64,000 nucleotides of DNA from Salinigranum halophilum. Its GTDB lineage: Archaea; Halobacteriota; Halobacteria; Halobacteriales; Haloferacaceae. Below, piece by piece: positions 1 through 64,000 of the stretch (position 1 is the stretch's first letter; the number at the start of each line of letters is the position of its first letter). The position numbers were made by a program, and so were the translations under genes. The stretch is taken from positions 124,001 through 188,000 of the forward strand of contig NZ_ML660182.1 in assembly GCF_007004735.1 (NCBI RefSeq), given 5' to 3'. Below the pieces are notes generated by a model. That model was not told the origin of the DNA. It did not search any database and saw only the letters and a list, made by a program, of their open reading frames with translations.

Positions 1-1104
1 CCTCGAGACGCCCTCGTCGAGTCGCGCTCTGACCCGTCGCTTGACCGTCTCGCGGACGTTCGCGTCCGCGACTTCTCCCCTGACCGCGTCGTCGACGTCG
101 AGCGCCGCCGGTGAGAGCCCGAGGTCACCCACCCGCTCGCGCACGGCGGCGTCGGGGTCGGCGAAGTCGACAGCCGTCTCCGACTCACCCGGGGATTCGA
201 ACTCCCGGCGGTCGGTGACGCGCGCGACGAGTGCGCCGTTCTCGGTCGCCAGCGTCTCGATGCTCGCCGGGGTGACCGGGTCGCCCTCGCCGGTGACCTC
301 GACGACCACGACGGCGTCCTCCACGTCGTACTGGCGGACCTGCTCGCGGACCCGCTCTCCGCCCTCCCCCTCGGCGAGGGTGACCTCGACGAAGACGAAC
401 GGCCGCGTCTCGACCGCGCGTCGGCGGATGTCCACCGTCCCGTCCTCGAAGGAGACGAGGTTGTAGCCGCGGCCATCACGTTCTGCGGCCGAGACGCGCT
501 CCGTCGACCCGCAGTAGGTCACCGGCGTGTCGGCGACGCGTTCGGTCCCCGGGGCGTGGTTGTCGCCCAGGAGGACGGCGTCGAAGTCGACCGTCGCCTC
601 GTCCAACACGGTCTCGGTCTCCCAGTCGGCGTGGGCGAAGGGTGTGAAGAGGCCGTGCGCGACGAGTGCCGCGAAGTCGGCGTCGTGTGGCTCGAAGGCG
701 TAGTCGAGGGCTGCGCGTTTCGACGTGGGCACGTGGTCCAGCCCGTAGAACGCGACGTCGTCGACGACGACGGGTGCCGAACCGAGGCGCGTGGCGAGTC
801 CCAACTGCTCGAAGAGGTCGAGCCACTGGCCGCCCCGGGTCGACTCGTGGTTCCCAACGACCGCGAGGAACGGCACCCCAGCGCTCGCGAGCCGTCGGAG
901 GGCCGAAATCGTTCCGAGGAGGTCGGGCAGCGCCGGCCGTCGGTCGTGGAAGAGGTCGCCGGCGTGGACGACGGCGCTCACCCCGTCCTCGATGGCGTCG
1001 TCGACGACGCGCTCGAAGGCGTCGAGGAAGTCCTGCCGACGCGTCGGCGAGTGATACTGCTGGTACCCGAGGTGCGTGTCGCCTGTGTGGATGACTCGGG
1101 TCAT
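1..1104 (-). CDS. mre11: DNA double-strand break repair nuclease Mre11 (C-terminus cut by window edge)
   Basis: Manganese-dependent nuclease that acts with Rad50 at DNA double-strand ends. Translation from the ATG at 1104 gives an N-terminal calcineurin-like phosphoesterase domain with the metal motifs GDTHLG (D9, H11), GDLFHD and GNHES, and further His motifs (GDNHAP). The frame stays open to base 1, so 368 codons are present. Haloarchaeal Mre11 is somewhat longer, so the C-terminus and probably rad50 lie to the left. The residues near the window edge are acidic and charged, as in the capping domain. Two small genes lie upstream on the same strand. Identity is near certain. Confidence 0.95.
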   Translation of the reverse strand, partial: MTRVIHTGDTHLGYQQYHSPTRRQDFLDAFERVVDDAIEDGVSAVVHAGDLFHDRRPALPDLLGTISALRRLASAGVPFLAVVGNHESTRGGQWLDLFEQLGLATRLGSAPVVVDDVAFYGLDHVPTSKRAALDYAFEPHDADFAALVAHGLFTPFAHADWETETVLDEATVDFDAVLLGDNHAPGTERVADTPVTYCGSTERVSAAERDGRGYNLVSFEDGTVDIRRRAVETRPFVFVEVTLAEGEGGERVREQVRQYDVEDAVVVVEVTGEGDPVTPASIETLATENGALVARVTDRREFESPGESETAVDFADPDAAVRERVGDLGLSPAALDVDDAVRGEVADANVRETVKRRVRARLDEGVSR

Positions 1105-1191
1105 CTGTCACCTCGTCTCATCTGCACCCACGTTTGCCACGGCCGCCTAAAACCGTTCCGCGAGCGGGGTGGAAGTGGAACGCTCGCGGGC

Positions 1192-1494
1192 TCACTCGTC
1201 GGACCACGACCCCTCTCTCCCGGCGGCTTCGCCCGCGAGCGCCGCCGTCAACTCCCGGAGCGTCTCCAGCGTCTCCCGCCCACGGTCGACGGCCTCCCAG
1301 TCGTCGTCGCGGACGGCGCGGACGACCGCCTCGGCCAGCCGACGCTCGCCGTCGTCCGCGAGGAACCGGGCGGCCGTCCCGACGGAGTCGAGCGAGGCCG
1401 TCGCCTCGTCGATGACCTGCTCGGCGGACTCCTGCGGTCCCGCCACGAACGCGGACAGTGCGTCCTTCGTCTCCCGAGTCGACTGGGTGTCCAT
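1192..1494 (-). CDS. small conserved hypothetical protein upstream of mre11
   Basis: A 100-residue acidic protein with no motif I recognise. It is predicted to be almost entirely helical, rich in Ala, Glu and Arg, with the pattern of a small helical bundle. I chose the ATG at 1494 (MDTQSTRETKD); an in-frame start at 1542 would add a basic, Pro- and Ser-rich tail that looks untranslated. It lies 87 bases before mre11 and 88 bases after the winged-helix gene, all on the same strand, so the three may be co-transcribed. The position suggests a role connected with DNA repair, but nothing in the sequence proves it. Confidence 0.7.
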   Translation of the reverse strand: MDTQSTRETKDALSAFVAGPQESAEQVIDEATASLDSVGTAARFLADDGERRLAEAVVRAVRDDDWEAVDRGRETLETLRELTAALAGEAAGREGSWSDE

Positions 1495-1582
1495 GCACCG
1501 CGATGGCTGCGGCTTCGTATTTGAACGCCGGGGGGACCTCACCCTCGACGTGCGAGCCCTGCGCCCCGCCGGTGTTCGAGGC

Positions 1583-1846
1583 TCAGACGGTCAGCCGGTA
1601 GAGGCGCTTGCGCGCGTCGGAGAAGGAAAAGCGGGACTCGACGACGCCCTCGTCCTCGAGTCGCGTCAGCGCGTACCGGACGGTTCGCGCCGGGAGGAGC
1701 GTCTCCTCGGCGATCTGCGACTGGGAGAGGGTGTCCTCGTAGTCGAGAATCTTCGCGACCAGCTTCGCACTCGGTGGGAGGTCTCGAACTGCTGCCCAGC
1801 GGTCCGCGTCTGCGCCCTGCTTCGTGACGGCCTTCGACGTACTCAT
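1583..1846 (-). CDS. winged helix-turn-helix DNA-binding protein (MarR-like)
   Basis: An 87-residue protein that is essentially one winged-helix domain. After a short polar N-terminus (about 20 residues) come a helix with PSAKLVAKILDYEDTLS, a helix-turn-helix (SQIAEETLLPARTVRYALTRLEDEGVV, about residues 42-68) and a wing (SRFSFSDARKRLYRLTV). It probably binds DNA as a dimer. It is the first gene of a minus-strand set ending in mre11 and is divergent from the PAN gene; the AT-rich spacer 1847-2045 can hold promoters for both. Its target is unknown; autoregulation or control of the divergent genes is the simplest guess. Confidence 0.85.
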   Translation of the reverse strand: MSTSKAVTKQGADADRWAAVRDLPPSAKLVAKILDYEDTLSQSQIAEETLLPARTVRYALTRLEDEGVVESRFSFSDARKRLYRLTV

Positions 1847-2045
1847 GCGTATCTACTCGTAGTGGGATACAGAGTGATAATATTTGTTAATCTGTTTTAT
1901 GACCAAGAATAATATTACGTGGCGGGACGGATTGGGCGATTCCCCCCGAGCAGACGCGCGCGATACCGGTCGTATCGGCCGTCTGCCGGGTTAGCACATG
2001 TATCCGACCCGAAGCCTCTTAACGCCTTGCGCCTTATGCCGTGTG
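1847..2045. promoter_or_regulatory. divergent promoter region, winged-helix gene / PAN
   Basis: Spacer between divergent genes. It contains the most AT-rich patch in this neighbourhood (about 1870-1920, including ATAATATTTG, TTTTATGA and AATAATATTA), suitable for TATA boxes on either strand. A weaker TTAACG lies near 2018, about 27 bases before the PAN ATG, which fits a leaderless transcript. These are calls by eye. Confidence 0.5.
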
Positions 2046-3263
2046 ATGACCGATACGGTCGACGACGTCGACCTCCCGTACGACGAGGAGGCTGCGTCGC
2101 AGCAGGAGATGATCGAGGCGCTCGAAGAACGCCTCGAAGTTCTTGAACGGCAGAACGAGGAGATGCGGGACAAGCTCCTCGACGCGAACGCGGAGAACAA
2201 CAAGTACCAGCAGAAGCTCGAGCGACTCACGCACGAGAACAAGAAGCTGAAGCAGTCCCCGCTCTTCGTCGCCACCGTTCAGGAGATCAACGACGACGGT
2301 GTCGTGATCAAACAGCACGGGAACAACCAGGAGGCGCTGACGGAGGTCACCGAGGAGATGCGGGAGGAGCTCGAACCCGACGCCCGCGTCGCCGTCAACA
2401 ACTCGCTGTCTATCGTCAAGCGGCTCGACAACGAGACGGACGTTCGCGCCCGCGTGATGCAGGTCGAACACAGCCCGGACGTCACCTACGAGGACATCGG
2501 CGGCCTCGACTCCCAGCTCCAGGAGGTCCGCGAGACCGTCGAGATGCCCCTCGAACGTCCCGAGATGTTCCGGGAAGTGGGCATCGACCCGCCCTCGGGC
2601 GTCCTCCTCTACGGTCCGCCGGGGACGGGGAAGACGATGCTCGCGAAGGCCGTCGCCAACCAGACCGACGCGACGTTCATCAAGATGGCCGGCTCCGAAC
2701 TCGTCCACAAGTTCATCGGCGAGGGGGCCAAACTGGTGCGCGACCTCTTCGAGGTCGCCCGCGAGAACGAGCCCGCCGTCCTCTTCATCGACGAGATCGA
2801 CGCCATCGCCTCGAAGCGCACCGATTCGAAGACGTCGGGTGACGCCGAGGTCCAGCGGACGATGATGCAGCTTCTGTCCGAAATGGACGGCTTCGACGAG
2901 CGCGGCGAAATCAGGATCATCGCCGCCACCAACCGCTTCGACATGCTCGACTCCGCGATACTGCGTCCGGGCCGGTTCGACCGCCTCATCGAGGTGCCGA
3001 AACCCGACGTCGAGGGTCGTGAGCTCATCTTCCAGATCCACACCCGCAACATGAACGTCTCCGACGACGTCGACTTCGCGAAACTCGCCGAACTCTCGGA
3101 GAACGCCTCCGGGGCGGACATCAAGGCCGTCTGCACCGAGGCCGGTATGTTCGCTATCCGTGACGACCGCACGGAAATCTACATGGAGGACCTCATCGGT
3201 GCCTGGGAGAAGGTCCAGGCCGAAGCCGACGAGGACGGCGACGTCTCCCGCGCGTTCGCGTAA
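2046..3263 (+). CDS. panA: proteasome-activating nucleotidase (PAN)
   Basis: Hexameric AAA+ ATPase that unfolds proteins and feeds them into the 20S proteasome. The 405-residue protein has an N-terminal coiled coil (about 15-70), an OB-fold segment (about 75-135) and the AAA+ module with Walker A GPPGTGKT (about 190-197), Walker B LFIDEID (about 246-252), an NR sensor (AATNRFD) and the arginine-finger region (LRPGRFDR). The ATG at 2046 gives the length usual for haloarchaeal PAN; an upstream in-frame start at 1998 would add a Cys-containing tail that looks spurious. The C-terminus is SRAFA, a Phe version of the HbYX tail that docks into the 20S alpha ring. Proteasome subunit genes are not in the window. 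Confidence 0.97.
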
Positions 3264-3461
3264 CTCGATCTTTCCGTTTTGCTCGGGGACGGCGAAGCCG
3301 TCTCTGCATCCCGAAACACCCGATTTTCGGAGGCCTCGGGTGCGCTTCGCTCGCGCACCACTCGTCGTAAAACGCTCGCTCCGTGAGCGGAGCGAGTGGA
3401 GGCTCGAAAACCCCCACTTCGCTCGTCGTCCGGTGGGCCGAGATCCCGTCTCGTCGGCCGG
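3264..3461. terminator. convergent spacer with T-rich tract and two perfect hairpins
   Basis: Spacer between the convergent PAN and aldolase genes. It starts with a T-rich tract just after PAN (CTTTCCGTTTT, about 3270-3280). Two perfect inverted repeats follow: a 7-bp stem GGTGCGC/GCGCACC at 3339-3359 with a 7-base loop, and a 9-bp stem CTCGCTCCG/CGGAGCGAG at 3375-3396 with the 4-base loop TGAG. Both would fold on either strand, which suits a shared bidirectional terminator. Archaeal termination mainly needs T tracts, so the hairpins may instead protect the RNA 3' ends. Confidence 0.5.
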
Positions 3462-4223
3462 TCACTCTCTTGCCGTCTCGTGCGCCGCCAGTGCCGCGTC
3501 CGTCCCCCGAATCAGGTCGAGGGTGTCGACGCCGCAGATGACGTAGTCGAAGCCCCACGCGACCCACCGCTCGACGTCGTCGGTACTCGTCGCGAGCGTC
3601 CCGACGGGGACGCCCGCCTCGTCTCCGACGTCGAGCACCCGGGAGACCGCCTCCTCGAACGCCTCGTCGTCGTCCCCGAACGACCCGAGCGCCGCCGAGA
3701 GATCGGCGGGACCGACGAAGAGCGCGTCGAGGCCGTCGACGGCGGCGATGTCGGCGACGTTCTCGACACCCGCTCGGGTCTCTATCTGTGCGATGCGGAC
3801 GAGGTCGGCGTCGTCGCGGTCGACCTGTCCCGCGACGTCTCGCCCGTACCGGGCCGAACGGCCGACGCCGATGCCGCGTCTCCCCTCCGGCGGATAGCGC
3901 GTCGCGGCGACGAAGTCGGTCGCCTCCTCCGGTGTGGAGACCATCGGCGCCATCACCCCCGCGGGGGCGAGGTCGAGGACACGCTTGATACGGACGTGGT
4001 CGTTCCACGGCACGCGGACGACACCGGCGCTCTCACTCGAGACGGCTCTGAGGGAGTTCGCGACGGTCTCCAGGCTCGACGGGGTGTGTTCGGTGTCGAC
4101 GACGACGAAGTCGAACCCCGTCTCGGCGACGAGTTCCGCGACGGCGGGGTCGGCGAGGGTGGTCCAGTAACCGGTGACGGGGTCGCCGGCTTCGAGACGG
4201 CGTTTCAGGCTCGGATGGGACAT
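3462..4223 (-). CDS. HpcH/HpaI aldolase / citrate lyase family protein
   Basis: A 253-residue TIM-barrel aldolase of the class II, metal-dependent HpcH/HpaI type, which cleaves 2-keto-3-deoxy acids to pyruvate (or oxaloacetate) and an aldehyde. Family signatures are GYWTTLADPAVAELVAETGFDFVVVDTEHTP-type start, APMVSTPEEA, the RYPPEGRRGIG loop, the metal-binding glutamate in IAQIETRAGVENV and the aspartate in FVGPADLS. The true substrate cannot be told. Haloarchaeal genomes often label this gene citE, but the short HpaI-like length argues against a citrate lyase subunit. It is convergent with PAN and its ATG is at 4223. Confidence 0.88.
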   Translation of the reverse strand: MSHPSLKRRLEAGDPVTGYWTTLADPAVAELVAETGFDFVVVDTEHTPSSLETVANSLRAVSSESAGVVRVPWNDHVRIKRVLDLAPAGVMAPMVSTPEEATDFVAATRYPPEGRRGIGVGRSARYGRDVAGQVDRDDADLVRIAQIETRAGVENVADIAAVDGLDALFVGPADLSAALGSFGDDDEAFEEAVSRVLDVGDEAGVPVGTLATSTDDVERWVAWGFDYVICGVDTLDLIRGTDAALAAHETARE

Positions 4224-4324
4224 GCCGTCGCCATCTCGTCCCGGGGATAGTTAACTCTGCGTCCCGGTCACGAGTTGGACGTGGACGCGGATGCGCATAC
4301 GAACACGGACGCGAGCGTGGGTCG

Positions 4325-4474
4325 TCAGAGGGCGAGGAAGACGAGGAACGGGAGGACGAACAGGGCGACGAACATCGCGAGGAGCACGACACCGTACCCT
4401 ACGCCGGCACCGGCGAGCGTCCGCCACGCCTCGTGGTCGAGGTCGAATCCACCCTCGGTCTCTGTCTCGGGCAT
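4325..4474 (-). CDS. short single-span membrane protein
   Basis: A 49-residue protein from the ATG at 4474. It has an acidic N-terminus (PETETEGGFDLDHEAW, about 2-17) and then one long hydrophobic stretch to the end (about 20-49), where two short helices or one long helix could span the membrane. It is divergent from nth, whose ATG is at 4576. No family recognised. In-frame starts upstream (4588) would overlap nth and add an unlikely tail. Confidence 0.6.
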   Translation of the reverse strand: MPETETEGGFDLDHEAWRTLAGAGVGYGVVLLAMFVALFVLPFLVFLAL

Positions 4475-4575
4475 ACCCGACGGTCGGTCGCGGGCGAGAA
4501 AACCGTTTCTCCACTCGCTCACAGCCGCCGCCCCCGAACCACACCACTCATGTCTCCACCGCGGAACTCCCGGGT

Positions 4576-5259
4576 ATGGGAACCCCACGCGACACTCGCG
4601 AGGACCAGGCGCAGGAGGTCATCGACCGGCTCTACGAGGAGTACCCCGACACGACCATCTCGCTGGACTTCTCCAACCGACTGGAGTTGCTCGTCGCTGT
4701 CGTCCTCTCCGCGCAGTGTACCGACGAGCGGGTCAACGAGGTCACCGAGGAACTGTTCGACAAGTACCGCACGGCCGATGACTACGCGAACGCCGACGAG
4801 GCGGAACTCGCAGCCGACATCTACGGCATCACCTTCCACAACAACAAGGCGGGCTATCTCAAATCCACCGGGCAGAGACTCGTCGCCGAGCACGGCGGCG
4901 AGGTGCCCGACACCATGTCCGCGCTGACCGACCTCTCGGGCGTCGGCCGGAAGACGGCGAACGTCGTCCTCCAGCACGGCCACGACGTCGTCGAGGGCAT
5001 CGTCGTCGACACGCACGTCAGACGGCTCTCGCGCCGCCTCGGCCTCACCACGGAGGAGACGCCCGAGCGCATCGAGCAGGACCTCATGGGCGTCGTCCCG
5101 GAAGACGACTGGCAGCAGTTCACGCACCTGTTCATCAGCCACGGCCGGGCCGTCTGCGACGCGCGGAACCCCTCTTGCGACGAGTGCGTGCTCGAAGACG
5201 TCTGTCCCTCCTCGAAACTCGACCACGACGTCGACCTCGCAAGCGGCGAGGCGTGGTGA
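4576..5259 (+). CDS. nth: endonuclease III (DNA glycosylase/AP lyase)
   Basis: Bifunctional base-excision repair enzyme that removes oxidised pyrimidines and nicks the abasic site. The 227-residue protein has the helix-hairpin-helix LSGVGRKTANVVL with the catalytic Lys, the catalytic Asp in VVDTHVRRLSRRLG, and a complete C-terminal [4Fe-4S] ligand set C-x6-C-x2-C-x5-C (CDARNPSCDECVLEDVC). I chose the ATG at 4576 (MGTPRDTRED), which gives the normal family length; the open frame upstream is low-complexity Arg-rich sequence. The enzyme appears intact. Confidence 0.96.
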   Translation: MGTPRDTREDQAQEVIDRLYEEYPDTTISLDFSNRLELLVAVVLSAQCTDERVNEVTEELFDKYRTADDYANADEAELAADIYGITFHNNKAGYLKSTGQRLVAEHGGEVPDTMSALTDLSGVGRKTANVVLQHGHDVVEGIVVDTHVRRLSRRLGLTTEETPERIEQDLMGVVPEDDWQQFTHLFISHGRAVCDARNPSCDECVLEDVCPSSKLDHDVDLASGEAW

Positions 5260-5664
5260 CCTGAGAACGAGAAGACCGCGGAGTCGCCAGGGCGGTGTAC
5301 TCCTCAAGCCACCTCAGCCGGGTACTCGCGCACTGAGGCGCGAGTACAGCCCCACTGGGGCGACGGGGTCGCACCAAGCCATTCGTTCGACAAGGCTCAC
5401 GAAGACCTCGCGCGTTCGCTCGCTGCACTCGTTTTCGCGCGCCGGCCGCCACCAGAATGCGGCGGTGGCGCGTGACGGTCGCGGCTCCGTCCGCGACGAC
5501 ACGCGCGAGGGATAAGCGACGGAACGAACGGAGTGAGTGAGGGAGCGAATCGGCTGGGGAGGGTGTGGCCTCACCGCGTCCGTGCACCGCGTGGTCGTCG
5601 TTGTGCTGGTCGTCTCCGCAACGGAACAGCGAACCACGCCGTCAACGTGCTCGAGGTATCCTCC
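5260..5664. other. 405-base spacer with several inverted repeats, no gene seen
   Basis: Lies between the convergent ends of nth and the next membrane protein gene. No convincing coding frame on either strand. It holds a perfect 10-bp inverted repeat with a 6-base loop (5322-5347), an adjacent 5-bp GC stem with a 3-base loop (5349-5361) and a GCCACC/GGTGGC stem near 5450-5473. The middle part is rich in CGCTCGC- and GTTCGCTC-like words common in haloarchaeal spacers. It could be a terminator zone, an RNA gene or decayed sequence. Confidence 0.5.
5322..5347. repeat. perfect 10-bp inverted repeat
   Basis: The arms are GTACTCGCGC (5322-5331) and GCGCGAGTAC (5338-5347) around the loop ACTGAG. It would fold as a stable hairpin in RNA from either strand. 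A second short stem, GCCCC-ACT-GGGGC, follows at 5349-5361. Confidence 0.75.
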
Positions 5665-6156
5665 TCAGAGCCCCGGCCCGAACACGTACCCCGTCGCGAA
5701 CCGGTACAGGCCCAGCAGCCACGCGCCGAACCAGAACAGCACGTAGCCGAAGACGCCGACTCGCAGTCTGCCGCGCCACGCCCCCATGTTCTCGTGGAGT
5801 TCGTCCAGGTCGACGTCGGGGTCGGGGTCGCGGTAGAGGTTCGCCTGGTGTTTGGCCTGGAAGATGCGGACGATGCCAGTGAGCGCGAAGACGAGCATCG
5901 CGTACGCCTGTAGGCCGAGGATGGCGTGCAGCGCGGAGAGGCCGTTCAACTGCTGGAGCAGTCGGGGCATCATCCACGTCACGACCGGAATGGTGTTGAG
6001 CACCAGGCCGGGGACGATAAACTTCAGATGGTGGACGAGGACGTTCCACGTCACCGTCTCGGCGTCGATCATGATCTTCGCCCCGTAGAGGTAAAAGGGC
6101 AGGCTCGTCGTGACGAGGAGCGCGGCGATCGTGGCGTACGTCGTCTCGCTTGCCAT
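5665..6156 (-). CDS. four-helix membrane protein, possibly haem-binding
   Basis: A 163-residue protein with four predicted membrane helices (about 5-25, 43-63, 73-95 and 128-155). Histidines sit at helix ends where a cytochrome b561-like or DUF420-like protein carries haem ligands: HH in the VLVHHLKFIVPG segment, H in ALHAILGLQAYAM, H in FQAKHQANL and H in ELHENMGAWRGR. Haem binding is an inference. It starts at the ATG at 6156 and sits near the bc-complex operon, so a respiratory role is plausible. Family not recognised with certainty. Confidence 0.75.
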   Translation of the reverse strand: MASETTYATIAALLVTTSLPFYLYGAKIMIDAETVTWNVLVHHLKFIVPGLVLNTIPVVTWMMPRLLQQLNGLSALHAILGLQAYAMLVFALTGIVRIFQAKHQANLYRDPDPDVDLDELHENMGAWRGRLRVGVFGYVLFWFGAWLLGLYRFATGYVFGPGL

Positions 6157-6239
6157 TGCTATCGGACAGGCTAGGGCGGGTGGGGGTGTAAAGGGTCCGA
6201 CTCGGTGGCGGCGCTGCAGAGCGTGGCGGGTGAGCGGAG

Positions 6240-6581
6240 TCAGTTGACAGAGAGCACGTAGACCTCGTAGAGGTCGCCCCGATAGCTGACCGCGCGGTGG
6301 TCGGTCCAGACCTCGGTGCTGACCTCTGTCACCTCCTCTCGGTTCTCCTCGTCGGCGAGGGCGGCCTCGAACGCGCGCTGCTGTGCCGGGGTCAGCGCGT
6401 CGAATTCGACGACCTCCTCGCGGGGGTAGATGATGTCCGTCTCCTCGACGCTGAGGTACGTCGCGCTGTGCGTCGTGAGTGAGAGGTACGCGAACGCGCC
6501 GCCCACACAGAGCAGGACGACGCCGATACCGAGACCGACCAGAGCGAGGTCGCGCTGGTAGGGCTCTTCGAACTCGAACAT
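6240..6581 (-). CDS. single-span membrane protein, function unknown
   Basis: A 113-residue protein from the ATG at 6581 (MFEFEEPYQRD). One membrane helix lies near residues 12-34, followed by a mainly soluble domain of about 78 residues, rich in Glu, Thr and Val, with a beta-like C-terminal part (HRAVSYRGDLYEVYVLSV). It belongs to the minus-strand set between nth and the bc-complex operon. A start at 6644 is possible but adds an Arg-rich tail. No family recognised. Confidence 0.7.
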   Translation of the reverse strand: MFEFEEPYQRDLALVGLGIGVVLLCVGGAFAYLSLTTHSATYLSVEETDIIYPREEVVEFDALTPAQQRAFEAALADEENREEVTEVSTEVWTDHRAVSYRGDLYEVYVLSVN

Positions 6582-6672
6582 GGGGACCGTTCGGCGTGCG
6601 TCGCGCCAGTCGCATATGTCTGTTCGTCGGCCTCCCCTGCTCACACGCCGGTCGCGCCGCCTGGCCTCCCAA

Positions 6673-7233
6673 TTAGCTCACGGTGTCGCCGTCTGTCCAC
6701 CCGTCGACGAGCGCTGCGGCGCTGGTCCGTTCGGCGTGGTAGACGTACTCGAGATACTCCAGTCCCTGTTCGTGCTCCGCTTCGGTGAAGGCGTCCGCAC
6801 AGTCCTCGGGAACGGCGACGTCGTAGCCGTTGAAGAACGCGCTGGCCGCGGTGTGTCGGACACACATGTTCGTGTGCAGGCCCGTGATGACGACGCGGTC
6901 GACCCCGAGACTCCGGAGGTGCTGGTCGAGCCCGGTCTCGTAGAAGGCGTCGTAGAACCGCTTCTCGAACACGTCGTCTTCGGGAGCCGGGGTCAGTTCG
7001 GGAATCACGGCGGCCCCGTCGGTCCCCTGCATCGCGTGTTCGCCCCAGATCTTCAACTCGAAGTCCTCCGGCCGGTGGGCGTCGTTGACGTAGACGACCC
7101 GCACGCCGTGTTCGCGGGCGGCGGGGAGGAGGTCGTCACGCAGTGTGGGGATGATGCGCTCGGCGCGCTCGGCGGCGATTTCGCCGGTCACGAAGTCGTT
7201 CAACATGTCGAGGACGAGGACTGCATCCGTCAT
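6673..7233 (-). CDS. isochorismatase-family cysteine hydrolase
   Basis: A 186-residue alpha/beta hydrolase of the isochorismatase/nicotinamidase type. The catalytic triad is visible: D9 (VLDMLNDF), K91 (FEKRFYDAF) and C124 (GLHTNMCVRHTA). The cis-peptide and oxyanion region before Cys124 is typical. The substrate cannot be read: nicotinamidase normally shows a clear metal site (D-x-H and a second His), and here only DAHRPEDFE resembles it, so nicotinamidase is possible but unproven. The ATG at 7233 (MTDAVLVLDM) is preferred over 7257. Confidence 0.9.
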   Translation of the reverse strand: MTDAVLVLDMLNDFVTGEIAAERAERIIPTLRDDLLPAAREHGVRVVYVNDAHRPEDFELKIWGEHAMQGTDGAAVIPELTPAPEDDVFEKRFYDAFYETGLDQHLRSLGVDRVVITGLHTNMCVRHTAASAFFNGYDVAVPEDCADAFTEAEHEQGLEYLEYVYHAERTSAAALVDGWTDGDTVS

Positions 7234-7319
7234 GCGGGACGTACGCTCCACGAGCAATCAACGGTTTCGCCCCGCGGGGTGAGCCGTGGTCGAGCCGCTC
7301 ACGGGAACACCCACGGTGG

Positions 7320-7345
7320 AGCGAACCGCTTAACGGGGCCGAGAC
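7320..7345 (+). promoter_or_regulatory. promoter for the 7359 gene
   Basis: CGCTTAACGG is centred about 27 bases before the ATG at 7359, in the right place for a haloarchaeal TATA box with a leaderless transcript. Judged by eye only. Confidence 0.4.
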
Positions 7346-7358
7346 CCAATCTGAGACG

Positions 7359-8324
7359 ATGACCGACGCCTCGGACGAGCAGGTGGGTGAGGAGCCTCCC
7401 GGAGCCACGGCGACGCCGGACGACGTGGCTCCGGACGGCGACACCGACGACGCGGCCGCGGCTACGACCGAGCCCGAGCCTTCCAGCGGGACCGAGGAGG
7501 ACACGGACGCCGACGCGGACGCGGAACTCGAAGCCCTCAGGCGCGAGGTCGAAGCGAAGTACGACTTCGACAACTTCGGCCCGAAGGACATGGCGCAGAT
7601 GACGGTCGACGAGTGGGAGGCCGCGTTCGACCCCGACTCGTGGATCGTCGGTCCAGAGCTCCTCGACCGGGTCGAAAAGGAGCTGTACAACCGCATCGCC
7701 ATGCGGGAGGTGTTCGCCATCGTCGAGCGGTACACCGCCGAGGGCGAGCCGCGGCTCGTCGCCTACTCGGACGAGGGGTACGCCATCGTCTACGCGGACG
7801 GGAGCGTCGAGGGGGAGGGGACGGTCCTCCGCGACGTCACGCCGACCGTCGCGCTCTGTTCGATGGACGATTTCGAGGTCGCCGACCCGCCCGAAAACGT
7901 GAGTCTGCCCTCTCCCGACGAGGTCCCGGAGGGGTCCGGCGAGTTCGGCAACCTGATGCTGCAGGTCGTCGCGTTCGTCCAGGTCCTCGGCGGACTGGCG
8001 CTCCTCGGGGCGTGGGTCGCGACCGACCTGAACACCATCGTCGCGCCCGTCGCCGCGCTGTTCTTCTTACTTATCGGCTTCTTCCTCTTCTTCGTCGTCG
8101 CCAACGCCCGGCTCTCCGACCGGTTCCGCTCGGAAGAGTACCGCAACCGGCTCCGGGCGGTCGGCATCGAGGACGGCCAGCGACCGGACTTCCTCCCGCC
8201 GCTCGACGAGGACGCGGAGCGCCCGGGAGTCGAGGGGGCCGCCACGGGCGCGCTCGACGCGGCCGAGACGACGACCGACCCCGGGAACGAAGACCCCGGA
8301 GAGGCGGGCGCACAGGGCGTCTGA
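7359..8324 (+). CDS. two-span membrane protein upstream of the bc-complex operon
   Basis: A 321-residue protein. Residues 1-60 are a very acidic, Thr- and Pro-rich disordered tail; residues 65-195 form a soluble domain (KYDFDNFGPKDMAQM, DEWEAAFDPDSW); two adjacent membrane helices follow (about 205-225 and 230-252); the tail is acidic. It has no Rieske motif (no C-x-H / C-x2-H pair) and no haem motif. It is on the same strand as the bc operon and ends 73 bases before it, with its own and the operon's promoter-like boxes. It is probably an accessory subunit or assembly factor, by position only. Confidence 0.78.
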   Translation: MTDASDEQVGEEPPGATATPDDVAPDGDTDDAAAATTEPEPSSGTEEDTDADADAELEALRREVEAKYDFDNFGPKDMAQMTVDEWEAAFDPDSWIVGPELLDRVEKELYNRIAMREVFAIVERYTAEGEPRLVAYSDEGYAIVYADGSVEGEGTVLRDVTPTVALCSMDDFEVADPPENVSLPSPDEVPEGSGEFGNLMLQVVAFVQVLGGLALLGAWVATDLNTIVAPVAALFFLLIGFFLFFVVANARLSDRFRSEEYRNRLRAVGIEDGQRPDFLPPLDEDAERPGVEGAATGALDAAETTTDPGNEDPGEAGAQGV

Positions 8325-8359
8325 ACGGGGACGAAATCCTGCCACGGGGCGGGTGAGTC

Positions 8360-8378
8360 GGTGGGTTTAAGCGCGTTC
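8360..8378 (+). promoter_or_regulatory. promoter of the cytochrome bc operon
   Basis: GGTTTAAGC (about 8365-8373) lies 25-30 bases before the ATG at 8398, the spacing expected for a leaderless haloarchaeal promoter. Confidence 0.55.
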
Positions 8379-8397
8379 CATCCTGAGCCCAATCTGT

Positions 8398-9048
8398 ATG
8401 AACAGGCGGGACTTTCTCCGGACGGCCGGGGGTGCGTCCGTCGCCGCGACAGCCGCTGCGGGCACCGCCGCCGCACAGGAAGAAGGTGGTGGTGGCAACG
8501 TCCAGCCCGACTGGGGTGGATATCTCGACGGCATCGACGGTGGCTACCAGGACCTCCGCGGCACCAGCGAAGTGACCGTGGAGGTCGGTGCCAGCGGTAA
8601 CGGCGGCGCACTCGCGTTCGCACCGGCAGGAATCTGGATCGACCCTGGAACGACCGTGATCTGGGAGTGGACCGGCGAGGGCGGTGGCCACAACGTCGTC
8701 GCCAGCGAGGGACCGGCGTCGCTCGACAGCGGCGCGCCCGTGGCCGAGGCCGGGACGACCTTCGAACACACCTTCTCCGAGGAGGAGGCCGGTATCACGA
8801 AGTACTACTGCTCCCCGCACGAGGCGCTCGGGATGCTCGGTGCCGTCGCCGTCGGTGGCGATGTTCCGACGGTTTCGGTCGGCGGTGGCGGTGGCGAGAA
8901 GGAACTCGAGGAACTCGGCGTCGCGATTCAGGCCCACTGGGTCGGCTCGGCGACCATCCTCGGCATCATCGTCACCATCATCTACACCTTCTACATCCTG
9001 AAGTACGGCGAGTCGCCGAACACGGGCAACACGGGGGGTGGTGAGTGA
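8398..9048 (+). CDS. membrane-anchored halocyanin of the bc complex
   Basis: Type 1 (blue) copper electron carrier facing the cell exterior. The 216-residue protein starts with a twin-arginine signal (NRRDFLRTAGG) ending near AQ-AAQ/E about residue 26, then a plastocyanin-like domain (about 38-165) with the copper ligands His in GGGHNVV, Cys and His in YYCSPHEALGM and the Met of LGM. A single C-terminal membrane helix (about 180-202) anchors it. It is the first gene of the bc operon, in the place where bacterial operons carry the Rieske gene. A close paralogue lies at 34028-34654. The next gene starts inside its stop codon. Confidence 0.93.
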   Translation: MNRRDFLRTAGGASVAATAAAGTAAAQEEGGGGNVQPDWGGYLDGIDGGYQDLRGTSEVTVEVGASGNGGALAFAPAGIWIDPGTTVIWEWTGEGGGHNVVASEGPASLDSGAPVAEAGTTFEHTFSEEEAGITKYYCSPHEALGMLGAVAVGGDVPTVSVGGGGGEKELEELGVAIQAHWVGSATILGIIVTIIYTFYILKYGESPNTGNTGGGE

Positions 9049-9434
9049 TGTCCTCGTCAGGCAGTACGTACGGTGACATCCACCGCTACGAGTCGGCGCG
9101 GGAGTCGACCTCCGCCGCCATCGGCATCGTCCTCCTCACGGTCATCGAGGTGGTGTTCGTGTTCCTCTTCACGTACGGACTGGTCTCCGGGTGGGGCCTG
9201 ACCGACTTGGGGAACATGTTCCTCGGCGGCGTCCTCGCCGTCATCTTCGTCGACCTGGCGTTCATCCTCGCGCTCTACCGCAAGGAGTTCCTCCCGGACG
9301 TGATGATCGTCAAGAAGCGTCGGCGCAAGTGGGAGGACCTCTACATCCGTGAGGAAGACGTCGACGGTGAGACCCTCGGCGACGGTGCCTGGGACACGGT
9401 GAAGCGCGCGGTCTACCCATACTACAAGCGATAA
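9048..9434 (+). CDS. two-span membrane subunit of the bc operon
   Basis: A 128-residue protein whose ATG at 9048 shares a base with the stop of the halocyanin gene (TGATG), so translation is coupled. Two membrane helices lie near residues 24-47 and 55-77; the C-terminal half is basic then acidic (KKRRRKWEDLYIREEDVDG) and ends in VYPYYKR, probably on the cytoplasmic side. A GTG three bases earlier is an alternative start. Its place between halocyanin and cytochrome b in one operon marks it as a likely structural subunit of the complex. Confidence 0.85.
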   Translation: MSSSGSTYGDIHRYESARESTSAAIGIVLLTVIEVVFVFLFTYGLVSGWGLTDLGNMFLGGVLAVIFVDLAFILALYRKEFLPDVMIVKKRRRKWEDLYIREEDVDGETLGDGAWDTVKRAVYPYYKR

Positions 9435-9436
9435 CC

Positions 9437-10234
9437 ATGAGTCTAGAAAAGAAAGACGAGTACGACCACAAAGCCTGGTTGAAGTCCAAGGAGGACCTCA
9501 CGAAGGTCGAGCAGTTCTTCCTGCTCGGGCTCATCTACGTCGACAAGCGGCTTCGCGTCGTCGACTACCTGGAGCTGATGGAGACCCTCTACTACCGGGT
9601 CAACCTCCAGATGCCGAAGAGCCACACCGAACAGTACAACCTCGACAACAAGTTCTGGTACTGGTACCCGCTGTACACGCTGGGACTGTTCTCGACGCTC
9701 GCGTACGTCGTCGCGGCCATCTCGGGTGCCCTGCTGGGCTTCTACTACAGCCCCGCCACCACGGGCGACCCCTCGACCGCGTACAACAGCATCGCGTTCA
9801 TCATGCGTGACCTGCAGTTCGGGTTCATGCTCCGCTCCATCCACCGGTGGTCCGCACAGGTGATGGTCGCGGCCGTGTTCCTCCACATGCTCCGCGTGTA
9901 CTTCACCGGGGCGTACAAGGAACCGCGTGAACTCAACTGGATCCTCGGCATCGTCCTCATCAGCCTGACGATGGTGTTCGGGTACACCGGCTACCTGCTC
10001 CCGTGGGACCAGCTGGCGTTCTGGGCCGGCCAGATCGGCGTCGAGATGTCGCTGTCGATACCGCTCGCCGGTGAGTGGGTCGCCCAGCTCCTGTTCGGCG
10101 GCTTCACGCTGAGCCAGGCCACGCTCCAGCGCATGTACATCCTCCACGTGTTCCTGTTACCCTTCGTGGTGACGACCCTCATCGCCATCCACATCGGCAT
10201 CGTCTGGGTGCAGGGCATCGCGGAGCCACACTAA
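9437..10234 (+). CDS. petB: cytochrome b N-terminal half (b6-type) of the bc complex
   Basis: Di-haem quinol-oxidising subunit. The 265-residue protein has four membrane helices and the four haem ligands H136 and H150 (IHRWSAQVMVAAVFLH) and H237 and H252. The spacing is 13 residues between the first pair and 14 between the second, the pattern of cytochrome b6. The segment GYTGYLLPWDQLAFWA is the conserved Qo-site region. An extra acidic N-terminus of about 75 residues precedes helix A. It starts two bases after the preceding stop and is followed by petD, so b6 and subunit IV are split as in b6f complexes. Confidence 0.95.
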   Translation: MSLEKKDEYDHKAWLKSKEDLTKVEQFFLLGLIYVDKRLRVVDYLELMETLYYRVNLQMPKSHTEQYNLDNKFWYWYPLYTLGLFSTLAYVVAAISGALLGFYYSPATTGDPSTAYNSIAFIMRDLQFGFMLRSIHRWSAQVMVAAVFLHMLRVYFTGAYKEPRELNWILGIVLISLTMVFGYTGYLLPWDQLAFWAGQIGVEMSLSIPLAGEWVAQLLFGGFTLSQATLQRMYILHVFLLPFVVTTLIAIHIGIVWVQGIAEPH

Positions 10235-10238
10235 GACA

Positions 10239-11024
10239 ATGAGCAACGAAGACACCGACCCCGAGAACGAGAACGCACAGGAAGCGATGACCGACGGCTC
10301 GGGCAGTCTCGCCGTCCCGCCGGACGACGAGACGCCCTCGTGGGGCGAGCGCAAGGCCCGCAAGACGGGTCTCTCTCGGCTCACCTACGAGTACTTCGAG
10401 CGTGCTCGCCGCGAGGACCAGGACCTCCGCCAGGAGTCGACGTACGTCGAACGCGACGTGCTCGGCTTCCCGACGTGGCCCCACGAGGTCATCCGAAACC
10501 TCTCTATCGCCTCGTTCTTCGTCGGGATGATCCTGTTCCTCTCGGCGACGATGCCGCCACACATCGGTGCGCCGGCCAACCCGTCGTCGACCCCGGCAAT
10601 CATCCTCCCCGACTGGTACCTCTACTGGTCGTTCGGGCTGCTCAAGCTGAACCCGCTGAACCCCGAACTCGCCATCCTCGGCGGGCAGAAGATCATGGCC
10701 GACCGCACGTACGGCGTCCTCGCGAACATGGTCGTCGTCGGCTTCGTCGCCATCGTCCCCTTCCTGAACAAGGGGTCGGCGCGACGGCCCGTCGAGCAGC
10801 CGTTCTGGGCCGCCGTGGGCGTGCTCGGCATCGTGTTCGCCTTCACCATCTCGATCCTGGCCGTACAGAACCTCGTGCCGATGAACCTCAACCTGCTGTT
10901 CGACCTGACGTTCCTCCTGCCCATCGTCGCCGGCGTCGTCACCTACGCCGTGTTGAAGACGATGCGTGAGGGGTACATGTACGACCTCAACCGTCGGTAC
11001 TACCGACTCCGCCCGCCGAAGTAA
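10239..11024 (+). CDS. petD: cytochrome b C-terminal half (subunit IV-like)
   Basis: A 261-residue protein with an acidic N-terminal extension of about 80 residues and then membrane helices near 88-105, 168-190, 200-222 and 230-250. The quinol-site PEWY motif appears as PDWY (residues 124-127, LPDWYLYWSFGLLKLNPLN-type region), as is common in haloarchaea and in b6f complexes with variant residues. It pairs with petB to form the complete cytochrome b. A near-identical second copy lies alone at 54196-54987, with 65 bases identical near the 3' end. Confidence 0.94.
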   Translation: MSNEDTDPENENAQEAMTDGSGSLAVPPDDETPSWGERKARKTGLSRLTYEYFERARREDQDLRQESTYVERDVLGFPTWPHEVIRNLSIASFFVGMILFLSATMPPHIGAPANPSSTPAIILPDWYLYWSFGLLKLNPLNPELAILGGQKIMADRTYGVLANMVVVGFVAIVPFLNKGSARRPVEQPFWAAVGVLGIVFAFTISILAVQNLVPMNLNLLFDLTFLLPIVAGVVTYAVLKTMREGYMYDLNRRYYRLRPPK

Positions 11025-11090
11025 CAGACGCCCGGAATCGACATCCAGCACGACTTACGACCGTTCACCCGTTCTCGCCGGTACCCCACG

Positions 11091-11522
11091 ATGACGACAG
11101 ACACAGACACCACACACGCGTCCAGTGACACGACCACGACGACCGCGTCGGCCCGGTCCGCCACGTCCACGTCCGAGTCGGGGACCAGTCGCCGCGGCCG
11201 CCGCGACGTCGAGGTGCCGATGCGGCTGTACAAGACCGTCACGGTGTTCTCGACGCTCATCGCCGTCGTCACTGTCGTCGCGGGCTTCTTCCTCCTCGAC
11301 GCCGCGACGCTTCAGGTGAGCTTTCTCAGAGCCATCATCATCGCGATACTCGGTGCGGTGGGGCTGTCGGTCCCGACAGGCGTGTTGAGCACCGTCCTCG
11401 CCGTGGTCGGCCTGCTCGTCATCGCCTTCGGAGCCGGTGTCTACACGGTGTCGACCCGCTTCCGCGCGGAAGGGATGGGAAAGTCTCAAGAGGACGCCGG
11501 CGAAGGTGAAAACAATGGCTGA
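11091..11522 (+). CDS. two-span membrane protein of the bc operon
   Basis: A 143-residue protein with a Thr- and Ser-rich N-terminal tail (about 1-45), two membrane helices (about 54-76 and 98-128) and an acidic C-terminus. It follows petD by 66 bases and overlaps the next gene by 8 bases, which indicates co-transcription. No cofactor motif. Probably a small structural subunit or assembly protein of the bc complex. Confidence 0.8.
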   Translation: MTTDTDTTHASSDTTTTTASARSATSTSESGTSRRGRRDVEVPMRLYKTVTVFSTLIAVVTVVAGFFLLDAATLQVSFLRAIIIAILGAVGLSVPTGVLSTVLAVVGLLVIAFGAGVYTVSTRFRAEGMGKSQEDAGEGENNG

Positions 11523-11790
11523 CGAATTCATCAAAGGGCTCGGCATCTTCACCGGTGGTGGACTCGCCTGGCTGACCCTCGCGAGCTGGTATCGGACCCC
11601 CGGCTTCGAGAGCACCCGGCAGCTCATCGCACCGGTGACCGTCTCCGGGGACAACATCTTCAACGCGCTCGGCATCGTGCTGATGGACGTCTTCCTCTGG
11701 TTCACCCTCATCGGCACGCTGGCGTTCTGGGTCCTCATCCCCGCCGCTCGCGAGCTTCGGAAGGCGGTCGAGAACCGCCGCGCCGAGTAG
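11515..11790 (+). CDS. two-span membrane protein, last gene of the bc operon
   Basis: A 91-residue protein from the ATG at 11515 (MADEFIKGLGIF). One hydrophobic stretch lies near 8-25 and a clear membrane helix near 58-80; the end is basic (ARELRKAVENRRAE). Its start lies inside the last codons of the upstream gene, so translation is probably coupled. An in-frame start at 11437 would overlap that gene by 86 bases and is less likely. No cofactor ligand is visible. Confidence 0.8.
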   Translation: MADEFIKGLGIFTGGGLAWLTLASWYRTPGFESTRQLIAPVTVSGDNIFNALGIVLMDVFLWFTLIGTLAFWVLIPAARELRKAVENRRAE

Positions 11791-12193
11791 CGATAACGAA
11801 CGCCTGCACGGTCTTCTACTGCTTGCCGTTATTCGCTTCGCACAGCGCGGACGACGCACACCGCGTCGTGTCTCGGCTCCCGAGTACAGTCTCCCGGGCA
11901 ACCCGGCTCGCTCGCGCTCGACCGCACCGGTGTCGGTGGGACGCCCGACAGCCCGAGCCGCCCCCGACACACGTGCCTCGATGCTCGGTGCGCGAACGAC
12001 GGCCCTCCCGGGGAGTGTCCGACGAGCGCGCACTCCTCGGGTGATGGGTCGCGGTGTCGCCGTCGCGAACACGCGCGTCGTCTCGGCAGGGCCGCGTGTG
12101 CGACGCGCCACTGAGCTCGCGCGCCGAGAGACTCTCCGGTCGCTCGTGGCTACTGCGTCGGACAACCGCGAGAAGGAGGTCGAGCCGTCCGTC
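11791..12193. other. 403-base spacer, no gene seen
   Basis: Spacer between the bc operon and the convergent membrane protein gene. Open frames here are Arg- and Ala-rich translations of GC-rich sequence and lack recognisable domains. It contains a perfect CCGGG-CAA-CCCGG stem (11894-11906) and a distant ATAACG/CGTTAT pair (11793-11798 and 11827-11832). Probably a terminator region; otherwise I see nothing. Confidence 0.5.
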
Positions 12194-12637
12194 TCAGACG
12201 ATAGACGTCCAGATGGGCTCGACGATGAAGAAGAGGGTCTGGTAACCGGCGTACAGCAGCGCGACGAGGGACGCCGTGACCGCCGCCTTTGGCCGTTCCA
12301 TCGTCATCTCGTTTCGGGCTTCGACCTTGCGCGACTCGAACTCGAAGAAGTCCGCGAGGAACACCCCGAGCACGAGGACGGCCATGACCATGCCGCCGTG
12401 CGGTGCGACGATGAGGAAGGCGAACGACGCCAGGATGAGAAGCACCGTCGTGATCGAGTGTGGCATCCACCGCGAGAGCTCGGCGTCGTCGCTGGCTTTC
12501 GCCTGCTCGACGTGTTTGCTGTGTGCGACGAGACGCGTCACCATGTTCGCCAGTAGCAGCGCGAGCACGACGAACGGGACCACCGACTCCGCCGCGACCA
12601 GCGGGTCGAGCGGGACGAGGAACTGAAGCGGTTGCAT
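12194..12637 (-). CDS. four-span membrane protein, function unknown
   Basis: A 147-residue protein with hydrophobic segments near 16-36, 60-80, 82-98 and 120-142, separated by a charged loop (HSKHVEQAKASDDAELSRW) and a second loop (FEFESRKVEARNEMTMERPK). No catalytic motif is visible. Convergent with the bc operon and 24 bases downstream of the NAD-kinase-like gene on the same strand, which suggests co-transcription. Confidence 0.8.
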   Translation of the reverse strand: MQPLQFLVPLDPLVAAESVVPFVVLALLLANMVTRLVAHSKHVEQAKASDDAELSRWMPHSITTVLLILASFAFLIVAPHGGMVMAVLVLGVFLADFFEFESRKVEARNEMTMERPKAAVTASLVALLYAGYQTLFFIVEPIWTSIV

Positions 12638-12661
12638 ACCCGACGTTCGGGCAGGTACTCA

Positions 12662-13393
12662 TTAGAGTTTTTCCAATCGACGCGCACCATCGGCGGGCAG
12701 TGGCGGGCGGAGCAGGTCGACCGTCCGGTCGACAGTGAGCCGAACCGGTTCGTCGACGGTCACCTGCCGTCTCGCGCGTCCGTCGACGACGAGCGAGACG
12801 GGTGACTCGTCGCGTTCGACGTCGAGCGTGACGGGGTCGTCGACCACCCAGGTGCGCGGTTTCGTCGTGTACGGCGACACGGGCACGACGGCGAGGCCCG
12901 TGTCGGCCGCGAGGAGCGGGCCGCCGGTCGCGTGGCTGTAGCCCGCGCTCCCAGCAGGTGTGGCGACGACGACGCCGTCGGCTCGGAACGACCCCAGCAC
13001 CCCCGACGCGTCCGCGACGGTGTACTCGGAGATGTGGGCGGGTTCGCTCGTCACGAGCGCCACATCCAAGAGCCCTCGCGCCTCGTCACCCGCGACGTCG
13101 GCGGACAGGACCGGGTGGGGGACGACCCGCCCGTCGAGCGCGGCCGGGGCGAGGCCGCCGAGGACGTCGCCGACCGCCTCACGCGCGACGCCGTGCCGGC
13201 CGACGCTCGTCGCGACGGGGAGCGCCGGCACCGGAGCCGGGTCGTCGGCCAGCGAGCAGAGTGCGACGTCGCCGACAGCGAGCACGAGGTCGGCCGCCGT
13301 CTCGCGGTCGGCCAGCACGACGCCGCTGTCGTGGAGCACCTCCTCGAACGAGTCGCCGGTCTCCGTGCCGCGAACGGCGACCGTCACCGACAT
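12662..13393 (-). CDS. NAD kinase-like protein lacking the GGDGT motif
   Basis: A 243-residue protein with the C-terminal half of an NAD kinase: ADGVVVATPAGSAGYSHATGGPLL matches the family's TPTGSTAYS-AGGP region, followed by the usual beta-sandwich (VVPVSPYTTKPRTWVVDD, SLVVDG). The N-terminal half is unusual: the family GGDGT loop that binds the ATP phosphates reads AVGDVALC, and the NE-D region reads TSEPAHISEYTV. It is also shorter than typical kinases. It may be a regulatory or NAD-binding relative rather than an active kinase. The ATG at 13393 was chosen (MSVTVAVRGTE). Confidence 0.8.
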   Translation of the reverse strand: MSVTVAVRGTETGDSFEEVLHDSGVVLADRETAADLVLAVGDVALCSLADDPAPVPALPVATSVGRHGVAREAVGDVLGGLAPAALDGRVVPHPVLSADVAGDEARGLLDVALVTSEPAHISEYTVADASGVLGSFRADGVVVATPAGSAGYSHATGGPLLAADTGLAVVPVSPYTTKPRTWVVDDPVTLDVERDESPVSLVVDGRARRQVTVDEPVRLTVDRTVDLLRPPLPADGARRLEKL

Positions 13394-13488
13394 CGGCGTG
13401 CCTCCGTGCGCGTCGCACACATCACGGTCCTCGCTTCGCCTGCACGGATAAAAGTCTCCGCGGTTCTGCGGTCTCGGCGGCGAGCCGG

Positions 13489-14784
13489 TCAGAACGGCCA
13501 GTCGCCGGTCAGGCGCATCCCCTCGGCTTCGCCCTGTCTCTCGAGTGCCGCCGCGACCTGTTCGCCGGGGAGTGCTTCGAGGTCGGCGTCCGCGCGCGCG
13601 AGTTCGACGACGACCTCGGCGAGGAGGACCGCCTGTTCGCGGAACGTGCGCGCTTCGAGTTTGTCGAGCGTGTCCGCCTCGGTGTGGCCCCACCCACGCC
13701 CCCGGTCGCCGGTCTCGGCGGAGACCATACATCCCGGCAGCCCGCGGGCGACGAACGGCCAGTGGTCCGAGTGCGGGAGGTGTTCGGGGACCACGGTCAC
13801 GGGGTGGTCGTACCGTCGGCCGACGCGCTCGAAGGCCTCCCCGACCCCGTCGAACCCGCCTACGTGCGCCTTGAGCGTGCGACCCGCGCACACGCCGTCG
13901 AGGTTGCAGACCGCGCGGACGTCGTCGGCCGTCGCCGCGTCGTGACCGGACCCGACGAGCCCGACCTCCTCGCTGCCGAAACACGCCAGATGCACGCGGG
14001 TGTCGAGGTCGTCCGCCCGCTCTGTGAGGACGCGGGCGACTTCGACCACCATCGCCGTCCCGGCACCGTTGTCCAGCGCACCTTCGGCGATGTCGTGGGC
14101 ATCGACGTGACTCGTCAGGTAGACGGCAGCGTCGGTGTCGGGACCGACGTCGGCGTGGACGTTTCCGCTCTCGGCCTCGGGCACCTCACAGTCGACCCGG
14201 ACGGTCACCGCGGTGTCCGCGTCCCGGCGGGCCAACTGCGCGCCGACCTCCTTCGAGACGCCCACCGCGGGGATGTCGCCGATGGGTGCGTCTTCCGTGC
14301 CGACGCTCCCCGTCGGCGGGAGTTGGCCCGGGACGTGGTTGCGGAAGACGAACGCCGCGGCCCCGGCCTCGACCGCCCGGTAGTACTTCTCGCGGCGGTG
14401 GATGAACCGGTCGACGTGGTCGGGGACGGTCGAGGAGACGAGGACGACGTCGCCCGAGAGGTCCCGGTCGAAGTCCGCGGGGAGGCCGTCGCCCAGGTCG
14501 ACGAGCCGCCCCGTGGCGCTCGCGCTCGGGCTTCGCGGCAGGGCAATCGAGGGGAGTGTGCGGTCGCCAGCGACGACCGCGCTGTCGCCGCGGACCCAGC
14601 CTTGAACCGGGAACGAGTCGACCCGCGCGTCGCGCGCGCCGACGTCCGCGAGCGCCTCGCGTGTCGCTTCCAGCGCCCTGTGTTCCCCCTTCGAGCCGGC
14701 CATCCGGTCGCCGATGTCGACCAGTCGTTCGAGGTGTGACCATCCGACGTCGCTCGTGAACGTGTCGCCGATCCACTCGGTCAT
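13489..14784 (-). CDS. M28 family metallopeptidase (aminopeptidase)
   Basis: Di-zinc exopeptidase, 431 residues from the ATG at 14784. Zinc ligands and catalytic residues are H226 (SHVDAHD), D238 (ALDNGAG), E272/E273 (GSEEVGL), D296 (CNLDGV) and a C-terminal His in GHTEADTLDK. A PA-like inserted domain lies before the catalytic core (about 95-190). No signal peptide, so it probably works in the cytoplasm on peptides. An in-frame start 168 bases upstream adds an unlikely tail. The NAD-kinase-like gene follows after 95 bases. Confidence 0.92.
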   Translation of the reverse strand: MTEWIGDTFTSDVGWSHLERLVDIGDRMAGSKGEHRALEATREALADVGARDARVDSFPVQGWVRGDSAVVAGDRTLPSIALPRSPSASATGRLVDLGDGLPADFDRDLSGDVVLVSSTVPDHVDRFIHRREKYYRAVEAGAAAFVFRNHVPGQLPPTGSVGTEDAPIGDIPAVGVSKEVGAQLARRDADTAVTVRVDCEVPEAESGNVHADVGPDTDAAVYLTSHVDAHDIAEGALDNGAGTAMVVEVARVLTERADDLDTRVHLACFGSEEVGLVGSGHDAATADDVRAVCNLDGVCAGRTLKAHVGGFDGVGEAFERVGRRYDHPVTVVPEHLPHSDHWPFVARGLPGCMVSAETGDRGRGWGHTEADTLDKLEARTFREQAVLLAEVVVELARADADLEALPGEQVAAALERQGEAEGMRLTGDWPF

Positions 14785-15024
14785 GCGCGGACGTCGCAGG
14801 GCCGCCCGGAAACCGTTTCGGTCACTCGCCGCGTCCGGTCGTGTCATGCGCGTCATGAATCTGAGGACACACCACTGAGCGGGGCTCTGTGGGTGAGAAC
14901 CCCGCCGAGCGCCGGTGCTGCCGCACGCGCTATACTTCGCTCTTCGAACCATTGAAACCGACCACGAGAATCCATTCCGATACGTATGATGGTTCAGAGC
15001 ACCGTCACGTGGGGATTTCTGCCA

Positions 15025-15050
15025 TCGACAGCGTTTTATTCACAACCACA
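15025..15050 (+). promoter_or_regulatory. promoter of the thiolase operon
   Basis: TTTTATT (about 15034-15040) is 24-30 bases before the ATG at 15064, and the spacer around it is AT-rich. A leaderless promoter fits. Confidence 0.6.
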
Positions 15051-15063
15051 TGTATATTCGTGC

Positions 15064-16230
15064 ATGACAAACGTTCGCATCGCGGGAGCAACACTGACTC
15101 ACTTCGGGAGTCACCCCACCCGGACGGGACGGGACCTGTTCGCCGAGGCCGCCCTGGGCGCCCGTCAACAGGCCGACGTCCCGCGGGACGACGTCGACGA
15201 AGTCACCTACGGGAACTTCATGGGCGAACTCTCCGAGCGCCAGGGCCATCAAGGCCCCATCATGGCCGAGGCGGCGGGGCTGAACTGTCCCGCGACCCGG
15301 TACGAGGACGCCTGCGCCTCCGCCGGTGTCGCGGTACGGGCGGGCATCTCCGCCATCCGGTCCGGCCGTGCCGACGTCGTCCTCGCCGGCGGGATGGAGC
15401 GGATGACGAACCAGGAGACGGAGAACACGACCGAGTTCCTCGCCATCGCCGCCGACGAGCTGTACGAGGTCCGCGCCGGCATGACGTTCCCGGGCGCCTA
15501 CGCCCTGATGCAGCGCGCCTACATGAACGAGTTCGGCGGTGAGCGGGAGGACTTCGCCCACGTCGCGGTCAAGAACCACGACCACGCCCTCCCGAACGAG
15601 TACGCCCAGTACCGGAGCGCCATCACCGTCGACGACCACCTCGACGCGCCGATGATCTCCGACCCCGTCGGACTGTACGACTCCTGTCCCATCACCGACG
15701 GAGCCGCGGCCGTGATTCTCGTCTCGGAGGAGTACGCCGAGGCCAACGGGTTGGACGCTCCGGTCGCCATCACGGGGACCGGTCAGGGCGGGGACAACAT
15801 CGCGCTCCAGGACCGCGAACACCTCAACCGGACGCCCGCGACGGCGCGCGCCGCCGAGGAGGCGTACGCCGACGCCGGTATCTCCACGGACGACGTGGCC
15901 GCGGTCGAGGTTCACGACTGCTTCACCATCGCCGAGGTACTCGCGCTCGAAGGGCTCGGCTTCTACGAGCCCGGGGAGGCGGTCTCGGCCGCCCGCGACG
16001 GCGAGACGACGAAGCACGGGTCGCTCCCGGTGAACCTCTCGGGCGGGTTGAAGGCGAAGGGGCACCCCGTCGGCGCGACGGGCGCCTCGCAGGTCGTCGA
16101 GATGTTCCGCCTCCTCACGGGGACGCACCCCAACAGCGAGTACGTCGACGGGCGCGTCGGCGTGACACACAACGCGGGTGGCACCGTCGCGAGCGCGGTC
16201 GTCCACGTCCTAGAGGAGGTGGACGTATGA
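15064..16230 (+). CDS. thiolase family protein (acetyl-CoA acetyltransferase-like)
   Basis: A 388-residue thiolase of the archaeal type that partners with a DUF35 protein. The nucleophile is C84 (YEDACASAGVAV); the second active-site region is VEVHDCFTIAE, and the His of KAKGHPVGATGAS is the general base. The C-terminal GVTHNAGGTVASAVV region is also typical. In archaea these enzymes make acetoacetyl-CoA for the mevalonate pathway, often in a complex with HMG-CoA synthase and DUF35. No HMG-CoA synthase is adjacent here, so a degradative or sterol-carrier-type role is also possible. Confidence 0.9.
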   Translation: MTNVRIAGATLTHFGSHPTRTGRDLFAEAALGARQQADVPRDDVDEVTYGNFMGELSERQGHQGPIMAEAAGLNCPATRYEDACASAGVAVRAGISAIRSGRADVVLAGGMERMTNQETENTTEFLAIAADELYEVRAGMTFPGAYALMQRAYMNEFGGEREDFAHVAVKNHDHALPNEYAQYRSAITVDDHLDAPMISDPVGLYDSCPITDGAAAVILVSEEYAEANGLDAPVAITGTGQGGDNIALQDREHLNRTPATARAAEEAYADAGISTDDVAAVEVHDCFTIAEVLALEGLGFYEPGEAVSAARDGETTKHGSLPVNLSGGLKAKGHPVGATGASQVVEMFRLLTGTHPNSEYVDGRVGVTHNAGGTVASAVVHVLEEVDV

Positions 16231-16610
16231 AATCGAAAGCCCGCGACGATGGCTACGACGACCTCCTCGACGCCGTCGAGGAGGGTGAGCCGTACTACCT
16301 CGCGTGTGCGAACGGTCACGGCTCGCTCCCCCCGCGACGGACGTGCCCACACTGTGGTGGGGTCGACCTGTCGGAGGAACCGCTCCCCGAGTCGGGGACC
16401 GTCGAGACGTTCACCACGACCCAGGTCGCCGCGCCATCGTTCTCGTCGAAGGCGCCGTACACGACCGCCGTCGTCGACTTCGGCCCGGTCCGCGTGACGG
16501 GCATCGTCCGCGCCGACGCCGAGGACATCGAGGTCGGGATGCGCGTCGGCCTCGCGGTCGGGCGGAACACGATGACGGGTAACCGGATGCTGACGTTCCA
16601 CCCGCGATAG
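16227..16610 (+). CDS. Zn-ribbon OB-fold protein (DUF35), thiolase partner
   Basis: A 127-residue protein with a rubredoxin-like zinc ribbon and an OB fold. Zinc ligands appear to be C27, H31, C40 and C43 (CANGH ... CPHCG), with the family's PPR before the second pair. Its ATG lies inside the thiolase's final codons (ATGA overlap, 4 bases), so translation is coupled. Family members bridge thiolase to HMG-CoA synthase and bind CoA, so a scaffold role is likely. The His replacing the second Cys is a minor variant. Confidence 0.9.
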   Translation: MKSKARDDGYDDLLDAVEEGEPYYLACANGHGSLPPRRTCPHCGGVDLSEEPLPESGTVETFTTTQVAAPSFSSKAPYTTAVVDFGPVRVTGIVRADAEDIEVGMRVGLAVGRNTMTGNRMLTFHPR

Positions 16611-16653
16611 TCGGCTCGTCGCCGTCACACGCCGGTGCGGACGCAGTCGGCGC

Positions 16654-17604
16654 TCACGCCGGTGCCGCCAGCGCCTCTCGCACCGTGTCGAGGAACGCCG
16701 CCGGGTGTTCGACGTGTGGGAGCAGTTTCGCGTCGTCGATGACGACCAGCCGCGCGTCGGCCTCGTCGGCGAGGTCACGTCCGTCCGCGAGCGGCGTGAT
16801 GTCGGCCTCCCGCCCCCAGACGAACGTGACGGGGACGTCGAGACCCGAGAGCGCCGCGCCGAGGTCGGCCTCCGAGTTCAGGAAGCCGGAGATGAACGAC
16901 GCGGGCGCGAAGCGAGCGTTGGGCTGGTGGGCGGTCTCCCACTCGTACGCCATCCACTCGTCGGACACGCTGTCCATATCGTAGTAGCCGTGGTCGGCGT
17001 TGAAGTACCGAATCGAGGCTTTCGAGGCGAGCAGGTTGAACAGTGCCGTCCCCACCAGCGGCGCGCGGACGAGTTCGCGCAGCCACGTCAGCCGGTCGGG
17101 GCCGGCGATGGCGGTGGGACAGACGGCGACGAGTCGCGAGACGGAGACGTCGGCGTAGGGGTCCGAGAGCGCGCTGGCGACGTACGCCGTAGTGAGCGAG
17201 GAGACGAGCACCGACGGGGAGTCGTACTCCGCGAGGAAGTCGGCGACGAAGTCCTCGTACAGTGCGGCGGAGTACTGGAGCGGGGGACGGTCCGAACGGC
17301 CGAACCCGGGAAGGTCGGGCGCGACGACGTGGTAGTCGGTCGCGAGGTCGTCGAACACCGTCCGGAACTCGCCGGACGAGCCCGCGGCGTTGATGCCGTG
17401 GAGGAGGACGACCGTCGGGGCGTCCTCGGGCCCCGCTTCGGTGTACGCGACGTCCATCCCGCGCCAGCGGTACGTCCGCTGCACGCCGGCGAGCGGGGGT
17501 TCGAGCGAGTCGGCGGGCTGGGTGAGAAGGCGGTTGAGGGCCGCGAGGCTCCCGGCGGCGGCGACGCCGACACCGGCGGCCTTCGCGAGGCTTCGAGCGT
17601 CCAT
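16654..17604 (-). CDS. alpha/beta hydrolase with an unusual nucleophile elbow
   Basis: A 316-residue alpha/beta-fold hydrolase with a small hydrophobic N-terminus (MDARSLAKAAGVG...), which may be a membrane anchor or poor signal peptide. The oxyanion HG motif is LLHGINAAG; the strand-turn-helix where a GxSxG normally sits reads VSSLTTAY, so the second Ser may serve as the nucleophile with non-Gly neighbours. An Asp in READITPLADG and the His in LLPHVEHPAAFLD complete a possible triad. Substrate unknown. The ATG at 17604 is chosen. Confidence 0.85.
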   Translation of the reverse strand: MDARSLAKAAGVGVAAAGSLAALNRLLTQPADSLEPPLAGVQRTYRWRGMDVAYTEAGPEDAPTVVLLHGINAAGSSGEFRTVFDDLATDYHVVAPDLPGFGRSDRPPLQYSAALYEDFVADFLAEYDSPSVLVSSLTTAYVASALSDPYADVSVSRLVAVCPTAIAGPDRLTWLRELVRAPLVGTALFNLLASKASIRYFNADHGYYDMDSVSDEWMAYEWETAHQPNARFAPASFISGFLNSEADLGAALSGLDVPVTFVWGREADITPLADGRDLADEADARLVVIDDAKLLPHVEHPAAFLDTVREALAAPA

Positions 17605-17652
17605 ACCTGCCCCTGTGCGCGCGAACGACTTGACCCACACGGCCGGTGGTGC

Positions 17653-18336
17653 TCACTCCCGCCCGCGTGCGAACGTCGCGAACGACGGCCGCCACGCCAG
17701 CAGCCCCACCGAAACGACGTACGCCAGGGTCGAGAGGTCGTACGACCAGGTCCCGGTCGCCGTTCCGACCGCTCCTACCGTCCCGCCGACGAGACCCGAG
17801 ACTACGGCGGCGGCGACGGGGAGCGTGCACGACACACACGAGAAGAGCCCGACGGCTCCCCCGACGAGGCCGGACGGCCCCGTGAGTTCGGTCACGAGGC
17901 CGTAGACCAGGTACGCGAGGACGGCGTAGCCGACGGTCTTGAACGGGAACAGCACCACGCGTACGGCGTCGTCGTACAGGAGCGCCGGCCCCCACCCGGG
18001 CGGGAGCGAGAGCACGCGGAGCGTTCCCGCACCCGTGCCCACGCCGAGCGTTCCGTCGAGCCACGCCAGCAGCGCGAAGTAGCCGACGGCGACGCCGAGT
18101 GAGAGCAGTCGGCGTCGCCCCGTCGCGCGCGGCCGCTCCACGACCAGCAGTGCGAGGACGGCGACGTTCAGCCAGACGAACGGGTAGAGGACGTACCGCG
18201 GGGACAACACGCGGTACGACGAGAACGAGAAGTACACGCCGAGGACGAGGAACTCACACGCGATGAGCGCGCCGGCGACGAGCACCAGCGTCCGGGCGTC
18301 GCGGCCGCGGCCGAACGAGGGAACGGCGGTGGTCAC
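17653..18336 (-). CDS. multi-span membrane protein of the copper locus
   Basis: A 227-residue protein with six to seven hydrophobic helices. A Cys pair in GLFSCVSCTLPVAAAVV could bind metal or form a disulfide inside the membrane. I chose the GTG at 18336, which overlaps the stop of the P-type ATPase gene (GTGA), so the two are translationally coupled; an ATG at 18375 would overlap by 43 bases. The linkage suggests a role in copper delivery to the oxidase, but this is position-based. Confidence 0.78.
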   Translation of the reverse strand: MTTAVPSFGRGRDARTLVLVAGALIACEFLVLGVYFSFSSYRVLSPRYVLYPFVWLNVAVLALLVVERPRATGRRRLLSLGVAVGYFALLAWLDGTLGVGTGAGTLRVLSLPPGWGPALLYDDAVRVVLFPFKTVGYAVLAYLVYGLVTELTGPSGLVGGAVGLFSCVSCTLPVAAAVVSGLVGGTVGAVGTATGTWSYDLSTLAYVVSVGLLAWRPSFATFARGRE

Positions 18337-20843
18337 GCGGACGTCCCCCCGTCTCGTGGGTCGCCTGCCTCGCACGCTTGGTCGGTCTCGTCTGGCTCGT
18401 CAGTCTCGTCCGTTCCGCCCCGCCGCGAGAGCGCGTAGGAGCGCCGGGAGTTCAGGACGACGATGATACTGCTCGCGGCCATCGCGACGGCGGCGAAGAG
18501 GGGGTTCAGGAGGCCGATCGCCGCGAGCGGGACGGCGACGACGTTGTAGAGGAACGCCCAGCCGAGGTTCTGTCTGATCCGCGACCGAGTGGCTCGCGTC
18601 ACGTCGAAGACGGTCTCGACGGTGCGGAGGTCGTCGGTCGTGACGACGGCGTCGGCGGCGTCGACGGCGAGCGGCGTGCCGGACTCGAGAGCGATTCCGA
18701 GGTCGGCCGCGGCGAGCGCCGGCGCGTCGTTGCTCCCGTCGCCGACGAACACCACTCTCCCGCCCTCGCGCAGGCGGTCGACCAGCGCGACCTTGGCCTC
18801 CGGGCGTGTGTCGGTGAACACCTCGTCGACGCCCTCGTGTGCGGCGAAACGGGCCGCCGCCGCCTCGCCGTCGCCCGTGATGACGACGACGCGGCGCTCG
18901 TCGGCGAGCGAGTCGACGACCGTCTCCCACTCCGGCCGCGGGTCGTCGCCGGCGACCACGAGTCCCCGCGCGCGCCCCGCCCAGCCGACGAGCGCCGGCA
19001 CGGCCCCCGACTCGCGGGCGTCCGTCGCCCGCCGACGGAGTTCCGCGGGGAGCGCCCACCCCCGCGCGGCGAAGAGGTCGGCGCTCCCGACGAGCGCCTC
19101 ACGGCCCCCGACCGTCCCCGAGACACCCCGGCCGGGGTGGGCCTCCACGTCCGTAATCTCCCGGCCGCCGTCGGGAGCCGTCAGCCGACCGTCGGCGGGG
19201 TCAGTGCCGGGCGGCAGCGCGCTCTCGTCCGTGCGTTCCGCCGCAGCGACGATGGCGTCTGCGACCGGATGGTCGGCGAACTGCTCGAGCGCCCCCGCGA
19301 CGGCGAGCGTCTCCGGGTCGCCCTCGACCGCCTGGACCGCCATCCGCCCCGTCGTCAGCGTCCCCGTCTTGTCGAAGGCGACGACGTCCGTCTCCGTGGC
19401 CCGTTCGAACAGTTCGCCCGAACGGACGACGACACCCCGCGAGAGGGCCTCGCTCACGCCGCTGGCGACGGCCATCGGCGTCGCGAGTCCGAGGGCGCAG
19501 GGACAGGAGACGACGAGGACCGTGAGCCCGGTCAAGAGCGCGGTGGTGGGCGTGGCACCGAGTGTGAGGTGCGCCACTGTCGCGACGGCGGCGAGCGCGA
19601 AGACGACCGGGACGAACACGCCCGCGAGGCGGTCGGCGAGCCGTTGTGCGCCCGACGTCGTCCGGAGGCTCCACTGCAGTTCGACGAGTCGGTCGAGCGT
19701 CCGCGTCGCCTCGGCGTCCGCGGTGACGACCAGCCCTCCCTCGCGCAGGAGCGACCCGCCGAGGACGTCGTCGCCCGCCTCGCGGCGGACGGGTCGGGAC
19801 TCCCCCGTGAGGAGCGACTCGTCGACCGCGCCCGACCCGTCGGCGACGACGCCGTCGACGGGGACTGGCTCGCCCGCCCGGACGACCACCTCGTCGCCTC
19901 CCTGCACCTCGTCGAGCGACACCGTCTCGGTCCCCGTTTCGGTCCGCACGCGCGCCTCGGAGACCCGGCGCTCGGAGAGGTCTTTCAGGTCGCCGGCCGC
20001 CGTCTCGCGCAGCCGTTCCTCGTAGTAGCCGCCGATAGAGACGGCGAGGACGACCACGACGGTGATGTCGAAGTAGAGCTCGTTGGCCCCCGTGAGCACG
20101 AGAAGCGTCGAGTAGACGTACGCCGTCGTCGCCGCGGTGGCGACGAGGAGGTCCATGTTCGGCTCGCGCGCCCTGAGGCTGACGTACGCCCCCCGGAGGA
20201 TGGGAAAGCCCGTGTAGCCGAGGACGACGGTCGTCATCACCCAGATGTTGGCGACGAGGTAGACGCCCGCGGCCGAGGAGACGTCGAACAGCAAGAGCGA
20301 GGCGTCGACGCCCACGTAGGTCGGATAGAGGAAGAGGACGTACCACAGCATGGTCATCATGCCGAAGAAGCCGCCGACGAGGAGCCGACCGACCTGGTCG
20401 GACGCGTCGCGCTCGCCCTCGCTGTCGACGTCGCGCGCGCGGTAGCCGAGTCCGTCGATGCGCGTGGCGAGGTCCGCCGTCTCGAGCCCGGGGGCGTGGC
20501 TCACCTTCACCAGCCCCGAGGCGTAGCTGGCGTCGGCGTCGTACACCGCCCCGTCGCGGAGCCGCGACTCGACGAACGACTCGCAGGTCGCACAGTGCAT
20601 GCCGTCCACGGCGAGGTACGACTCGACGGCGTCCTCGGGGAGGGGCTCGTCGGCGTCGGGACTGTCCGTCCCCTCGTCGAGTGCCGCGTCGACCTCGTCG
20701 GGGCTCAGTTCGGTCGACGCGGCGTCGTCGAGTGTCCGGGCCACGACGAGACAGCCCTGACAGCAGAACACCCCGTCGACGTCCTCGGCCGTGACCGGCG
20801 GGTCGGGCGTCGGGAGGTCACAGAGCGTGCAGCGGTCGGTCAT
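18333..20843 (-). CDS. copA: copper-type P1B ATPase (CopA/CcoI-like)
   Basis: Heavy-metal translocating ATPase of 836 residues. The order is: an N-terminal Cys-rich metal domain (CTLC at 5-8, FCCQGC near 27-31), a long acidic linker, an HMA domain with GMHCATC (C84, C87), membrane helices, the CPC motif near 446-448 (SCPCALGLATP), the phosphorylated Asp in DKTGT near 489, the HP motif (ADHPVADA) and GDGSNDAPA near 698. The extra N-terminal Cys domain is like CcoI/FixI, which feeds copper to cytochrome oxidases. Its SafE-like upstream partner and the divergent ba3 oxidase operon support oxidase assembly as well as copper export. Confidence 0.95.
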   Translation of the reverse strand: MTDRCTLCDLPTPDPPVTAEDVDGVFCCQGCLVVARTLDDAASTELSPDEVDAALDEGTDSPDADEPLPEDAVESYLAVDGMHCATCESFVESRLRDGAVYDADASYASGLVKVSHAPGLETADLATRIDGLGYRARDVDSEGERDASDQVGRLLVGGFFGMMTMLWYVLFLYPTYVGVDASLLLFDVSSAAGVYLVANIWVMTTVVLGYTGFPILRGAYVSLRAREPNMDLLVATAATTAYVYSTLLVLTGANELYFDITVVVVLAVSIGGYYEERLRETAAGDLKDLSERRVSEARVRTETGTETVSLDEVQGGDEVVVRAGEPVPVDGVVADGSGAVDESLLTGESRPVRREAGDDVLGGSLLREGGLVVTADAEATRTLDRLVELQWSLRTTSGAQRLADRLAGVFVPVVFALAAVATVAHLTLGATPTTALLTGLTVLVVSCPCALGLATPMAVASGVSEALSRGVVVRSGELFERATETDVVAFDKTGTLTTGRMAVQAVEGDPETLAVAGALEQFADHPVADAIVAAAERTDESALPPGTDPADGRLTAPDGGREITDVEAHPGRGVSGTVGGREALVGSADLFAARGWALPAELRRRATDARESGAVPALVGWAGRARGLVVAGDDPRPEWETVVDSLADERRVVVITGDGEAAAARFAAHEGVDEVFTDTRPEAKVALVDRLREGGRVVFVGDGSNDAPALAAADLGIALESGTPLAVDAADAVVTTDDLRTVETVFDVTRATRSRIRQNLGWAFLYNVVAVPLAAIGLLNPLFAAVAMAASSIIVVLNSRRSYALSRRGGTDETDEPDETDQACEAGDPRDGGTSA

Positions 20844-20852
20844 CCCTCGAGG

Positions 20853-21659
20853 TCACCCCAGTGGCTGGTAGACGGGGATGTGGACGTGCGGGAGCAGGTC
20901 GACTCCGAGCAGCATCAGTCCGTGTGCGAGCGGGATGTACCCCAACAGGAGGAAGGCGACACCGAGGACGCGGTGGAGCCGCACCCGGTTCGTCGGCGCG
21001 ATGCCGTCGAGCGCGCCGACGGCGAGCCCCGACGCGAACAACGTCGGGAACGTGCCGAGGCCGACCAGCGCGAGCGAGACCGCGCCGGCGACGGGCGAGC
21101 CGCGGGCGAGCGCGTAGAGGTAGACGGGGTAGAGGATGGGACACGGCAAGAGCGCGTGGACCATCCCCAGTCCGACGATGCGCGGGCCGCCGACCCAGCG
21201 GTCGACGCGTGCGGTCAGCGCGCCCGACACGCGGGCGAACGCGCCACCGAGCCCGGGAATCGAGGCGCCGTGACCGCTGCTCCCGGCGGCGTAGGTCGCG
21301 CCGGTGACGAGGATGAACGCGCCCGCGGCGACGCCGGCGACCCCCCGGACGGGCGTGGCGATGCGCGCGAACGAGGCGGCGTCGAAGACGACCGCGCCGA
21401 GGCCGCCGAGGAGGAGGCCAGCGAGCGCGTAGCCCGCCGTCCGTCCGAGGTTGAACAGCGCGTGCTGGCGGACCGCTCGGCCCCGTCCCGCTGACGACGA
21501 CATCCGGTCGGCGTACAGCCCGACGAGCGGGCCACACATCCCGAGACAGTGTGCGCCCCCCAGCAGGCCGATGACGAGGAAGACGAGCAGTTCCGGGGTG
21601 GCGACGCCGACCGCCTCAGTGACAGCCACGGCCGCGACGGCCCACCCGAGGACGACCAC
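20853..21659 (-). CDS. SafE/DsbD-like membrane protein of the copper locus
   Basis: A 268-residue membrane protein with six or more helices of the TauE/SafE (DsbD_2) type. The signature GGAHCLGMCGP near residue 35 carries a Cys-Met-Cys motif well suited to Cu(I) or disulfide exchange, and the second half-repeat has VHALLPCPILYPVYL. Genes of this type stand beside ccoI in bacteria, which supports a copper-assembly role. The start is a GTG at 21659; an internal start is possible. The ATPase gene follows after 9 bases. Confidence 0.88.
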   Translation of the reverse strand: MVVLGWAVAAVAVTEAVGVATPELLVFLVIGLLGGAHCLGMCGPLVGLYADRMSSSAGRGRAVRQHALFNLGRTAGYALAGLLLGGLGAVVFDAASFARIATPVRGVAGVAAGAFILVTGATYAAGSSGHGASIPGLGGAFARVSGALTARVDRWVGGPRIVGLGMVHALLPCPILYPVYLYALARGSPVAGAVSLALVGLGTFPTLFASGLAVGALDGIAPTNRVRLHRVLGVAFLLLGYIPLAHGLMLLGVDLLPHVHIPVYQPLG

Positions 21660-21665
21660 CGGCTG

Positions 21666-21863
21666 TCACCCCCGTGACGGGCGGACGGTGTCCTCCGACG
21701 GCGAGAACATCAAAAAGAGCGCGAGGCCGATGATGAGCACGCTCACGAGCGAGAGTGCGACGATGAAGGTGTCGTTGAGGAGGATGAAGACGGCGACGGG
21801 CAACAGTGCGAGCAGTGCGAGCACGACCGCAGTGCGAAGGTCCCAGTTCGTCGGTAGACTCAT
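21666..21863 (-). CDS. small two-span membrane protein, possible ba3 oxidase subunit
   Basis: A 65-residue protein with two hydrophobic helices (about 10-30 and 32-54) and a short charged tail. It is the first gene of the minus-strand copper set, beside and divergent from the oxidase operon. Small proteins of this shape are often annotated as ba3-oxidase subunits (CbaD-like) in haloarchaea, which I recall only generally. No cofactor motif. The start is the ATG at 21863. Confidence 0.75.
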   Translation of the reverse strand: MSLPTNWDLRTAVVLALLALLPVAVFILLNDTFIVALSLVSVLIIGLALFLMFSPSEDTVRPSRG

Positions 21864-22086
21864 ACCCGCCGATAAGCGAACAAGAGTACATAAATCACAC
21901 TCCGATTACCACCGGTCTGGAGACGGTGGAGTCGAACACCAGTGCGATTACACGGTTAAGTCGTCTCCTGGTCCTCGCCAACCGGGACCGACACGAACCT
22001 TTTAGAAGGTGGTCTACTCAACGGCACCGTATGGGACGGTTATCCACCAGCAATCGTGCGCGTGAGGGCCGCGGAGGGATCGGTTA
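21864..22086. promoter_or_regulatory. divergent promoters, copper set / ba3 oxidase operon
   Basis: A TATA-like ATAAATC (about 21890-21897) is the right distance from the ATG at 21863 for the minus strand. For the plus strand the best match is CTTTTAGA (about 21999-22006), about 85 bases before the GTG/ATG region at 22087, implying a leader. That box sits inside the inverted repeat ACCTT-TTAG-AAGGT (21997-22010), a possible operator. The binding protein is unknown. Confidence 0.45.
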
Positions 22087-23277
22087 ATGTCGGGACAGAC
22101 GCGTCGCGACGTGCTCCGTGGCGGCGCTGTCGCGGGGGCGGCGGCGCTCGGGGCCGGCGCCGCCGCAACGCCTGCGGCCGCACAGAGCGACGACTACGAC
22201 GGGTGGCTCTCCGACGTCGACAACTACGACGGGACGACGGAGGACCTCACGGGACAGGACGCCGTCGAGATCGAGGTCGGCGCGCAGGGCAACGGCGGGA
22301 CGTTCGCGTACGCCCCGCCCGCGGTCCGGGTGAGTCCGGGGACGACGGTGACGTTCAACTGGACGTCGAACACCCACAACGTCCTCCTCGAAGAACAGCC
22401 GTCGGAGTCGGACTGGGAGGGCTACTCGCCCATCGAGAACACCGGCTTCACGCTCGAACACACGTTCGAGGTCGAAGGCGTCTACAAGTACTACTGCGAG
22501 CCACACCTCTCGCTCGGCATGAAGGGGGTCGTCGTCGTCGAACAGAGCGCCGACGGCCCGGTCGTCGAGGCCGAGTACGGTGACTGGTTCTCTGACGTCG
22601 ACAACTTCGACGGGACGACGGAGAACCTGACCGGCCAGGACACGGTCGAGGTCGAGGTCGGCGCGCAGGGCAACGGCGGGACGTTCGCGTACGCCCCGCC
22701 CGCGGTCCGGGTGAGTCCGGGGACGACGGTGACGTTCAACTGGACGTCGAACACTCACAACGTCCTCATCGAAGACCAACCGGAGGACGGCGGGTGGGAG
22801 GGCCACTCGCCCATCGAGAACACCGGCTTCACCTACGAGCACACGTTCGAGACGCCCGGCGTCTACCTGTACTACTGTGAGCCGCACCTCTCGCTCGGGA
22901 TGAAAGGTGCCATCGTCGTCGGCGGCGCACCCGGTGGCGGCGGCGCAGAGGGTGGGGGCGAGCCCTCGGCCGGGGCCATCCGCCTGCTGCAGGTCACACA
23001 GGGCGTCCTGGGCGTGGTCTTCCTCGCCATCCTCGGCCTCGCCGCGTACGTCGCTGTCAATCGACAGCAGTATCCGGCCGCAGAGCCCGACGTCGTCGAG
23101 CGAGAACCGACCGCAGAGGCCGCGTTCGAAGAACCGAACGTCGAGATCGAACACGACGACTTCGACCCCGTCGGGACGTTCACGGTCATCCTCGGCTACT
23201 TCGCCATCCTCGTCTTGATGTGGGTGTTCATGTACTTCGTGGAGTTCCTCGGTAACGGTCCAACGGTGGTGGGATAA
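22087..23277 (+). CDS. membrane-bound tandem double halocyanin, electron donor of the ba3 oxidase
   Basis: A 396-residue exported protein. It has a Tat signal (TRRDVLRGGAV, cleavage near residue 33) and two plastocyanin-like domains (about 40-155 and 165-285), each with a full type 1 copper ligand set: His in NTHNVL, Cys and His in YYCEPHLSLGM, Met in LGM. A Gly-rich linker leads to a membrane helix (about 300-322) and, after an acidic stretch, a second (about 368-390). It stands one base before the oxidase subunit II gene, so it is probably the electron-delivering partner of the ba3 oxidase. The two domains share 103 identical bases. Confidence 0.93.
   Translation: MSGQTRRDVLRGGAVAGAAALGAGAAATPAAAQSDDYDGWLSDVDNYDGTTEDLTGQDAVEIEVGAQGNGGTFAYAPPAVRVSPGTTVTFNWTSNTHNVLLEEQPSESDWEGYSPIENTGFTLEHTFEVEGVYKYYCEPHLSLGMKGVVVVEQSADGPVVEAEYGDWFSDVDNFDGTTENLTGQDTVEVEVGAQGNGGTFAYAPPAVRVSPGTTVTFNWTSNTHNVLIEDQPEDGGWEGHSPIENTGFTYEHTFETPGVYLYYCEPHLSLGMKGAIVVGGAPGGGGAEGGGEPSAGAIRLLQVTQGVLGVVFLAILGLAAYVAVNRQQYPAAEPDVVEREPTAEAAFEEPNVEIEHDDFDPVGTFTVILGYFAILVLMWVFMYFVEFLGNGPTVVG
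22271..22373 (+). repeat. 103-base direct repeat, first copy (in halocyanin domain 1)
   Basis: Identical to 22652-22754, offset 381 bases (127 codons, in frame). It covers the beta strands before the first copper His. Synonymous positions are identical too, which points to recent duplication or gene conversion. Confidence 0.9.
22652..22754 (+). repeat. 103-base direct repeat, second copy (in halocyanin domain 2)
   Basis: Second copy of the perfect repeat at 22271-22373; the sequences diverge at 22374/22755 with a CAC-C to CAC-T change inside the copper His region and differ more further downstream. Confidence 0.9.
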
Positions 23278-23278
23278 G

Positions 23279-23851
23279 ATGGAGATACACCGCTTCGAGA
23301 AGCTCTGGGTCGCACTGGCACTCTTGCTCATCGTCGGGTTCATCGGCACCGTCACGTACGGTGCCGTCGGGGCCGGCGTGAAGATGGTCGACGACAGCGG
23401 CGGAACCGTCGACCCCAACGCGTTGAACGACCACCCGCGATTCGGCGAGCCCGGGACGTACCAGACGGGCGAGAACGAGTACGACGTGTACGTCATCTCC
23501 CGGCAGTTCCTCTTCGAACCCGGGACGAACCAGCCCATCCGTGTCCCCGCAGGGTCGACCGTGACGTTCCACATCACGTCGAGCGACGTCATCCACGGCT
23601 TCGAGGTCGCCGGCACGAACGTCAACACGATGGCGATTCCCGGCCAGGTGGCACGGGTCACCGTCCAGTTCGAGGAGGCACGCAACTACGGTATCATCTG
23701 CCACGAGTACTGTGGAGCGGCCCACCACACGATGGAGGGGCAACTCCAGGTCGTGCCGCAGTCGGAGTTCTCGAGCGCGGACCTCCAGAACCCTGCTGTC
23801 GCCGACCGTGACGAGCCCGTGAGCGACGTCGACGAGGAGGAGACCGAATAA
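23279..23851 (+). CDS. cbaB: ba3-type cytochrome oxidase subunit II
   Basis: Carries the binuclear CuA centre that takes electrons from the blue-copper donor. The 190-residue protein has one N-terminal membrane helix (about 9-32) and a cupredoxin domain with the ligands His in VIHGFEV, Cys-x3-Cys in CHEYCGAAHHTM, His and Met in the same loop. The single helix and short length are typical of ba3-type oxidases, not aa3. It starts one base after the halocyanin stop and its own stop overlaps the ATG of subunit I (TAATG). The acidic C-terminus is long. Confidence 0.95.
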   Translation: MEIHRFEKLWVALALLLIVGFIGTVTYGAVGAGVKMVDDSGGTVDPNALNDHPRFGEPGTYQTGENEYDVYVISRQFLFEPGTNQPIRVPAGSTVTFHITSSDVIHGFEVAGTNVNTMAIPGQVARVTVQFEEARNYGIICHEYCGAAHHTMEGQLQVVPQSEFSSADLQNPAVADRDEPVSDVDEEETE

Positions 23852-25578
23852 TGGCATTCGCAGACGAATACAGAGAGCAAGCAACCGACGCGGTTCCGAT
23901 AGACAGAGAGGCGTTCGTCGACCAGTTCCCCCACGACGCGTTCATCGTCCGGCTGAACCTCGCCGTGGCGTTCGGCGCGCTCGGCGTCGGGGGGCTGTTC
24001 GGGGCCATCCAGGCGCTCCACCGGACGGGCATCTACCGGGGCTTCGTCTCCTCGGCGGACTACTACACGCTCCTCACCGGGCACGGCGTCCTTCTGGCGC
24101 TGGTGTTCACGACGTTCTTCATCACGGGAATCTTCTCGTGGGCCGTCGTCGCGAGCCTCGACGAGAAGTTGAACGAACGGTTGTCGAAAGCCTGGTTCGG
24201 GACGATGTTCGTCGGGACGCTGCTCGCGGCGCTCGCCATCCTCGGTGGCCTGACGGGCGGTCCCGTGAGCGCGGACGTGCTCTACACGTTCTACGCACCG
24301 ATGGCGGCCAGTCCCATCTTCTATCTCGGTGCCGTGTTGCTCATCGTGGGCTCGTGGCTCGCCGGTGCGGACTGGTTCCTCGCGTACCGGCGCTGGCGGG
24401 CCGACCACCCGAACGACCGCATCCCGCTGCGGACGTTCATGGTGATGGCGACGATGCTCATGTGGTACATCTCGACCCTCGGGGTCGCCGTCTCGGTGCT
24501 GTTCTTCCTCCTGCCGTGGTCGCTCGGGCTCATCCCGGCGGTCGACCCGCTGCTCACGAGAACGCTCTTCTGGTACTTCGGCCACCCGGTCGTGTACTTC
24601 TGGCTGATGCCCGCGTACCTCGTGTGGTACGCCATCCTGCCGAAGCTCTCGGGCGGGCGGCTCTTCTCGGACCCGCTCGCACGCGTCGTCTTCATCCTCT
24701 TCGTCATCCTCTCGACGCCCGTCGGCTTCCATCACCAGTACGTCGACCCCGGTATCGCGGAGGGCTTCAAGTTCATCGCGATGACGAACACGATGTTCCT
24801 CTTGCTGCCCTCGCTCCTGACAGCCTTCACCGTCGTCGCGTCGATGGAACACGGCGCGCGCCAGCGCGGGGGCACCGGCCGACTAGGCTGGCTCCGCGCG
24901 CTGCCGTGGGACAACCCCGCCTTCTCTGGCTGTGCGCTCGCCGGCCTGATGTTCGCCGCCGGCGGCTTCTCCGGCATGATCAACGCCGGGATGAACATCA
25001 ACTACCTCGTCCACAACACGCTGTGGGTGCCCGGCCACTTCCACCTGACCGTGGGGACGGCCGCGGCGTTGACCTTCATGGCCATCACCTACTGGCTCCT
25101 GCCGCAGGTGACGGGGAAGAACCTCAAGCTGAAGACCGTCGCGATGGTCCAGCCGTTCACCTGGTTCATCGGCATGACGCTCATGTCGAACGCGATGCAC
25201 CGCGCGGGCCTGGCTGGCGTCCCCCGACGTACGGCCGAACCGCAGTACGCCAACGTCGAGTTCGAGAACGTCATCGGCGGCATCGCTGAGATGCGTCTCC
25301 AGATCGCCGTCGGAGGCGTCATCCTCTTCATCGCCCTCGTGATGTTCCTCGCCGTCGTCGTCGCGACGTGGCTCAGCGACCGGGACCAGAAACTCGAGGT
25401 CAACAGCGAACTCCCGAAGCCGCTGTCGGGCGCCGAACACAGCCCGAAAGTCCTCGACGACATGCGTATCTGGGCGCTCATCGCCATCGTCCTCATCGCC
25501 ATCGCCTACGGGCCGCCGCTGTGGTCGATGGTCGCGGACGGCCTCTTCGCACCCGGGAGCCCGCCGATTCCGGTCTAA
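23851..25578 (+). CDS. cbaA: ba3-type cytochrome oxidase subunit I
   Basis: Catalytic haem-copper subunit of 575 residues with about 13 membrane helices. Ligands visible are the low-spin haem His in LLTGHGVLL, the CuB His and crosslink Tyr in WYFGHPVVYFW, the CuB His pair in VGFHHQYVD and the haem His pair in VPGHFHLTVG. The glutamate of the D channel is absent from its usual place, as in ba3 enzymes. Its ATG shares a base with the stop of subunit II. The enzyme reduces oxygen at the membrane and pumps protons. Confidence 0.96.
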   Translation: MAFADEYREQATDAVPIDREAFVDQFPHDAFIVRLNLAVAFGALGVGGLFGAIQALHRTGIYRGFVSSADYYTLLTGHGVLLALVFTTFFITGIFSWAVVASLDEKLNERLSKAWFGTMFVGTLLAALAILGGLTGGPVSADVLYTFYAPMAASPIFYLGAVLLIVGSWLAGADWFLAYRRWRADHPNDRIPLRTFMVMATMLMWYISTLGVAVSVLFFLLPWSLGLIPAVDPLLTRTLFWYFGHPVVYFWLMPAYLVWYAILPKLSGGRLFSDPLARVVFILFVILSTPVGFHHQYVDPGIAEGFKFIAMTNTMFLLLPSLLTAFTVVASMEHGARQRGGTGRLGWLRALPWDNPAFSGCALAGLMFAAGGFSGMINAGMNINYLVHNTLWVPGHFHLTVGTAAALTFMAITYWLLPQVTGKNLKLKTVAMVQPFTWFIGMTLMSNAMHRAGLAGVPRRTAEPQYANVEFENVIGGIAEMRLQIAVGGVILFIALVMFLAVVVATWLSDRDQKLEVNSELPKPLSGAEHSPKVLDDMRIWALIAIVLIAIAYGPPLWSMVADGLFAPGSPPIPV

Positions 25579-25662
25579 CCCCGGTGCGGTGACGTGGCGG
25601 GGCCCGCCCGTCGCGACGTATCGCTTCTCGACTACGTCGGAACGAACACTGTTCACGAACCC

Positions 25663-26274
25663 GTGTCAGACGACAGCACCCCAGAGACGACAGACGCCGA
25701 AGCCGAAGCCGACGCCGAGGCGGCCGAGGCCCGCAGGCGACGGACCATCATCCGGCTCCTCGTCGGATTCGGTATCGGAATCCCCGTCCTCATCGAGTTA
25801 GCGACGTTCGTCGGCCTCATCGAGCAGTCGCTGCTCGGCGGCGACGAGGACGACGGGGGTGGTGAGACGACGCCGACGCCGACCGGCGACGGCCAGGACC
25901 AGCCCCAGGGTGTCGGCGCTGGCGACGAACTCCTCCCCGAGACGGCACCGCGCGAGACGCTGACCGTCGTGTCGTTCCGCGCCGGCGACGACCAGTGGGT
26001 GTTCACGCTCGCTGCCGAGGTAGAAAACACCGGCTCGAGGCCCTACACGGTCCAGTTCGGGTCGGTGGTGACGCAGGCGGGCGAGCGCGTCGAGGGACAG
26101 AACCGACCAGTGACGGTCGAACCGGGCGAGACCGGCCAGGCCACCGGCACCTGGCAGCTCAGCCCGGGGGCCCGACCGGACACCGTCGTCGTCCTCACCA
26201 CGACGGGCGACGAATCGCCGACCGACCACGAGGTCGACCTCGGTCGCGTCCCGCTCGAGGGGACCAGGCCGTAG
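25663..26274 (+). CDS. single-span membrane protein downstream of the oxidase
   Basis: A 203-residue protein from the GTG at 25663 (VSDDSTPETT). An acidic tail (1-25) and RRRR stretch precede one membrane helix (about 31-52); an acidic Thr- and Pro-rich linker follows, then an exterior beta-rich domain (about 95-203) with FTLAAEVENTGSRPYTVQFGS, which resembles an immunoglobulin-like or FxLYD fold. A GTG at 25594 is an alternative start, 15 bases after the oxidase stop. It is probably an accessory protein of the oxidase (CbaE-like), inferred from position. Confidence 0.75.
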   Translation: MSDDSTPETTDAEAEADAEAAEARRRRTIIRLLVGFGIGIPVLIELATFVGLIEQSLLGGDEDDGGGETTPTPTGDGQDQPQGVGAGDELLPETAPRETLTVVSFRAGDDQWVFTLAAEVENTGSRPYTVQFGSVVTQAGERVEGQNRPVTVEPGETGQATGTWQLSPGARPDTVVVLTTTGDESPTDHEVDLGRVPLEGTRP

Positions 26275-26277
26275 CCC

Positions 26278-27339
26278 TCACGTTCGTTCGTCGTCGAAGC
26301 ACTCACGCACCGGTGTGATGACGTCGTCGGCGACGGTGTACGGGTCCGTCTCGCGGTCGACGACGGCCGCGGCGAGCGCATCGACACCACCGCGGGCGTC
26401 GAGTTCGCGCCCCACGAGGTCCGAGAGGTCCGACTGGATGAGCCGGCGAATCTCCTCGGCGTATCTGGTCTGTGCCTTCTCGCGGAGGCGTCCCGACTCC
26501 TCCATGAACCGACGGTGAGCCGCGAGCGCCTCGACGAGGTCGTCGACACCGTCTCCGGCAGTCGCGACCGTCTCGACGACCTCGGGCGTCCACGACTCGT
26601 GTTCGTCGTCCGACTCCGGTTCGCCGTTCGCGGCGGTCGGCTCGGTCGCGTCGAACCCGTGGTGGCCGGTGTCGAGGTTCTTCATCGGGTCGCCCCGGAG
26701 GTGGATCATCTCCTCCAGTTCGGCGACCGTCCGAGCGGTCCCGTCCATGTCGGCCTTGTTGACCACGAAGACGTCGCCGATCTCGAGGATGCCCGCCTTG
26801 AGCATCTGGACGTCGTCGCCGGAAGCCGGCTGGACCAACACGACGACCGAATCGGCGGTGCGGACGATGTCGATTTCGTTTTGGCCCGCCCCGACGGTCT
26901 CGATGACGATCCGGTCCTTGCCGAACGCGTCCAGGGCCGTCACCGCATCGGAGGTCGCCGTCGAGAGCCCGCCGAGTCGGCCCCGGGCGGACATCGAGCG
27001 GAAGAACACGTCCATGTCGCCGACGTTCGACGCCATGCGGATGCGGTCGCCGAGGACGGCCCCGCCCGTGTACGGTGAGGAGGGGTCGACGGCGATGACG
27101 CCGACGGTCTCCCCGCGGTCGCGGTACTGCTTGACGACCTTGTCGACGAGCGTCGACTTCCCGGCGCCGGGGCTGCCGGTGACCCCGATGACCTCCGCGG
27201 TCCCGGCGTGGTCGTGGAGCGCCGAGACGATGTCGCGGTAGCCCGGCGAGCGGTTCTCGATCTTCGTGATGACCCGTGCCAGCGCGCGATGTGAGCCGCC
27301 GAGGAGATCCTCGACGAGGTCGCGTTCGACCTGGCTCAT
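26278..27339 (-). CDS. meaB: MeaB/ArgK GTPase, methylmalonyl-CoA mutase chaperone
   Basis: G3E P-loop GTPase that protects and reloads the B12-dependent mutase. The 353-residue protein has Walker A GSPGAGKST (55-63), the switch region DPSSPYTGGAVLGDR, the Walker B/G3 region VIETVGAGQNEID and the base-binding NKAD near 198. The C-terminal third is helical, as in the family. It contains an extra acidic insertion near 225-245 (ATEPTAANGEPESDDEHES), common in haloarchaea. Its ATG overlaps the stop of the B12-binding subunit gene by 4 bases, so the two are coupled. Confidence 0.95.
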   Translation of the reverse strand: MSQVERDLVEDLLGGSHRALARVITKIENRSPGYRDIVSALHDHAGTAEVIGVTGSPGAGKSTLVDKVVKQYRDRGETVGVIAVDPSSPYTGGAVLGDRIRMASNVGDMDVFFRSMSARGRLGGLSTATSDAVTALDAFGKDRIVIETVGAGQNEIDIVRTADSVVVLVQPASGDDVQMLKAGILEIGDVFVVNKADMDGTARTVAELEEMIHLRGDPMKNLDTGHHGFDATEPTAANGEPESDDEHESWTPEVVETVATAGDGVDDLVEALAAHRRFMEESGRLREKAQTRYAEEIRRLIQSDLSDLVGRELDARGGVDALAAAVVDRETDPYTVADDVITPVRECFDDERT

Positions 27340-27752
27340 CGTTCGGGCGCGTTCGTGCGGACGAATTCGATGGTCTCCTCCATCGGGGTGCCCGGGCCGA
27401 ACACCTCCGCGACGCCCATCTCCTTCAGCTTCTCACGGTCTTCGTCGGGGACGATGCCCCCCACGAGGATGAGGGTGTCCTCGAACGCGTCGTACTCTTT
27501 CAGGCCGTCGACGATCTTCGGAATGAGCGTGTTGTGCGCCCCCGACAGGATGGAGATGCCGATGACGTCGACGTCCTCCTGGACGGCGGCCTGGACGATT
27601 TCCTGTGGGGCACGGTGGAGCCCCGAGTAGATGACCTCGAACCCCGCGTCACGGAAGGCGCGCGCGATGACGTGTGCGCCGCGGTCGTGACCGTCGAGTC
27701 CGACCTTGGCGATGAGACACCGGATCGTCCGCTGCTCTGCGTCTGCACTCAT
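27336..27752 (-). CDS. methylmalonyl-CoA mutase, B12-binding subunit
   Basis: A 138-residue cobalamin-binding domain with the base-off/His-on motif DGHDRGAHV (His supplies the lower ligand), followed by GISILSGAHNTL and VGGIVPDED, both typical of the mutase small subunit. It forms the enzyme with a separate large catalytic subunit, which is not in this window. The ATG at 27752 (MSADAEQRTI) gives the usual length; a start at 27797 would add a basic tail. It overlaps meaB, which follows it. Confidence 0.93.
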   Translation of the reverse strand: MSADAEQRTIRCLIAKVGLDGHDRGAHVIARAFRDAGFEVIYSGLHRAPQEIVQAAVQEDVDVIGISILSGAHNTLIPKIVDGLKEYDAFEDTLILVGGIVPDEDREKLKEMGVAEVFGPGTPMEETIEFVRTNAPER

Positions 27753-27879
27753 ACATGTCTGTTTGCCTGCGGGTCGTTTGACTCTAACGACTTTCACGGA
27801 CGACCATGATATGCGGGCTGTTCGGCTTCATCGACCGATAAAGCGGTTCTCACGCCCGCTACTCCCCGTTCGCCCGAAA

Positions 27880-27902
27880 TCTCGGTGATTTTATTATTGT
27901 CG
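27880..27902 (+). promoter_or_regulatory. promoter of the DUF4013 gene
   Basis: GATTTTATTATTG (about 27887-27899) lies about 27-32 bases before the ATG at 27923, in a spacer much richer in A and T than its surroundings. A leaderless start fits. Confidence 0.65.
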
Positions 27903-27922
27903 GCCGTCATTCGCGGACGACC

Positions 27923-28627
27923 ATGGCAATCGACATCGAGGCGACGGCGAAGTACCCACTCGCGTCGGACGACTGGATAAAGACCGTCGGCATCGGGGGC
28001 GTGTTGACCCTCTTTTCGTTCTTGCTCGTCCCGGTCCTCTTCGTCTACGGCTACCTCGTCCGTGTCCTCCGGGCGGGGATGCGGGACAGTCCCGAGCCGC
28101 CGACGTTCGACGACTGGGGGTCGCTCCTCCGCGAGGGCGTCGTGGCGTTCGTCGTAATCTTCGTCTACCAGTTGATCCCGCTCATCGTCTTCGCGGTGAC
28201 CGTCGGCGGGTCGCTCGCCGCCGTGGCGACGGGGTCGCGGACCGGGGCGAGCCTCGGCCTCGTCGGCCTGCTCGGGGGCGTCACGGTGTCGAGCCTCCTC
28301 GCGCTCGTCTTCGGCTACTTCGGGCTCGTTGGACTCGCCAACTTCGCCCACGAGGGGACGCTCGGGTCGGCGTTCGACGTGGCCGTCATCAGGGACGTCG
28401 CCCTCAGCCGGGAGTACGCGATTCCCTGGCTCTACGGCGTCGGGTTCGTCTTCGTCGCGGGGGTCCTGACCAGCGTCCTCAACGTCGTGCCGATCGTGGG
28501 TGCGATCATCGGCGTGTTCGTCATCTTCTACGCCCAGATCTGTGCGTTCAAGCTCTGGGGCATGGGCTTTTCGGCCGCCACCGACGTCGGCAGCACGCCG
28601 GGGACGGGGACGACAGTGACCGCGTAA
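27923..28627 (+). CDS. DUF4013 multi-span membrane protein
   Basis: A 234-residue protein with five or six membrane helices. The N-terminus (YPLASDDWIKTVGIGGVL), the GDL-like loop MRDSPEPPTFDDW and the block SRE-YAIPWLYGV are typical of DUF4013 proteins. Function unknown; members are found in archaea and Firmicutes. It stands alone, divergent from the mutase pair and convergent with the S9 peptidase. Confidence 0.88.
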   Translation: MAIDIEATAKYPLASDDWIKTVGIGGVLTLFSFLLVPVLFVYGYLVRVLRAGMRDSPEPPTFDDWGSLLREGVVAFVVIFVYQLIPLIVFAVTVGGSLAAVATGSRTGASLGLVGLLGGVTVSSLLALVFGYFGLVGLANFAHEGTLGSAFDVAVIRDVALSREYAIPWLYGVGFVFVAGVLTSVLNVVPIVGAIIGVFVIFYAQICAFKLWGMGFSAATDVGSTPGTGTTVTA

Positions 28628-28719
28628 GGACCCCGCCACAGTGACCCATCGGGAGTCGCCGGCACGGCCCCCGGTAGCGCGACCGTGTCGGTTCCCGGAG
28701 ACGCGCTCTCGTGGCGCAG

Positions 28720-30582
28720 TCAGACGTGTTCGTCGAGGAAGTCGACGATGGCTCGGTAGGCTTCGATTCGGTTGTCGAGCTTCGAGAAGCCGTGGCCCTC
28801 GTCCTCGAAGACGAGTTCACGGACGGGCACGCCCTGCTCGCGCGCCTCCTCGACGATCTGGTGGGCCTCGCTCACCGGGACCCGTGGGTCGTTCTCGCCG
28901 TGGAGAACGAACAGTGGCGCGGCGATGCGGTCGATGTTGTTGCTGGGCGAGATGGATTCGAGGAACTCCCTGTCGTCTTCGAGGGAGCCGTACTCCGCTT
29001 CTCTGAGCTTGCGGCGCCAGTCACCGGTGTTCTCGAGGAAGGTGACGAAGTTGGCGATGCCGACGATGTCGATGCCCGCGGCCCACCTGTCGGGGTACTC
29101 CGTGAGCGCCGCGAGGACCATGAACCCGCCGTACGAGCCTCCGAGCGCGACCACCCTGTCGGGGTCTACCGCGGGGTGGTCACAGAGCCAGTCGACGGCG
29201 CTCTCGATGTCCTTCACCGAGTCCATGCGTTTTTCGACGTCGTCGAGGTGCCCGTAGGCCTTCCCGTAGCCGGACGAGCCTCGGACGTTCGGCTCGAAGA
29301 CGGCGTATCCGTGGTTGATGAAGTACTGCTTCGTCGCCGAGAACGACGGCCGGCGCTGTGACTCGGGACCACCGTGGATGTCGACGATGACCGGGACCTG
29401 CCCCGCCACGTCCGGCACCGAGAAGTACGCCGGAATCTCTCTCCCGTCGAACGTCGGGTAGTGGACGAGTTCGGGCGCGACGAAGGTGTCGCGGGGGATG
29501 CCCGCGGTCGCCGCCCTGGTCCAGCGCTCGGTCTCGCCCGTCTTGACGTCGACGACGGAGACGTTCGTGTTGGTTGCGGCCGCCGAGGCCGAGAGCGCGA
29601 ACCGGTCGCCGTCGGCGTCGAAACTCACACCCCCTGCGGTCCCTCGGGGGAGGTCGGGCGTCGGGAGCGGGTCGAGGCGGCCCGGGGCGGTGAGTTCGCC
29701 GACCGTGAGTTCGGTGTAACCGTCGACGTTCCGCGAACACACCAGCCGACGCGAGTCGTGGTCGATGGCGACACCGTCGACCTCCCAGTCGCCGTCGGGC
29801 GAGTTGCGGTTCTCGGGGGTGTCGACGTCGCCCTCGACGGTGACCGGCGAGAGGGCTCCCGTCTCGACGTCGATGCGCGCGAGGTACAGCGTGTCGGCGT
29901 CGCCCGCATCGGTGACGAGGTAGACGTTCTCGCCGTCGGGGCCCCACGACGCGCTCAGATGGCGGACGGTCCCGTCGTGTGGCGTGAGGTGGCGACGCTC
30001 GCCGGAGTCGACGTCGAGGACGGAGACGTCCTGGTCGAAGTTCGAGTACGCCTCGTTGACGATGAGTCGCGTATCGTCGGGCGACCAGCCGCCGAGCGTG
30101 AGCCAGCCGTCGCCCTCACACACCAGTCGGGCGTCCGCTCCCCGCTCGTCGCGGCCCTGCACGTAGACGTCGAAGACCGACTCCTCCCGGCGGTTCGAGG
30201 TGAACGCTATCCGCTCACCGTCGTGGCTCCAGCCACCCCAGCGGTGCTTCGCGTCGGGCATCGCGGTCAAGCCGCGTATCTCGCCCGTTCCGGGGGTGAG
30301 CCGGAACAGCTGCTGGCGCTCGTTGCCGCCCTCGTCCATGCCGAAGACGAACTCCTCTCGCTCCGGGGACCACGAGACGAAGGTGACGCGCTCGTCGTAG
30401 AACGTGTGTTGGTCCGGCCACGCACCGGGGGACTCGAGCGTCCACACCTGCGGGACGCCCGTGGTGTCCATCAGGAACGCGAGGGTGCCGTTCGGGGAGA
30501 GCGAGGCACCGTAGGCGCTCCGGATGTTGAGGTACCGTTCGATGTCGAACGCGGGCGGCGCGTGTCCGTCGGGGTCGGTCAT
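28720..30582 (-). CDS. S9 family prolyl oligopeptidase-like serine peptidase
   Basis: A 620-residue protein with an N-terminal beta-propeller (WD/PD40-like repeats such as LSPNGTLAF, WSPEREEFVF, WSHDGERIAF, WSPDDTRLIV, WGPDGENVYL) and a C-terminal alpha/beta hydrolase domain (about 390-620). The triad is Ser in ALGGSYGGFM near 480, Asp in HGENDPRVPV near 566 and His in EDEGHGFSK near 598. It lacks a signal peptide, so it probably cleaves short peptides in the cytoplasm. Family exact type (acylaminoacyl- or dipeptidyl-peptidase) cannot be told. Confidence 0.93.
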   Translation of the reverse strand: MTDPDGHAPPAFDIERYLNIRSAYGASLSPNGTLAFLMDTTGVPQVWTLESPGAWPDQHTFYDERVTFVSWSPEREEFVFGMDEGGNERQQLFRLTPGTGEIRGLTAMPDAKHRWGGWSHDGERIAFTSNRREESVFDVYVQGRDERGADARLVCEGDGWLTLGGWSPDDTRLIVNEAYSNFDQDVSVLDVDSGERRHLTPHDGTVRHLSASWGPDGENVYLVTDAGDADTLYLARIDVETGALSPVTVEGDVDTPENRNSPDGDWEVDGVAIDHDSRRLVCSRNVDGYTELTVGELTAPGRLDPLPTPDLPRGTAGGVSFDADGDRFALSASAAATNTNVSVVDVKTGETERWTRAATAGIPRDTFVAPELVHYPTFDGREIPAYFSVPDVAGQVPVIVDIHGGPESQRRPSFSATKQYFINHGYAVFEPNVRGSSGYGKAYGHLDDVEKRMDSVKDIESAVDWLCDHPAVDPDRVVALGGSYGGFMVLAALTEYPDRWAAGIDIVGIANFVTFLENTGDWRRKLREAEYGSLEDDREFLESISPSNNIDRIAAPLFVLHGENDPRVPVSEAHQIVEEAREQGVPVRELVFEDEGHGFSKLDNRIEAYRAIVDFLDEHV

Positions 30583-30759
30583 GACTCCCCGTTCACTCGG
30601 CGGGGGTATACCCCTTTCCTCGGGGGGTCCGCAGTCAGTCGCAGACGCGGAGACGCGGGGTGGTGAAGAGCGTCCCGGCTGTTCGCCGTTCGCGTTCGTC
30701 GCCGGCGAACCGAGACTGTCAGACCGTCGAGCGCGGGCGCGAGACGACGGGCGGGCCCG

Positions 30760-31017
30760 TCAGATGAGGCCCTCTTCTTTTATCGCGAGCATCACGTCGT
30801 CGACGAGGGCGTCGAGCGACTCGTAGGGGAACTCCTGGTGGCCGCTGAGCTTCGTCGCGAGTTCCATCGCCGAGAAGGAGACGTCACCGGCCTCGAACGT
30901 CGTGCCGGGGCCGTCGGGGAGTGCGGGGACGAGGTCCATCTGGTTCTCTACGGGGAAGTCGGCGGCGCCGAACGCGTCTTCGAACTGTGCGCGGAGTTCG
31001 GCTTCGACGTCGGTCAT
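30760..31017 (-). CDS. MTH865-like small protein
   Basis: An 85-residue acidic, helical protein (MTDVEAELRAQFEDAFGAADFPVENQ-type start) with the conserved FPVENQMDL and LPDGPGTTFEAGDVSFSAMEL region of the MTH865 family. Function unknown. The ATG at 31017 is chosen. The same frame is open upstream to 31719, but that part is a frame-shadow of the next gene. Confidence 0.82.
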   Translation of the reverse strand: MTDVEAELRAQFEDAFGAADFPVENQMDLVPALPDGPGTTFEAGDVSFSAMELATKLSGHQEFPYESLDALVDDVMLAIKEEGLI

Positions 31018-31069
31018 GGCTTGACACAGCCCGAAGACGTGCAAAAGCGTTCCGGAACCCGGGTCCGTC

Positions 31070-31756
31070 TCAGAGCGGCGCCCACGTCGGGGAGTGGTCG
31101 GCGACGCCGGTGACGCGGAGCTCCCGGTGTCCGTCCCCGTCGAGCCGCACGTCGACGGCGGCATCGAACGGTTGGGTGACGACGCTCGCGACCCGCTCGT
31201 CGTGCATCTCGGGGTTGAACACGAAGACGCCGAGCTGTCCGCTCGTTCGGATGCGGCCGGTGAACGTGTGGAGGAACCGGTAGACCGTCTGGACGTCGTC
31301 GCAGTACAGCTGCAGCGTCGAGACTGAGTCGAGGCCGACCCGGAGCCGACCGCGTGGCCCCTCGGTGAACGACCGTGCAATCTTCGCGTACTGGATGCCG
31401 ATGCCGGTGAGGTCACTCGGCTGTGAGACACACCCCGACGCGCCGAGGTCGGCCGGTGGGTCGCGCCGGCCGCCCTCGCAACTGACGACGGCCAGCCGCG
31501 AGAGCGGGACGTCGGTCGACGCGGCCCACCGGGTGGCGATGCCACGCTGTGTGTCGTCCGTCTCGACGAGCAGTGCGCCACCCTGCCGTCGCGACACGGG
31601 CTCGAGGAGCCGCATCGCCACTGCACCCGGGCCGGCCGCTGCGTCCCCTCTGACGACGACCGACGTTCCGTGTGCCACCGGCGGGACCGGGAGGTCGGAC
31701 GCGAACACGTACCGGTCACCGGGGGGCGCGGCGTCCGCGCCCGGCTCGACGCTCAC
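31070..31756 (-). CDS. RecA-like haloarchaeal signalling protein with a degenerate P-loop
   Basis: A 228-residue protein resembling a RecA/KaiC-like fold found beside haloarchaeal sensor proteins. Where the Walker A lysine belongs it has RGDAAAGPGAVAMRLL, so ATP binding is doubtful. The strands LLVETDDTQRG, LAVVSCEGG, LRVGLDSVSTLQLYCD and GVFVFNPEMHD follow the family pattern. The start is a GTG at 31756 overlapping the stop of the upstream response-regulator gene (GTGA), so the two are co-translated and probably act together. Confidence 0.75.
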   Translation of the reverse strand: MSVEPGADAAPPGDRYVFASDLPVPPVAHGTSVVVRGDAAAGPGAVAMRLLEPVSRRQGGALLVETDDTQRGIATRWAASTDVPLSRLAVVSCEGGRRDPPADLGASGCVSQPSDLTGIGIQYAKIARSFTEGPRGRLRVGLDSVSTLQLYCDDVQTVYRFLHTFTGRIRTSGQLGVFVFNPEMHDERVASVVTQPFDAAVDVRLDGDGHRELRVTGVADHSPTWAPL

Positions 31757-32643
31757 GACGCCCCCTCCGCGGTTGCAACTCGCCGGCGGAGTTCGAGCTG
31801 TTCGCCCGCCTCCGCCGCGAACAGCCGCAGCGACTCGCGTTCGGCGTCGGTGTAGCGCCGCGGCTCGTCGTCGAGCACACAGAACATCCCCAGTGGCTCC
31901 CCGGTCGGTGCCGTGACCGGCGCTCCGGCGTACGACCGAATCTCGAGCGACGGGAGCACCTCGTTCGCGGCGAACCGCGGGTCCTCGGCGACGTCCTCGA
32001 CGACCATCACGTCGTCTTCGAGGATGGCGTACGTGCAGACCGTGTCCTGCCGCGGGAGCGAGTCCCACTCGGCCCCGTAACAGGAGACGAACCGCTCTTC
32101 GTGAGCGTCGACGAGGCCGACGAACGCGAAGCGGACGTCGAACTGCCGAGACGCGAGTTCGGTCAGTCGGTCGAACGCCGCCGTCGCCGCCAGACCGGGG
32201 AGGTCGTACGCGGCGAGCGCGGCCAGTCGTGCCTCCTCGTCCGGTGGGAGCGGGTAGGCGGTGTGCGTCCGAGCGGTCGCCACGCGCTGGACGAGCGCCG
32301 GGAGGTACTCGTAATCCGCCTCCGTCTCCTTCGTGAGATGGTCGACGACCGCGTGCGGCGTCTCGCTCGTGTCGATGTCGGCGAACGGTGTGTCGGTGAA
32401 GAGGACACAGCCCATGTCCGGTTGTGTCTCCCGGGCGGCCGCGACCACGTCCAGCCCGGTCCCGTCCGGGAGTGTGTACTCGGTGACGAGGCAGTCGAAC
32501 GCCGCCGCCGAGAGCCGCTGCTCGGCTGCGGCGACAGAGCCACACCCCGTCGACGTCACCCCCTCGGTGGCCGAGAGGGCCGCGCTCGTTCGCGCACGCT
32601 CTTGCTCGTCTGCGTCGACACAGAGGACGGTCGTCTCGGTCAT
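31753..32643 (-). CDS. response regulator receiver-GAF protein with a Glu phosphosite
   Basis: A 296-residue protein. Residues 1-125 are a receiver domain (VLCVDADEQ start; acidic D10/D12; K in HLTKETEADYEY), but the phosphorylated Asp is replaced by Glu55 (LVTEYTLPDGTGLDV). Residues 150-290 are a GAF domain (ASRQFDVRFAFVGLVD, DTVCTYAI, RSYAGAPVTAPTGEPLGMFCVLD). The Glu may lock it in an active-like state. No DNA-binding domain. It is the first gene of a pair with the RecA-like protein; the ATG at 32643 is chosen over 32718. Confidence 0.88.
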   Translation of the reverse strand: MTETTVLCVDADEQERARTSAALSATEGVTSTGCGSVAAAEQRLSAAAFDCLVTEYTLPDGTGLDVVAAARETQPDMGCVLFTDTPFADIDTSETPHAVVDHLTKETEADYEYLPALVQRVATARTHTAYPLPPDEEARLAALAAYDLPGLAATAAFDRLTELASRQFDVRFAFVGLVDAHEERFVSCYGAEWDSLPRQDTVCTYAILEDDVMVVEDVAEDPRFAANEVLPSLEIRSYAGAPVTAPTGEPLGMFCVLDDEPRRYTDAERESLRLFAAEAGEQLELRRRVATAEGAS

Positions 32644-32834
32644 GCCGCCGCCCCCCGTCTGTGGGCACCGTGTCCGCGGTCGTCGAGCAGTGGACCTCGT
32701 CGCCCGTCCAGCGACCACTCTCGCGCCTGTTGAGTCATCTACGAATCAGCCAACAGCGGTCGGGTGATTAAACGTTCGGGGCCAGCTATCACCGACGAGA
32801 GACACAGCGGGTCTCCGGCTCCGCGCCCGTGCGG

Positions 32835-32850
32835 AGGGGGAGTTATACAC
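32835..32850 (+). promoter_or_regulatory. promoter and ribosome binding site region of the M42 peptidase
   Basis: GTTATAC (about 32841-32847) is 25-31 bases before the ATG at 32872, and GGAGGG (about 32863-32868) lies at Shine-Dalgarno distance. Either a leaderless or a short-leader transcript is possible. Confidence 0.45.
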
Positions 32851-32871
32851 GGCGCGACCCTCCGGAGGGAC

Positions 32872-33942
32872 ATGACCGACGACAGCGTCATCGACGACGT
32901 GGCGTTCGACTTCGAACTCCTCCGCGAGCTCACCGAGACCGACGGCGTCCCCGGGTACGAGGAGGCAGTCCGTGCCGTGGTGAGGCGCGAACTGACGGCG
33001 GTGACGGACGAGGTGCGGACCGACGCGATGGGGAACGTCGTCGGCACCGTCGAGGGGGGTGACTACGAGGTGGTCGTCGCCGCCCACATGGACGAGGTCG
33101 GCTTCATGGTTCGACACGTCACCGACGAGGGGTTCCTCCAGCTGGACGCGCTCGGCGGGTGGGACCCCCGTATCTTACGCGCCCAGCGGGTCCGCGTTCA
33201 CACGCGCGAGGGGCCGCTCACGGGCGTCATCGGCTCGGTCCCGCCGCACACCCTCACCGACGAACAGCGGGAGAAGAAACAGGAGGTGTCCGACGTGTAC
33301 GTCGACCTCGGACTCCCCGAAGAGCGCGTTACGGCGCAGGTGTCCGTCGGCGACGTGGTGACGATGCAGCAGACGACGACCCGGATGGGCGACCTCGTCA
33401 CGGGGAAGGCCCTCGACGACCGCGTCTGTCTGTTCGCGATGCTCGAAGCCGCCCGGCGGCTCTCCGACCCCGACGTGACCGTGCACTTCGTCGCGACGGT
33501 CCAAGAGGAGGTCGGCCTCCGCGGGGCCCAGGCCGTCGGCGTCGACCTCGACCCGGACCTCGCGCTGGCGCTCGACGTGACGGTCGCGAACGACGTCCCG
33601 GGGTTCGACGCCGCCGACCACGTCACCGAACTGGGTGCGGGCGTCGCGGTGAAGCTGAAGGATTCGAGCGTCATCACGACGCCGAAGGTGACCCGTCGCC
33701 TCCGCGACGTGGCCGACGCCGAGGCGCTCTCCCACCAGCTCGAGATCCTCCCCGCCGGCGGGACCGACACGGCGAACCTCCAGCGGGCGGGGGGTGCAGT
33801 GCCGGTGGGGGCGCTGTCGATTCCGACACGATATCTCCACACACCGACCGAGTGCGCACACGTCGCCGACGTGGCCGCGATGGTCGACCTCCTCGTGGCG
33901 TTCGTCGAGAGCGAAACCGGTGAGCACGACTACTCACTGTAG
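32872..33942 (+). CDS. M42 family glutamyl/TET-like aminopeptidase
   Basis: A 356-residue di-metal aminopeptidase of the TET family, which forms large tetrahedral shells that trim peptides after the proteasome. Conserved residues are His and Asp in AAHMDEVGF, Asp in GKALDDRV, the Glu pair in ATVQEEVGLRG, Asp in LALDVTV and His in RYLHTPTE. No signal peptide. The ATG at 32872 fits the family start; in-frame codons upstream are not conserved-looking. It is divergent from the response-regulator pair. Confidence 0.93.
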   Translation: MTDDSVIDDVAFDFELLRELTETDGVPGYEEAVRAVVRRELTAVTDEVRTDAMGNVVGTVEGGDYEVVVAAHMDEVGFMVRHVTDEGFLQLDALGGWDPRILRAQRVRVHTREGPLTGVIGSVPPHTLTDEQREKKQEVSDVYVDLGLPEERVTAQVSVGDVVTMQQTTTRMGDLVTGKALDDRVCLFAMLEAARRLSDPDVTVHFVATVQEEVGLRGAQAVGVDLDPDLALALDVTVANDVPGFDAADHVTELGAGVAVKLKDSSVITTPKVTRRLRDVADAEALSHQLEILPAGGTDTANLQRAGGAVPVGALSIPTRYLHTPTECAHVADVAAMVDLLVAFVESETGEHDYSL

Positions 33943-33987
33943 TCGCGGGGCGAGCGGCACCGCACAGCGGACGGGTCGGCCGAGACG

Positions 33988-34006
33988 AACCAAAGTATTC
34001 ACTACA
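33988..34006 (+). promoter_or_regulatory. promoter of the second halocyanin gene
   Basis: CAAAGTATTCAC (about 33990-34002) is 26-38 bases before the ATG at 34028 and is the most AT-rich part of the spacer. Confidence 0.5.
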
Positions 34007-34027
34007 GGCGACCTCTTAGGCGCGAGC

Positions 34028-34654
34028 ATGAGCGACACGCAGATGTCGCGGCGGGCGTTCCTGACAGCCGCAGGTGGGACGGCGGCCGTCGCGGCCGCGT
34101 CAGGGAACGCCGCGGCACAGACGACAGAGCCGGACTTCGGTGGCTACCTCGACGGTATCGACGGCGGGTACCAGGACCTCCGCGGCCAGAGCGAGGTGAC
34201 CATCGACGTCGGCGCGGAGGGCAACGGCGGCTACCTCGCGTTCGGCCCGGCGGGTGTCTGGGTCGACCCCGGGACGACCGTGACGTGGGAGTGGACCGGC
34301 GAGGGCGGCGGTCACAACGTCATCACCGAGGAAGGGCCGGCGTCGCTCGACAGTGGCCCGGCCGTCGCCGAGGCCGGCACGACGTTCGAACACACCTTCT
34401 CCGAGGAAGAGGTCGGCATCACGAAGTACTACTGCGAGCCACACCAGGCGCTCGGGATGCTCGGTGCCGTCGCCGTCGGCGAAGACATCCCAACCGTCGA
34501 GGTCGGCGGGGGAAGCGAGGGGAGCAGCGGCCCACAGGTCCCAGAGAGCGCCAAGACGCTCGGCGTCGCCACCACGTTCGCGATGGTCGCCACCCTCGGC
34601 CTCGCGTTCTTCTTCATGAAGTACGGCGGCGACTACGAGACGCCCGACGAGTAA
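34028..34654 (+). CDS. second membrane-anchored halocyanin (paralogue of the bc-operon copy)
   Basis: A 208-residue blue-copper protein with a Tat signal (SRRAFLTAAGG; cleavage near residue 31), one plastocyanin-like domain with His in GGGHNVI and Cys, His and Met in YYCEPHQALGM, and a C-terminal membrane helix (about 178-198). It is alignable over nearly its whole length with the halocyanin at 8398-9048; the surface strand GYLDGIDGGYQDLRG and the SEEE-GITKYYC block are shared. It stands alone with its own promoter, so it is probably expressed under other conditions. Confidence 0.92.
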   Translation: MSDTQMSRRAFLTAAGGTAAVAAASGNAAAQTTEPDFGGYLDGIDGGYQDLRGQSEVTIDVGAEGNGGYLAFGPAGVWVDPGTTVTWEWTGEGGGHNVITEEGPASLDSGPAVAEAGTTFEHTFSEEEVGITKYYCEPHQALGMLGAVAVGEDIPTVEVGGGSEGSSGPQVPESAKTLGVATTFAMVATLGLAFFFMKYGGDYETPDE

Positions 34655-34675
34655 CGTCGTCCGCCCGTCCGCCTC

Positions 34676-35743
34676 TCAGAACAGTCCGAGCGAGAAGCCG
34701 CGCGCGTCGATGGCGTCGCGATAGACGGCGAGGTACTGGTTGAGGACGGCGTCGTGGTCGTACGCCTCGTAGTTCTCGCTCCGGCTCCGATGCGGTTCGT
34801 CGGCGACGGCCGAGATGGCGGTCGCTAACTCCTGCGGCGAGGTGACGCGCCGGCCGCGCCCCGGTCCGGTGACGAGTTCGTGCGCGCTCGAGTCGGTCTG
34901 ATACTCGACCAGGCCGATACAGCCGCAGGCGAGCGCCCAGAGGAGTTCCGTCGCGAACGGTTCGTGCTCGGCCGTCTGTGCGAACACCCGCGCACCCTTC
35001 AGGACCGGGACGAACTCCTCGGGCGGGAGGTCGCCGAGGAAGGCGACCCGGTCGTCGATGCGGAGGTCCGCCGCGGTCGCTTCGGCCGCCTCGCGGAGTG
35101 GCCCGTCACCGATGACGGCCGCGCGCCACGTCCGGGTCCGGAGTTCGGCGAGCGCGAGGAGGAACGATTCCACGTTGCACCCCTCCGTGAGGTCGTTCGC
35201 GTAGACGATGTCGGCCCGCCGGTCGACCGGCGCGTCGCGGACCAGGTCGACGTCGATACTCTCGGGCACCGTCTCGATTCGCTCCTCGGACGCCCCGTGC
35301 TCACGGACCTGCGTCCGAACGAGCTCCGAGGGGACGAGCACGCGCGTCGCCGCACTCGCCGCGCGTCTGTAGTCGACCCAGTCGTCGTCGGCGTCGTGCC
35401 ACCAGTCGACGACGAGCGGGACGCGGAGGAGGCGAGCGGCGCGTTTCGCCGCCACGACGTGTCCTGGCGGGCTGTTGACCGCCTGGACGACGTCGGGCTT
35501 CGCCCGGAGGAGATGGAACGGAAGCTTCGAGCCGAACGACCCTACCGTGGGTTCGTCGGTGACCGCGCGGTAGGTGACGTCCTGCTGGTCGAACGCGGGG
35601 AGGTCCCCGCCCCACCAGCGCGCACAACAGATGGTCACCTCGTGCCCGCGGGCTGCGAGCGCCTCCGCGACCCGTCGGGTCCGTTCGGTCGCGCCAGTCT
35701 CGTGGTGTTGGGCCGTCCACATCGAGACGAACGCGACGTGCAT
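34676..35743 (-). CDS. family 4 glycosyltransferase
   Basis: A 355-residue GT-B fold enzyme. The N-terminal donor-side start (MHVAFVSMWTAQHHETGATERTRR) and the C-terminal nucleotide-sugar domain (DGPLREAAEATAADLRIDDRVAFLGDLPPEEFVPVLKGARVF, EPFATELLWALACGCI) are typical. The E-x7-E block of GT4 appears as EPFATELLWALACG, with the second Glu not at the usual place. Sugar and acceptor cannot be told; surface glycan or lipid glycosylation is likely. The ATG at 35743 is chosen; the open frame continuing upstream to 36409 is a shadow. Confidence 0.88.
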   Translation of the reverse strand: MHVAFVSMWTAQHHETGATERTRRVAEALAARGHEVTICCARWWGGDLPAFDQQDVTYRAVTDEPTVGSFGSKLPFHLLRAKPDVVQAVNSPPGHVVAAKRAARLLRVPLVVDWWHDADDDWVDYRRAASAATRVLVPSELVRTQVREHGASEERIETVPESIDVDLVRDAPVDRRADIVYANDLTEGCNVESFLLALAELRTRTWRAAVIGDGPLREAAEATAADLRIDDRVAFLGDLPPEEFVPVLKGARVFAQTAEHEPFATELLWALACGCIGLVEYQTDSSAHELVTGPGRGRRVTSPQELATAISAVADEPHRSRSENYEAYDHDAVLNQYLAVYRDAIDARGFSLGLF

Positions 35744-35857
35744 GGTCGCGGAGGGTGCGGCTGTCGTAATAAATCCTACTGGAACCGAGTGTCGGCGGAG
35801 CCTGTCGGGACGGGAATCGGCCACACGTGTTATGTCGACCCGGTCGAAGGTGACGGC

Positions 35858-36106
35858 ATGGACACCGAGGGGACGACATCGGGTGCGACCGACGGGGCCA
35901 GACAGCGGTTCGTCGCGTGGTACGGTGAGTGGTATCTGACGCTCTACGCCGTCCTCGCCATCGCCGTCGTCCTCGCCGCCGGTTACGGCTACGCGATCGG
36001 CGCACTCAGCTGGTGGAACGCGGGCGGGATGGTCGTCACGCTCGCCGCCCTCTCTGGGTTCATTCGGTGGCGCGCGGGCGTCGACCCCGCCTTCGAGAAC
36101 GAGTGA
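35858..36106 (+). CDS. small two-span membrane protein
   Basis: An 82-residue protein with a polar N-terminus (about 1-20), two membrane helices (about 26-49 and 53-70) and an acidic end. It sits in the divergent space between the glycosyltransferase and the DUF420 gene and ends one base before the latter's stop. No family recognised. Confidence 0.65.
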   Translation: MDTEGTTSGATDGARQRFVAWYGEWYLTLYAVLAIAVVLAAGYGYAIGALSWWNAGGMVVTLAALSGFIRWRAGVDPAFENE

Positions 36107-36107
36107 G

Positions 36108-36725
36108 TCAGGGCGTGACGGGGAGGAGTAGCGCCTCGACGAACTCCCAGCTGTAGACGTGATTGAGCAGGAGATACGCCACCACGCCGAGCGAGAGCGA
36201 GAGGATCCACGCGGCGGCGGCGACCCGTCCGACCTTCCGGTGGGTCCCCATCGCGCGGAGTTCCTCGGGGGTGTGGGTGATGCCGAGGACCAGCGCGTGT
36301 AACACGACGGGCACCGAGACCACGGAGAGGATGATGTGGACGGCGAGCATCGCGAGGTAGCCGTAGTAAGGGAGCGTGGGCCCGACGAACTCCTTGGTGC
36401 CGCCCCCACCGATCTTCGTCAGGTAGAGCACGAGGAAGACGAGGATCAGCCCGAACGCGCCCACCATCGACGCGGCGTGCTTTCGAACCTCGTCGCGGCG
36501 GATGAACCGCCACCCCGCGACGAGGAGGAGCGTCGCCGCCGTGTTGATGATCGCGATCGCGTCGGCGAGGCGATTGACCTGCGAGAGGGTGAGTTCGGGA
36601 AACACCGATGCGGGAACGTACCCCAGGAACGTTCCGATGACGAGCGCGTACCCCACCACGGAGAGGACCGCCGTCACGATGGCCGGATGCTCTTTGAGCG
36701 GACCGCGCACGCTGGCTGTTGCCAT
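36108..36725 (-). CDS. DUF420 membrane protein
   Basis: A 205-residue protein with five membrane helices. The His residues in RKHAASMVGAF, LAVHIILSVVSVP, LHALVLGITHTPEEL and GTHRKVGRVAA are those that make DUF420 proteins candidates for haem or quinol-linked oxidase assembly (CtaM-like). This link is family knowledge; the gene is not in the oxidase operon. The ATG at 36725 is chosen over a GTG at 36731. Confidence 0.88.
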   Translation of the reverse strand: MATASVRGPLKEHPAIVTAVLSVVGYALVIGTFLGYVPASVFPELTLSQVNRLADAIAIINTAATLLLVAGWRFIRRDEVRKHAASMVGAFGLILVFLVLYLTKIGGGGTKEFVGPTLPYYGYLAMLAVHIILSVVSVPVVLHALVLGITHTPEELRAMGTHRKVGRVAAAAWILSLSLGVVAYLLLNHVYSWEFVEALLLPVTP

Positions 36726-36919
36726 GCCCACCCGTTAGGAGGGGGTAAATATCCGTGTTCGGGTTCGACATCGCCCGCCGCTGAGGAGTTCCGGCGAGCG
36801 TTCATATACGGAGAGGCGGCCACCGTCACCGCGATGCGCTGACGGTGACCACGCGGCGTCTCGCGGGAGTCCGGCACACCGCCGCGTGCCCCACGCGTGC
36901 CGGCTGTTCGCTCTCTCCG

Positions 36920-37975
36920 CTAGGCCTCGATGACGTCGGTGACGCGCGCGACCTCTCGCGCGGCGTCCACGTTCATCCCGTCACCCAGAATCGTGTAGCG
37001 GTCGCGGATGGTGTGCGCCGTCGTGAGCGCCTCGATGACGACGTCGTCGTCGACACCGAGTTCCCGGGCCGTCGTCGGCGCGTCGATGCGTTCGAGCGCG
37101 TCGCGGATGTTCCGCCACTGTCCTTTCTCGCCGCTGTGGAGGTACTCGGTCATGATGGAGCCGACACCGACCTGGTGGCCGTGCAGCGCCGTGTTCGGGA
37201 CCAGCCGGTCGAGTTGGTGTGAGAAGAGGTGTTCGGCTCCCGACGCGGGCCGCGAGGAACCGGCGATGCTCATCGCCACGCCCGAGGAGACGAGTGCCTT
37301 GACGACGATCCACGCGGCCTCTTCGAGGCCCGGCTTGATGGAGTCGGCGCTGTCGACGAGCATCTCCGCCGTCATCTCCGAGAGTGCCCCGGCGTACTCG
37401 GAGTACTCGACGTTCTTCAGGCGGTGGGCGAGCTGCCAGTCCTTGACGGCGGTGTAGTTGGAGATGATGTCCGCACAGCCGGCCGTGGTGAGTTCCCACG
37501 GTGCTTGTGCGAGGAGTTCGGTGTCGGCGACCACCGCGAGCGGTGGGTCTGCCGCGACGGAGTGGCGCGTGTCGCCCTCGGGAATCGAGGAGCGACCCGA
37601 GACGATGCCGTCGTGGCTCGCAACGGTGGGGACGGAGACGAAGCCGCAGTCGACCCGCTCGGCGGCCATCTTCGCGATGTCGATCGCCTTCCCGCCGCCG
37701 AGGGCGATGATGTAGTCCGTCTCCTCGGCCAGTGCGGTCTCTGCGACCGCCTCGACGGACGCGAAGCTCGCCTTCTCGACGGTCACCGTGTGCGGTTCGA
37801 CGTCGAACTGCGCGCGGAGGCGGTCGCCTGCCAGCCGTTCGGGCGTCGGACTCGTCACCAGTAGCGGCTGTCCCGAGAGGTAGAGGTCGTCGACTGCCGC
37901 CCCGACCTGGTCGAGGACGCCGTGACCGATGACGACGTTCCGCGGGAGTTTGATCCACGTCGACTTGTCGAACAT
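36920..37975 (-). CDS. egsA: NAD(P)-dependent glycerol-1-phosphate dehydrogenase
   Basis: Makes sn-glycerol-1-phosphate, the backbone of archaeal lipids, from dihydroxyacetone phosphate. The 351-residue protein is of the iron-containing alcohol dehydrogenase fold, with the NAD motif GGGKAIDIAK (93-102) and metal ligands Asp122 (VASHDGIVSGR), His in SGAEHLFSHQLD and His in ALHGHQVGVG. The ATG at 37975 (MFDKSTWIKLPRN) fits the family start; an ATG at 38002 is possible. An essential archaeal gene. Confidence 0.97.
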   Translation of the reverse strand: MFDKSTWIKLPRNVVIGHGVLDQVGAAVDDLYLSGQPLLVTSPTPERLAGDRLRAQFDVEPHTVTVEKASFASVEAVAETALAEETDYIIALGGGKAIDIAKMAAERVDCGFVSVPTVASHDGIVSGRSSIPEGDTRHSVAADPPLAVVADTELLAQAPWELTTAGCADIISNYTAVKDWQLAHRLKNVEYSEYAGALSEMTAEMLVDSADSIKPGLEEAAWIVVKALVSSGVAMSIAGSSRPASGAEHLFSHQLDRLVPNTALHGHQVGVGSIMTEYLHSGEKGQWRNIRDALERIDAPTTARELGVDDDVVIEALTTAHTIRDRYTILGDGMNVDAAREVARVTDVIEA

Positions 37976-38066
37976 GTCCCGGTATCGACGGTGAGAGGTC
38001 ATATGGCTTCTCACTGTGCGGTCGGACGCCGCGACTGTGTCGCGGTTTCGACACCCCGTCACCGCC

Positions 38067-38759
38067 TCAGACGAACGCGCCGGCGGCGTCGGCGAGGAAC
38101 AGCAGACCGAATCCGGCGAGCACGAGCGCCGAGAGTGCCGTCACGACGGGCGTAAACGCCTCTACCCGCCGCTCGGCCGTGACGAGCGCCGCCGGGAAGC
38201 CGGTGACCCACACGAGAATGCCGCCGAAGAAGCCGACGATGAGCGCCGGGCTTCCCTTCTCGACGACGAGGAGCCCCGCGAGGTCACCGCCGACGTAGGG
38301 CGTCTGTGCGAGCACGTCGAACTGTCCGGATTCGAGCAGCGCGACGCCGATGGTGAGCCAGAAGAGAATCTGGTAGGGGTTGGCGATGGCGAGGACGAAC
38401 GCCTTCCGGAAACCCGCACCCGTCTCGCCGCCGTCGGCGGCCGCCTCCTCCGTCGGGGTGAGCGACTCGCCGATCTCGCGGGCGGTGCCGTACGCGAAGT
38501 ACAGCATGAGCAGGCCACCAACGCCGACCATCACCGCGCGTACCGTCGGGAAGCGTTCGACGAACGTGACGACACCGAGAAGCGAGAGGACGAAGAACGT
38601 CGCGTCGGCCGTCATCGCCCCGAGGCCGGTCCGGAACCCGGCCGTCCAGCCACGGAGGACGCTCTCCTCCGCGATGACCGCGTTCATCGGGCCGGGCGGG
38701 GCGGCGAGCGCGAGTCCGAACACCACGCCGGCGCCGAGTGAGACGAACACGTCCTGCAT
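38067..38759 (-). CDS. LysE family amino-acid exporter
   Basis: A 230-residue inner-membrane protein with six helices. The start GVVFGLALAAPPGPMNAVIAEESVLRGW contains the conserved PGP of LysE/RhtB exporters, and the second half holds FVLAIANPYQILFWL (the N-P repeat). The central loop is acidic. Substrate (lysine, homoserine or other) unknown. It lies downstream of the GDT1 gene with a 57-base gap on the same strand. Confidence 0.88.
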   Translation of the reverse strand: MQDVFVSLGAGVVFGLALAAPPGPMNAVIAEESVLRGWTAGFRTGLGAMTADATFFVLSLLGVVTFVERFPTVRAVMVGVGGLLMLYFAYGTAREIGESLTPTEEAAADGGETGAGFRKAFVLAIANPYQILFWLTIGVALLESGQFDVLAQTPYVGGDLAGLLVVEKGSPALIVGFFGGILVWVTGFPAALVTAERRVEAFTPVVTALSALVLAGFGLLFLADAAGAFV

Positions 38760-38816
38760 CGCTCCCTCCTAACGGGACCGGCAATAAAAACGCTCTCTTG
38801 CCGACGCGACCCCGGG

Positions 38817-39536
38817 TTAGACGAGGGCGACGACCGCGTTCGCGACCGCCGAGACGGCCGTCTCCCACACCGAGAAGCCGGTGGCGAGTGCGAGAACCGT
38901 ATCGGCAGCGAAGAACGCGAACAGCGCCGCGCCGGCGAGGTGCGCCTTCCGAACGTCGAACCGGTGGGAGAAGCGATGGAAGACGTAGGCGTTCGCGATG
39001 CTCACCGGCACGATTGCGAGCATCTCGCCGACCCATATCCCCGGATTCGCCCCGTACTGGACGGCGAGGCCGATGGTCACGAGCTGGGTCTTGTCGCCGA
39101 ACTCACCGGCGGCCATCATCGCGAAGATGGGGAGGAAGCTCCCGAGACCGTCGGTGTCGAGGTCCCGCCCGAACAGCGTCGGGACGTCGACGTCGAGTGT
39201 CGGCCCGCCGTCCGTCTGTACCGAATCGCTCCCGTCCGGTCCGACGCTCGTTCCCCCGCGCTCGGGAGCGGCGCGAACGAGCAACACGGCGAAGAGCCCG
39301 AACAGCACGGCTGTGATGCCGTCGAGGACGGCCGGCGGGAGCATACCCTTCACCGCCGCGCCGAACCAGATTTCGAGCGCCGTCCACCCGGCGAACGCCG
39401 TCCCCGCGGCGGCGACGACGACCTTCGGGTCGTATCGCGTCGAGAGGCCGGCGATGATGAACTGGACCTTCTCTCCGGGGAGGACGGCGAGCTGGGCGAC
39501 GAACGCCACCGTGGCGACTTCGAGTAGCCCGACCAT
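38817..39536 (-). CDS. TMEM165/GDT1 (UPF0016) metal transporter
   Basis: A 239-residue membrane protein, a two-repeat cation transporter; family members move manganese or calcium and some bacterial ones export manganese. The second repeat has an intact signature EFGDKTQL, whereas the first reads LPGEKVQF with E and D changed. The acidic loop between repeats is long (about 95-135). The start codon overlaps the stop of the DtxR-family gene (TGATG), so the two are co-translated, which supports metal homeostasis. Confidence 0.9.
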   Translation of the reverse strand: MVGLLEVATVAFVAQLAVLPGEKVQFIIAGLSTRYDPKVVVAAAGTAFAGWTALEIWFGAAVKGMLPPAVLDGITAVLFGLFAVLLVRAAPERGGTSVGPDGSDSVQTDGGPTLDVDVPTLFGRDLDTDGLGSFLPIFAMMAAGEFGDKTQLVTIGLAVQYGANPGIWVGEMLAIVPVSIANAYVFHRFSHRFDVRKAHLAGAALFAFFAADTVLALATGFSVWETAVSAVANAVVALV

Positions 39537-40252
39537 CAGCCCTCGACCTCCGGCCCGTACTGGGGGTCTCCGTCGGTGGCAGGGACGACACGGATGGAGC
39601 GGGCGACGGCCTCCGGGAGCGACTGCTCGCGGCCTCCCTCGCCCACACGGACGGTCACCATCCCGAACGGTGCCACGTCGACGACCTCCAGGCGGGTCCC
39701 GGGTGTGATGCCCGCGTCGGCGAGATACTGCAGTTCCTCCTCGTCGCGGTCGGAGACACGTGTGACGGTGACGCGGTCGCCGACGGGATGTTCGTCCAGC
39801 CGCGTCGAGTCGTCCGTGCCGAGCGGCGTGAGGTCGGCGCTCGGAATCGGGTCGCCGTGGGGGTCGACCTCGGGGTCGCCCAGCGCCTCGGCGACCCGGC
39901 GCTCGAACTCCTCGGAGATGTGATGTTCGAGGGCGTCGGCCTCGTCGTGGACCTCGCTCCAGTCGTAGTCGAGGTGCTCTGCGAGGTACGCCTCCAGGAG
40001 TCGGTGGTGGCGGATGACCTCCAGGGCGACCGTCTCGCCCTCGCGCGTCAGCTCTGCTCCCTTGTACTTCTCGCGCGCGACGAGCCCGCGTTCTTCGAGC
40101 TTTCCGAGCATACTCGTCACCGTCGGTGGGGTCTTCGAGAGCGCGTCGGCGATGGCCGACGTCGCCACCGGCGGGCCGTCTTCGGTCTGCAGCGTGTAGA
40201 TGGCCTTCAGGTAGTCTTCCATCACGTCGCTGAGCACGTCGGACTTCGCCAT
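39536..40252 (-). CDS. DtxR-family metal-dependent repressor
   Basis: A 238-residue regulator. Residues 1-70 are a winged helix (MEDYLKAIYTLQ, TSAIADALSKTPPTVTSMLGKLEERGLV), 70-145 the dimerisation and metal-binding region (HHRLLEAYL, EADALEHHISEEFE, with conserved His and Glu ligands), and 160-235 a FeoA/SH3-like domain. The family senses Mn or Fe; the GDT1 partner favours manganese. A palindrome in its promoter (40286-40304) could be its operator. It is the first gene of the set with GDT1 and perhaps the LysE exporter. Confidence 0.93.
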   Translation of the reverse strand: MAKSDVLSDVMEDYLKAIYTLQTEDGPPVATSAIADALSKTPPTVTSMLGKLEERGLVAREKYKGAELTREGETVALEVIRHHRLLEAYLAEHLDYDWSEVHDEADALEHHISEEFERRVAEALGDPEVDPHGDPIPSADLTPLGTDDSTRLDEHPVGDRVTVTRVSDRDEEELQYLADAGITPGTRLEVVDVAPFGMVTVRVGEGGREQSLPEAVARSIRVVPATDGDPQYGPEVEG

Positions 40253-40285
40253 CTCACCCGGAGATACCAGTCCGACGAGAAAGAA

Positions 40286-40304
40286 GTTTGGGATGTCTAA
40301 ACTC
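40286..40304. promoter_or_regulatory. candidate DtxR-type operator (19-bp interrupted palindrome)
   Basis: AGTTT and AAACT arms are separated by 9 bases (GGGATGTCT), 34 bases before the ATG of the DtxR gene. The size and position fit a site where the repressor would block its own transcription. The half-sites are short, so chance cannot be excluded. Confidence 0.4.
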
Positions 40305-40330
40305 TACTGTACCCCCTTCGAAACGACGGC

Positions 40331-41491
40331 TCAAATCCCCTGACCCATCAGGTGCGACCGGAGGATGTCCGCCGTCTTCACACCCGCCTCGGTGTTGACG
40401 ACCACGAGCGTCGCGTCCTCGTCGAACTCGTCGGCTAGCGCGTCGGCGGCCGCCGCCGCGGCACCGCCGGCAGAGCCGACGTCGACGGCGGTGGTCTGTG
40501 CGGCGGCGACGGCGCTTCCGAGGATCGCGTCGTCGTCGACGGTCACGACGCGTCCTCCGGTCGCGTCGACCGCGTCGACCACGAGGTCACCGCCCGTCGG
40601 GTCGGGAATCTCCAGTTCGCCGACGATGGTGTCCGGCTGGTTCCACGCCTCCACCTCGCGGCCGGAGTCGAACGCCGCCGCGATGGGGGCACAGCCGGTC
40701 GGCTGGGCGGCGACCACCCGCGGCAAGTCGTCGACGAGCCCGAGTTCGTCGAGCTCGCGGAATCCCTTCACGAGGCCGTAGACGACCTCGCCCGTGCTCG
40801 CCGGGACGAACACCGCGTCGGGGACACACCCCTCGCCGACGAGTTCGTAGGCGATGGTCTTGTAGCCCTCGTGGCGAACGGGGTTGTCGAACTCCTGGAG
40901 CGTGAACCAGTCGGACTTCAACTGCGTCTGTAGCGCCTCGACGGCGTCGGGGTAGCGGCCGCCGGCGACGCGCATGTCGCCGCCGTGGACGTTGGTCATC
41001 GCCTTGTTCGGGAACGGCGCGCGCGAGGGGACGAACGCGTACGACCGGAGGCTCGCCCGTCCCGCGTAGGCCGCCCCGGACTGTCCACTGTTGCCGGCCG
41101 ACGCGTGTGCGACGAGGTCGGCCCCGGCGTCGACGGCGGCCGTGACCGCGAGCGAGAGCCCACGGTCGAGTACCGTCCCGGTCGGGTTCCGCCCCTCGTC
41201 CTTGACGAACAGGGAGTCGACACCGAGTTCGTCGGCGAGCGCCGGCGCGTCGACGAGCGGCGTCCCGCCCTCGGCCGCGCTCACGCCGGATTCGAACGGC
41301 AGGAGGTCGGCGAAGTCCCACACCGAGCGGGCGTCCGCGAGGAACGCGTGGTCCCAGTCGACGGCGTCGACGTCGTAGACGGGGTCGACCGGCGCCCCGG
41401 CCTCGCTCGGGCCGGTCCGCGTGGGGTCCGCAGCGAGTTCCTCACCAGTCGCGGTACAGCGGAGCGCCCGGAACGCGTCGCTCTGATCCAT
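40331..41491 (-). CDS. threonine synthase-like protein lacking the PLP-binding lysine
   Basis: A 386-residue fold-type II PLP-enzyme relative. Its layout matches threonine synthase: LRCTATGEEL start, the substrate strand GGTPLVDAPALADELG, LFVKDEGRNPTG, then HASAGNSGQSGAAYAGRA (the Ser-Gly-Asn cofactor loop) and a distal PASTGEVVYGLVKGF. However, the PLP lysine, which should follow at residue 108 in an FKDRG motif, is Leu (TGTVLDRG). The DNA there is unambiguous. It may bind another ligand, or use another lysine. The ATG at 41491 (MDQSDAFRALRC) is chosen. Confidence 0.88.
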   Translation of the reverse strand: MDQSDAFRALRCTATGEELAADPTRTGPSEAGAPVDPVYDVDAVDWDHAFLADARSVWDFADLLPFESGVSAAEGGTPLVDAPALADELGVDSLFVKDEGRNPTGTVLDRGLSLAVTAAVDAGADLVAHASAGNSGQSGAAYAGRASLRSYAFVPSRAPFPNKAMTNVHGGDMRVAGGRYPDAVEALQTQLKSDWFTLQEFDNPVRHEGYKTIAYELVGEGCVPDAVFVPASTGEVVYGLVKGFRELDELGLVDDLPRVVAAQPTGCAPIAAAFDSGREVEAWNQPDTIVGELEIPDPTGGDLVVDAVDATGGRVVTVDDDAILGSAVAAAQTTAVDVGSAGGAAAAAADALADEFDEDATLVVVNTEAGVKTADILRSHLMGQGI

Positions 41492-41613
41492 ATCCGAGGG
41501 TACGACGCGACGGGGGAATCCCTTCCGGTCCACCGTCGGCCGCCGTGTGACCGTCCGTCGTGCCGGTCGGCCCCACCCGTCTCACTCCGGTCGTCGTGGT
41601 ATCACGTCTCGGA

Positions 41614-41628
41614 CAACGCTTATCAGTC
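41614..41628 (+). promoter_or_regulatory. promoter of the cold-shock protein gene
   Basis: CGCTTATCAG (about 41618-41626) lies 26-34 bases before the ATG at 41652; a leaderless transcript fits. Confidence 0.55.
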
Positions 41629-41651
41629 GGTGTCGTCTGTGTCCAAGAGCA

Positions 41652-41846
41652 ATGGCGAAAGGGAAGGTCGACTTCTTCAACGATACGGGCGGTTACGGTT
41701 TCATCAACACTGACGACGCTGACGACGACGTCTTCTTCCACATGGAGGACGTCGGTGGTCCTGACCTCGAAGAGGGGCAGGAGGTCGAGTTCGAGATTCA
41801 GGACTCACCCAAGGGTCCGCGCGCGGCGAACCTCGTCCGCCTCTAA
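41652..41846 (+). CDS. cspA: cold-shock domain protein
   Basis: A 64-residue single-stranded nucleic acid-binding protein with both RNA-binding motifs: RNP1-like GGYGFI (about 13-18) and RNP2-like DVFFHM (about 26-31). It is very acidic for a family member (DDADDD, LEEGQEVEFE), a normal haloarchaeal adaptation. It acts as an RNA chaperone. It stands alone with its own promoter. Confidence 0.95.
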   Translation: MAKGKVDFFNDTGGYGFINTDDADDDVFFHMEDVGGPDLEEGQEVEFEIQDSPKGPRAANLVRL

Positions 41847-41991
41847 GGCGACTCAGTTCTGCAGCAATTTCTCACGCCGGTGAGCAACGGCCGTGCCGTT
41901 CCCGGCATGCATCGGTCTGTCGGTGGGATTCCACTCGGGTCGCCACGGCGAACGCACAGTCTCTTTGTAACCGCCCCCCGAAGCCGCGTTC

Positions 41992-43269
41992 ATGGACGAG
42001 GAGCGATCCGTCGTGGTGTGCGGTGCGGGACTGGCCGGACTGGTGGCCGCGCGTCGACTCGCCGCCGCCGGCGCCGACGTCACGGTGTACGAAGAACGCG
42101 AGACTGTCGGGGGGCGGGTCCGGTCACGCGAACACGCAGGGTTCACGCTCGACCGCGGCTTTCAGGTGCTCTTCACCGCCTACCCGGCCGCTCGCCGGGA
42201 ACTCGACCTCGACGCGCTCGACCTTCGAAGCTTCACCCCCGGCGCGGTCATCGCCCGCCCCGGCGAGCGGTCGGTCCTCTCGGACCCGCTTCGCGACCCC
42301 ACGTCGCTCTTCGAGTCGCTGTTCAACCGCGAGGTGACGACGAGCGACAAACTCCGGACGCTGGCGCTCCGACAGGACCTCGCCAGCAAGCCGCTCGACT
42401 CGTTCTTCACGGGGGCCGACACCACCATCCGCGAGTACCTCTACGACTGGGGCTTCTCCGAGAAGTACGCCGAGAACTTCGTCGCGCCCTTCTACGGGGG
42501 TATCACGCTCGACCGGTCGTTGTCGACCTCCAGGCGCGTGTTCGAGTACACCTTCCGGATGCTGAGCGACGGGCAGACGGCAGTCCCCGCAGCGGGGATG
42601 GGCGCGATCGCCGACCAACTGGCCGCCAGTGCCGAGGCGGCGGGCGTCGATATCCGGACCGACTCGGTGGTGTACGAAGTCTCCGCCGAGAGCGACGGCG
42701 TCACGCTCGACGTCGACGGTGGCCGGGTCGACGCCGACGCCGTCGTCGTCGCCACCGACCCCCGAACCGCCGCCGAGTTGACGGCCGTCGACTCGATTCC
42801 GACCCGCGCGCGGCCGTCGACCACCCAGTACTACCGGCTCCCGGACGGGACGGACCTCGACACGAAAAAACGCATCCTCCTCAACGCCGAGTCGGCCGCG
42901 CCGAACGCCGTCGTCCCGCTCTCACAGGTGGCACCCGAGTACGCGCCCGCCGACGCCGAACTGCTGAACGCGACGTTCCTTGGTGACGAACCGCTGTCGA
43001 TGACCGACGAGGAACTGGCCGACCAGACGCGTGCGGCGCTGCGGTCGTGGTACCCCGAACGGCGGTTCGACTCGCTGGAACCGCTCGAAACCGACCGCAT
43101 CGAGTTCGCGCAGTTCGACCAGCCGCCGGGCATCCACGAGGGCCTGCCCGACGCGCGCGACCCCGACGGTGCGGTGTATCTCGCCGGCGACTACACCCAG
43201 TGGTCGTCGATTCAGGGCGCACTGGAGAGCGGGCGCGTCGCGGCGGCGGCCGTCCAGGACGACTGCTGA
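41992..43269 (+). CDS. FAD-dependent amine oxidase/desaturase-like oxidoreductase
   Basis: A 425-residue flavoprotein with the N-terminal dinucleotide fold VVCGAGLAGLVAARRLAAAG (about 8-27), the RVRS-type GGRVRSR block, and the C-terminal FAD-binding VYLAGDYTQWSSIQGALESGR. The family includes phytoene desaturases and protoporphyrinogen oxidases, and the substrate here is unknown. It lacks a signal peptide. Convergent with the E1 alpha gene after four bases. The ATG at 41992 fits the nucleotide-fold distance. Confidence 0.88.
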   Translation: MDEERSVVVCGAGLAGLVAARRLAAAGADVTVYEERETVGGRVRSREHAGFTLDRGFQVLFTAYPAARRELDLDALDLRSFTPGAVIARPGERSVLSDPLRDPTSLFESLFNREVTTSDKLRTLALRQDLASKPLDSFFTGADTTIREYLYDWGFSEKYAENFVAPFYGGITLDRSLSTSRRVFEYTFRMLSDGQTAVPAAGMGAIADQLAASAEAAGVDIRTDSVVYEVSAESDGVTLDVDGGRVDADAVVVATDPRTAAELTAVDSIPTRARPSTTQYYRLPDGTDLDTKKRILLNAESAAPNAVVPLSQVAPEYAPADAELLNATFLGDEPLSMTDEELADQTRAALRSWYPERRFDSLEPLETDRIEFAQFDQPPGIHEGLPDARDPDGAVYLAGDYTQWSSIQGALESGRVAAAAVQDDC

Positions 43270-43273
43270 CGCA

Positions 43274-44359
43274 CTACTCGCGCAGGAACGAGTCGCGGCC
43301 GTGTTCCTCCAGCGCCCGGTCGAACGACTCGCGCTGGGCGTCGATACCGGGTGTCGAGTCGGCGAAAGCGTGGTCGAACATCTCCCGTGGGTCGGGGTCG
43401 AACGACTCCGCCGCGTCGATGATGGCCGAGACGGTCTCGCGCGCCTCGGCTTCGAGTTCTTCGACGACGGTATCGTCGACGATGTCGCGCTCGCGCAGGA
43501 ACGTCTCGTACCGGTCGAGCGGGTCGCGCTCGCGCCACTGTTCGACCGTTTCCTCGTCGCGGTAGGCCGTGGGGTCGTCCGCGGTGGTGTGTGCGCCGTA
43601 GCGGTACTGGACGGCCTCGACCAGTGTCGGTCCCCCGCCGTTCCGCGCGCGCTCGACTGCCTCTTGGGTGACCCGGTAGGTCGCGAGCGGGTCCATCCCG
43701 TCGACGCGAACCCCGGGGAAGCCGTAGGCGTCGGCCTTCTCCGCGAACGTCTCGGAGGCGGTCTGCCGCTCGGCCGGGTGGGAGATGGCCCAGCCGTTGT
43801 TGTTACAGAAGAGCACGCAGGGCGTCTCGAACACGCCGGCGAAGTTGGCCGCCTCGTGGAAGTCGCCCTCGGAGGTCGAACCGTCGCCGAAGTGACAGAC
43901 GACGACGGTGTCGTCGCCCTTCAGCTTGGCACCCCACGCCAGTCCGACGGCGTGGGGAATCTGGTCGGCGATGGTGATGTTGAGCGGGGCGATGTGCTGG
44001 TCGACGAGCGACGCGTTGCCGTGTTCGTGGCCCATCCAGTAGGTGAGGTACTCGGCGGAGAGGCCCCGAACCGCGACAGCCCCGTGCTCACGGTACTGGT
44101 AGACGAGCCAGTCATCGTCGCGCAGCGCGTGGGTCGAGCCGACCTGCGAGGCCTCCTGGCCGACGGCGGGTGCGTACGTGCCGACGCGCCCCTGACGCTG
44201 CAGGCTCACCATCCGCTCGTCGAAGTGCCTGGTGAGTTTCATGTCTCGGTAGACGGCGAGCAGGCGGTCCTCGGAGAGGTCGGGGACGTCGCCGACCACC
44301 TGCCCGTCCGCGTCCAGCGTTCGCACGAAGTCTGCCTCGTCGTAGTGCTCGACGCTCAC
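43274..44359 (-). CDS. 2-oxoacid dehydrogenase E1 alpha subunit (orphan)
   Basis: Thiamin-diphosphate enzyme subunit, 361 residues from the GTG at 44359. The ThDP motif is CHFGDGSTSEGDFHEAANFAG...NNNGWAIS, with the catalytic-loop His in YRYGAHTTADDPTAYR. Family members are pyruvate or branched-chain E1 alpha subunits. The E1 beta, E2 and E3 genes are not next to it, so its partner must be encoded elsewhere. A TATA-like ATATTG (about 44381-44386) lies 22-28 bases upstream on the minus strand and supports the GTG. Confidence 0.92.
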   Translation of the reverse strand: MSVEHYDEADFVRTLDADGQVVGDVPDLSEDRLLAVYRDMKLTRHFDERMVSLQRQGRVGTYAPAVGQEASQVGSTHALRDDDWLVYQYREHGAVAVRGLSAEYLTYWMGHEHGNASLVDQHIAPLNITIADQIPHAVGLAWGAKLKGDDTVVVCHFGDGSTSEGDFHEAANFAGVFETPCVLFCNNNGWAISHPAERQTASETFAEKADAYGFPGVRVDGMDPLATYRVTQEAVERARNGGGPTLVEAVQYRYGAHTTADDPTAYRDEETVEQWRERDPLDRYETFLRERDIVDDTVVEELEAEARETVSAIIDAAESFDPDPREMFDHAFADSTPGIDAQRESFDRALEEHGRDSFLRE

Positions 44360-44427
44360 GTGTGTGGGTCTGGGGGGAGGATATTGAACGTTCGGCTCCA
44401 CGTCCAACACCGACTCGGCATCGGGGG

Positions 44428-45126
44428 TCACAACAGCTCCCGAAACCGCCCCAGCGGCGGGAACGTCAGCGCCTCGTGTCTCCCCTGGTCCCACACGACC
44501 GGCCGGAGCGAATCGGCGTCCGTGACGAGCGGCGACTGGAAGTCACGCGCGCGCATCCCGTTGACGCTGACGCCTGCGGCGACACGCGAGAAGGCCGGCA
44601 GCATCAGCACGTCCGCTGCCCGATACGTCTTCTCGCCGTAGAGGAAACAGGGCCGCTTCTGGCCCTCGATGGTGATGGTCGGGTGGTCGTGGCCGACGAC
44701 GTACAGGTCGGCCGACCCCTCGGGCTCCTCGTGGCCGTGGCAGACGAGCACGTCTCGTGCGCACCCGTCGACGCGGTACGCGTCGTGGACCGTCCGGTCC
44801 CACGCGTTCGCGAGCACCCCGTCGTGGTTGCCGGCGACGAGGACCAACTCGGCACCCGCGTCGCGACACGCCTCGTCGAGCGCGTCGAGCGTCTCCGCGG
44901 CCCGGTGTGAGACCCGACCGAACTCGTGGAGGACGTCGCCGGCGACGACGACCGTCTCGGGGCCGAGACGGTCGAGGACGTTCGACAGCCTGCCCGTGAG
45001 GTCCGCGCGCTCGCCCAGCGGCACCTCGACGTCGGAGGCCGCGGCGCGGCCGACGTGGAGGTCGGCGACGACGAGCGTTCCGGGGTCGAAGGCGACGGCG
45101 CGGTCGGCGAAGACGACGTCGAGCAC
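44428..45126 (-). CDS. metallophosphoesterase
   Basis: A 232-residue calcineurin-like phosphoesterase: the metal motifs are VVADLHVG (D-x-H), VVVAGDVLHEFG (GD), LVAGNHDG (GNHD), VLVCHGH and VVGHDHP. The family includes archaeal enzymes such as those near the DNA ligase-linked phosphoesterase; its exact substrate is unknown. The start is the GTG at 45126; longer starts at 45201 are basic and unlikely. It precedes the orphan E1 alpha gene and is divergent from the winged-helix regulator. Confidence 0.9.
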   Translation of the reverse strand: MLDVVFADRAVAFDPGTLVVADLHVGRAAASDVEVPLGERADLTGRLSNVLDRLGPETVVVAGDVLHEFGRVSHRAAETLDALDEACRDAGAELVLVAGNHDGVLANAWDRTVHDAYRVDGCARDVLVCHGHEEPEGSADLYVVGHDHPTITIEGQKRPCFLYGEKTYRAADVLMLPAFSRVAAGVSVNGMRARDFQSPLVTDADSLRPVVWDQGRHEALTFPPLGRFRELL

Positions 45127-45185
45127 GACCGTTCGTACGCGGGGGAACGCAAAAACGACGCGGGAGGACGAGCCGTGGGGACGAC

Positions 45186-45202
45186 GGCACCGTTTTATCA
45201 CC
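45186..45202 (+). promoter_or_regulatory. promoter of the winged-helix regulator gene
   Basis: CGTTTTATCA (about 45191-45200) lies 22-31 bases before the ATG at 45222; a leaderless start fits. Confidence 0.6.
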
Positions 45203-45221
45203 GCCGTCCTTCAGCCCTCTC

Positions 45222-46016
45222 ATGAGCAGGGCTCTGGAGGACAAGCGGACCGCGACGCGCCTCCGCGTGCTCGTCGAGATCACCGACCGGCAGCCGGCGG
45301 TCAGCCAGGGCGAGATCGCCGACGCCGTCGGCGTCACCTCTCAGGCGGTGAGCGAGTACATCCGAGACCTCGTCGCCGACGGCTACGTCGAGAAGGAGGG
45401 CCGTTCGCGGTACCGCACCACCAAAGAAGGAGTCGACTGGCTCTTCCGCGAGATCAAGTCGATACGGCAGTTCGCCGACCACGTCACCGAGGACGTCCTC
45501 CAGTCCGTCCAGGAGGACGCCGCGCTCGCCACCGAGCGAATCGAGGCCGGTGAGACGGTCACGCTCTCGTTGCGCGAGGGCCTCCTCCACGCGACGCCGG
45601 GCGACGAGGGCCCGGCGACGGGGACCGCCACCACGGCGGCCGAGGCCGGACAGGACGTCTCTATCACGGGGTTCGAGGGCGTCATCGACATGTCGCCCGG
45701 GACGGTCACCGTCTGTCAGGTGCCGCGCGCGCGGAACGGCGGCAGTCGCACCATCGACCTCGAGACGCTGTCGGCGGCCGCCGAGACGGCCGAACTGGTC
45801 GTCGCCGTCGGCGTCGAGGCCGTCGCGGCGCTCCGCCGCCTCGACCGCGACCCGGCGGTGAACGTCGCGGCGGGGGCCGTCGCGGCCGAGGCGGCGACGA
45901 AAGGACAGGACGTCGTCGTCGTCGCGAGCGTCGACGAGGCGGGCCGAGTGGCCGACACGCTCCGCGACAGGAACGTGACCTACGAACTGGAGCCGGTCGA
46001 GACGGAAGGAACGTAA
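45222..46016 (+). CDS. winged-helix transcriptional regulator with a sensor-like C-terminal domain
   Basis: A 264-residue protein. Residues 1-75 hold a MarR-type winged helix (TRLRVLVEITDRQPAVSQGEIADAVGVTSQAVSEYIRDLVADGYVEKEG) and a linker helix 75-120; the rest (about 150-264) is an alpha/beta domain that could bind a small ligand (LVVAVGVEAVAALRR, DVVVVASVDEAGRVADTL). Related proteins occur widely in archaea, but the ligand is unknown. Co-localisation with a phosphoesterase and a J-domain protein gives no clear hint. Confidence 0.85.
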   Translation: MSRALEDKRTATRLRVLVEITDRQPAVSQGEIADAVGVTSQAVSEYIRDLVADGYVEKEGRSRYRTTKEGVDWLFREIKSIRQFADHVTEDVLQSVQEDAALATERIEAGETVTLSLREGLLHATPGDEGPATGTATTAAEAGQDVSITGFEGVIDMSPGTVTVCQVPRARNGGSRTIDLETLSAAAETAELVVAVGVEAVAALRRLDRDPAVNVAAGAVAAEAATKGQDVVVVASVDEAGRVADTLRDRNVTYELEPVETEGT

Positions 46017-46020
46017 GCCG

Positions 46021-46635
46021 CTATGCGGTCACCGCGTCGGGCTCGGCCCCGGCGTGGTCTCGCGCCGTGGCGTACGCCTCCTGGAGCCGCTGGAACTCCT
46101 CGCGGTCACCCCCGTGGTCGGGGTGTGCCTCTTTTATCTTGGAGCGGTACGCCGACTTCACCTCCTTCGACGTGGCCGTCGGGTCGAGTTCGAGTTCGGC
46201 GAAGGCCGTACTGATGGGGTCTGCCGGTGTGTCGGGTGCGAGTTCCGGCACGTCGAACGGGAGACGTCGGCCCAGTCCGCGACCCGGCATCTCGTGTTCA
46301 CAGAGCACCGTGTACGTCCCCGCCTCCTCGATGCGGAAGTACGCCTTCGCGTCGAAGGTGATGGCGACGTCGCGCTCGGGGAGATAGAAGGCGACCGTCT
46401 CGCCGTGGACGGCCACGTCTTCGCGGAAGCGTTCGTCGATGTCGACGAGATACTGCCGTATCTCCTGCCGACGGCGGACCGTCCCGTCGATGCGCCGGCT
46501 CTGGTCGACCGGCGCCGTCGGGAACAACCGGTCGCCGACGAAGAAGACGACGGCGACACAGCACGAGGCGACGGAGCCGAGGACGACCCCGGTGAGCAGC
46601 CACGGCGGGAGCAGAGACAGCCACTCCAGTAGCAC
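46021..46635 (-). CDS. membrane-anchored J-domain protein
   Basis: A 204-residue protein with an N-terminal membrane helix (about 12-36), a beta-rich central domain (about 50-130; AVHGETVAFYLPERDVAITFDAK) and a C-terminal J domain (about 142-195) with the HPD loop (IKEAHPDHGG). The J domain stimulates an Hsp70 (DnaK), so this protein probably recruits DnaK to the cytoplasmic face of the membrane. It is convergent with the winged-helix gene; the stop codons are 4 bases apart. Confidence 0.9.
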   Translation of the reverse strand: MLLEWLSLLPPWLLTGVVLGSVASCCVAVVFFVGDRLFPTAPVDQSRRIDGTVRRRQEIRQYLVDIDERFREDVAVHGETVAFYLPERDVAITFDAKAYFRIEEAGTYTVLCEHEMPGRGLGRRLPFDVPELAPDTPADPISTAFAELELDPTATSKEVKSAYRSKIKEAHPDHGGDREEFQRLQEAYATARDHAGAEPDAVTA

Positions 46636-46765
46636 ACCTGAGACTTGGCGCGCAGGCTAAAGAACCTCTCGGCATCACCGGTCACCACCGGGACGGTCGA
46701 GAGCGGGAGTAAAGAAGTCGGCGTCGACCGCAGCAGATATGTCCGCTCGCACATAGCTTCGACGT

Positions 46766-47017
46766 ATGCCACTCGTCCGGTTCGAGGCGGCGGATACGGC
46801 GACGCACACACAGATCGGTGAGGGACTCACGCGTGTCGCCCGCGCGACCGGACGGCTGGAGACGGGCCACGCCCTCGGAACGTACGTGCTGCGCCACGAC
46901 GACGGCTGTGCGGAGTGCGGGGCGACGACCGAAGCGGGCGACACGTTCTTCCTCGACATCGACGCTGGCGACGTCTACTGTGCGACACACGGTGCGGCAC
47001 GACGGGCCGCCGAGTAA
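46766..47017 (+). CDS. small zinc-ribbon-like protein
   Basis: An 83-residue protein with a likely zinc site: Cys-x2-Cys in CAECGATTE (about 48-51) and Cys-x2-His in VYCATHGAA (about 72-75). The N-terminus is a short alpha/beta segment. A TATA-like AGATATG (about 46734-46741) lies 25-32 bases before the ATG. Function unknown. Confidence 0.78.
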   Translation: MPLVRFEAADTATHTQIGEGLTRVARATGRLETGHALGTYVLRHDDGCAECGATTEAGDTFFLDIDAGDVYCATHGAARRAAE

Positions 47018-47059
47018 CTCGCCTTCGAGTTAAGATTATATCATGTTTGACAGGTCCGG

Positions 47060-47078
47060 AACCTTCTTTATGCACACC
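47060..47078 (+). promoter_or_regulatory. promoter of ppsA
   Basis: CTTTATGC (about 47066-47073) lies 26-33 bases before the ATG at 47099 and after an AT-rich patch near 47030-47045; a leaderless start fits. Confidence 0.65.
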
Positions 47079-47098
47079 GGGGACCCAACAGACGTACT

Positions 47099-49405
47099 AT
47101 GGCAGTGCTCTGGCTGGACGATGTGCGGTCCGATGACCTGGAGACGGTCGGGGGCAAGGCGGCTTCGCTGGGCGAACTCACGGCGGCGGGGCTTCCGGTC
47201 CCGCCGGGCTTCGTCGTGACCGCCGGGACGTACCGGACGTTCATCGAGGAAGCCGGCATCGACGAGGAGTTGTTCGAGGCCGTCGACGTCGACTCGGAGG
47301 ACTCGAAGGCGCTCGCACGTGCCCACGAGCGGGCGCACGAGCTCATCATGGAGACGCCCATCCCCGACGCCGTCGCCGAGGAGATCCTGACGGCGTACCG
47401 CTCTATCGACGACGGGGAGGCGTTCGTCGCCGTCCGCTCTTCGGCGACGGCAGAGGACCTGCCCGACGCCTCGTTCGCCGGCCAGCAGGAGACGTTCCTC
47501 AACGTCCGCGAGGACGACCTGCTCCGCCGGGTCAAAGAGTGCTGGGCGTCGCTGTTCTCTCAGCGCGCTATCTACTACCGGAACCAGAAGGGGTTCGACC
47601 ACGACAAGGTCGACATCGCCGTCGTCGTCCAGCGGATGGTCGACGCCGAGAAGTCCGGCGTGATGTTCACCTCCCACCCCTCGACAGGGGAACCACGAAT
47701 CATCATCGAGGCCGCGTGGGGGCTGGGCGAGGCGGTCGTCTCCGGGGCCGTCTCCCCCGACAACTACGTCGTCAACCGCGCGACCCAGCGCACCGAGGAC
47801 GTCACCGTCGCCGACAAGAAGCTGATGCACGTGAAAGACGCCGAGACGGGCGAGACCGTCGAGCGTGAGGTCCCCGATTCGCGCCGCGAGGAACGCGTGC
47901 TCTCGGACGAGGAGATCGCCCGCCTCGTCGACCTCGGTGAGGAGGTCGAGACGCACTACGGCCAGCCACAGGACGTCGAGTGGGCCGTCTACGACGGCGA
48001 GGTGTACATGCTCCAGTCGCGACCCATCACGACTATCTCCGACACTGCCGTCTCCAACGTCGAGAACGTCTCCGGGTCGAACGGGTCCGCGGCGGACGGT
48101 GAGATGGCGGGCGGGAACGGCCAGGCCGGCGTCGGCGAGGTCGTCCTGCGCGGGTTGGGCGCGAGCCCCGGCATCGCCTCGGGGCCGGCGCGGGTCGTCA
48201 CGAAACTCGACCACCTCGACCAGGTCGCAGAAGGCGACATCATCGTCACGGAGATGACGATGCCCGACATGGTGCCCGCGATGAAGCGGGCGGCCGGCAT
48301 CGTCACCGACGAGGGCGGGATGACGTCGCACGCCGCCATCGTCTCCCGCGAACTCGGCGTCCCCGCCGTCGTCGGCTGTGGCTCCGCCACTCGGGAGCTA
48401 GAGGACGGCCAGCAGATCACCATCGACGGGGACAAGGGGACCATCCGCGAGGGCGTCGAGTCGAAGGAGAAACAGCGCCAGCCAGTCGAGGACGCCCGGC
48501 CGAAGACGCCGGTCAAACCGATGACCGCGACGGAGGTCAAGGTCAACGTCTCCATCCCCGAGGCCGCCGAGCGCGCGGCCGCCACGGGCGCGGACGGCGT
48601 CGGCCTCCTCCGCATCGAACACATGGTGCTCTCGCTGGGGAAGACGCCCGAGCGGTTCATCGAGGACAACGGCGAGCGCGCCTACGTCGACGAGATAATC
48701 GAGGGCGTCCGGACCGTCGCCGACGAGTTCTACCCCCGGCCGGTGCGCGTCCGCACGCTCGACGCTCCCTCCGACGAGTTCCGGCAGTTACAGGGCGGTG
48801 AGGACGTCCCGCGCGAGCACAACCCGATGCTCGGCTACCGCGGCATCCGGCGCTCTCTCGGTAACCCGTCGGTGTTCAAGCTCGAACTGGAGGCGTTCCG
48901 TCGGCTGTACGACATGGGGTACGACAACCTCGAGGTGATGTTCCCGCTCGTCAACGACGCGGAGGACGTCATCCGCGCCCGCAAACACATGAAGGACGCG
49001 GGCATCGACCCCGAGAAGCGCGAGTGGGGCGTGATGATCGAGACGCCCGCCTCCGCGCTTCAGGTGGGAACGATGGCGGAAGCCGGCATCGACTTCGCGT
49101 CGTTCGGCACCAACGACCTCACACAGTACACCCTCGCCGTCGACCGCAACAACGAGAACGTCGCGAGCGTCTACGACGAACTCCACCCCGCCGTGTTGGA
49201 GCTCGTCGGCTCGACCATCGAGACCTGCCGCGAACACGGCGTGAAGACGAGCATCTGCGGGCAGGCGGGCTCGAAGCCGAAGATGGTGCAGTATCTCGTC
49301 GAGTCGGGCGTCTCGTCCATCTCCGCGAACATCGACGCCGTCCGTGACGTCCAACACGAGGTCAAGCGCGTCGAACAGCGCCTGCTGCTCGACTCGGTCC
49401 GTTAA
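47099..49405 (+). CDS. ppsA: phosphoenolpyruvate synthase
   Basis: Converts pyruvate and ATP to PEP, AMP and phosphate, for gluconeogenesis. The 768-residue protein has the N-terminal ATP-grasp domain (GGKAASLGEL start, RSSATAEDLPDASFAGQQET), the phosphohistidine domain with catalytic His411 (GGMTSHAAIVSREL) and the PEP-binding TIM barrel with EMFG-like and catalytic Cys720 (TSICGQAGS). A complete enzyme. Together with pyruvate kinase at 55126 it sets flux at the PEP/pyruvate node. Its stop shares the TTAA with the convergent histidine kinase. Confidence 0.97.
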   Translation: MAVLWLDDVRSDDLETVGGKAASLGELTAAGLPVPPGFVVTAGTYRTFIEEAGIDEELFEAVDVDSEDSKALARAHERAHELIMETPIPDAVAEEILTAYRSIDDGEAFVAVRSSATAEDLPDASFAGQQETFLNVREDDLLRRVKECWASLFSQRAIYYRNQKGFDHDKVDIAVVVQRMVDAEKSGVMFTSHPSTGEPRIIIEAAWGLGEAVVSGAVSPDNYVVNRATQRTEDVTVADKKLMHVKDAETGETVEREVPDSRREERVLSDEEIARLVDLGEEVETHYGQPQDVEWAVYDGEVYMLQSRPITTISDTAVSNVENVSGSNGSAADGEMAGGNGQAGVGEVVLRGLGASPGIASGPARVVTKLDHLDQVAEGDIIVTEMTMPDMVPAMKRAAGIVTDEGGMTSHAAIVSRELGVPAVVGCGSATRELEDGQQITIDGDKGTIREGVESKEKQRQPVEDARPKTPVKPMTATEVKVNVSIPEAAERAAATGADGVGLLRIEHMVLSLGKTPERFIEDNGERAYVDEIIEGVRTVADEFYPRPVRVRTLDAPSDEFRQLQGGEDVPREHNPMLGYRGIRRSLGNPSVFKLELEAFRRLYDMGYDNLEVMFPLVNDAEDVIRARKHMKDAGIDPEKREWGVMIETPASALQVGTMAEAGIDFASFGTNDLTQYTLAVDRNNENVASVYDELHPAVLELVGSTIETCREHGVKTSICGQAGSKPKMVQYLVESGVSSISANIDAVRDVQHEVKRVEQRLLLDSVR

Positions 49406-50925
49406 TCTCGGCCGTCGACGTCGGCGACGTCCTCGGACACTGCGCTCGGGAACGTCATCGTCACCACGCTTCCCCGCGGACTGTGAGGCTCGACGACGAC
49501 CGTTCCGTCGAGCGAGGTGACGAGGCTACTGACGACCCAGACGCCGAGCTGTGAGCCGTGGCGGATCGGGTGTTCTTCCAGTCCACCGGTGAGGAGCCGC
49601 CGGTCCTCGCGGGGGATGCCCGGCCCGTCGTCGATGACACGGATAGACACCCGCTCGTCGCCGCCTTCGTGGACGCGAACGACCTCGACGCGGACCCACG
49701 GGTCGGCGCGGTCGTTGTGGACGATGGCGTTCTCTACCACCTCGTGGACGACCAGCGAGAGCGACTGAGTGGCTCGAACGACCGCCGTCCCGGGCAACGA
49801 CGTCTCGATGACCGCCCGCGGGAACTTTCGGTTCAGCCGCTCTGTCACCTCCGAGACGACCGCGACGACGTCGATAGCGGTCGTCGGGCGGTCGTCGGTG
49901 CTGACCTCCTGGTACCGACGGGCCTGCTCGCTCAGCGAGAGGAGTTCGCGCGCGGCCGCGCCGATGGTCGTCGCCGCCGTCGCCGTCTCGTCGTCCCGGT
50001 CGCTCGCCAGTGCGGCCGCGTGGCCGAGGATGATGTTGGCCTTGTTCCGCAGGTTGTGCCGGAGCACCCGGTCGAGGACGTTGATGTGCTGTCTGTACTG
50101 CGAGACGTCGTGGTGGACGAGCGCAGCCTCGAGCGGGCCGTCGCCCTCGATAGGCACGGCGAGCAGCGAGTACCACCGGCGCTCGTTCCTGGCGTGACAC
50201 GGGTACTCGACCTGTTCGGTGTCGACGTCGCCCGCGAGGACGCGCTGTATCGCCTTCGTCGCCGCGGAGGCGAAGGTGTCGTCGGCCCGTTCACACAGTT
50301 CGAGGTAGTTGGTCCCGATGTCGCTCTCGTCGGGGCCACGCCCGTTCTCTCGACCGAACTCCACCCACGACCGGTTGACGAAGCGGACGACGCCGTCGCC
50401 GTCGAGGAGCGCGATGGGAAACGGGACCGCAGAGAGCGGCTCGAACTGGGCGACAGCGTCGCCGTCGCCGTCGGTGTGTCCACCCTCGGCTGCGGCGTTC
50501 TCGCGGCCGGCGGCCTGGACGCCGCCGGCCGCCTCACGGGTCTCCGTTTCGGCTCGTCCGGCGTCGCCTGTGGGTGCGGTTCCGGTCAAGAGAGAGACGA
50601 ACGAGGGGTCGATGACCGGTACGCCAGCGGCCTGTACCCAGTCCGGGAGCGTGGCCTGTGGCGCGGCGAGCACGTAGACGTCCCCTGCGAACGCGTCGAG
50701 CCAGGGCGGCGGCTGTGACTCGAGGGCGCTGGCGTCGATGACGACACCGTCCGCGACCGGGACGTCCGCCGCAGAGAGCGACCCTGCCGAGCGCTTCAGG
50801 ACGTTTGCGGCCCCACCGTCGAGTGTCGTCGAGTGGCCGCCCCTGTCGGAGACGTAGAGCAGGGTGCCGTGGCGTGTCGACGGGAACATACGTTGCCTGG
50901 GCTGAACGACTACGCCTGCCGACAT
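49402..50925 (-). CDS. PAS-domain sensor histidine kinase
   Basis: A 507-residue soluble kinase. An N-terminal receiver-like or unknown region (about 18-115) is followed by an acidic linker, a PAS domain (about 160-275; PFPIALLDGDGVVRFVNRSWVEFG), the phosphorylated H290 in the haloarchaeal H-box VLRHNLRNKANIILGHAA and an HATPase domain (about 385-500; HEVVENAIVHN N-box, DDGPGIP G1 box). No membrane helices, so it senses a cytoplasmic signal. The ATG at 50925 has a TATA-like AAATAAAC (50947-50954) 22-29 bases upstream; an ATG at 50889 is the alternative. No response regulator adjoins it. Confidence 0.9.
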   Translation of the reverse strand: MSAGVVVQPRQRMFPSTRHGTLLYVSDRGGHSTTLDGGAANVLKRSAGSLSAADVPVADGVVIDASALESQPPPWLDAFAGDVYVLAAPQATLPDWVQAAGVPVIDPSFVSLLTGTAPTGDAGRAETETREAAGGVQAAGRENAAAEGGHTDGDGDAVAQFEPLSAVPFPIALLDGDGVVRFVNRSWVEFGRENGRGPDESDIGTNYLELCERADDTFASAATKAIQRVLAGDVDTEQVEYPCHARNERRWYSLLAVPIEGDGPLEAALVHHDVSQYRQHINVLDRVLRHNLRNKANIILGHAAALASDRDDETATAATTIGAAARELLSLSEQARRYQEVSTDDRPTTAIDVVAVVSEVTERLNRKFPRAVIETSLPGTAVVRATQSLSLVVHEVVENAIVHNDRADPWVRVEVVRVHEGGDERVSIRVIDDGPGIPREDRRLLTGGLEEHPIRHGSQLGVWVVSSLVTSLDGTVVVEPHSPRGSVVTMTFPSAVSEDVADVDGRD

Positions 50926-51061
50926 AATGATGTCGAAAAAGTAATGAAATAAACACTGTTAGAACTATCTATATATCAGAAATGATTTATTTGTCGAACG
51001 GGTGTCGACGTCCTCGCGACAAATCTCAAACTTTACATCGTCGGGTCGCCCATCTCAGGTC
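50926..51061. promoter_or_regulatory. AT-rich divergent promoter region (histidine kinase / DedA-like)
   Basis: One of the most AT-rich spacers in the window. AAATAAAC (50947-50954) serves the minus-strand kinase; ACTTTACA (51030-51037) serves the plus-strand gene 25-32 bases before its GTG. A further ATCTATATATCA (50967-50978) could act in either direction. Confidence 0.6.
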
Positions 51062-51634
51062 GTGTCACCCGCGGATCTGGTGCCGGTCCTCGTCGACGTC
51101 TCCCTGCCCTTCGTCTTCACCGAGACGGGTTGGTTCGCCTCACTAGTGCGGACGGCGACTGGCTGGCCCGGGCTCGGCATCATCTTCGGCTACTCCTTCC
51201 TCATCGCCTTCGCGCTCCCCGGCGTGAGCGAGATCGTGCTCCTGGCGCCGCTGAACCTCGGGCTTCCGGGGTGGGTCAACACCACGCTCATCGTCCTCAC
51301 CTCCGGCGTCGGCAAGGCCGCCGGGAGCGTCTTCGCGTTCCACATCGGCCAGGAGGCCAAAGAGTCCGGACCGGTCATCCGCGCCCTGCGACGCTCGCCC
51401 ATCGACGTCGTCGCCTGGTCCGAGAAGAAGACGGTTCAGCTCGCCCAGCGGTTCGGCTACGGCGGCCTCGCGCTCGCGCTGTGTGTTCCGGGGTTCCCCG
51501 ACACGCTCTCCATCTACGCGTTCTCGGTGCTGGAGGAGGACTACGCGAAGTTCGCGCTGGCGACGTTCATCGGCAGCGTCGGTCGACTCGTCGTGACCCT
51601 CGTCGGCGTCGAGGCGTTCTTCTACCTGTTCTGA
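51062..51634 (+). CDS. DedA/VTT-like membrane protein
   Basis: A 190-residue membrane protein with five or so helices of the SNARE-associated/VTT (DedA) type, which are lipid scramblases or related transporters. The conserved core is FLIAFALPGVSEIVLLAPLNLG (with the acidic residue and Gly-rich turn), SVFAFHIGQEAK, RFGYGGLALALCVPGFPDTLSIYAF and GRLVVTLVGVE. The GTG at 51062 is supported by the TATA box upstream; an in-frame ATG-like start at 51002 would precede that box. Confidence 0.82.
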   Translation: MSPADLVPVLVDVSLPFVFTETGWFASLVRTATGWPGLGIIFGYSFLIAFALPGVSEIVLLAPLNLGLPGWVNTTLIVLTSGVGKAAGSVFAFHIGQEAKESGPVIRALRRSPIDVVAWSEKKTVQLAQRFGYGGLALALCVPGFPDTLSIYAFSVLEEDYAKFALATFIGSVGRLVVTLVGVEAFFYLF

Positions 51635-51730
51635 CCCCGGCAGCGCGCGACCCGGCGGTCAGCGCGCGCGATCCGACTCGGGCTCCGAAACCAGCGGCCT
51701 TTAGACGCCCACGCGATTCACTGTTCACAT

Positions 51731-53788
51731 ATGAGCCACGAGGACTTCCCCACGGACCGTCCCGCGGTGGTGACGTGCGGCCTGCCGTACGCCAACGGCG
51801 ACCTGCACATCGGCCATCTGCGGACGTACGTCGGGGGTGACGTCTACGCACGGGCGCTCCGAAAGCTCGGCCAGCAGACCGCCTTCGTCTCCGGGTCGGA
51901 CATGCACGGGACTCCTGTGGCGGTCAACGCCGAGAAGGAGGGCGTCACGCCCGAGGAGTTCGCGCTCTCGTACCACGAGACCTACGAGGAGACGTTCCCG
52001 AAGTTCAACGTCGCGTTCGACAACTACGGGCACACCCACGACGAGACCAACACGGAGGTCACGACCGACATCGTCCGGCGACTCATCGACGGCGGGCACG
52101 TCTACGAGAAGGAGATCAAGGTCGCGTTCGACCCCATCGAAGAACAGCCCCTTCCCGACCGCTACGTCGAGGGGACCTGTCCGTACTGTGGCGAGCACGC
52201 CCGCGGCGACGAGTGTGACGAGGGCTGTGGTCGTCACCTCGAACCCGGGGAAATCGAAGACCCGACCTCGACGCTCACGGGCAACCCCGCCGAGTACCGG
52301 GACAGAGCACACAAGTTCTTCCGCGTCTCCGACTTCCAGGAGTACCTCCAGTCGTTCATCGACCGGCTCGAGGGGACGTCGAACGCCCGCAACCAGCCGC
52401 GGGAGTGGATCGAAGGCGAACTGCAGGACTGGTGTATCACCCGCGACCTCGACTGGGGCATCGACTACCCCGAAGCAGACACCGACCTCGTCCTCTACGT
52501 GTGGGTCGACGCGCCCATCGAGTACATCTCCTCGACGAAGCAGTACACCGCGCGCGTCGGTGCCGACGAGTACGACTGGGAGGAGGCGTGGAAGGTCGAC
52601 GGCGACATCGTCCACGTCATCGGCCGGGACATCATCCAGCACCACACGGTGTTCTGGCCGGCGATGCTTCGCGGGGCCGACTACAACGAGCCGCGCGCGG
52701 TGATGGCGAGCGGCTTCATCACGCTCAACGGCAAGGGCTTCTCGACCTCCCGCGACCGCGCGGTGTGGGCCGACGAGTATCTCGACGAGGGCTTCCACCC
52801 GGACCTGCTCCGCTACTACCTCGCGACGAACGGCGGCTTCCAGCAGGACGTCGACTTCTCGTGGGACCGCTTCCGCGAGCGGGTCAACAACGAACTCGTC
52901 GGCACGGTGGGTAACTTCCTCTACCGGTCGCTGCTGTTCGCCTATCGGGAGTTCGGCGGCACCCCCGACGCGGAGCTGTCGAGCGAGGTCAGAGAGGAAA
53001 TCGACGAGGCCATCGAGGCGTTCCGCGACGGCGTCAACGACTACTCCATCCGGCGGGCCGGCGACGCTGCCGTCCGTCTCGCGCAGTTCGGCAACGAGTA
53101 CATCCAACGGAACGAGCCGTGGAAGCTGGACGATGACGACCCACAGAAAGCACAGGTCATCCGCGACTGTGTCCAGGTCGCGAAGGCCGTCGGCGTGCTC
53201 TTCGAGCCGGTCGCGCCCGAGAAGGCCGAGCGGCTCTGGGCCAGTCTGGGTGAGGGCGGCTCGGTCCACGACGTCGAGGTCGCCGCCGCGCTCGAACCCC
53301 CCGAACCGGAGTTCGGTGAGCCCTCGGAGCTGTTCGCGAAGATCCCCGACGAACGGGTCGACGAACTGAACGAGAAGCTCCAGGCGCGGGTCGAAGAGAG
53401 CGAGGCGGACGACGCGGGCGAGGACGCGGACGACACGGCCGACGACGCCGCGCTCGAACCGCTCACGGACGGGCGAATCAGCTTCGACGAGTTCCAGGCC
53501 CTCGACATCCGCGTCGGTCGCGTCCTCAGCGCCGAGGGTATCGAGGGAGCGGACAAACTCGCCCGCCTCGAGGTCGACATCGGCGTCGAGGAGCGGCAGG
53601 TCGTCGCGGGCATCAAACAGCTGCACGACCTCGACGCGCTGGTGGGCGAGAAAGTCGTCATCCTCGCGAACCTCGAGAAGGCCGAACTGTTCGGCGTCGA
53701 GTCGAACGGGATGCTGCTGGCGGCGGGCGAGGACGCGGACCTCCTGACGACGCTCGACGACGCGGTGCCGGGCGAGAAGGTGCGGTAA
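51731..53788 (+). CDS. metG: methionyl-tRNA synthetase with C-terminal tRNA-binding domain
   Basis: Class I aminoacyl-tRNA synthetase of 685 residues. The HIGH motif is at 26-29; a zinc knuckle has C150, C153, C162 and C166; the KMSKS loop reads KGFSTSR at 335-341, a variant known in archaeal enzymes. An anticodon-binding helical domain (about 390-540) and a very acidic linker (about 555-575) lead to an OB-fold tRNA-binding domain (about 580-685; DIRVGRVLSAE). The fused C-terminal domain makes it a full-length, self-sufficient enzyme. A TATA-like CTTTAGA lies near 51699-51706. Confidence 0.97.
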   Translation: MSHEDFPTDRPAVVTCGLPYANGDLHIGHLRTYVGGDVYARALRKLGQQTAFVSGSDMHGTPVAVNAEKEGVTPEEFALSYHETYEETFPKFNVAFDNYGHTHDETNTEVTTDIVRRLIDGGHVYEKEIKVAFDPIEEQPLPDRYVEGTCPYCGEHARGDECDEGCGRHLEPGEIEDPTSTLTGNPAEYRDRAHKFFRVSDFQEYLQSFIDRLEGTSNARNQPREWIEGELQDWCITRDLDWGIDYPEADTDLVLYVWVDAPIEYISSTKQYTARVGADEYDWEEAWKVDGDIVHVIGRDIIQHHTVFWPAMLRGADYNEPRAVMASGFITLNGKGFSTSRDRAVWADEYLDEGFHPDLLRYYLATNGGFQQDVDFSWDRFRERVNNELVGTVGNFLYRSLLFAYREFGGTPDAELSSEVREEIDEAIEAFRDGVNDYSIRRAGDAAVRLAQFGNEYIQRNEPWKLDDDDPQKAQVIRDCVQVAKAVGVLFEPVAPEKAERLWASLGEGGSVHDVEVAAALEPPEPEFGEPSELFAKIPDERVDELNEKLQARVEESEADDAGEDADDTADDAALEPLTDGRISFDEFQALDIRVGRVLSAEGIEGADKLARLEVDIGVEERQVVAGIKQLHDLDALVGEKVVILANLEKAELFGVESNGMLLAAGEDADLLTTLDDAVPGEKVR

Positions 53789-53858
53789 GCGACTCGGTGG
53801 CGGTGCCGAACGCCTCGAACCGATAAGCGCGACGTGCTACATAGAGAGGACGTGTCGG

Positions 53859-54053
53859 TCACACCGTACGCTTGTTTGGAGCGAATAGCCGCTGGATTCC
53901 GACATAAAAAACCGGAACCAACACTCCAGTCAGCACGACTCCCACGACGACTGGGAGAAGACCTGTCGGGTCGGGACTGACGACAAACGAAACGGTAAAG
54001 CCGAGGAAGAGAGCCACTACGACGGATATCATCGCTAGTACGGTCGAGTTCAT
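53859..54053 (-). CDS. small two-span membrane protein
   Basis: A 64-residue protein with helices near 4-27 and 31-52 and a short basic tail. The ATG at 54053 is chosen; the upstream in-frame start at 54254 would overlap the petD copy and add an Arg-rich tail. Base use in its coding region is noticeably less GC-rich than the neighbours (many A and T third positions), which may point to a foreign or young gene. No family recognised. Confidence 0.65.
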   Translation of the reverse strand: MNSTVLAMISVVVALFLGFTVSFVVSPDPTGLLPVVVGVVLTGVLVPVFYVGIQRLFAPNKRTV

Positions 54054-54195
54054 ACCGCCGTATTTCCTCGGAGAATGGATAAGAGTGGTGTCCCTTGCGT
54101 CTCTCTCCGCAGGTCGTGACCGACTTGCGCCCGTCTTCAGCACGGTCTCGACAGCCCATCTGCGACGGCGGCGTTCAGCAGAGCCGACGCGGTCC

Positions 54196-54987
54196 TCACC
54201 GCGGCGGGCGGAGTCGGTAGTACCGACGGTTGAGGTCGTACATGTACCCCTCACGCATCGTCTTCAGCACCGCGTAGGTGACGATACCGGCGACGATGGG
54301 CAGGAGGAACGTCAGGTCGAACAGCAGGTCGACGTTCATCGGCACGAGGTTCTTCACCGACAGCAGCGAGATGGTGAAGGCGAAGACGATTCCACCGACG
54401 CCCACGGCGGCCCAGAACGGCTGCTCGACGGGCCGTCGCGCCGACCCCTTGTTCAGGAAGGGGACGATGGCGATGAACCCCACAACCACGAGGTTCGCGA
54501 GGACGCCGAACGTGCGGTCGGCCATGAGCTTCTGCCCGCCGAGAACGGCGAGTTCGGGGTTGAGGGGGTCGAGCTTGAGCAGCCCGAACGACCAGTAGAG
54601 GTACCAGTCGGGCAGGATAATCGCCGGGGTGGACGACGGGTTGGCCGGCGGGCCGATGTGCGGCGGCATCGTCGCCGAGAGGAACAGAATCATCCCGACG
54701 AAGAACGAGGCGATGGAGGCGTTTCGCACCGTCTCGTGGGGCCACGTCGGGAAGCCGAGCACGTCGCGCTCGACGTACGTCGACTCCTGACGGAGCACCT
54801 GGTCCTCGTACCGCGCTCGCTCGAAGTACTCGTAGGTGAGCCGTGCGAGCCCAGTCGTTCGCGCCTTCCGCTCACGCCACGTGGGGGTCGTATCGTCCGG
54901 CGGAATCGGGGGGACTGCGGGTGGGAGCACTCCCCCGTCCGTCCGGGCATCGCCGCCCGTCTCTACCGGCGAACCGTCCGATTCCAT
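54196..54987 (-). CDS. petD2: second copy of cytochrome b subunit IV (orphan petD paralogue)
   Basis: A 263-residue protein that matches the petD of the bc operon over almost its whole length, including the PDWY quinol motif, the four membrane helices and the C-terminal MREGYMYDLNRRYYRLRPP. Sixty-five bases are identical near the 3' ends (54202-54266 against 10954-11018). The N-terminal acidic region differs, so this is an old enough copy to have its own start. No petB or other bc gene is next to it. It has its own promoter-like box (CTTATCT on the minus strand near 55009-55017). A start at 55053 is less likely. Confidence 0.92.
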   Translation of the reverse strand: MESDGSPVETGGDARTDGGVLPPAVPPIPPDDTTPTWRERKARTTGLARLTYEYFERARYEDQVLRQESTYVERDVLGFPTWPHETVRNASIASFFVGMILFLSATMPPHIGPPANPSSTPAIILPDWYLYWSFGLLKLDPLNPELAVLGGQKLMADRTFGVLANLVVVGFIAIVPFLNKGSARRPVEQPFWAAVGVGGIVFAFTISLLSVKNLVPMNVDLLFDLTFLLPIVAGIVTYAVLKTMREGYMYDLNRRYYRLRPPR

Positions 54988-55089
54988 ACCGTACAGGTGG
55001 CGCCGAGCGGAGATAAGCCGCGCGCGGCCAGGGCTATATAGTTTCGTGAGCACTCCTGAGCCAGGTTTACTCAGTCGGGAGTTCCATCG

Positions 55090-55108
55090 CCGGGCTTTTT
55101 ATCACGCT
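55090..55108 (+). promoter_or_regulatory. promoter of pyk
   Basis: CTTTTTATC (about 55095-55103) lies 23-31 bases before the ATG at 55126; a strong leaderless promoter. A symmetrical CTATATAG at 55034-55041 may serve as a second, bidirectional box. Confidence 0.65.
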
Positions 55109-55125
55109 CGGGCGTACCGAATCGC

Positions 55126-56907
55126 ATGAGAAACGCGAAAATCGTCTGTACGCTGGGGCCAGCGTCGGACGACGAGGAAACCATCGGAGCGCTCGCCGAC
55201 GCCGGGATGTCCGTCGCCCGACTCAACGCGAGTCACGGGTCCGTCGAACACCGCGCGGAGATGGTCGACCGGATTCGTGCGGTCGACGACAAGACGGCCC
55301 ACCCGCTGGCGGCGATGCTCGACCTCAAGGGACCGGAGGTACGGACCGCCCCGCTCGACGAACCCATCTTCTTGGAGACCGGCAGCGAGGTCCGGTTCGT
55401 CGAGGGCGACGAGGCGACGCCCGAAGAGGTCGGCCTGTCGTACTCCATCGCCGAGGTCGAGGAGGGGGACACCATCCTCCTCGACGACGGGCGAATCGAT
55501 GCGACCGTCCTCCGGATGGAGGGCGACGCCGTCGTCGCTCGCATCGAATCCGGCGGCGACCTCAGCGGACGCAAAGGCGTCAACGTTCCCGGCGTCAACC
55601 TCGACATCGACCTCATCACCGAGGGCGACGACCGCAACCTCGAACTCGCCGCCGAGAAGGACGTGGACTTCGTCGCCGCCTCGTTCATCCGGACCGCGAA
55701 CGACATCTACGCCATCTCCGACCGCCTCGAGGAGTACGGGGGCGACATCCCCGTCATCGCGAAGATCGAGCGGGCCGGCGCCGTCGAGAACCTCGACGAG
55801 ATCATCGAAGCCGCCTACGGCGTGATGGTCGCTCGCGGCGACCTCGGGGTCGAGTGTCCGCTGGAGGACGTCCCGATGGTCCAAAAGCGGGTCATCAGAA
55901 AGTGTCAGGCGGCGGGTGTCCCGGTCATCACGGCGACCGAGATGCTGGACTCGATGGTCCACGCGCGCCGTCCGACGCGGGCGGAGGCCTCCGACGTCGC
56001 GAACGCGGTGCTCGACGGGACCGACGCGGTCATGCTCTCGGGGGAGACGGCCGTCGGCGACCACCCCGTGAGAGTCGTCGAGACCATGGACCGCATCGTC
56101 CGCGAGGTCGAGTCCACGGAGGAGTACGCCGAGAGCCAAGAACAGCGCGTCCCGACGGCGACCCAGGACTCCCGCACCGAGGCGCTCGCCCGGTCAGCAC
56201 GGTACCTCGCGCGCGACGTCGGTGCCTCGGCCGTCGTCGCGGCGAGCGAGTCGGGCTACACGGCGCGGAAGACGGCGAAGTTCCGTCCCGGCGTCCCCAT
56301 CGTCGCGACGACGCCGAACGACCGCGTCCGCCGCCAACTCATCCTCTCGTGGGGTATCGACGCCCGCTACTCGGAGTACCGCGGGTCCGCGGCCGAGGTC
56401 ATGGACGACGCCGTCGCCGCGGCGCTCGACGCGGGCGTCGCCGAGAGCGGCGACACCATCGTCATCCTCTCGGGGATGATGTCCGAACTCGAAGAGACCA
56501 ACACGACGAACATGCTGAAGGTCCACGTCGTCGCCGAGTCGGTCGCGAACGGACGGAAGATCGTCGGCGGCCGGGTCGCCGGCCCGCTCTACCGGACGGA
56601 CGATGGCGACCTCTCGGACGTCCCCGAGGGTGCCGTGCTCTACCTCGGCGCGGAGTTCGATGGTGAGTTCGACGGCGACGCCCGCAAACTCGGGGCCATC
56701 GTCGACGCTCGCCCGGGGCTCACCGGCTACCCCGCGATGGTCGCGCGCGAACTCGACCTCCCGATGATCTCGGGCGCACCCATTCCGGACACCGTCGCGG
56801 ACGGTTCGATGGTGACGCTCCACGCCGAGCGCGGAATCGTCTACGAGGGCGACATCCTCGCCACCGAAGAGCGCGACCGCCACGCCATCACGAACGGGGA
56901 GTCGTAA
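55126..56907 (+). CDS. pyk: pyruvate kinase with an extra C-terminal PEP-utilising-like domain
   Basis: Converts PEP and ADP to pyruvate and ATP. The 593-residue protein has the TIM barrel (RNAKIVCTLGPAS start, IAKIERAGAVENLDEI, VARGDLGVECPLEDVP, ATEMLDSM), the B domain (about 70-160) and the C domain to about residue 470. An added domain of about 110 residues looks like the PEP-utilising phosphohistidine domain, but the catalytic His of TSHA is Tyr (GLTGYPAMVAREL). It cannot carry phosphate on that residue. Such extra domains are known in other pyruvate kinases. Confidence 0.96.
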   Translation: MRNAKIVCTLGPASDDEETIGALADAGMSVARLNASHGSVEHRAEMVDRIRAVDDKTAHPLAAMLDLKGPEVRTAPLDEPIFLETGSEVRFVEGDEATPEEVGLSYSIAEVEEGDTILLDDGRIDATVLRMEGDAVVARIESGGDLSGRKGVNVPGVNLDIDLITEGDDRNLELAAEKDVDFVAASFIRTANDIYAISDRLEEYGGDIPVIAKIERAGAVENLDEIIEAAYGVMVARGDLGVECPLEDVPMVQKRVIRKCQAAGVPVITATEMLDSMVHARRPTRAEASDVANAVLDGTDAVMLSGETAVGDHPVRVVETMDRIVREVESTEEYAESQEQRVPTATQDSRTEALARSARYLARDVGASAVVAASESGYTARKTAKFRPGVPIVATTPNDRVRRQLILSWGIDARYSEYRGSAAEVMDDAVAAALDAGVAESGDTIVILSGMMSELEETNTTNMLKVHVVAESVANGRKIVGGRVAGPLYRTDDGDLSDVPEGAVLYLGAEFDGEFDGDARKLGAIVDARPGLTGYPAMVARELDLPMISGAPIPDTVADGSMVTLHAERGIVYEGDILATEERDRHAITNGES

Positions 56908-56992
56908 CCCCCGGGACGACGCGGACGCGGTCGGGGCGCGCTCGGTCCTCGAGTGCGGTAGGACTTTCCCGCTCCGTCTCGAAGAGAGCGTA

Positions 56993-57214
56993 ATGGCACA
57001 GTCCGGTCCCGACAGCGACCCGGTCGAGACGACAGACGGGGGGACGACCACGGACGAGCGCGAGTGGCAGTTCGGTCTCGACGAGGTCGGCCCCGACGGT
57101 GCCGTCGAGTCCGAGCCCGAACCGCTCGAACCCGGCCAGATAAGCCTCGAAAACACGCTCTTCGTGCTGCTCGGTGTCGTCGGCACGCTGCTGTTGTTGT
57201 CGACGGTCGTCTGA
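56993..57214 (+). CDS. small acidic protein with a C-terminal membrane anchor
   Basis: A 73-residue protein with an acidic, Gly- and Thr-rich N-terminal part (about 1-48) and one C-terminal membrane helix (about 52-72). It follows pyruvate kinase by 85 bases. Tail-anchored proteins of this kind are common and mostly uncharacterised in haloarchaea. Confidence 0.75.
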   Translation: MAQSGPDSDPVETTDGGTTTDEREWQFGLDEVGPDGAVESEPEPLEPGQISLENTLFVLLGVVGTLLLLSTVV

Positions 57215-57350
57215 CACGGCCGACCGTCAACGTCCGTTCGCTGACTCCGGTGTCGGCCGGACACGCCTGCGACCCTGGGCCTCGCGGCCGGCGGGGGCAC
57301 GGCCCCTCGACACCCGATAGTTGATGTGAGTCCAGCCACTCGGCCGATGC

Positions 57351-57962
57351 ATGGTCCCCCTCCCCAGACGACGGCTCCTCCGGGCCGTTGGCGGCCTCGG
57401 ACTCGGACTCTCCGTGGTCCTCGCCGGCTGTTCGACCGACGAACGCCGGCGGACGACGCCGACGCCGTCAGCGACCGTCGAGCCGTCCGTCGCGTACGAA
57501 CCCGTGTTCCTGCGGTGTTCGACCGCCGAACCGGTCGTCGCACACGGCGAGCCCGAGACGGGCGAGCCAGCCACTGTCGGCGACCAGTCGTTCACCGACG
57601 AACTCTTGCTGACTGCCGACGACGCCGCGGGCGTCTCGTTCACGCGTGACGTCGACGGCGTCGACGAGGTGCGGACGTTCCTCGCCGAGACCGACTTCGA
57701 GCGTGATGCCGTCTACCTTCGGGAACAGCCCATCTCGGCGTGTCGGCGACTCGCGGTGAGCTACGTGACGACCGAGGCGAGGTCGTTCGACATCGAGTTC
57801 TGCGCGCCGCTCCGCCCTGCGGACGTGGCGTGTTCCGTCGGTGACCGAGAGGCCGTCGCCGCCTTCGTGCGCTTTCCGTTCGCGACGGACGAGGTGTCGG
57901 GGTACAGCATCGGCGGTGGGCGGACCTGTCGACGCCCCCACAGATCGGAGGGGTCCGCGTGA
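57351..57962 (+). CDS. putative exported lipoprotein, first of a coupled pair
   Basis: A 203-residue protein with an N-terminal signal including RRRLLRAVGGLGLGLSVVLAGCST; the LAGC is a lipobox, so Cys27 would be lipidated. The RRRL-type start may be Tat-dependent. The mature part carries five further Cys residues and beta-rich segments (FDIEFCAPLRPADVACSV). Its stop overlaps the GTG of the next gene by 4 bases. Function unknown. The pair looks like a small exported complex. Confidence 0.75.
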   Translation: MVPLPRRRLLRAVGGLGLGLSVVLAGCSTDERRRTTPTPSATVEPSVAYEPVFLRCSTAEPVVAHGEPETGEPATVGDQSFTDELLLTADDAAGVSFTRDVDGVDEVRTFLAETDFERDAVYLREQPISACRRLAVSYVTTEARSFDIEFCAPLRPADVACSVGDREAVAAFVRFPFATDEVSGYSIGGGRTCRRPHRSEGSA

Positions 57963-59320
57963 CCGACGTCGACCCGACGCGCCGAGCCTTCCTGCTCGCT
58001 GCCGGGACGAGCATCGGCCTTATCGGAGCGTTCGCTGCCGACGGCGGTCCCGACGTCCCGGACGTCTCGTACGACCGCGGAGCGCTCCGTGAGGTCGCTC
58101 GTCTGGGCGTCCCGTCGGTCCCGACGGTGGGGGCCGTCCCCGTCACGCCGGCTCACCTCGCGATGCACCGCGACCGAGCCGGGTCGCTGCTCGAGTCGGC
58201 ACCCGCCGACCTCGGTGTCCCGAACGAGGCCGTCGCCCGGGAGTACGCACGACGGCGCGAAGACGCCGTCGAGAGCCTCGTCGAGGCCGACCGCGCGGCG
58301 ACCCCGGTCGCGACACTCGACGACCTCCGGTGGGCACGACACCGGGCTGCCGACGCCGCCACGGTCGCCGCAGCGGTCGACGGCAACCGCTCCCGGGAGT
58401 GGGTACGCGACCGGCGTGCGGCCGTCCGTGCCGACCTGCGGGCGTTCCGCGACCGCTGGCGCTACGTCGGCGACGACCCCGCGGGCGCGCTTGCGGTCCA
58501 CGCCGAACTCGAGTCGCTCGCCGGTCACGCCGACACGATGATCGACCAGGCGGCCGACCTCCGCGAGACCGACGGGAGCCCGTCGCTCCGCCTCGGGTCG
58601 CGCGCCAGCGACGTCGAACTCGCCCGGGCGCTGGTGACGGACGCCGCGTACACGTACGACCGCCACCGAGACGCCCTCGAGGACGCCCGACCCCTCCGAG
58701 ACGCGTTCGACCGGGCCCTCGCTGTGCTCGCGACGGACGTCACCGCGCGGTGTCCGGCCCGACCCGACGAGGGGTTCGACTCGCGCGTCGACCGCGAACC
58801 GCGTGCCAGCGCGGGCCGACCGCTGCTTCGCGAGGCGTTCTCGGAGGCGCGGCGGCGGTGTCGTCGGGTCGGGGACGGAAGTGTTCGGGAGGACGCGGGC
58901 GTCGCCACGGCGCTCGTTGCTGCCGGCGCGGCCGACCGCGACCGCCGTGCGCTCGAACAGGTCAGCGCGGCCGTCTCGGGCGGAGCGTACGGCGTTCCTC
59001 GGTCGGCGGCGCGGCCCCGTCGCGAGAAACTCACCACGCTCGAGGCAGTCGCGACCGCGCGCGATGCGACTCCGACGCCGCTGTCCGCGGGGTGGGTGAG
59101 AACGGCCGCGCGGTACGTCGACTGGGGCGACGACGCGCTCGTCGACACGCTCGAACGCGACCGACCGCTCGTCTCCGCGGTCGCCGAAGCCGTCGCGGAG
59201 TACGCGTGGGGACGGGCCGTCGCGGCGGCGACGCCGGGCGCGCTCTCGCGGTTGGTCGGGGTGGTCGACGCGGCCGCGGCTCCCGCCGACCGAGCGTCGG
59301 TCTCGCGACTGCGCGCGTGA
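57959..59320 (+). CDS. Tat-exported all-helical protein, second of the pair
   Basis: A 453-residue protein beginning at a GTG at 57959 inside the upstream stop region (GTGA). The N-terminus PTRRAFLLAAGTSIGLIGAFAA is a twin-arginine signal. The mature part is rich in Ala, Arg and Asp and predicted to be almost wholly alpha-helical (for example ARRREDAVESLVEADRAA, LRAFRDRWRYVGDDPAG), with no catalytic motif I can see. It has no lipobox, so it would be released or held by its lipoprotein partner. Function unknown. Confidence 0.8.
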   Translation: MTDVDPTRRAFLLAAGTSIGLIGAFAADGGPDVPDVSYDRGALREVARLGVPSVPTVGAVPVTPAHLAMHRDRAGSLLESAPADLGVPNEAVAREYARRREDAVESLVEADRAATPVATLDDLRWARHRAADAATVAAAVDGNRSREWVRDRRAAVRADLRAFRDRWRYVGDDPAGALAVHAELESLAGHADTMIDQAADLRETDGSPSLRLGSRASDVELARALVTDAAYTYDRHRDALEDARPLRDAFDRALAVLATDVTARCPARPDEGFDSRVDREPRASAGRPLLREAFSEARRRCRRVGDGSVREDAGVATALVAAGAADRDRRALEQVSAAVSGGAYGVPRSAARPRREKLTTLEAVATARDATPTPLSAGWVRTAARYVDWGDDALVDTLERDRPLVSAVAEAVAEYAWGRAVAAATPGALSRLVGVVDAAAAPADRASVSRLRA

Positions 59321-59356
59321 ACAACCCTTAATCAGCGTCCGCCCCTAGGTCTACCT

Positions 59357-59947
59357 ATGCCGGTACCGCCCCTCCCCCTGCAACTCGAGTTTCTCGGCCC
59401 CGAGACGCTCCCGCTGCTCTTGGTACTCGCGGGTCTCGGGCTCTCCGTCGCCGAGGCGCTCGCCCCCGGTGCCAACTTCGTCGTCCTCGGCGTCGCCCTC
59501 CTCATGGCCGGTGTCGTCGGCCTCCTCATCGGTCCACTCGCGTCGCCGCTCGTCCTGGGTGCCCTCGTGTTGCTGTTCGGCGCGCTCTCGCTCTATGGGT
59601 ACCGAGAGTTCGACCTCTACGGCGGGAAGGGGACGGCGAAGACGAGCGACTCCGACACGCTGACGGGGAAGTTCGGGCACGTCACGGAGCGGGTCACGCC
59701 CACCGCGGGGGAGATAAAGCTCGACAGCGGCGGGTTCAACCCCTACTACTCCGCGCGCTCGATGGACGGCGACATTCCCGAGGGGACGGAGGTGATGGTC
59801 ATCGACCCCGGCGGCGGTAACGTCGTCACCGTCACGCCGGTCTCCGAGTACGAAGACGAGATCGACCGTGAACTCGCGCGCGGACGGGACCAGGAGTCAC
59901 CCGTTCCCGACGAGTCCGAGACCGACGCCGAGACCGAGACGAACTAG
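59357..59947 (+). CDS. NfeD family membrane protein
   Basis: A 196-residue protein with three membrane helices (about 15-35, 38-60 and 62-82) and a C-terminal OB fold (about 105-170; [20 protein letters not shown]). NfeD proteins normally pair with stomatin-like SPFH proteins, but no such gene is in the window. It convergently overlaps the pterin dehydratase by 4 bases (CTAG). The acidic tail is long. Confidence 0.88.
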
Positions 59948-60303
59948 GACGACTCGGGCGCGTACTGCTCGTGGATGCGGTCCATCCGGGCGGCCATCAC
60001 GAAGTCGGTCTTGTGGAGCCCGTCTATCTTGTGCGTCCACATCTCGACGCGCACCTCCCCCCACGAGAGGTGAAGGTCGGGGTGGTGCCACTCCTCCTCG
60101 GCGAGTTCGCCGATCGCGTAGGTGAACTCGAGCGCGTCACGGAAGTCGTCGAACGCGTAGGTCCCGTCGAGGTGGTGGCCGTCGACGACCTCCCAGACCT
60201 CGTCGTCGATTTCGGCGAGGTACTCGGCGTACTCCGCTTCGGCCAGCGGTTCGTCCTCTGAGGTACACGCCTCACACGGCTCGTCTGCGAGTTGAGCTCC
60301 CAT
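59944..60303 (-). CDS. 4a-hydroxytetrahydrobiopterin dehydratase (PCD/DCoH)
   Basis: A 119-residue pterin dehydratase. The family signature is [34 protein letters not shown], with the catalytic His residues in EEWHHPDL and the conserved Trp and Asp. It recycles 4a-hydroxypterin or acts in molybdopterin-related steps. The N-terminus adds a Cys-x2-Cys (PCEACTSED), not part of the common family core. Convergent with nfeD. Confidence 0.92.
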
Positions 60304-60357
60304 ATCGGTCCCAACGGACTCCTGCTACCTATGTCCGCTGGTCACCGCCGGTCGGCC

Positions 60358-60837
60358 TCAGCTGATGCTGCGGACTTCGACCTCGAACACCAGCGTCTTC
60401 CCCGCGAGTTCGTGGTTGAAGTCGACGACGACCGCCTCGTCCGTGATGGCCGTCACGTCGCCGTGGAGGCCGTTCTCGGCGTGGACGTGCAGGCCGATTT
60501 CGGGCTCCTGCCCGACCATTCCCTCGAACGTCTCGGGGTCGTACTCGCGCACGCGGTCGTCGAGGAACTCGCCGTAGGCCGCCTCGGGCGGGACCTCGAC
60601 GGTCGCCTCCTCGCCGACGGCGAGCCCCCTGACGCCCTCGTCGAGCCCCTCGATGACGGAGCCCGCCCCGACGGTGAACGACAGCGGGGTGTACTCGTCG
60701 GACTCACGACCCTGTGCGTCGGCGAGGCCGGCCGCCTCGGCGACCTCGTAGCGCGACGTATCGAACAGCTCTCCGCCCTCGAACCGTCCGACGTACTCGA
60801 TGGTGACGATGTCTCCCGGTTCGACTGTCGCTGTCAT
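60358..60837 (-). CDS. FKBP-type peptidyl-prolyl isomerase (SlyD-like)
   Basis: A 159-residue cis-trans isomerase with the FKBP core (VTIEYVGRFEGGELFDTS, PLSFTVGAGSVIEGLDEGVRGLAVGEEATVEVPPEAAYG) and an inserted flap domain (about 85-135), as in SlyD and other archaeal enzymes. No signal peptide. It aids protein folding in the cytoplasm. The ATG at 60837 is chosen over 60894. Confidence 0.94.
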   Translation of the reverse strand: MTATVEPGDIVTIEYVGRFEGGELFDTSRYEVAEAAGLADAQGRESDEYTPLSFTVGAGSVIEGLDEGVRGLAVGEEATVEVPPEAAYGEFLDDRVREYDPETFEGMVGQEPEIGLHVHAENGLHGDVTAITDEAVVVDFNHELAGKTLVFEVEVRSIS

Positions 60838-60929
60838 CGGGCGGTGGTGGGCGGAGCAGGCAGTTAAATGGCATCGTCGTCGTCCGGCCGTCAACGATTA
60901 GCGTGCGCGACCCCAGCGTCTCACTGTCC

Positions 60930-62243
60930 ATGCGCGCGCCACACTCCCCGCCGGGCGACCCCGTCGTCGGCAACGCCCTTCGCTTCGCTCGGTCGCCGTT
61001 CGACTTCCTCGACACGCTCTCGTCGTCGTACGCGGAGGGGGTCGTCCACCTCTCGGGGATGGCCGGCCCCGGAATCTACGTCGTGCTCGACCCCGACCTC
61101 GTCCAGCGGGTGCTCGTCGACGACCACGCCCGGTATCGGAAACCACAGCTCCGCCCCGAACTCGTCGACCCGCTCGTCGGCGAGGGACTCCTGACCAGTG
61201 AGGGTGACCTGTGGAAGCGTCAGCGGACGACACTCCAGCCCGCCTTCTTCACCTCCCGGCTCAGGGGCTTCGGCGACACCATCGTCGACTTCACTCGCGC
61301 GACGACCGCGGGCTGGCGCGACGGGGGAGAACTCGACGTCCACCGCGAACTCGGCGTCCTCACCGTCCGCATCATCTCCCGCTTGCTCCTCGGTGTCGAC
61401 CTCTCTCGCGCCGACGCCGTCGACGTCGCCGAGGCGATGGAGCGGGTGGGGGAGACACTGGCGCTCTCCCCCGGGAACGTCGTCCGGCCGCCGTGGCTCC
61501 AGACCCCACCGCCCCGTGAGTACCAGCAGGCCATCCGCGAACTTGAGGACGTGACCGCGCGGATCACTGCGATGCACGACCCTGGCGGCGACGACGTCCT
61601 CTCGCTGCTCCAGCGGGCCATCGGCGACGACCCAGACGCCTTCCCCGCGGACGAACGCCGCGACCAGGTGATGACGATGCTTCTCGCCGGCCACGAGACG
61701 ACGGCGCTCACGCTCACCTACGCCCTCTCTCTCCTCTCGGCGAACCCCGACGCGCGGGCCGAACTCCGTTCGGAGGTCGACACGGTGGTCGACGGGACTC
61801 CGGCGTGGGGCGACCTCGCTTCGCTCGACTACACCGAGCGGGTCGTCCACGAGACGCTCCGCCTCCTGCCGCCGGTGTGGGCGCTCTTCCGTCAGCCGCT
61901 CGCGGACGCCCGACTGGGCGAGTACCGCATTCCCGAGGGCGCGCCGATGATGCTCCCGCAGTGGGCACTACACCGCTCGCGGCGACACTGGGACGCGCCG
62001 CTGACGTTCGACCCCGACCGCTGGCGGGAGACGAAGCCCGCCGAGGTCGCCGCGTACTTCCCGTTCGGAGCGGGACCGCGCGCGTGTATCGGGCGACAGT
62101 TGGCCATCGTCGAGGCGAAGCTCATCCTCGTGACGCTGTTCGCCGAGTGGGACGTCGCAGTCACCACCGACGAGCTGCCGCGGCGGGCGGCCATCACGAT
62201 GCAGCCGACGGAGCCGGTTCCGGCCGTGGTCCGCCGCCGGTGA
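60930..62243 (+). CDS. cytochrome P450
   Basis: Haem-thiolate monooxygenase of 437 residues from the ATG at 60930; a GTG at 60903 would add nine residues. Signatures are the I-helix LLAGHETTALTLTY, the ExxR of HETLRLLPPVW, and the haem loop FPFGAGPRACIGR with the haem ligand C386. No signal or membrane anchor, so it is soluble and needs a ferredoxin partner. Haloarchaea have CYP174-type enzymes of unknown substrate, and this may be one. It is transcribed divergently from the FKBP gene. Confidence 0.95.
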   Translation: MRAPHSPPGDPVVGNALRFARSPFDFLDTLSSSYAEGVVHLSGMAGPGIYVVLDPDLVQRVLVDDHARYRKPQLRPELVDPLVGEGLLTSEGDLWKRQRTTLQPAFFTSRLRGFGDTIVDFTRATTAGWRDGGELDVHRELGVLTVRIISRLLLGVDLSRADAVDVAEAMERVGETLALSPGNVVRPPWLQTPPPREYQQAIRELEDVTARITAMHDPGGDDVLSLLQRAIGDDPDAFPADERRDQVMTMLLAGHETTALTLTYALSLLSANPDARAELRSEVDTVVDGTPAWGDLASLDYTERVVHETLRLLPPVWALFRQPLADARLGEYRIPEGAPMMLPQWALHRSRRHWDAPLTFDPDRWRETKPAEVAAYFPFGAGPRACIGRQLAIVEAKLILVTLFAEWDVAVTTDELPRRAAITMQPTEPVPAVVRRR

Positions 62244-62245
62244 GT

Positions 62246-62674
62246 TCACTCGCGCTCGTCGGCGTCGACCCGGAGGGTGAACACGAGGTCGGCTCCCGCT
62301 CGAAGCGCGTCGACCATCTCCCGGTCGAAGCCGGCGGCGGCGTGGTCGGCATCGACCAGCACCGTCCGGTCGTCGACGTAGTCGCTCGTCCGGGCGACGG
62401 CCGAACGGTCGTTCTCGAACGTCAGGTCCGGATGTCCGCGCCCCTCGACGGTCTGGACGTGGTCGCCGACCCTGACTTCGCAGGTGATTCGGGCGTCCGC
62501 TGACCGACACGCCTCGACGAACGCGGGGTCGAAGTCCGCGGGGGTTCGGTCGGCTTCCACCGCGAGAATACAGTCGCCCGCGGGGGTGAGCCAGTCGTCT
62601 GTCGTCACCTCGAACGTGCTCGCGTGCTCGGCGCGGACGTTGTCGTGTCCCCGTGCGTGGATGACCTCTCTCAT
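62246..62674 (-). CDS. DUF371 protein
   Basis: A 142-residue protein of the archaeal DUF371 family: REVIHARGHDNVRAEHASTFEVTTDDWLTPAGDCILAVEAD has the family pattern HxNVxAxHxTTxE...GDCIxGVxA. Function unknown; it may be a nucleic-acid- or metal-binding beta-barrel. It is convergent with the P450 gene, with stop codons three bases apart. The ATG at 62674 is chosen over 62701. Confidence 0.88.
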   Translation of the reverse strand: MREVIHARGHDNVRAEHASTFEVTTDDWLTPAGDCILAVEADRTPADFDPAFVEACRSADARITCEVRVGDHVQTVEGRGHPDLTFENDRSAVARTSDYVDDRTVLVDADHAAAGFDREMVDALRAGADLVFTLRVDADERE

Positions 62675-63030
62675 GGCTGGGCCTGGCGGACCGACGGACA
62701 AGTCGACATCGGTTCGCCACCGCCGAATCGGCCGCTCCTGTCGCTGTACCGTCCATTTCTGCCGGCCCGGTGCCGCGATTATTTATATACGTAGTGAAAT
62801 CCGTGGGAACGACACACACGGGCGTTTCGAGCGGTATGACAGCGGTTTTCACACGTTTCACCACCGAAGTTTTTATATGGTAACCGATTGTATCTGTAAG
62901 TACCTGAACGCCACCGGCGTTCCGGCGGCACAGCACGCAGAATGATCGGGAGTTCTCTTACACGGCCGGTCGCACTCATCCGCGCAGCCGCCGCGCTCGG
63001 CAGGGTGATGGTACAGAGGTTCGATTACGC
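62675..63030. promoter_or_regulatory. 356-base divergent spacer with two strong TATA boxes and a leader hairpin
   Basis: Spacer between the divergent DUF371 and coiled-coil genes. ATTATTTATATA (62778-62789) reads as a TATA box on either strand and would serve DUF371 with a leader of about 80 bases. GTTTTTATATGG (62869-62880) fits the coiled-coil gene but implies a leader of about 130 bases. In that leader a GCCACCGG-CGTT-CCGGCGGC hairpin (62910-62929, one mismatch) could form. A 22-codon frame at 62877-62945 starts inside the TATA box, so it is unlikely to be translated from this promoter. Confidence 0.55.
62910..62929 (+). repeat. hairpin in the leader of the coiled-coil gene
   Basis: An 8-bp stem with one A-C mismatch and the 4-base loop CGTT, within the putative 5' leader. 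It may influence translation or RNA stability, or be a by-product of GC-rich sequence. Confidence 0.4.
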
Positions 63031-63954
63031 ATGGTAACAAAACAAGAAGTCCTCGAAGAATTCGATGTCAACGAGCTCGACACAGCGAACAACGTCGAGC
63101 TGTCCGATGAAAAGCTCGAAAACGGTTCTAAAGGTCAGCTCATCAAGCTCGCAGGCCAGCTGCGAGACCGACGAAACGAGCTGAACCAGATGGCCTCGGA
63201 GCGCGCGTCCAAGCGCGACGACCTGAACGCCAAGACGCGCGAGAAGGTCGACGAAGCCCAACAGCACCGCGAGAAGCGCGACGAGCTCAACGAACAGGTC
63301 CAAGAGCACAAGCAGAGCCGCAACGAGCTCAACGCGAACGCCAACGAGCTGTTCGACCAGGTCGAGGAGATGAAGAGCGACCTGGAACTGGACGACGGTA
63401 CGGACATCGAGGAACTCGAAGAGGAAATCGAGAAACTCGAGTTCCGTCAGCAGACGGAGGTCCTCTCCACCGAGGACGAGCGCGAACTCATCGAGAAGAT
63501 CGAGAACAAGCGCAAAGAGCTCAAACAGCGCAAGGAGAAGGTCGAAGACTCGGGCGAGCTCGAGGAGCTCATCGAGGAAGCTGAGTCAGTCCGCTCGGAG
63601 GCCTCCCAGCACCACCAGAAGGTCACGGAGCTGGCCGACGAGGCCCAAGAGCACCACAACCAGATGATCGAGGCCTACCGCGCGGCCGACGAGATCCGCG
63701 ACAAGGCCGACGAGATGCACGAGCTCTTCGTCGAGGCACAGGAGGCGGCTGACCGTCACCACGAGGACTTCGTCCGCGTCCAGAAGCGCCTGCGCGAACT
63801 GGACAAAGAAGAGGAAGCAGAGCGCAAAGACGAGCGCGCCGAACAGCGCGAGAAGGCGAAAGAAGAGGCCGAGGAGATCTACCAGCAGTTCAAGGAAGGC
63901 GAGACGCTGGACACCGAGGACCTCATGAAGCTGCAGAAGGCCGGTCTGCTCTAA
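63031..63954 (+). CDS. long acidic coiled-coil protein
   Basis: A 307-residue protein that is coiled coil over almost its whole length (about 35-290), with heptad-rich stretches such as LIKLAGQLRDRRNELNQMASERASKRDDLNAKTREKVDEAQQHREKRDELNEQ. It has a short folded-looking start (KQEVLEEFDVNELDT) and end (EGETLDTEDLMKLQKAGLL). It lacks a signal, membrane helix or ATPase motif, so it is not itself an SMC protein. Conserved proteins of this type occur in many archaea without known function. A T-rich tract (CTGTCTTTTTACC near 63981-63993) follows as a likely terminator. Confidence 0.88.
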   Translation: MVTKQEVLEEFDVNELDTANNVELSDEKLENGSKGQLIKLAGQLRDRRNELNQMASERASKRDDLNAKTREKVDEAQQHREKRDELNEQVQEHKQSRNELNANANELFDQVEEMKSDLELDDGTDIEELEEEIEKLEFRQQTEVLSTEDERELIEKIENKRKELKQRKEKVEDSGELEELIEEAESVRSEASQHHQKVTELADEAQEHHNQMIEAYRAADEIRDKADEMHELFVEAQEAADRHHEDFVRVQKRLRELDKEEEAERKDERAEQREKAKEEAEEIYQQFKEGETLDTEDLMKLQKAGLL

Positions 63955-63977
63955 GTTCGGTTCGAGTCTACGAGTTT

Positions 63978-63995
63978 CTCACTGTCTTTTTACCA
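63978..63995 (+). terminator. T-rich terminator after the coiled-coil gene
   Basis: TGTCTTTTTACC starts about 30 bases after the stop codon, which suits archaeal T-tract termination. Confidence 0.5.
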
Positions 63996-64000
63996 GACGC

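Follow-up and report, generated by a model that had tools for sequence, protein, structure and literature searches.

The locus and its conserved surroundings

The window, i.e., the whole stretch of 64,000 nucleotides of Salinigranum halophilum DNA that was analysed, carries on its minus strand a gene for a threonine-synthase-like protein, in which leucine stands in the place of the lysine that forms the Schiff base with pyridoxal phosphate (PLP). The gene and its conserved neighbours, the latter assigned by Pfam and synteny, are as follows:

40331..41491, minus strand: lysine-less threonine-synthase-like protein of 386 aa (P0001), from the open reading frame and its translation
Residues 71-367 of this protein: PALP domain (Pfam)
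39536..40252, minus strand: DtxR/SirR-type metal-dependent repressor, downstream neighbour (Fe_dep_repress, Fe_dep_repr_C and FeoA)
38817..39536, minus strand: member of the GDT1/TMEM165 divalent cation antiporter family (GDT1)
38067..38759, minus strand: LysE-type translocator (LysE)
41992..43269, plus strand: FAD amine-oxidoreductase-like gene, upstream and divergent (Amino_oxidase)

The preliminary description of this DNA had called the reading frame open, and on the minus strand it is so from start to stop; internal stops interrupt the plus strand at 40331-41491. Pfam finds PALP alone in the protein (216.9 bits, cutoff 35), and the best NCBIfam model is the threonine synthase PRK08197, whose 242.8 bits remain under the cutoff of 303; the thrC model gives 111.8 bits, under its cutoff of 167, so that the protein falls short of both threonine synthase equivalogs. 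At its N-terminus (window 41360-41491, minus strand) only one Cys is left of a zinc-ribbon-like CxxC...CxxC motif that is invariant in the lysine-bearing relatives and gone from about a third of the Haloferacaceae copies.

Downstream of the lysine-less gene and on the same strand follow the SirR-type, GDT1 and LysE genes and then an iron-containing alcohol dehydrogenase (Pfam), which is putatively a glycerol-1-phosphate-dehydrogenase-like gene; a cold-shock protein gene lies upstream, divergent like that of the FAD oxidoreductase. Ahead of the SirR/DtxR-type gene, at 40253-40330, stands GTTTAGACATCCCAAAC; this imperfect inverted repeat is possibly the operator of that gene. Since this promoter-like repeat precedes the SirR gene, co-transcription of the latter with the lysine-less gene is not assured. 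A search of a plasmid collection returned a single, distant match.

These neighbours recur around the lysine-less copies of most Haloferacaceae and also around lysine-bearing copies of other families (for instance L084, L085, L092, L095 and L100 with the lysine, and L083, L101 and L107 without it). Because the surroundings of both types are the same, the copies are, on the evidence of gene order, two states of one positional orthologue, whose location is older than the loss of the lysine.

The cofactor site without its lysine

The positions of the cofactor site that are discussed below, the last three located from residue numbers, are:

41168..41170, minus strand: codon 108, CTC (Leu), at the place of the PLP Schiff-base lysine
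41072..41098, minus strand: asparagine loop ASAGNSGQS, residues about 132-140, largely kept
40778..40801, minus strand: old PLP phosphate loop PASTGEVV, residues 230-237 (PTGGGVGL in the lysine type)
40616..40618, minus strand: codon for Glu292

Leu108, within NPTGTVLDRG, aligns with the Schiff-base lysine in the FKDRG portion of NPTGSFKDRG of solved threonine synthases (2d1f, 2zsj and 6cgq), so that the protein lacks the Schiff-base lysine of the S/T-F-K-D-R-G motif; the codon and the alignment together confirm the replacement that had been noticed initially. Three sets of copies were aligned, namely 50 syntenic-type copies of Haloferacaceae, 54 other lysine-less copies and 98 lysine-type relatives. 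Column 108 is lysine in 98/98 of the lysine-type relatives and in 0/50 of the Haloferacaceae copies, and CTC is three base changes away from a lysine codon. A sequencing error, which had been named as a possible refutation, is ruled out by the orthologues (the three Salinigranum congeners have L, L and H) together with the three changes required. Leucine itself is not fixed: it occurs in 32 of the 50 Haloferacaceae copies, followed by Y (7), V (5), I (2), H (2) and, as singletons, F, T or A. Because residues of such unrelated chemistries all occur among these orthologues, position 108 is unconstrained in Haloferacaceae and holds no replacement catalytic residue. With a position so variable, a catalytic part for Leu108 or His108 in place of the lysine was rejected.

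The preliminary description confined the loss to the lysine, and in this respect it was only partly right, since the changes extend to the phosphate loop and to the threonine that aligns with the N1 contact of PLP. The Gly-rich loop is GGGVG in 98/98 lysine-type relatives and has become T233, E235 and L/V236 in Haloferacaceae, the protein in the window having PASTGEV where the enzymes have PTGGGVG. Five residues that are invariant in the lysine type (F107, G233, V235, G236 and G292) are replaced in Haloferacaceae, and T367, which we take to be aligned with the threonine contacting the PLP pyridine nitrogen, is lost in 30% of the copies. The cofactor loop described as Ser-Gly-Asn is indeed kept, although it truly reads S-A-G-N within ASAGNSGQS; its Asn134 is found in 46/50 Haloferacaceae copies and in only 20/54 of the other lysine-less copies. 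Most residues of what are presumably the structural and substrate-side motifs of threonine synthases (NPTG, DRG and the RHEG.KT region) are conserved in the lysine-less protein, which suggests that a ligand site is still present.

New invariant residues have arisen as well. Glu235 and Glu292 are each present in 50/50 Haloferacaceae copies, with T233 and G300/G301 nearly invariant, while position 292 is Gly in 98/98 lysine-type relatives. It is this pair of acidic residues at old cofactor-site positions, along with the asparagine loop that most Haloferacaceae copies keep, that would speak for an enzyme independent of the lysine, working with non-covalently held PLP, with a migrated lysine, or with a new metal or acid-base site on Glu235 and Glu292. 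We consider such an enzyme improbable, given that the phosphate loop is gone, residue 108 is unconstrained and the two glutamates are not conserved in other lysine-less lineages. A migrated lysine was ruled out, since the only conserved lysines of the lysine-less copies (97, 163, 211 and 372) are all common to the lysine type and none is new. The different chemistry that had been offered as one of two options is therefore disfavoured.

Repeated loss of the lysine

Copies were sampled from the haloarchaeal families designated f1, f4, f6, f7, f10, f12 and f17. Copies with and without the lysine number 9 and 22 in f4, 4 and 5 in f6, 19 and 12 in f7, and 14 and 11 in f12; all copies of f17 bear it. 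On a tree of 226 rows, from which active-site columns were excluded, seven state changes are counted, at least five of them forced by supported branches, and a careful tree of 64 rows gives eight, at least six being forced. A single lysine-less clade is rejected on the latter tree (p-AU 1.3e-104). Neither this recurrence nor the positional orthology with lysine-bearing genes had figured in the preliminary description. In a quick 112-row tree the lysine-less copies had formed one clade, and this single origin was abandoned after denser sampling without the active-site columns. Change counts alone give no direction; the lysine is the ancestral state because all outgroups bear it.

The clearest cases are losses at the tips of lysine-bearing groups, i.e., L177 (R at residue 108), L154 (N), L271 (A) and L225 (L), in each of which the phosphate loop is changed and, in L271 and L225, the asparagine loop also. 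Their end branches are longer than those of the lysine-bearing sisters (0.17 vs 0.03 for L177, 0.21 vs 0.063 for L271 and 0.056 vs 0.017 for L154), which also fits partial relaxation after a recent loss. Part of the mosaic in f4, f6 and f12 could stem from recombination that replaced the gene in place; the tip losses could not. Three copies of Halomarina (genus g97 of f4; L038, L255 and L260) have Lys108 within the lysine-less group, but Asn134 is replaced by Asp and the phosphate loop is broken; they are probable chance reversions. Two lysine-less copies of f12, L108 and L109 (genus g39), have long branches and an unsure placement in the tree.

The single-copy syntenic gene itself is hardly ever lost. 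It was found in each of the 57 good genomes of f7, though 12 of the 31 copies examined in that family are lysine-less, and in 22/22 good genomes of f12, and its absence was almost never met among good genomes of the families sampled. At least 15 Haloferacaceae genomes have a lysine-bearing copy at another place and still retain the lysine-less one in the syntenic position. The non-syntenic lysine-bearing copies L113-L128 (e.g., G042:C1:2214171-2215355) fall into a single clade together with a copy from Halomarina, a pattern suggestive of horizontal re-acquisition while the lysine-less gene was kept.

Other threonine synthases in the genome

The search for another threonine synthase, proposed at the outset, was answered by a canonical lysine-bearing ThrC (L187) on another contig of the Salinigranum halophilum genome, where serA- and serB-like genes adjoin it. 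Besides L187 the genome has another ThrC-like gene with the lysine, so that threonine synthesis is provided for separately; a closer lysine-bearing paralogue of the lysine-less gene is absent. Homologues of the canonical ThrC were found in 97/99 of the relatives' genomes. Identity of the lysine-less gene with Haloferax thrC3 (HVO_2969), which we take to adjoin serA, was rejected, because in the genome studied here the counterpart beside serA is the canonical enzyme with the lysine. Disruption of thrC3 alone by a transposon gave Haloferax volcanii a requirement for Gly/Ser/Thr (PMC4300041), so the other thrC-type genes of that species do not replace it.

The near universality of the canonical ThrC means that a partner would always be at hand, if the lysine-less protein were a non-catalytic subunit that hetero-oligomerises with the ThrC encoded beside serA/serB, in the manner of SPTLC1 with SPTLC2 in serine palmitoyltransferase. 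Threonine synthases are oligomeric, and the fold predicted for the lysine-less protein is intact, which agrees with such an arrangement. However, the two genes are not co-localised, and obligate pairing with a closer lysine-bearing paralogue is excluded in Salinigranum halophilum, which has none; on balance we judge this arrangement unlikely.

Fold and selection

The fold-type II layout that had been read from the sequence is borne out by the PALP match and by an AF2 model, in which an intact threonine-synthase fold is predicted with confidence throughout (pLDDT 97.3, pTM 0.95); the nearest PDB folds found by Foldseek are all threonine synthases. In the model residue 235 lies in the first turn of the helix that follows the old phosphate loop. 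A lysine-type relative was modelled with a lower pLDDT (85.8) and weak stretches near the cofactor loops, alignment depths being different for the two; the contrast would fit a need for PLP to order the lysine-type site and not the lysine-less one, and little weight is given to it.

Pairwise dN/dS of the lysine-less gene among four Salinigranum species is 0.17-0.21, which falls inside the 0.11-0.24 spanned by its neighbours (LysE, GDT1, SirR and the FAD gene); values for G1PDH and E1a were unusable in some pairs, since local hits were out of frame. Such figures, far under 1, largely refute a decaying duplicate that is retained by chance alone. The longer branches after loss in the tip lineages would suit decay, and so would the smaller number of columns conserved at ≥95% (98 vs 157 in the lysine type), but frames are open across about 50 genera, the new residues are fully fixed and the gene is almost never absent from good genomes, all of which make decay very hard to credit. 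The preliminary description would have been refuted by lysine-bearing orthologues of a decayed copy; some orthologues do bear the lysine, and dN/dS reveals no decay of the copy in the window.

A probable PLP-free pseudoenzyme

The protein is best read as a PLP-free pseudoenzyme that arose in place from a threonine-synthase-like gene with the lysine and retains a non-catalytic role. We regard this as likely, because the lysine is absent from all 50 aligned Haloferacaceae copies and other cofactor residues are lost with it, the fold is kept, purifying selection is measurable and catalytic paralogues coexist; the first of the two options raised in the preliminary description is thus upheld, and the regulatory role attached to it is possible.

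What sequence of events may have led to it? The sequences show that three elements of the cofactor site were lost together, namely the lysine of the Schiff base, the loop for the phosphate and the threonine that aligns with the pyridine-nitrogen contact. Since loss of the lysine recurs without loss of the gene, we infer that the ancestor already served another, non-catalytic purpose, such as the binding of a small ligand or of a partner protein, which would have allowed the PLP chemistry to be dropped repeatedly while the gene was kept. In Haloferacaceae Glu235 and Glu292, to judge from the alignment and secondary structure, probably occupy the site that the cofactor has left, or lend it stability. 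The outcome would be a cofactor-independent protein that binds a ligand or partner, in the simplest case one that senses or modulates amino-acid metabolism. A bolder version, which we put forward only tentatively and hold to be rather doubtful, is that an essential non-catalytic function predates the loss of catalysis, so that one lineage after another turns the protein PLP-free, and that the Haloferacaceae site was rebuilt around Glu235/Glu292 as a new one for a ligand or a metal.

Comparison with known systems

The closest known relatives are the lysine-bearing haloarchaeal copies of the PRK08197 type (NF006050), positional orthologues from several haloarchaeal families that are about 45-53% identical and share the neighbours and the fold. 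Such copies score 377 and 382 bits against the cutoff of 303 and have K108, GGGVG and T367, whereas the protein in the window, at 242.8 bits, lacks K108 and the phosphate loop; a lysine-less copy of Haloferax mucosum reaches 294 bits. The canonical ThrC L187 belongs to the same PALP superfamily and is about 34% identical, but it has the NPTGSFKDRG lysine, scores 296 bits with thrC TIGR00260 (cutoff 167) and is far more conserved across relatives. The nearest folds, with TM-scores of 0.71-0.88 by query (Foldseek), are those of 6nmx (B. subtilis), 1uin (T. thermophilus), 2d1f (M. tuberculosis) and 2c2b (Arabidopsis), which unlike the protein studied here are PLP enzymes with the lysine.

The open-licence literature that was searched holds no description of a lysine-less threonine-synthase family or of recurrent conversion at one locus as seen here, and no phenotype or partner data for the lysine-less protein. 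Many haloarchaeal genes that are automatically labelled 'threonine synthase' probably carry the wrong name, a point of consequence when metabolism is modelled in Haloferax and its relatives. Pseudoenzymes are usually viewed as having arisen in one past event. In the present case both lysine states of one positional orthologue occur within the same families, and several apparently independent conversions provide natural replicates, from which one may ask which function of an enzyme survives once its chemistry is dropped.

Lysine-less pseudoenzymes with PLP folds are already known from other fold types. SPTLC1, antizyme inhibitor and ColD (with His for Lys) have lost the Schiff-base lysine and kept the fold, in a role that is non-catalytic or altered. 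These proteins are of fold types I or III, whereas the haloarchaeal protein is of fold type II, and it differs from them in the repeated independent loss of the lysine and in having no conserved residue as its substitute.
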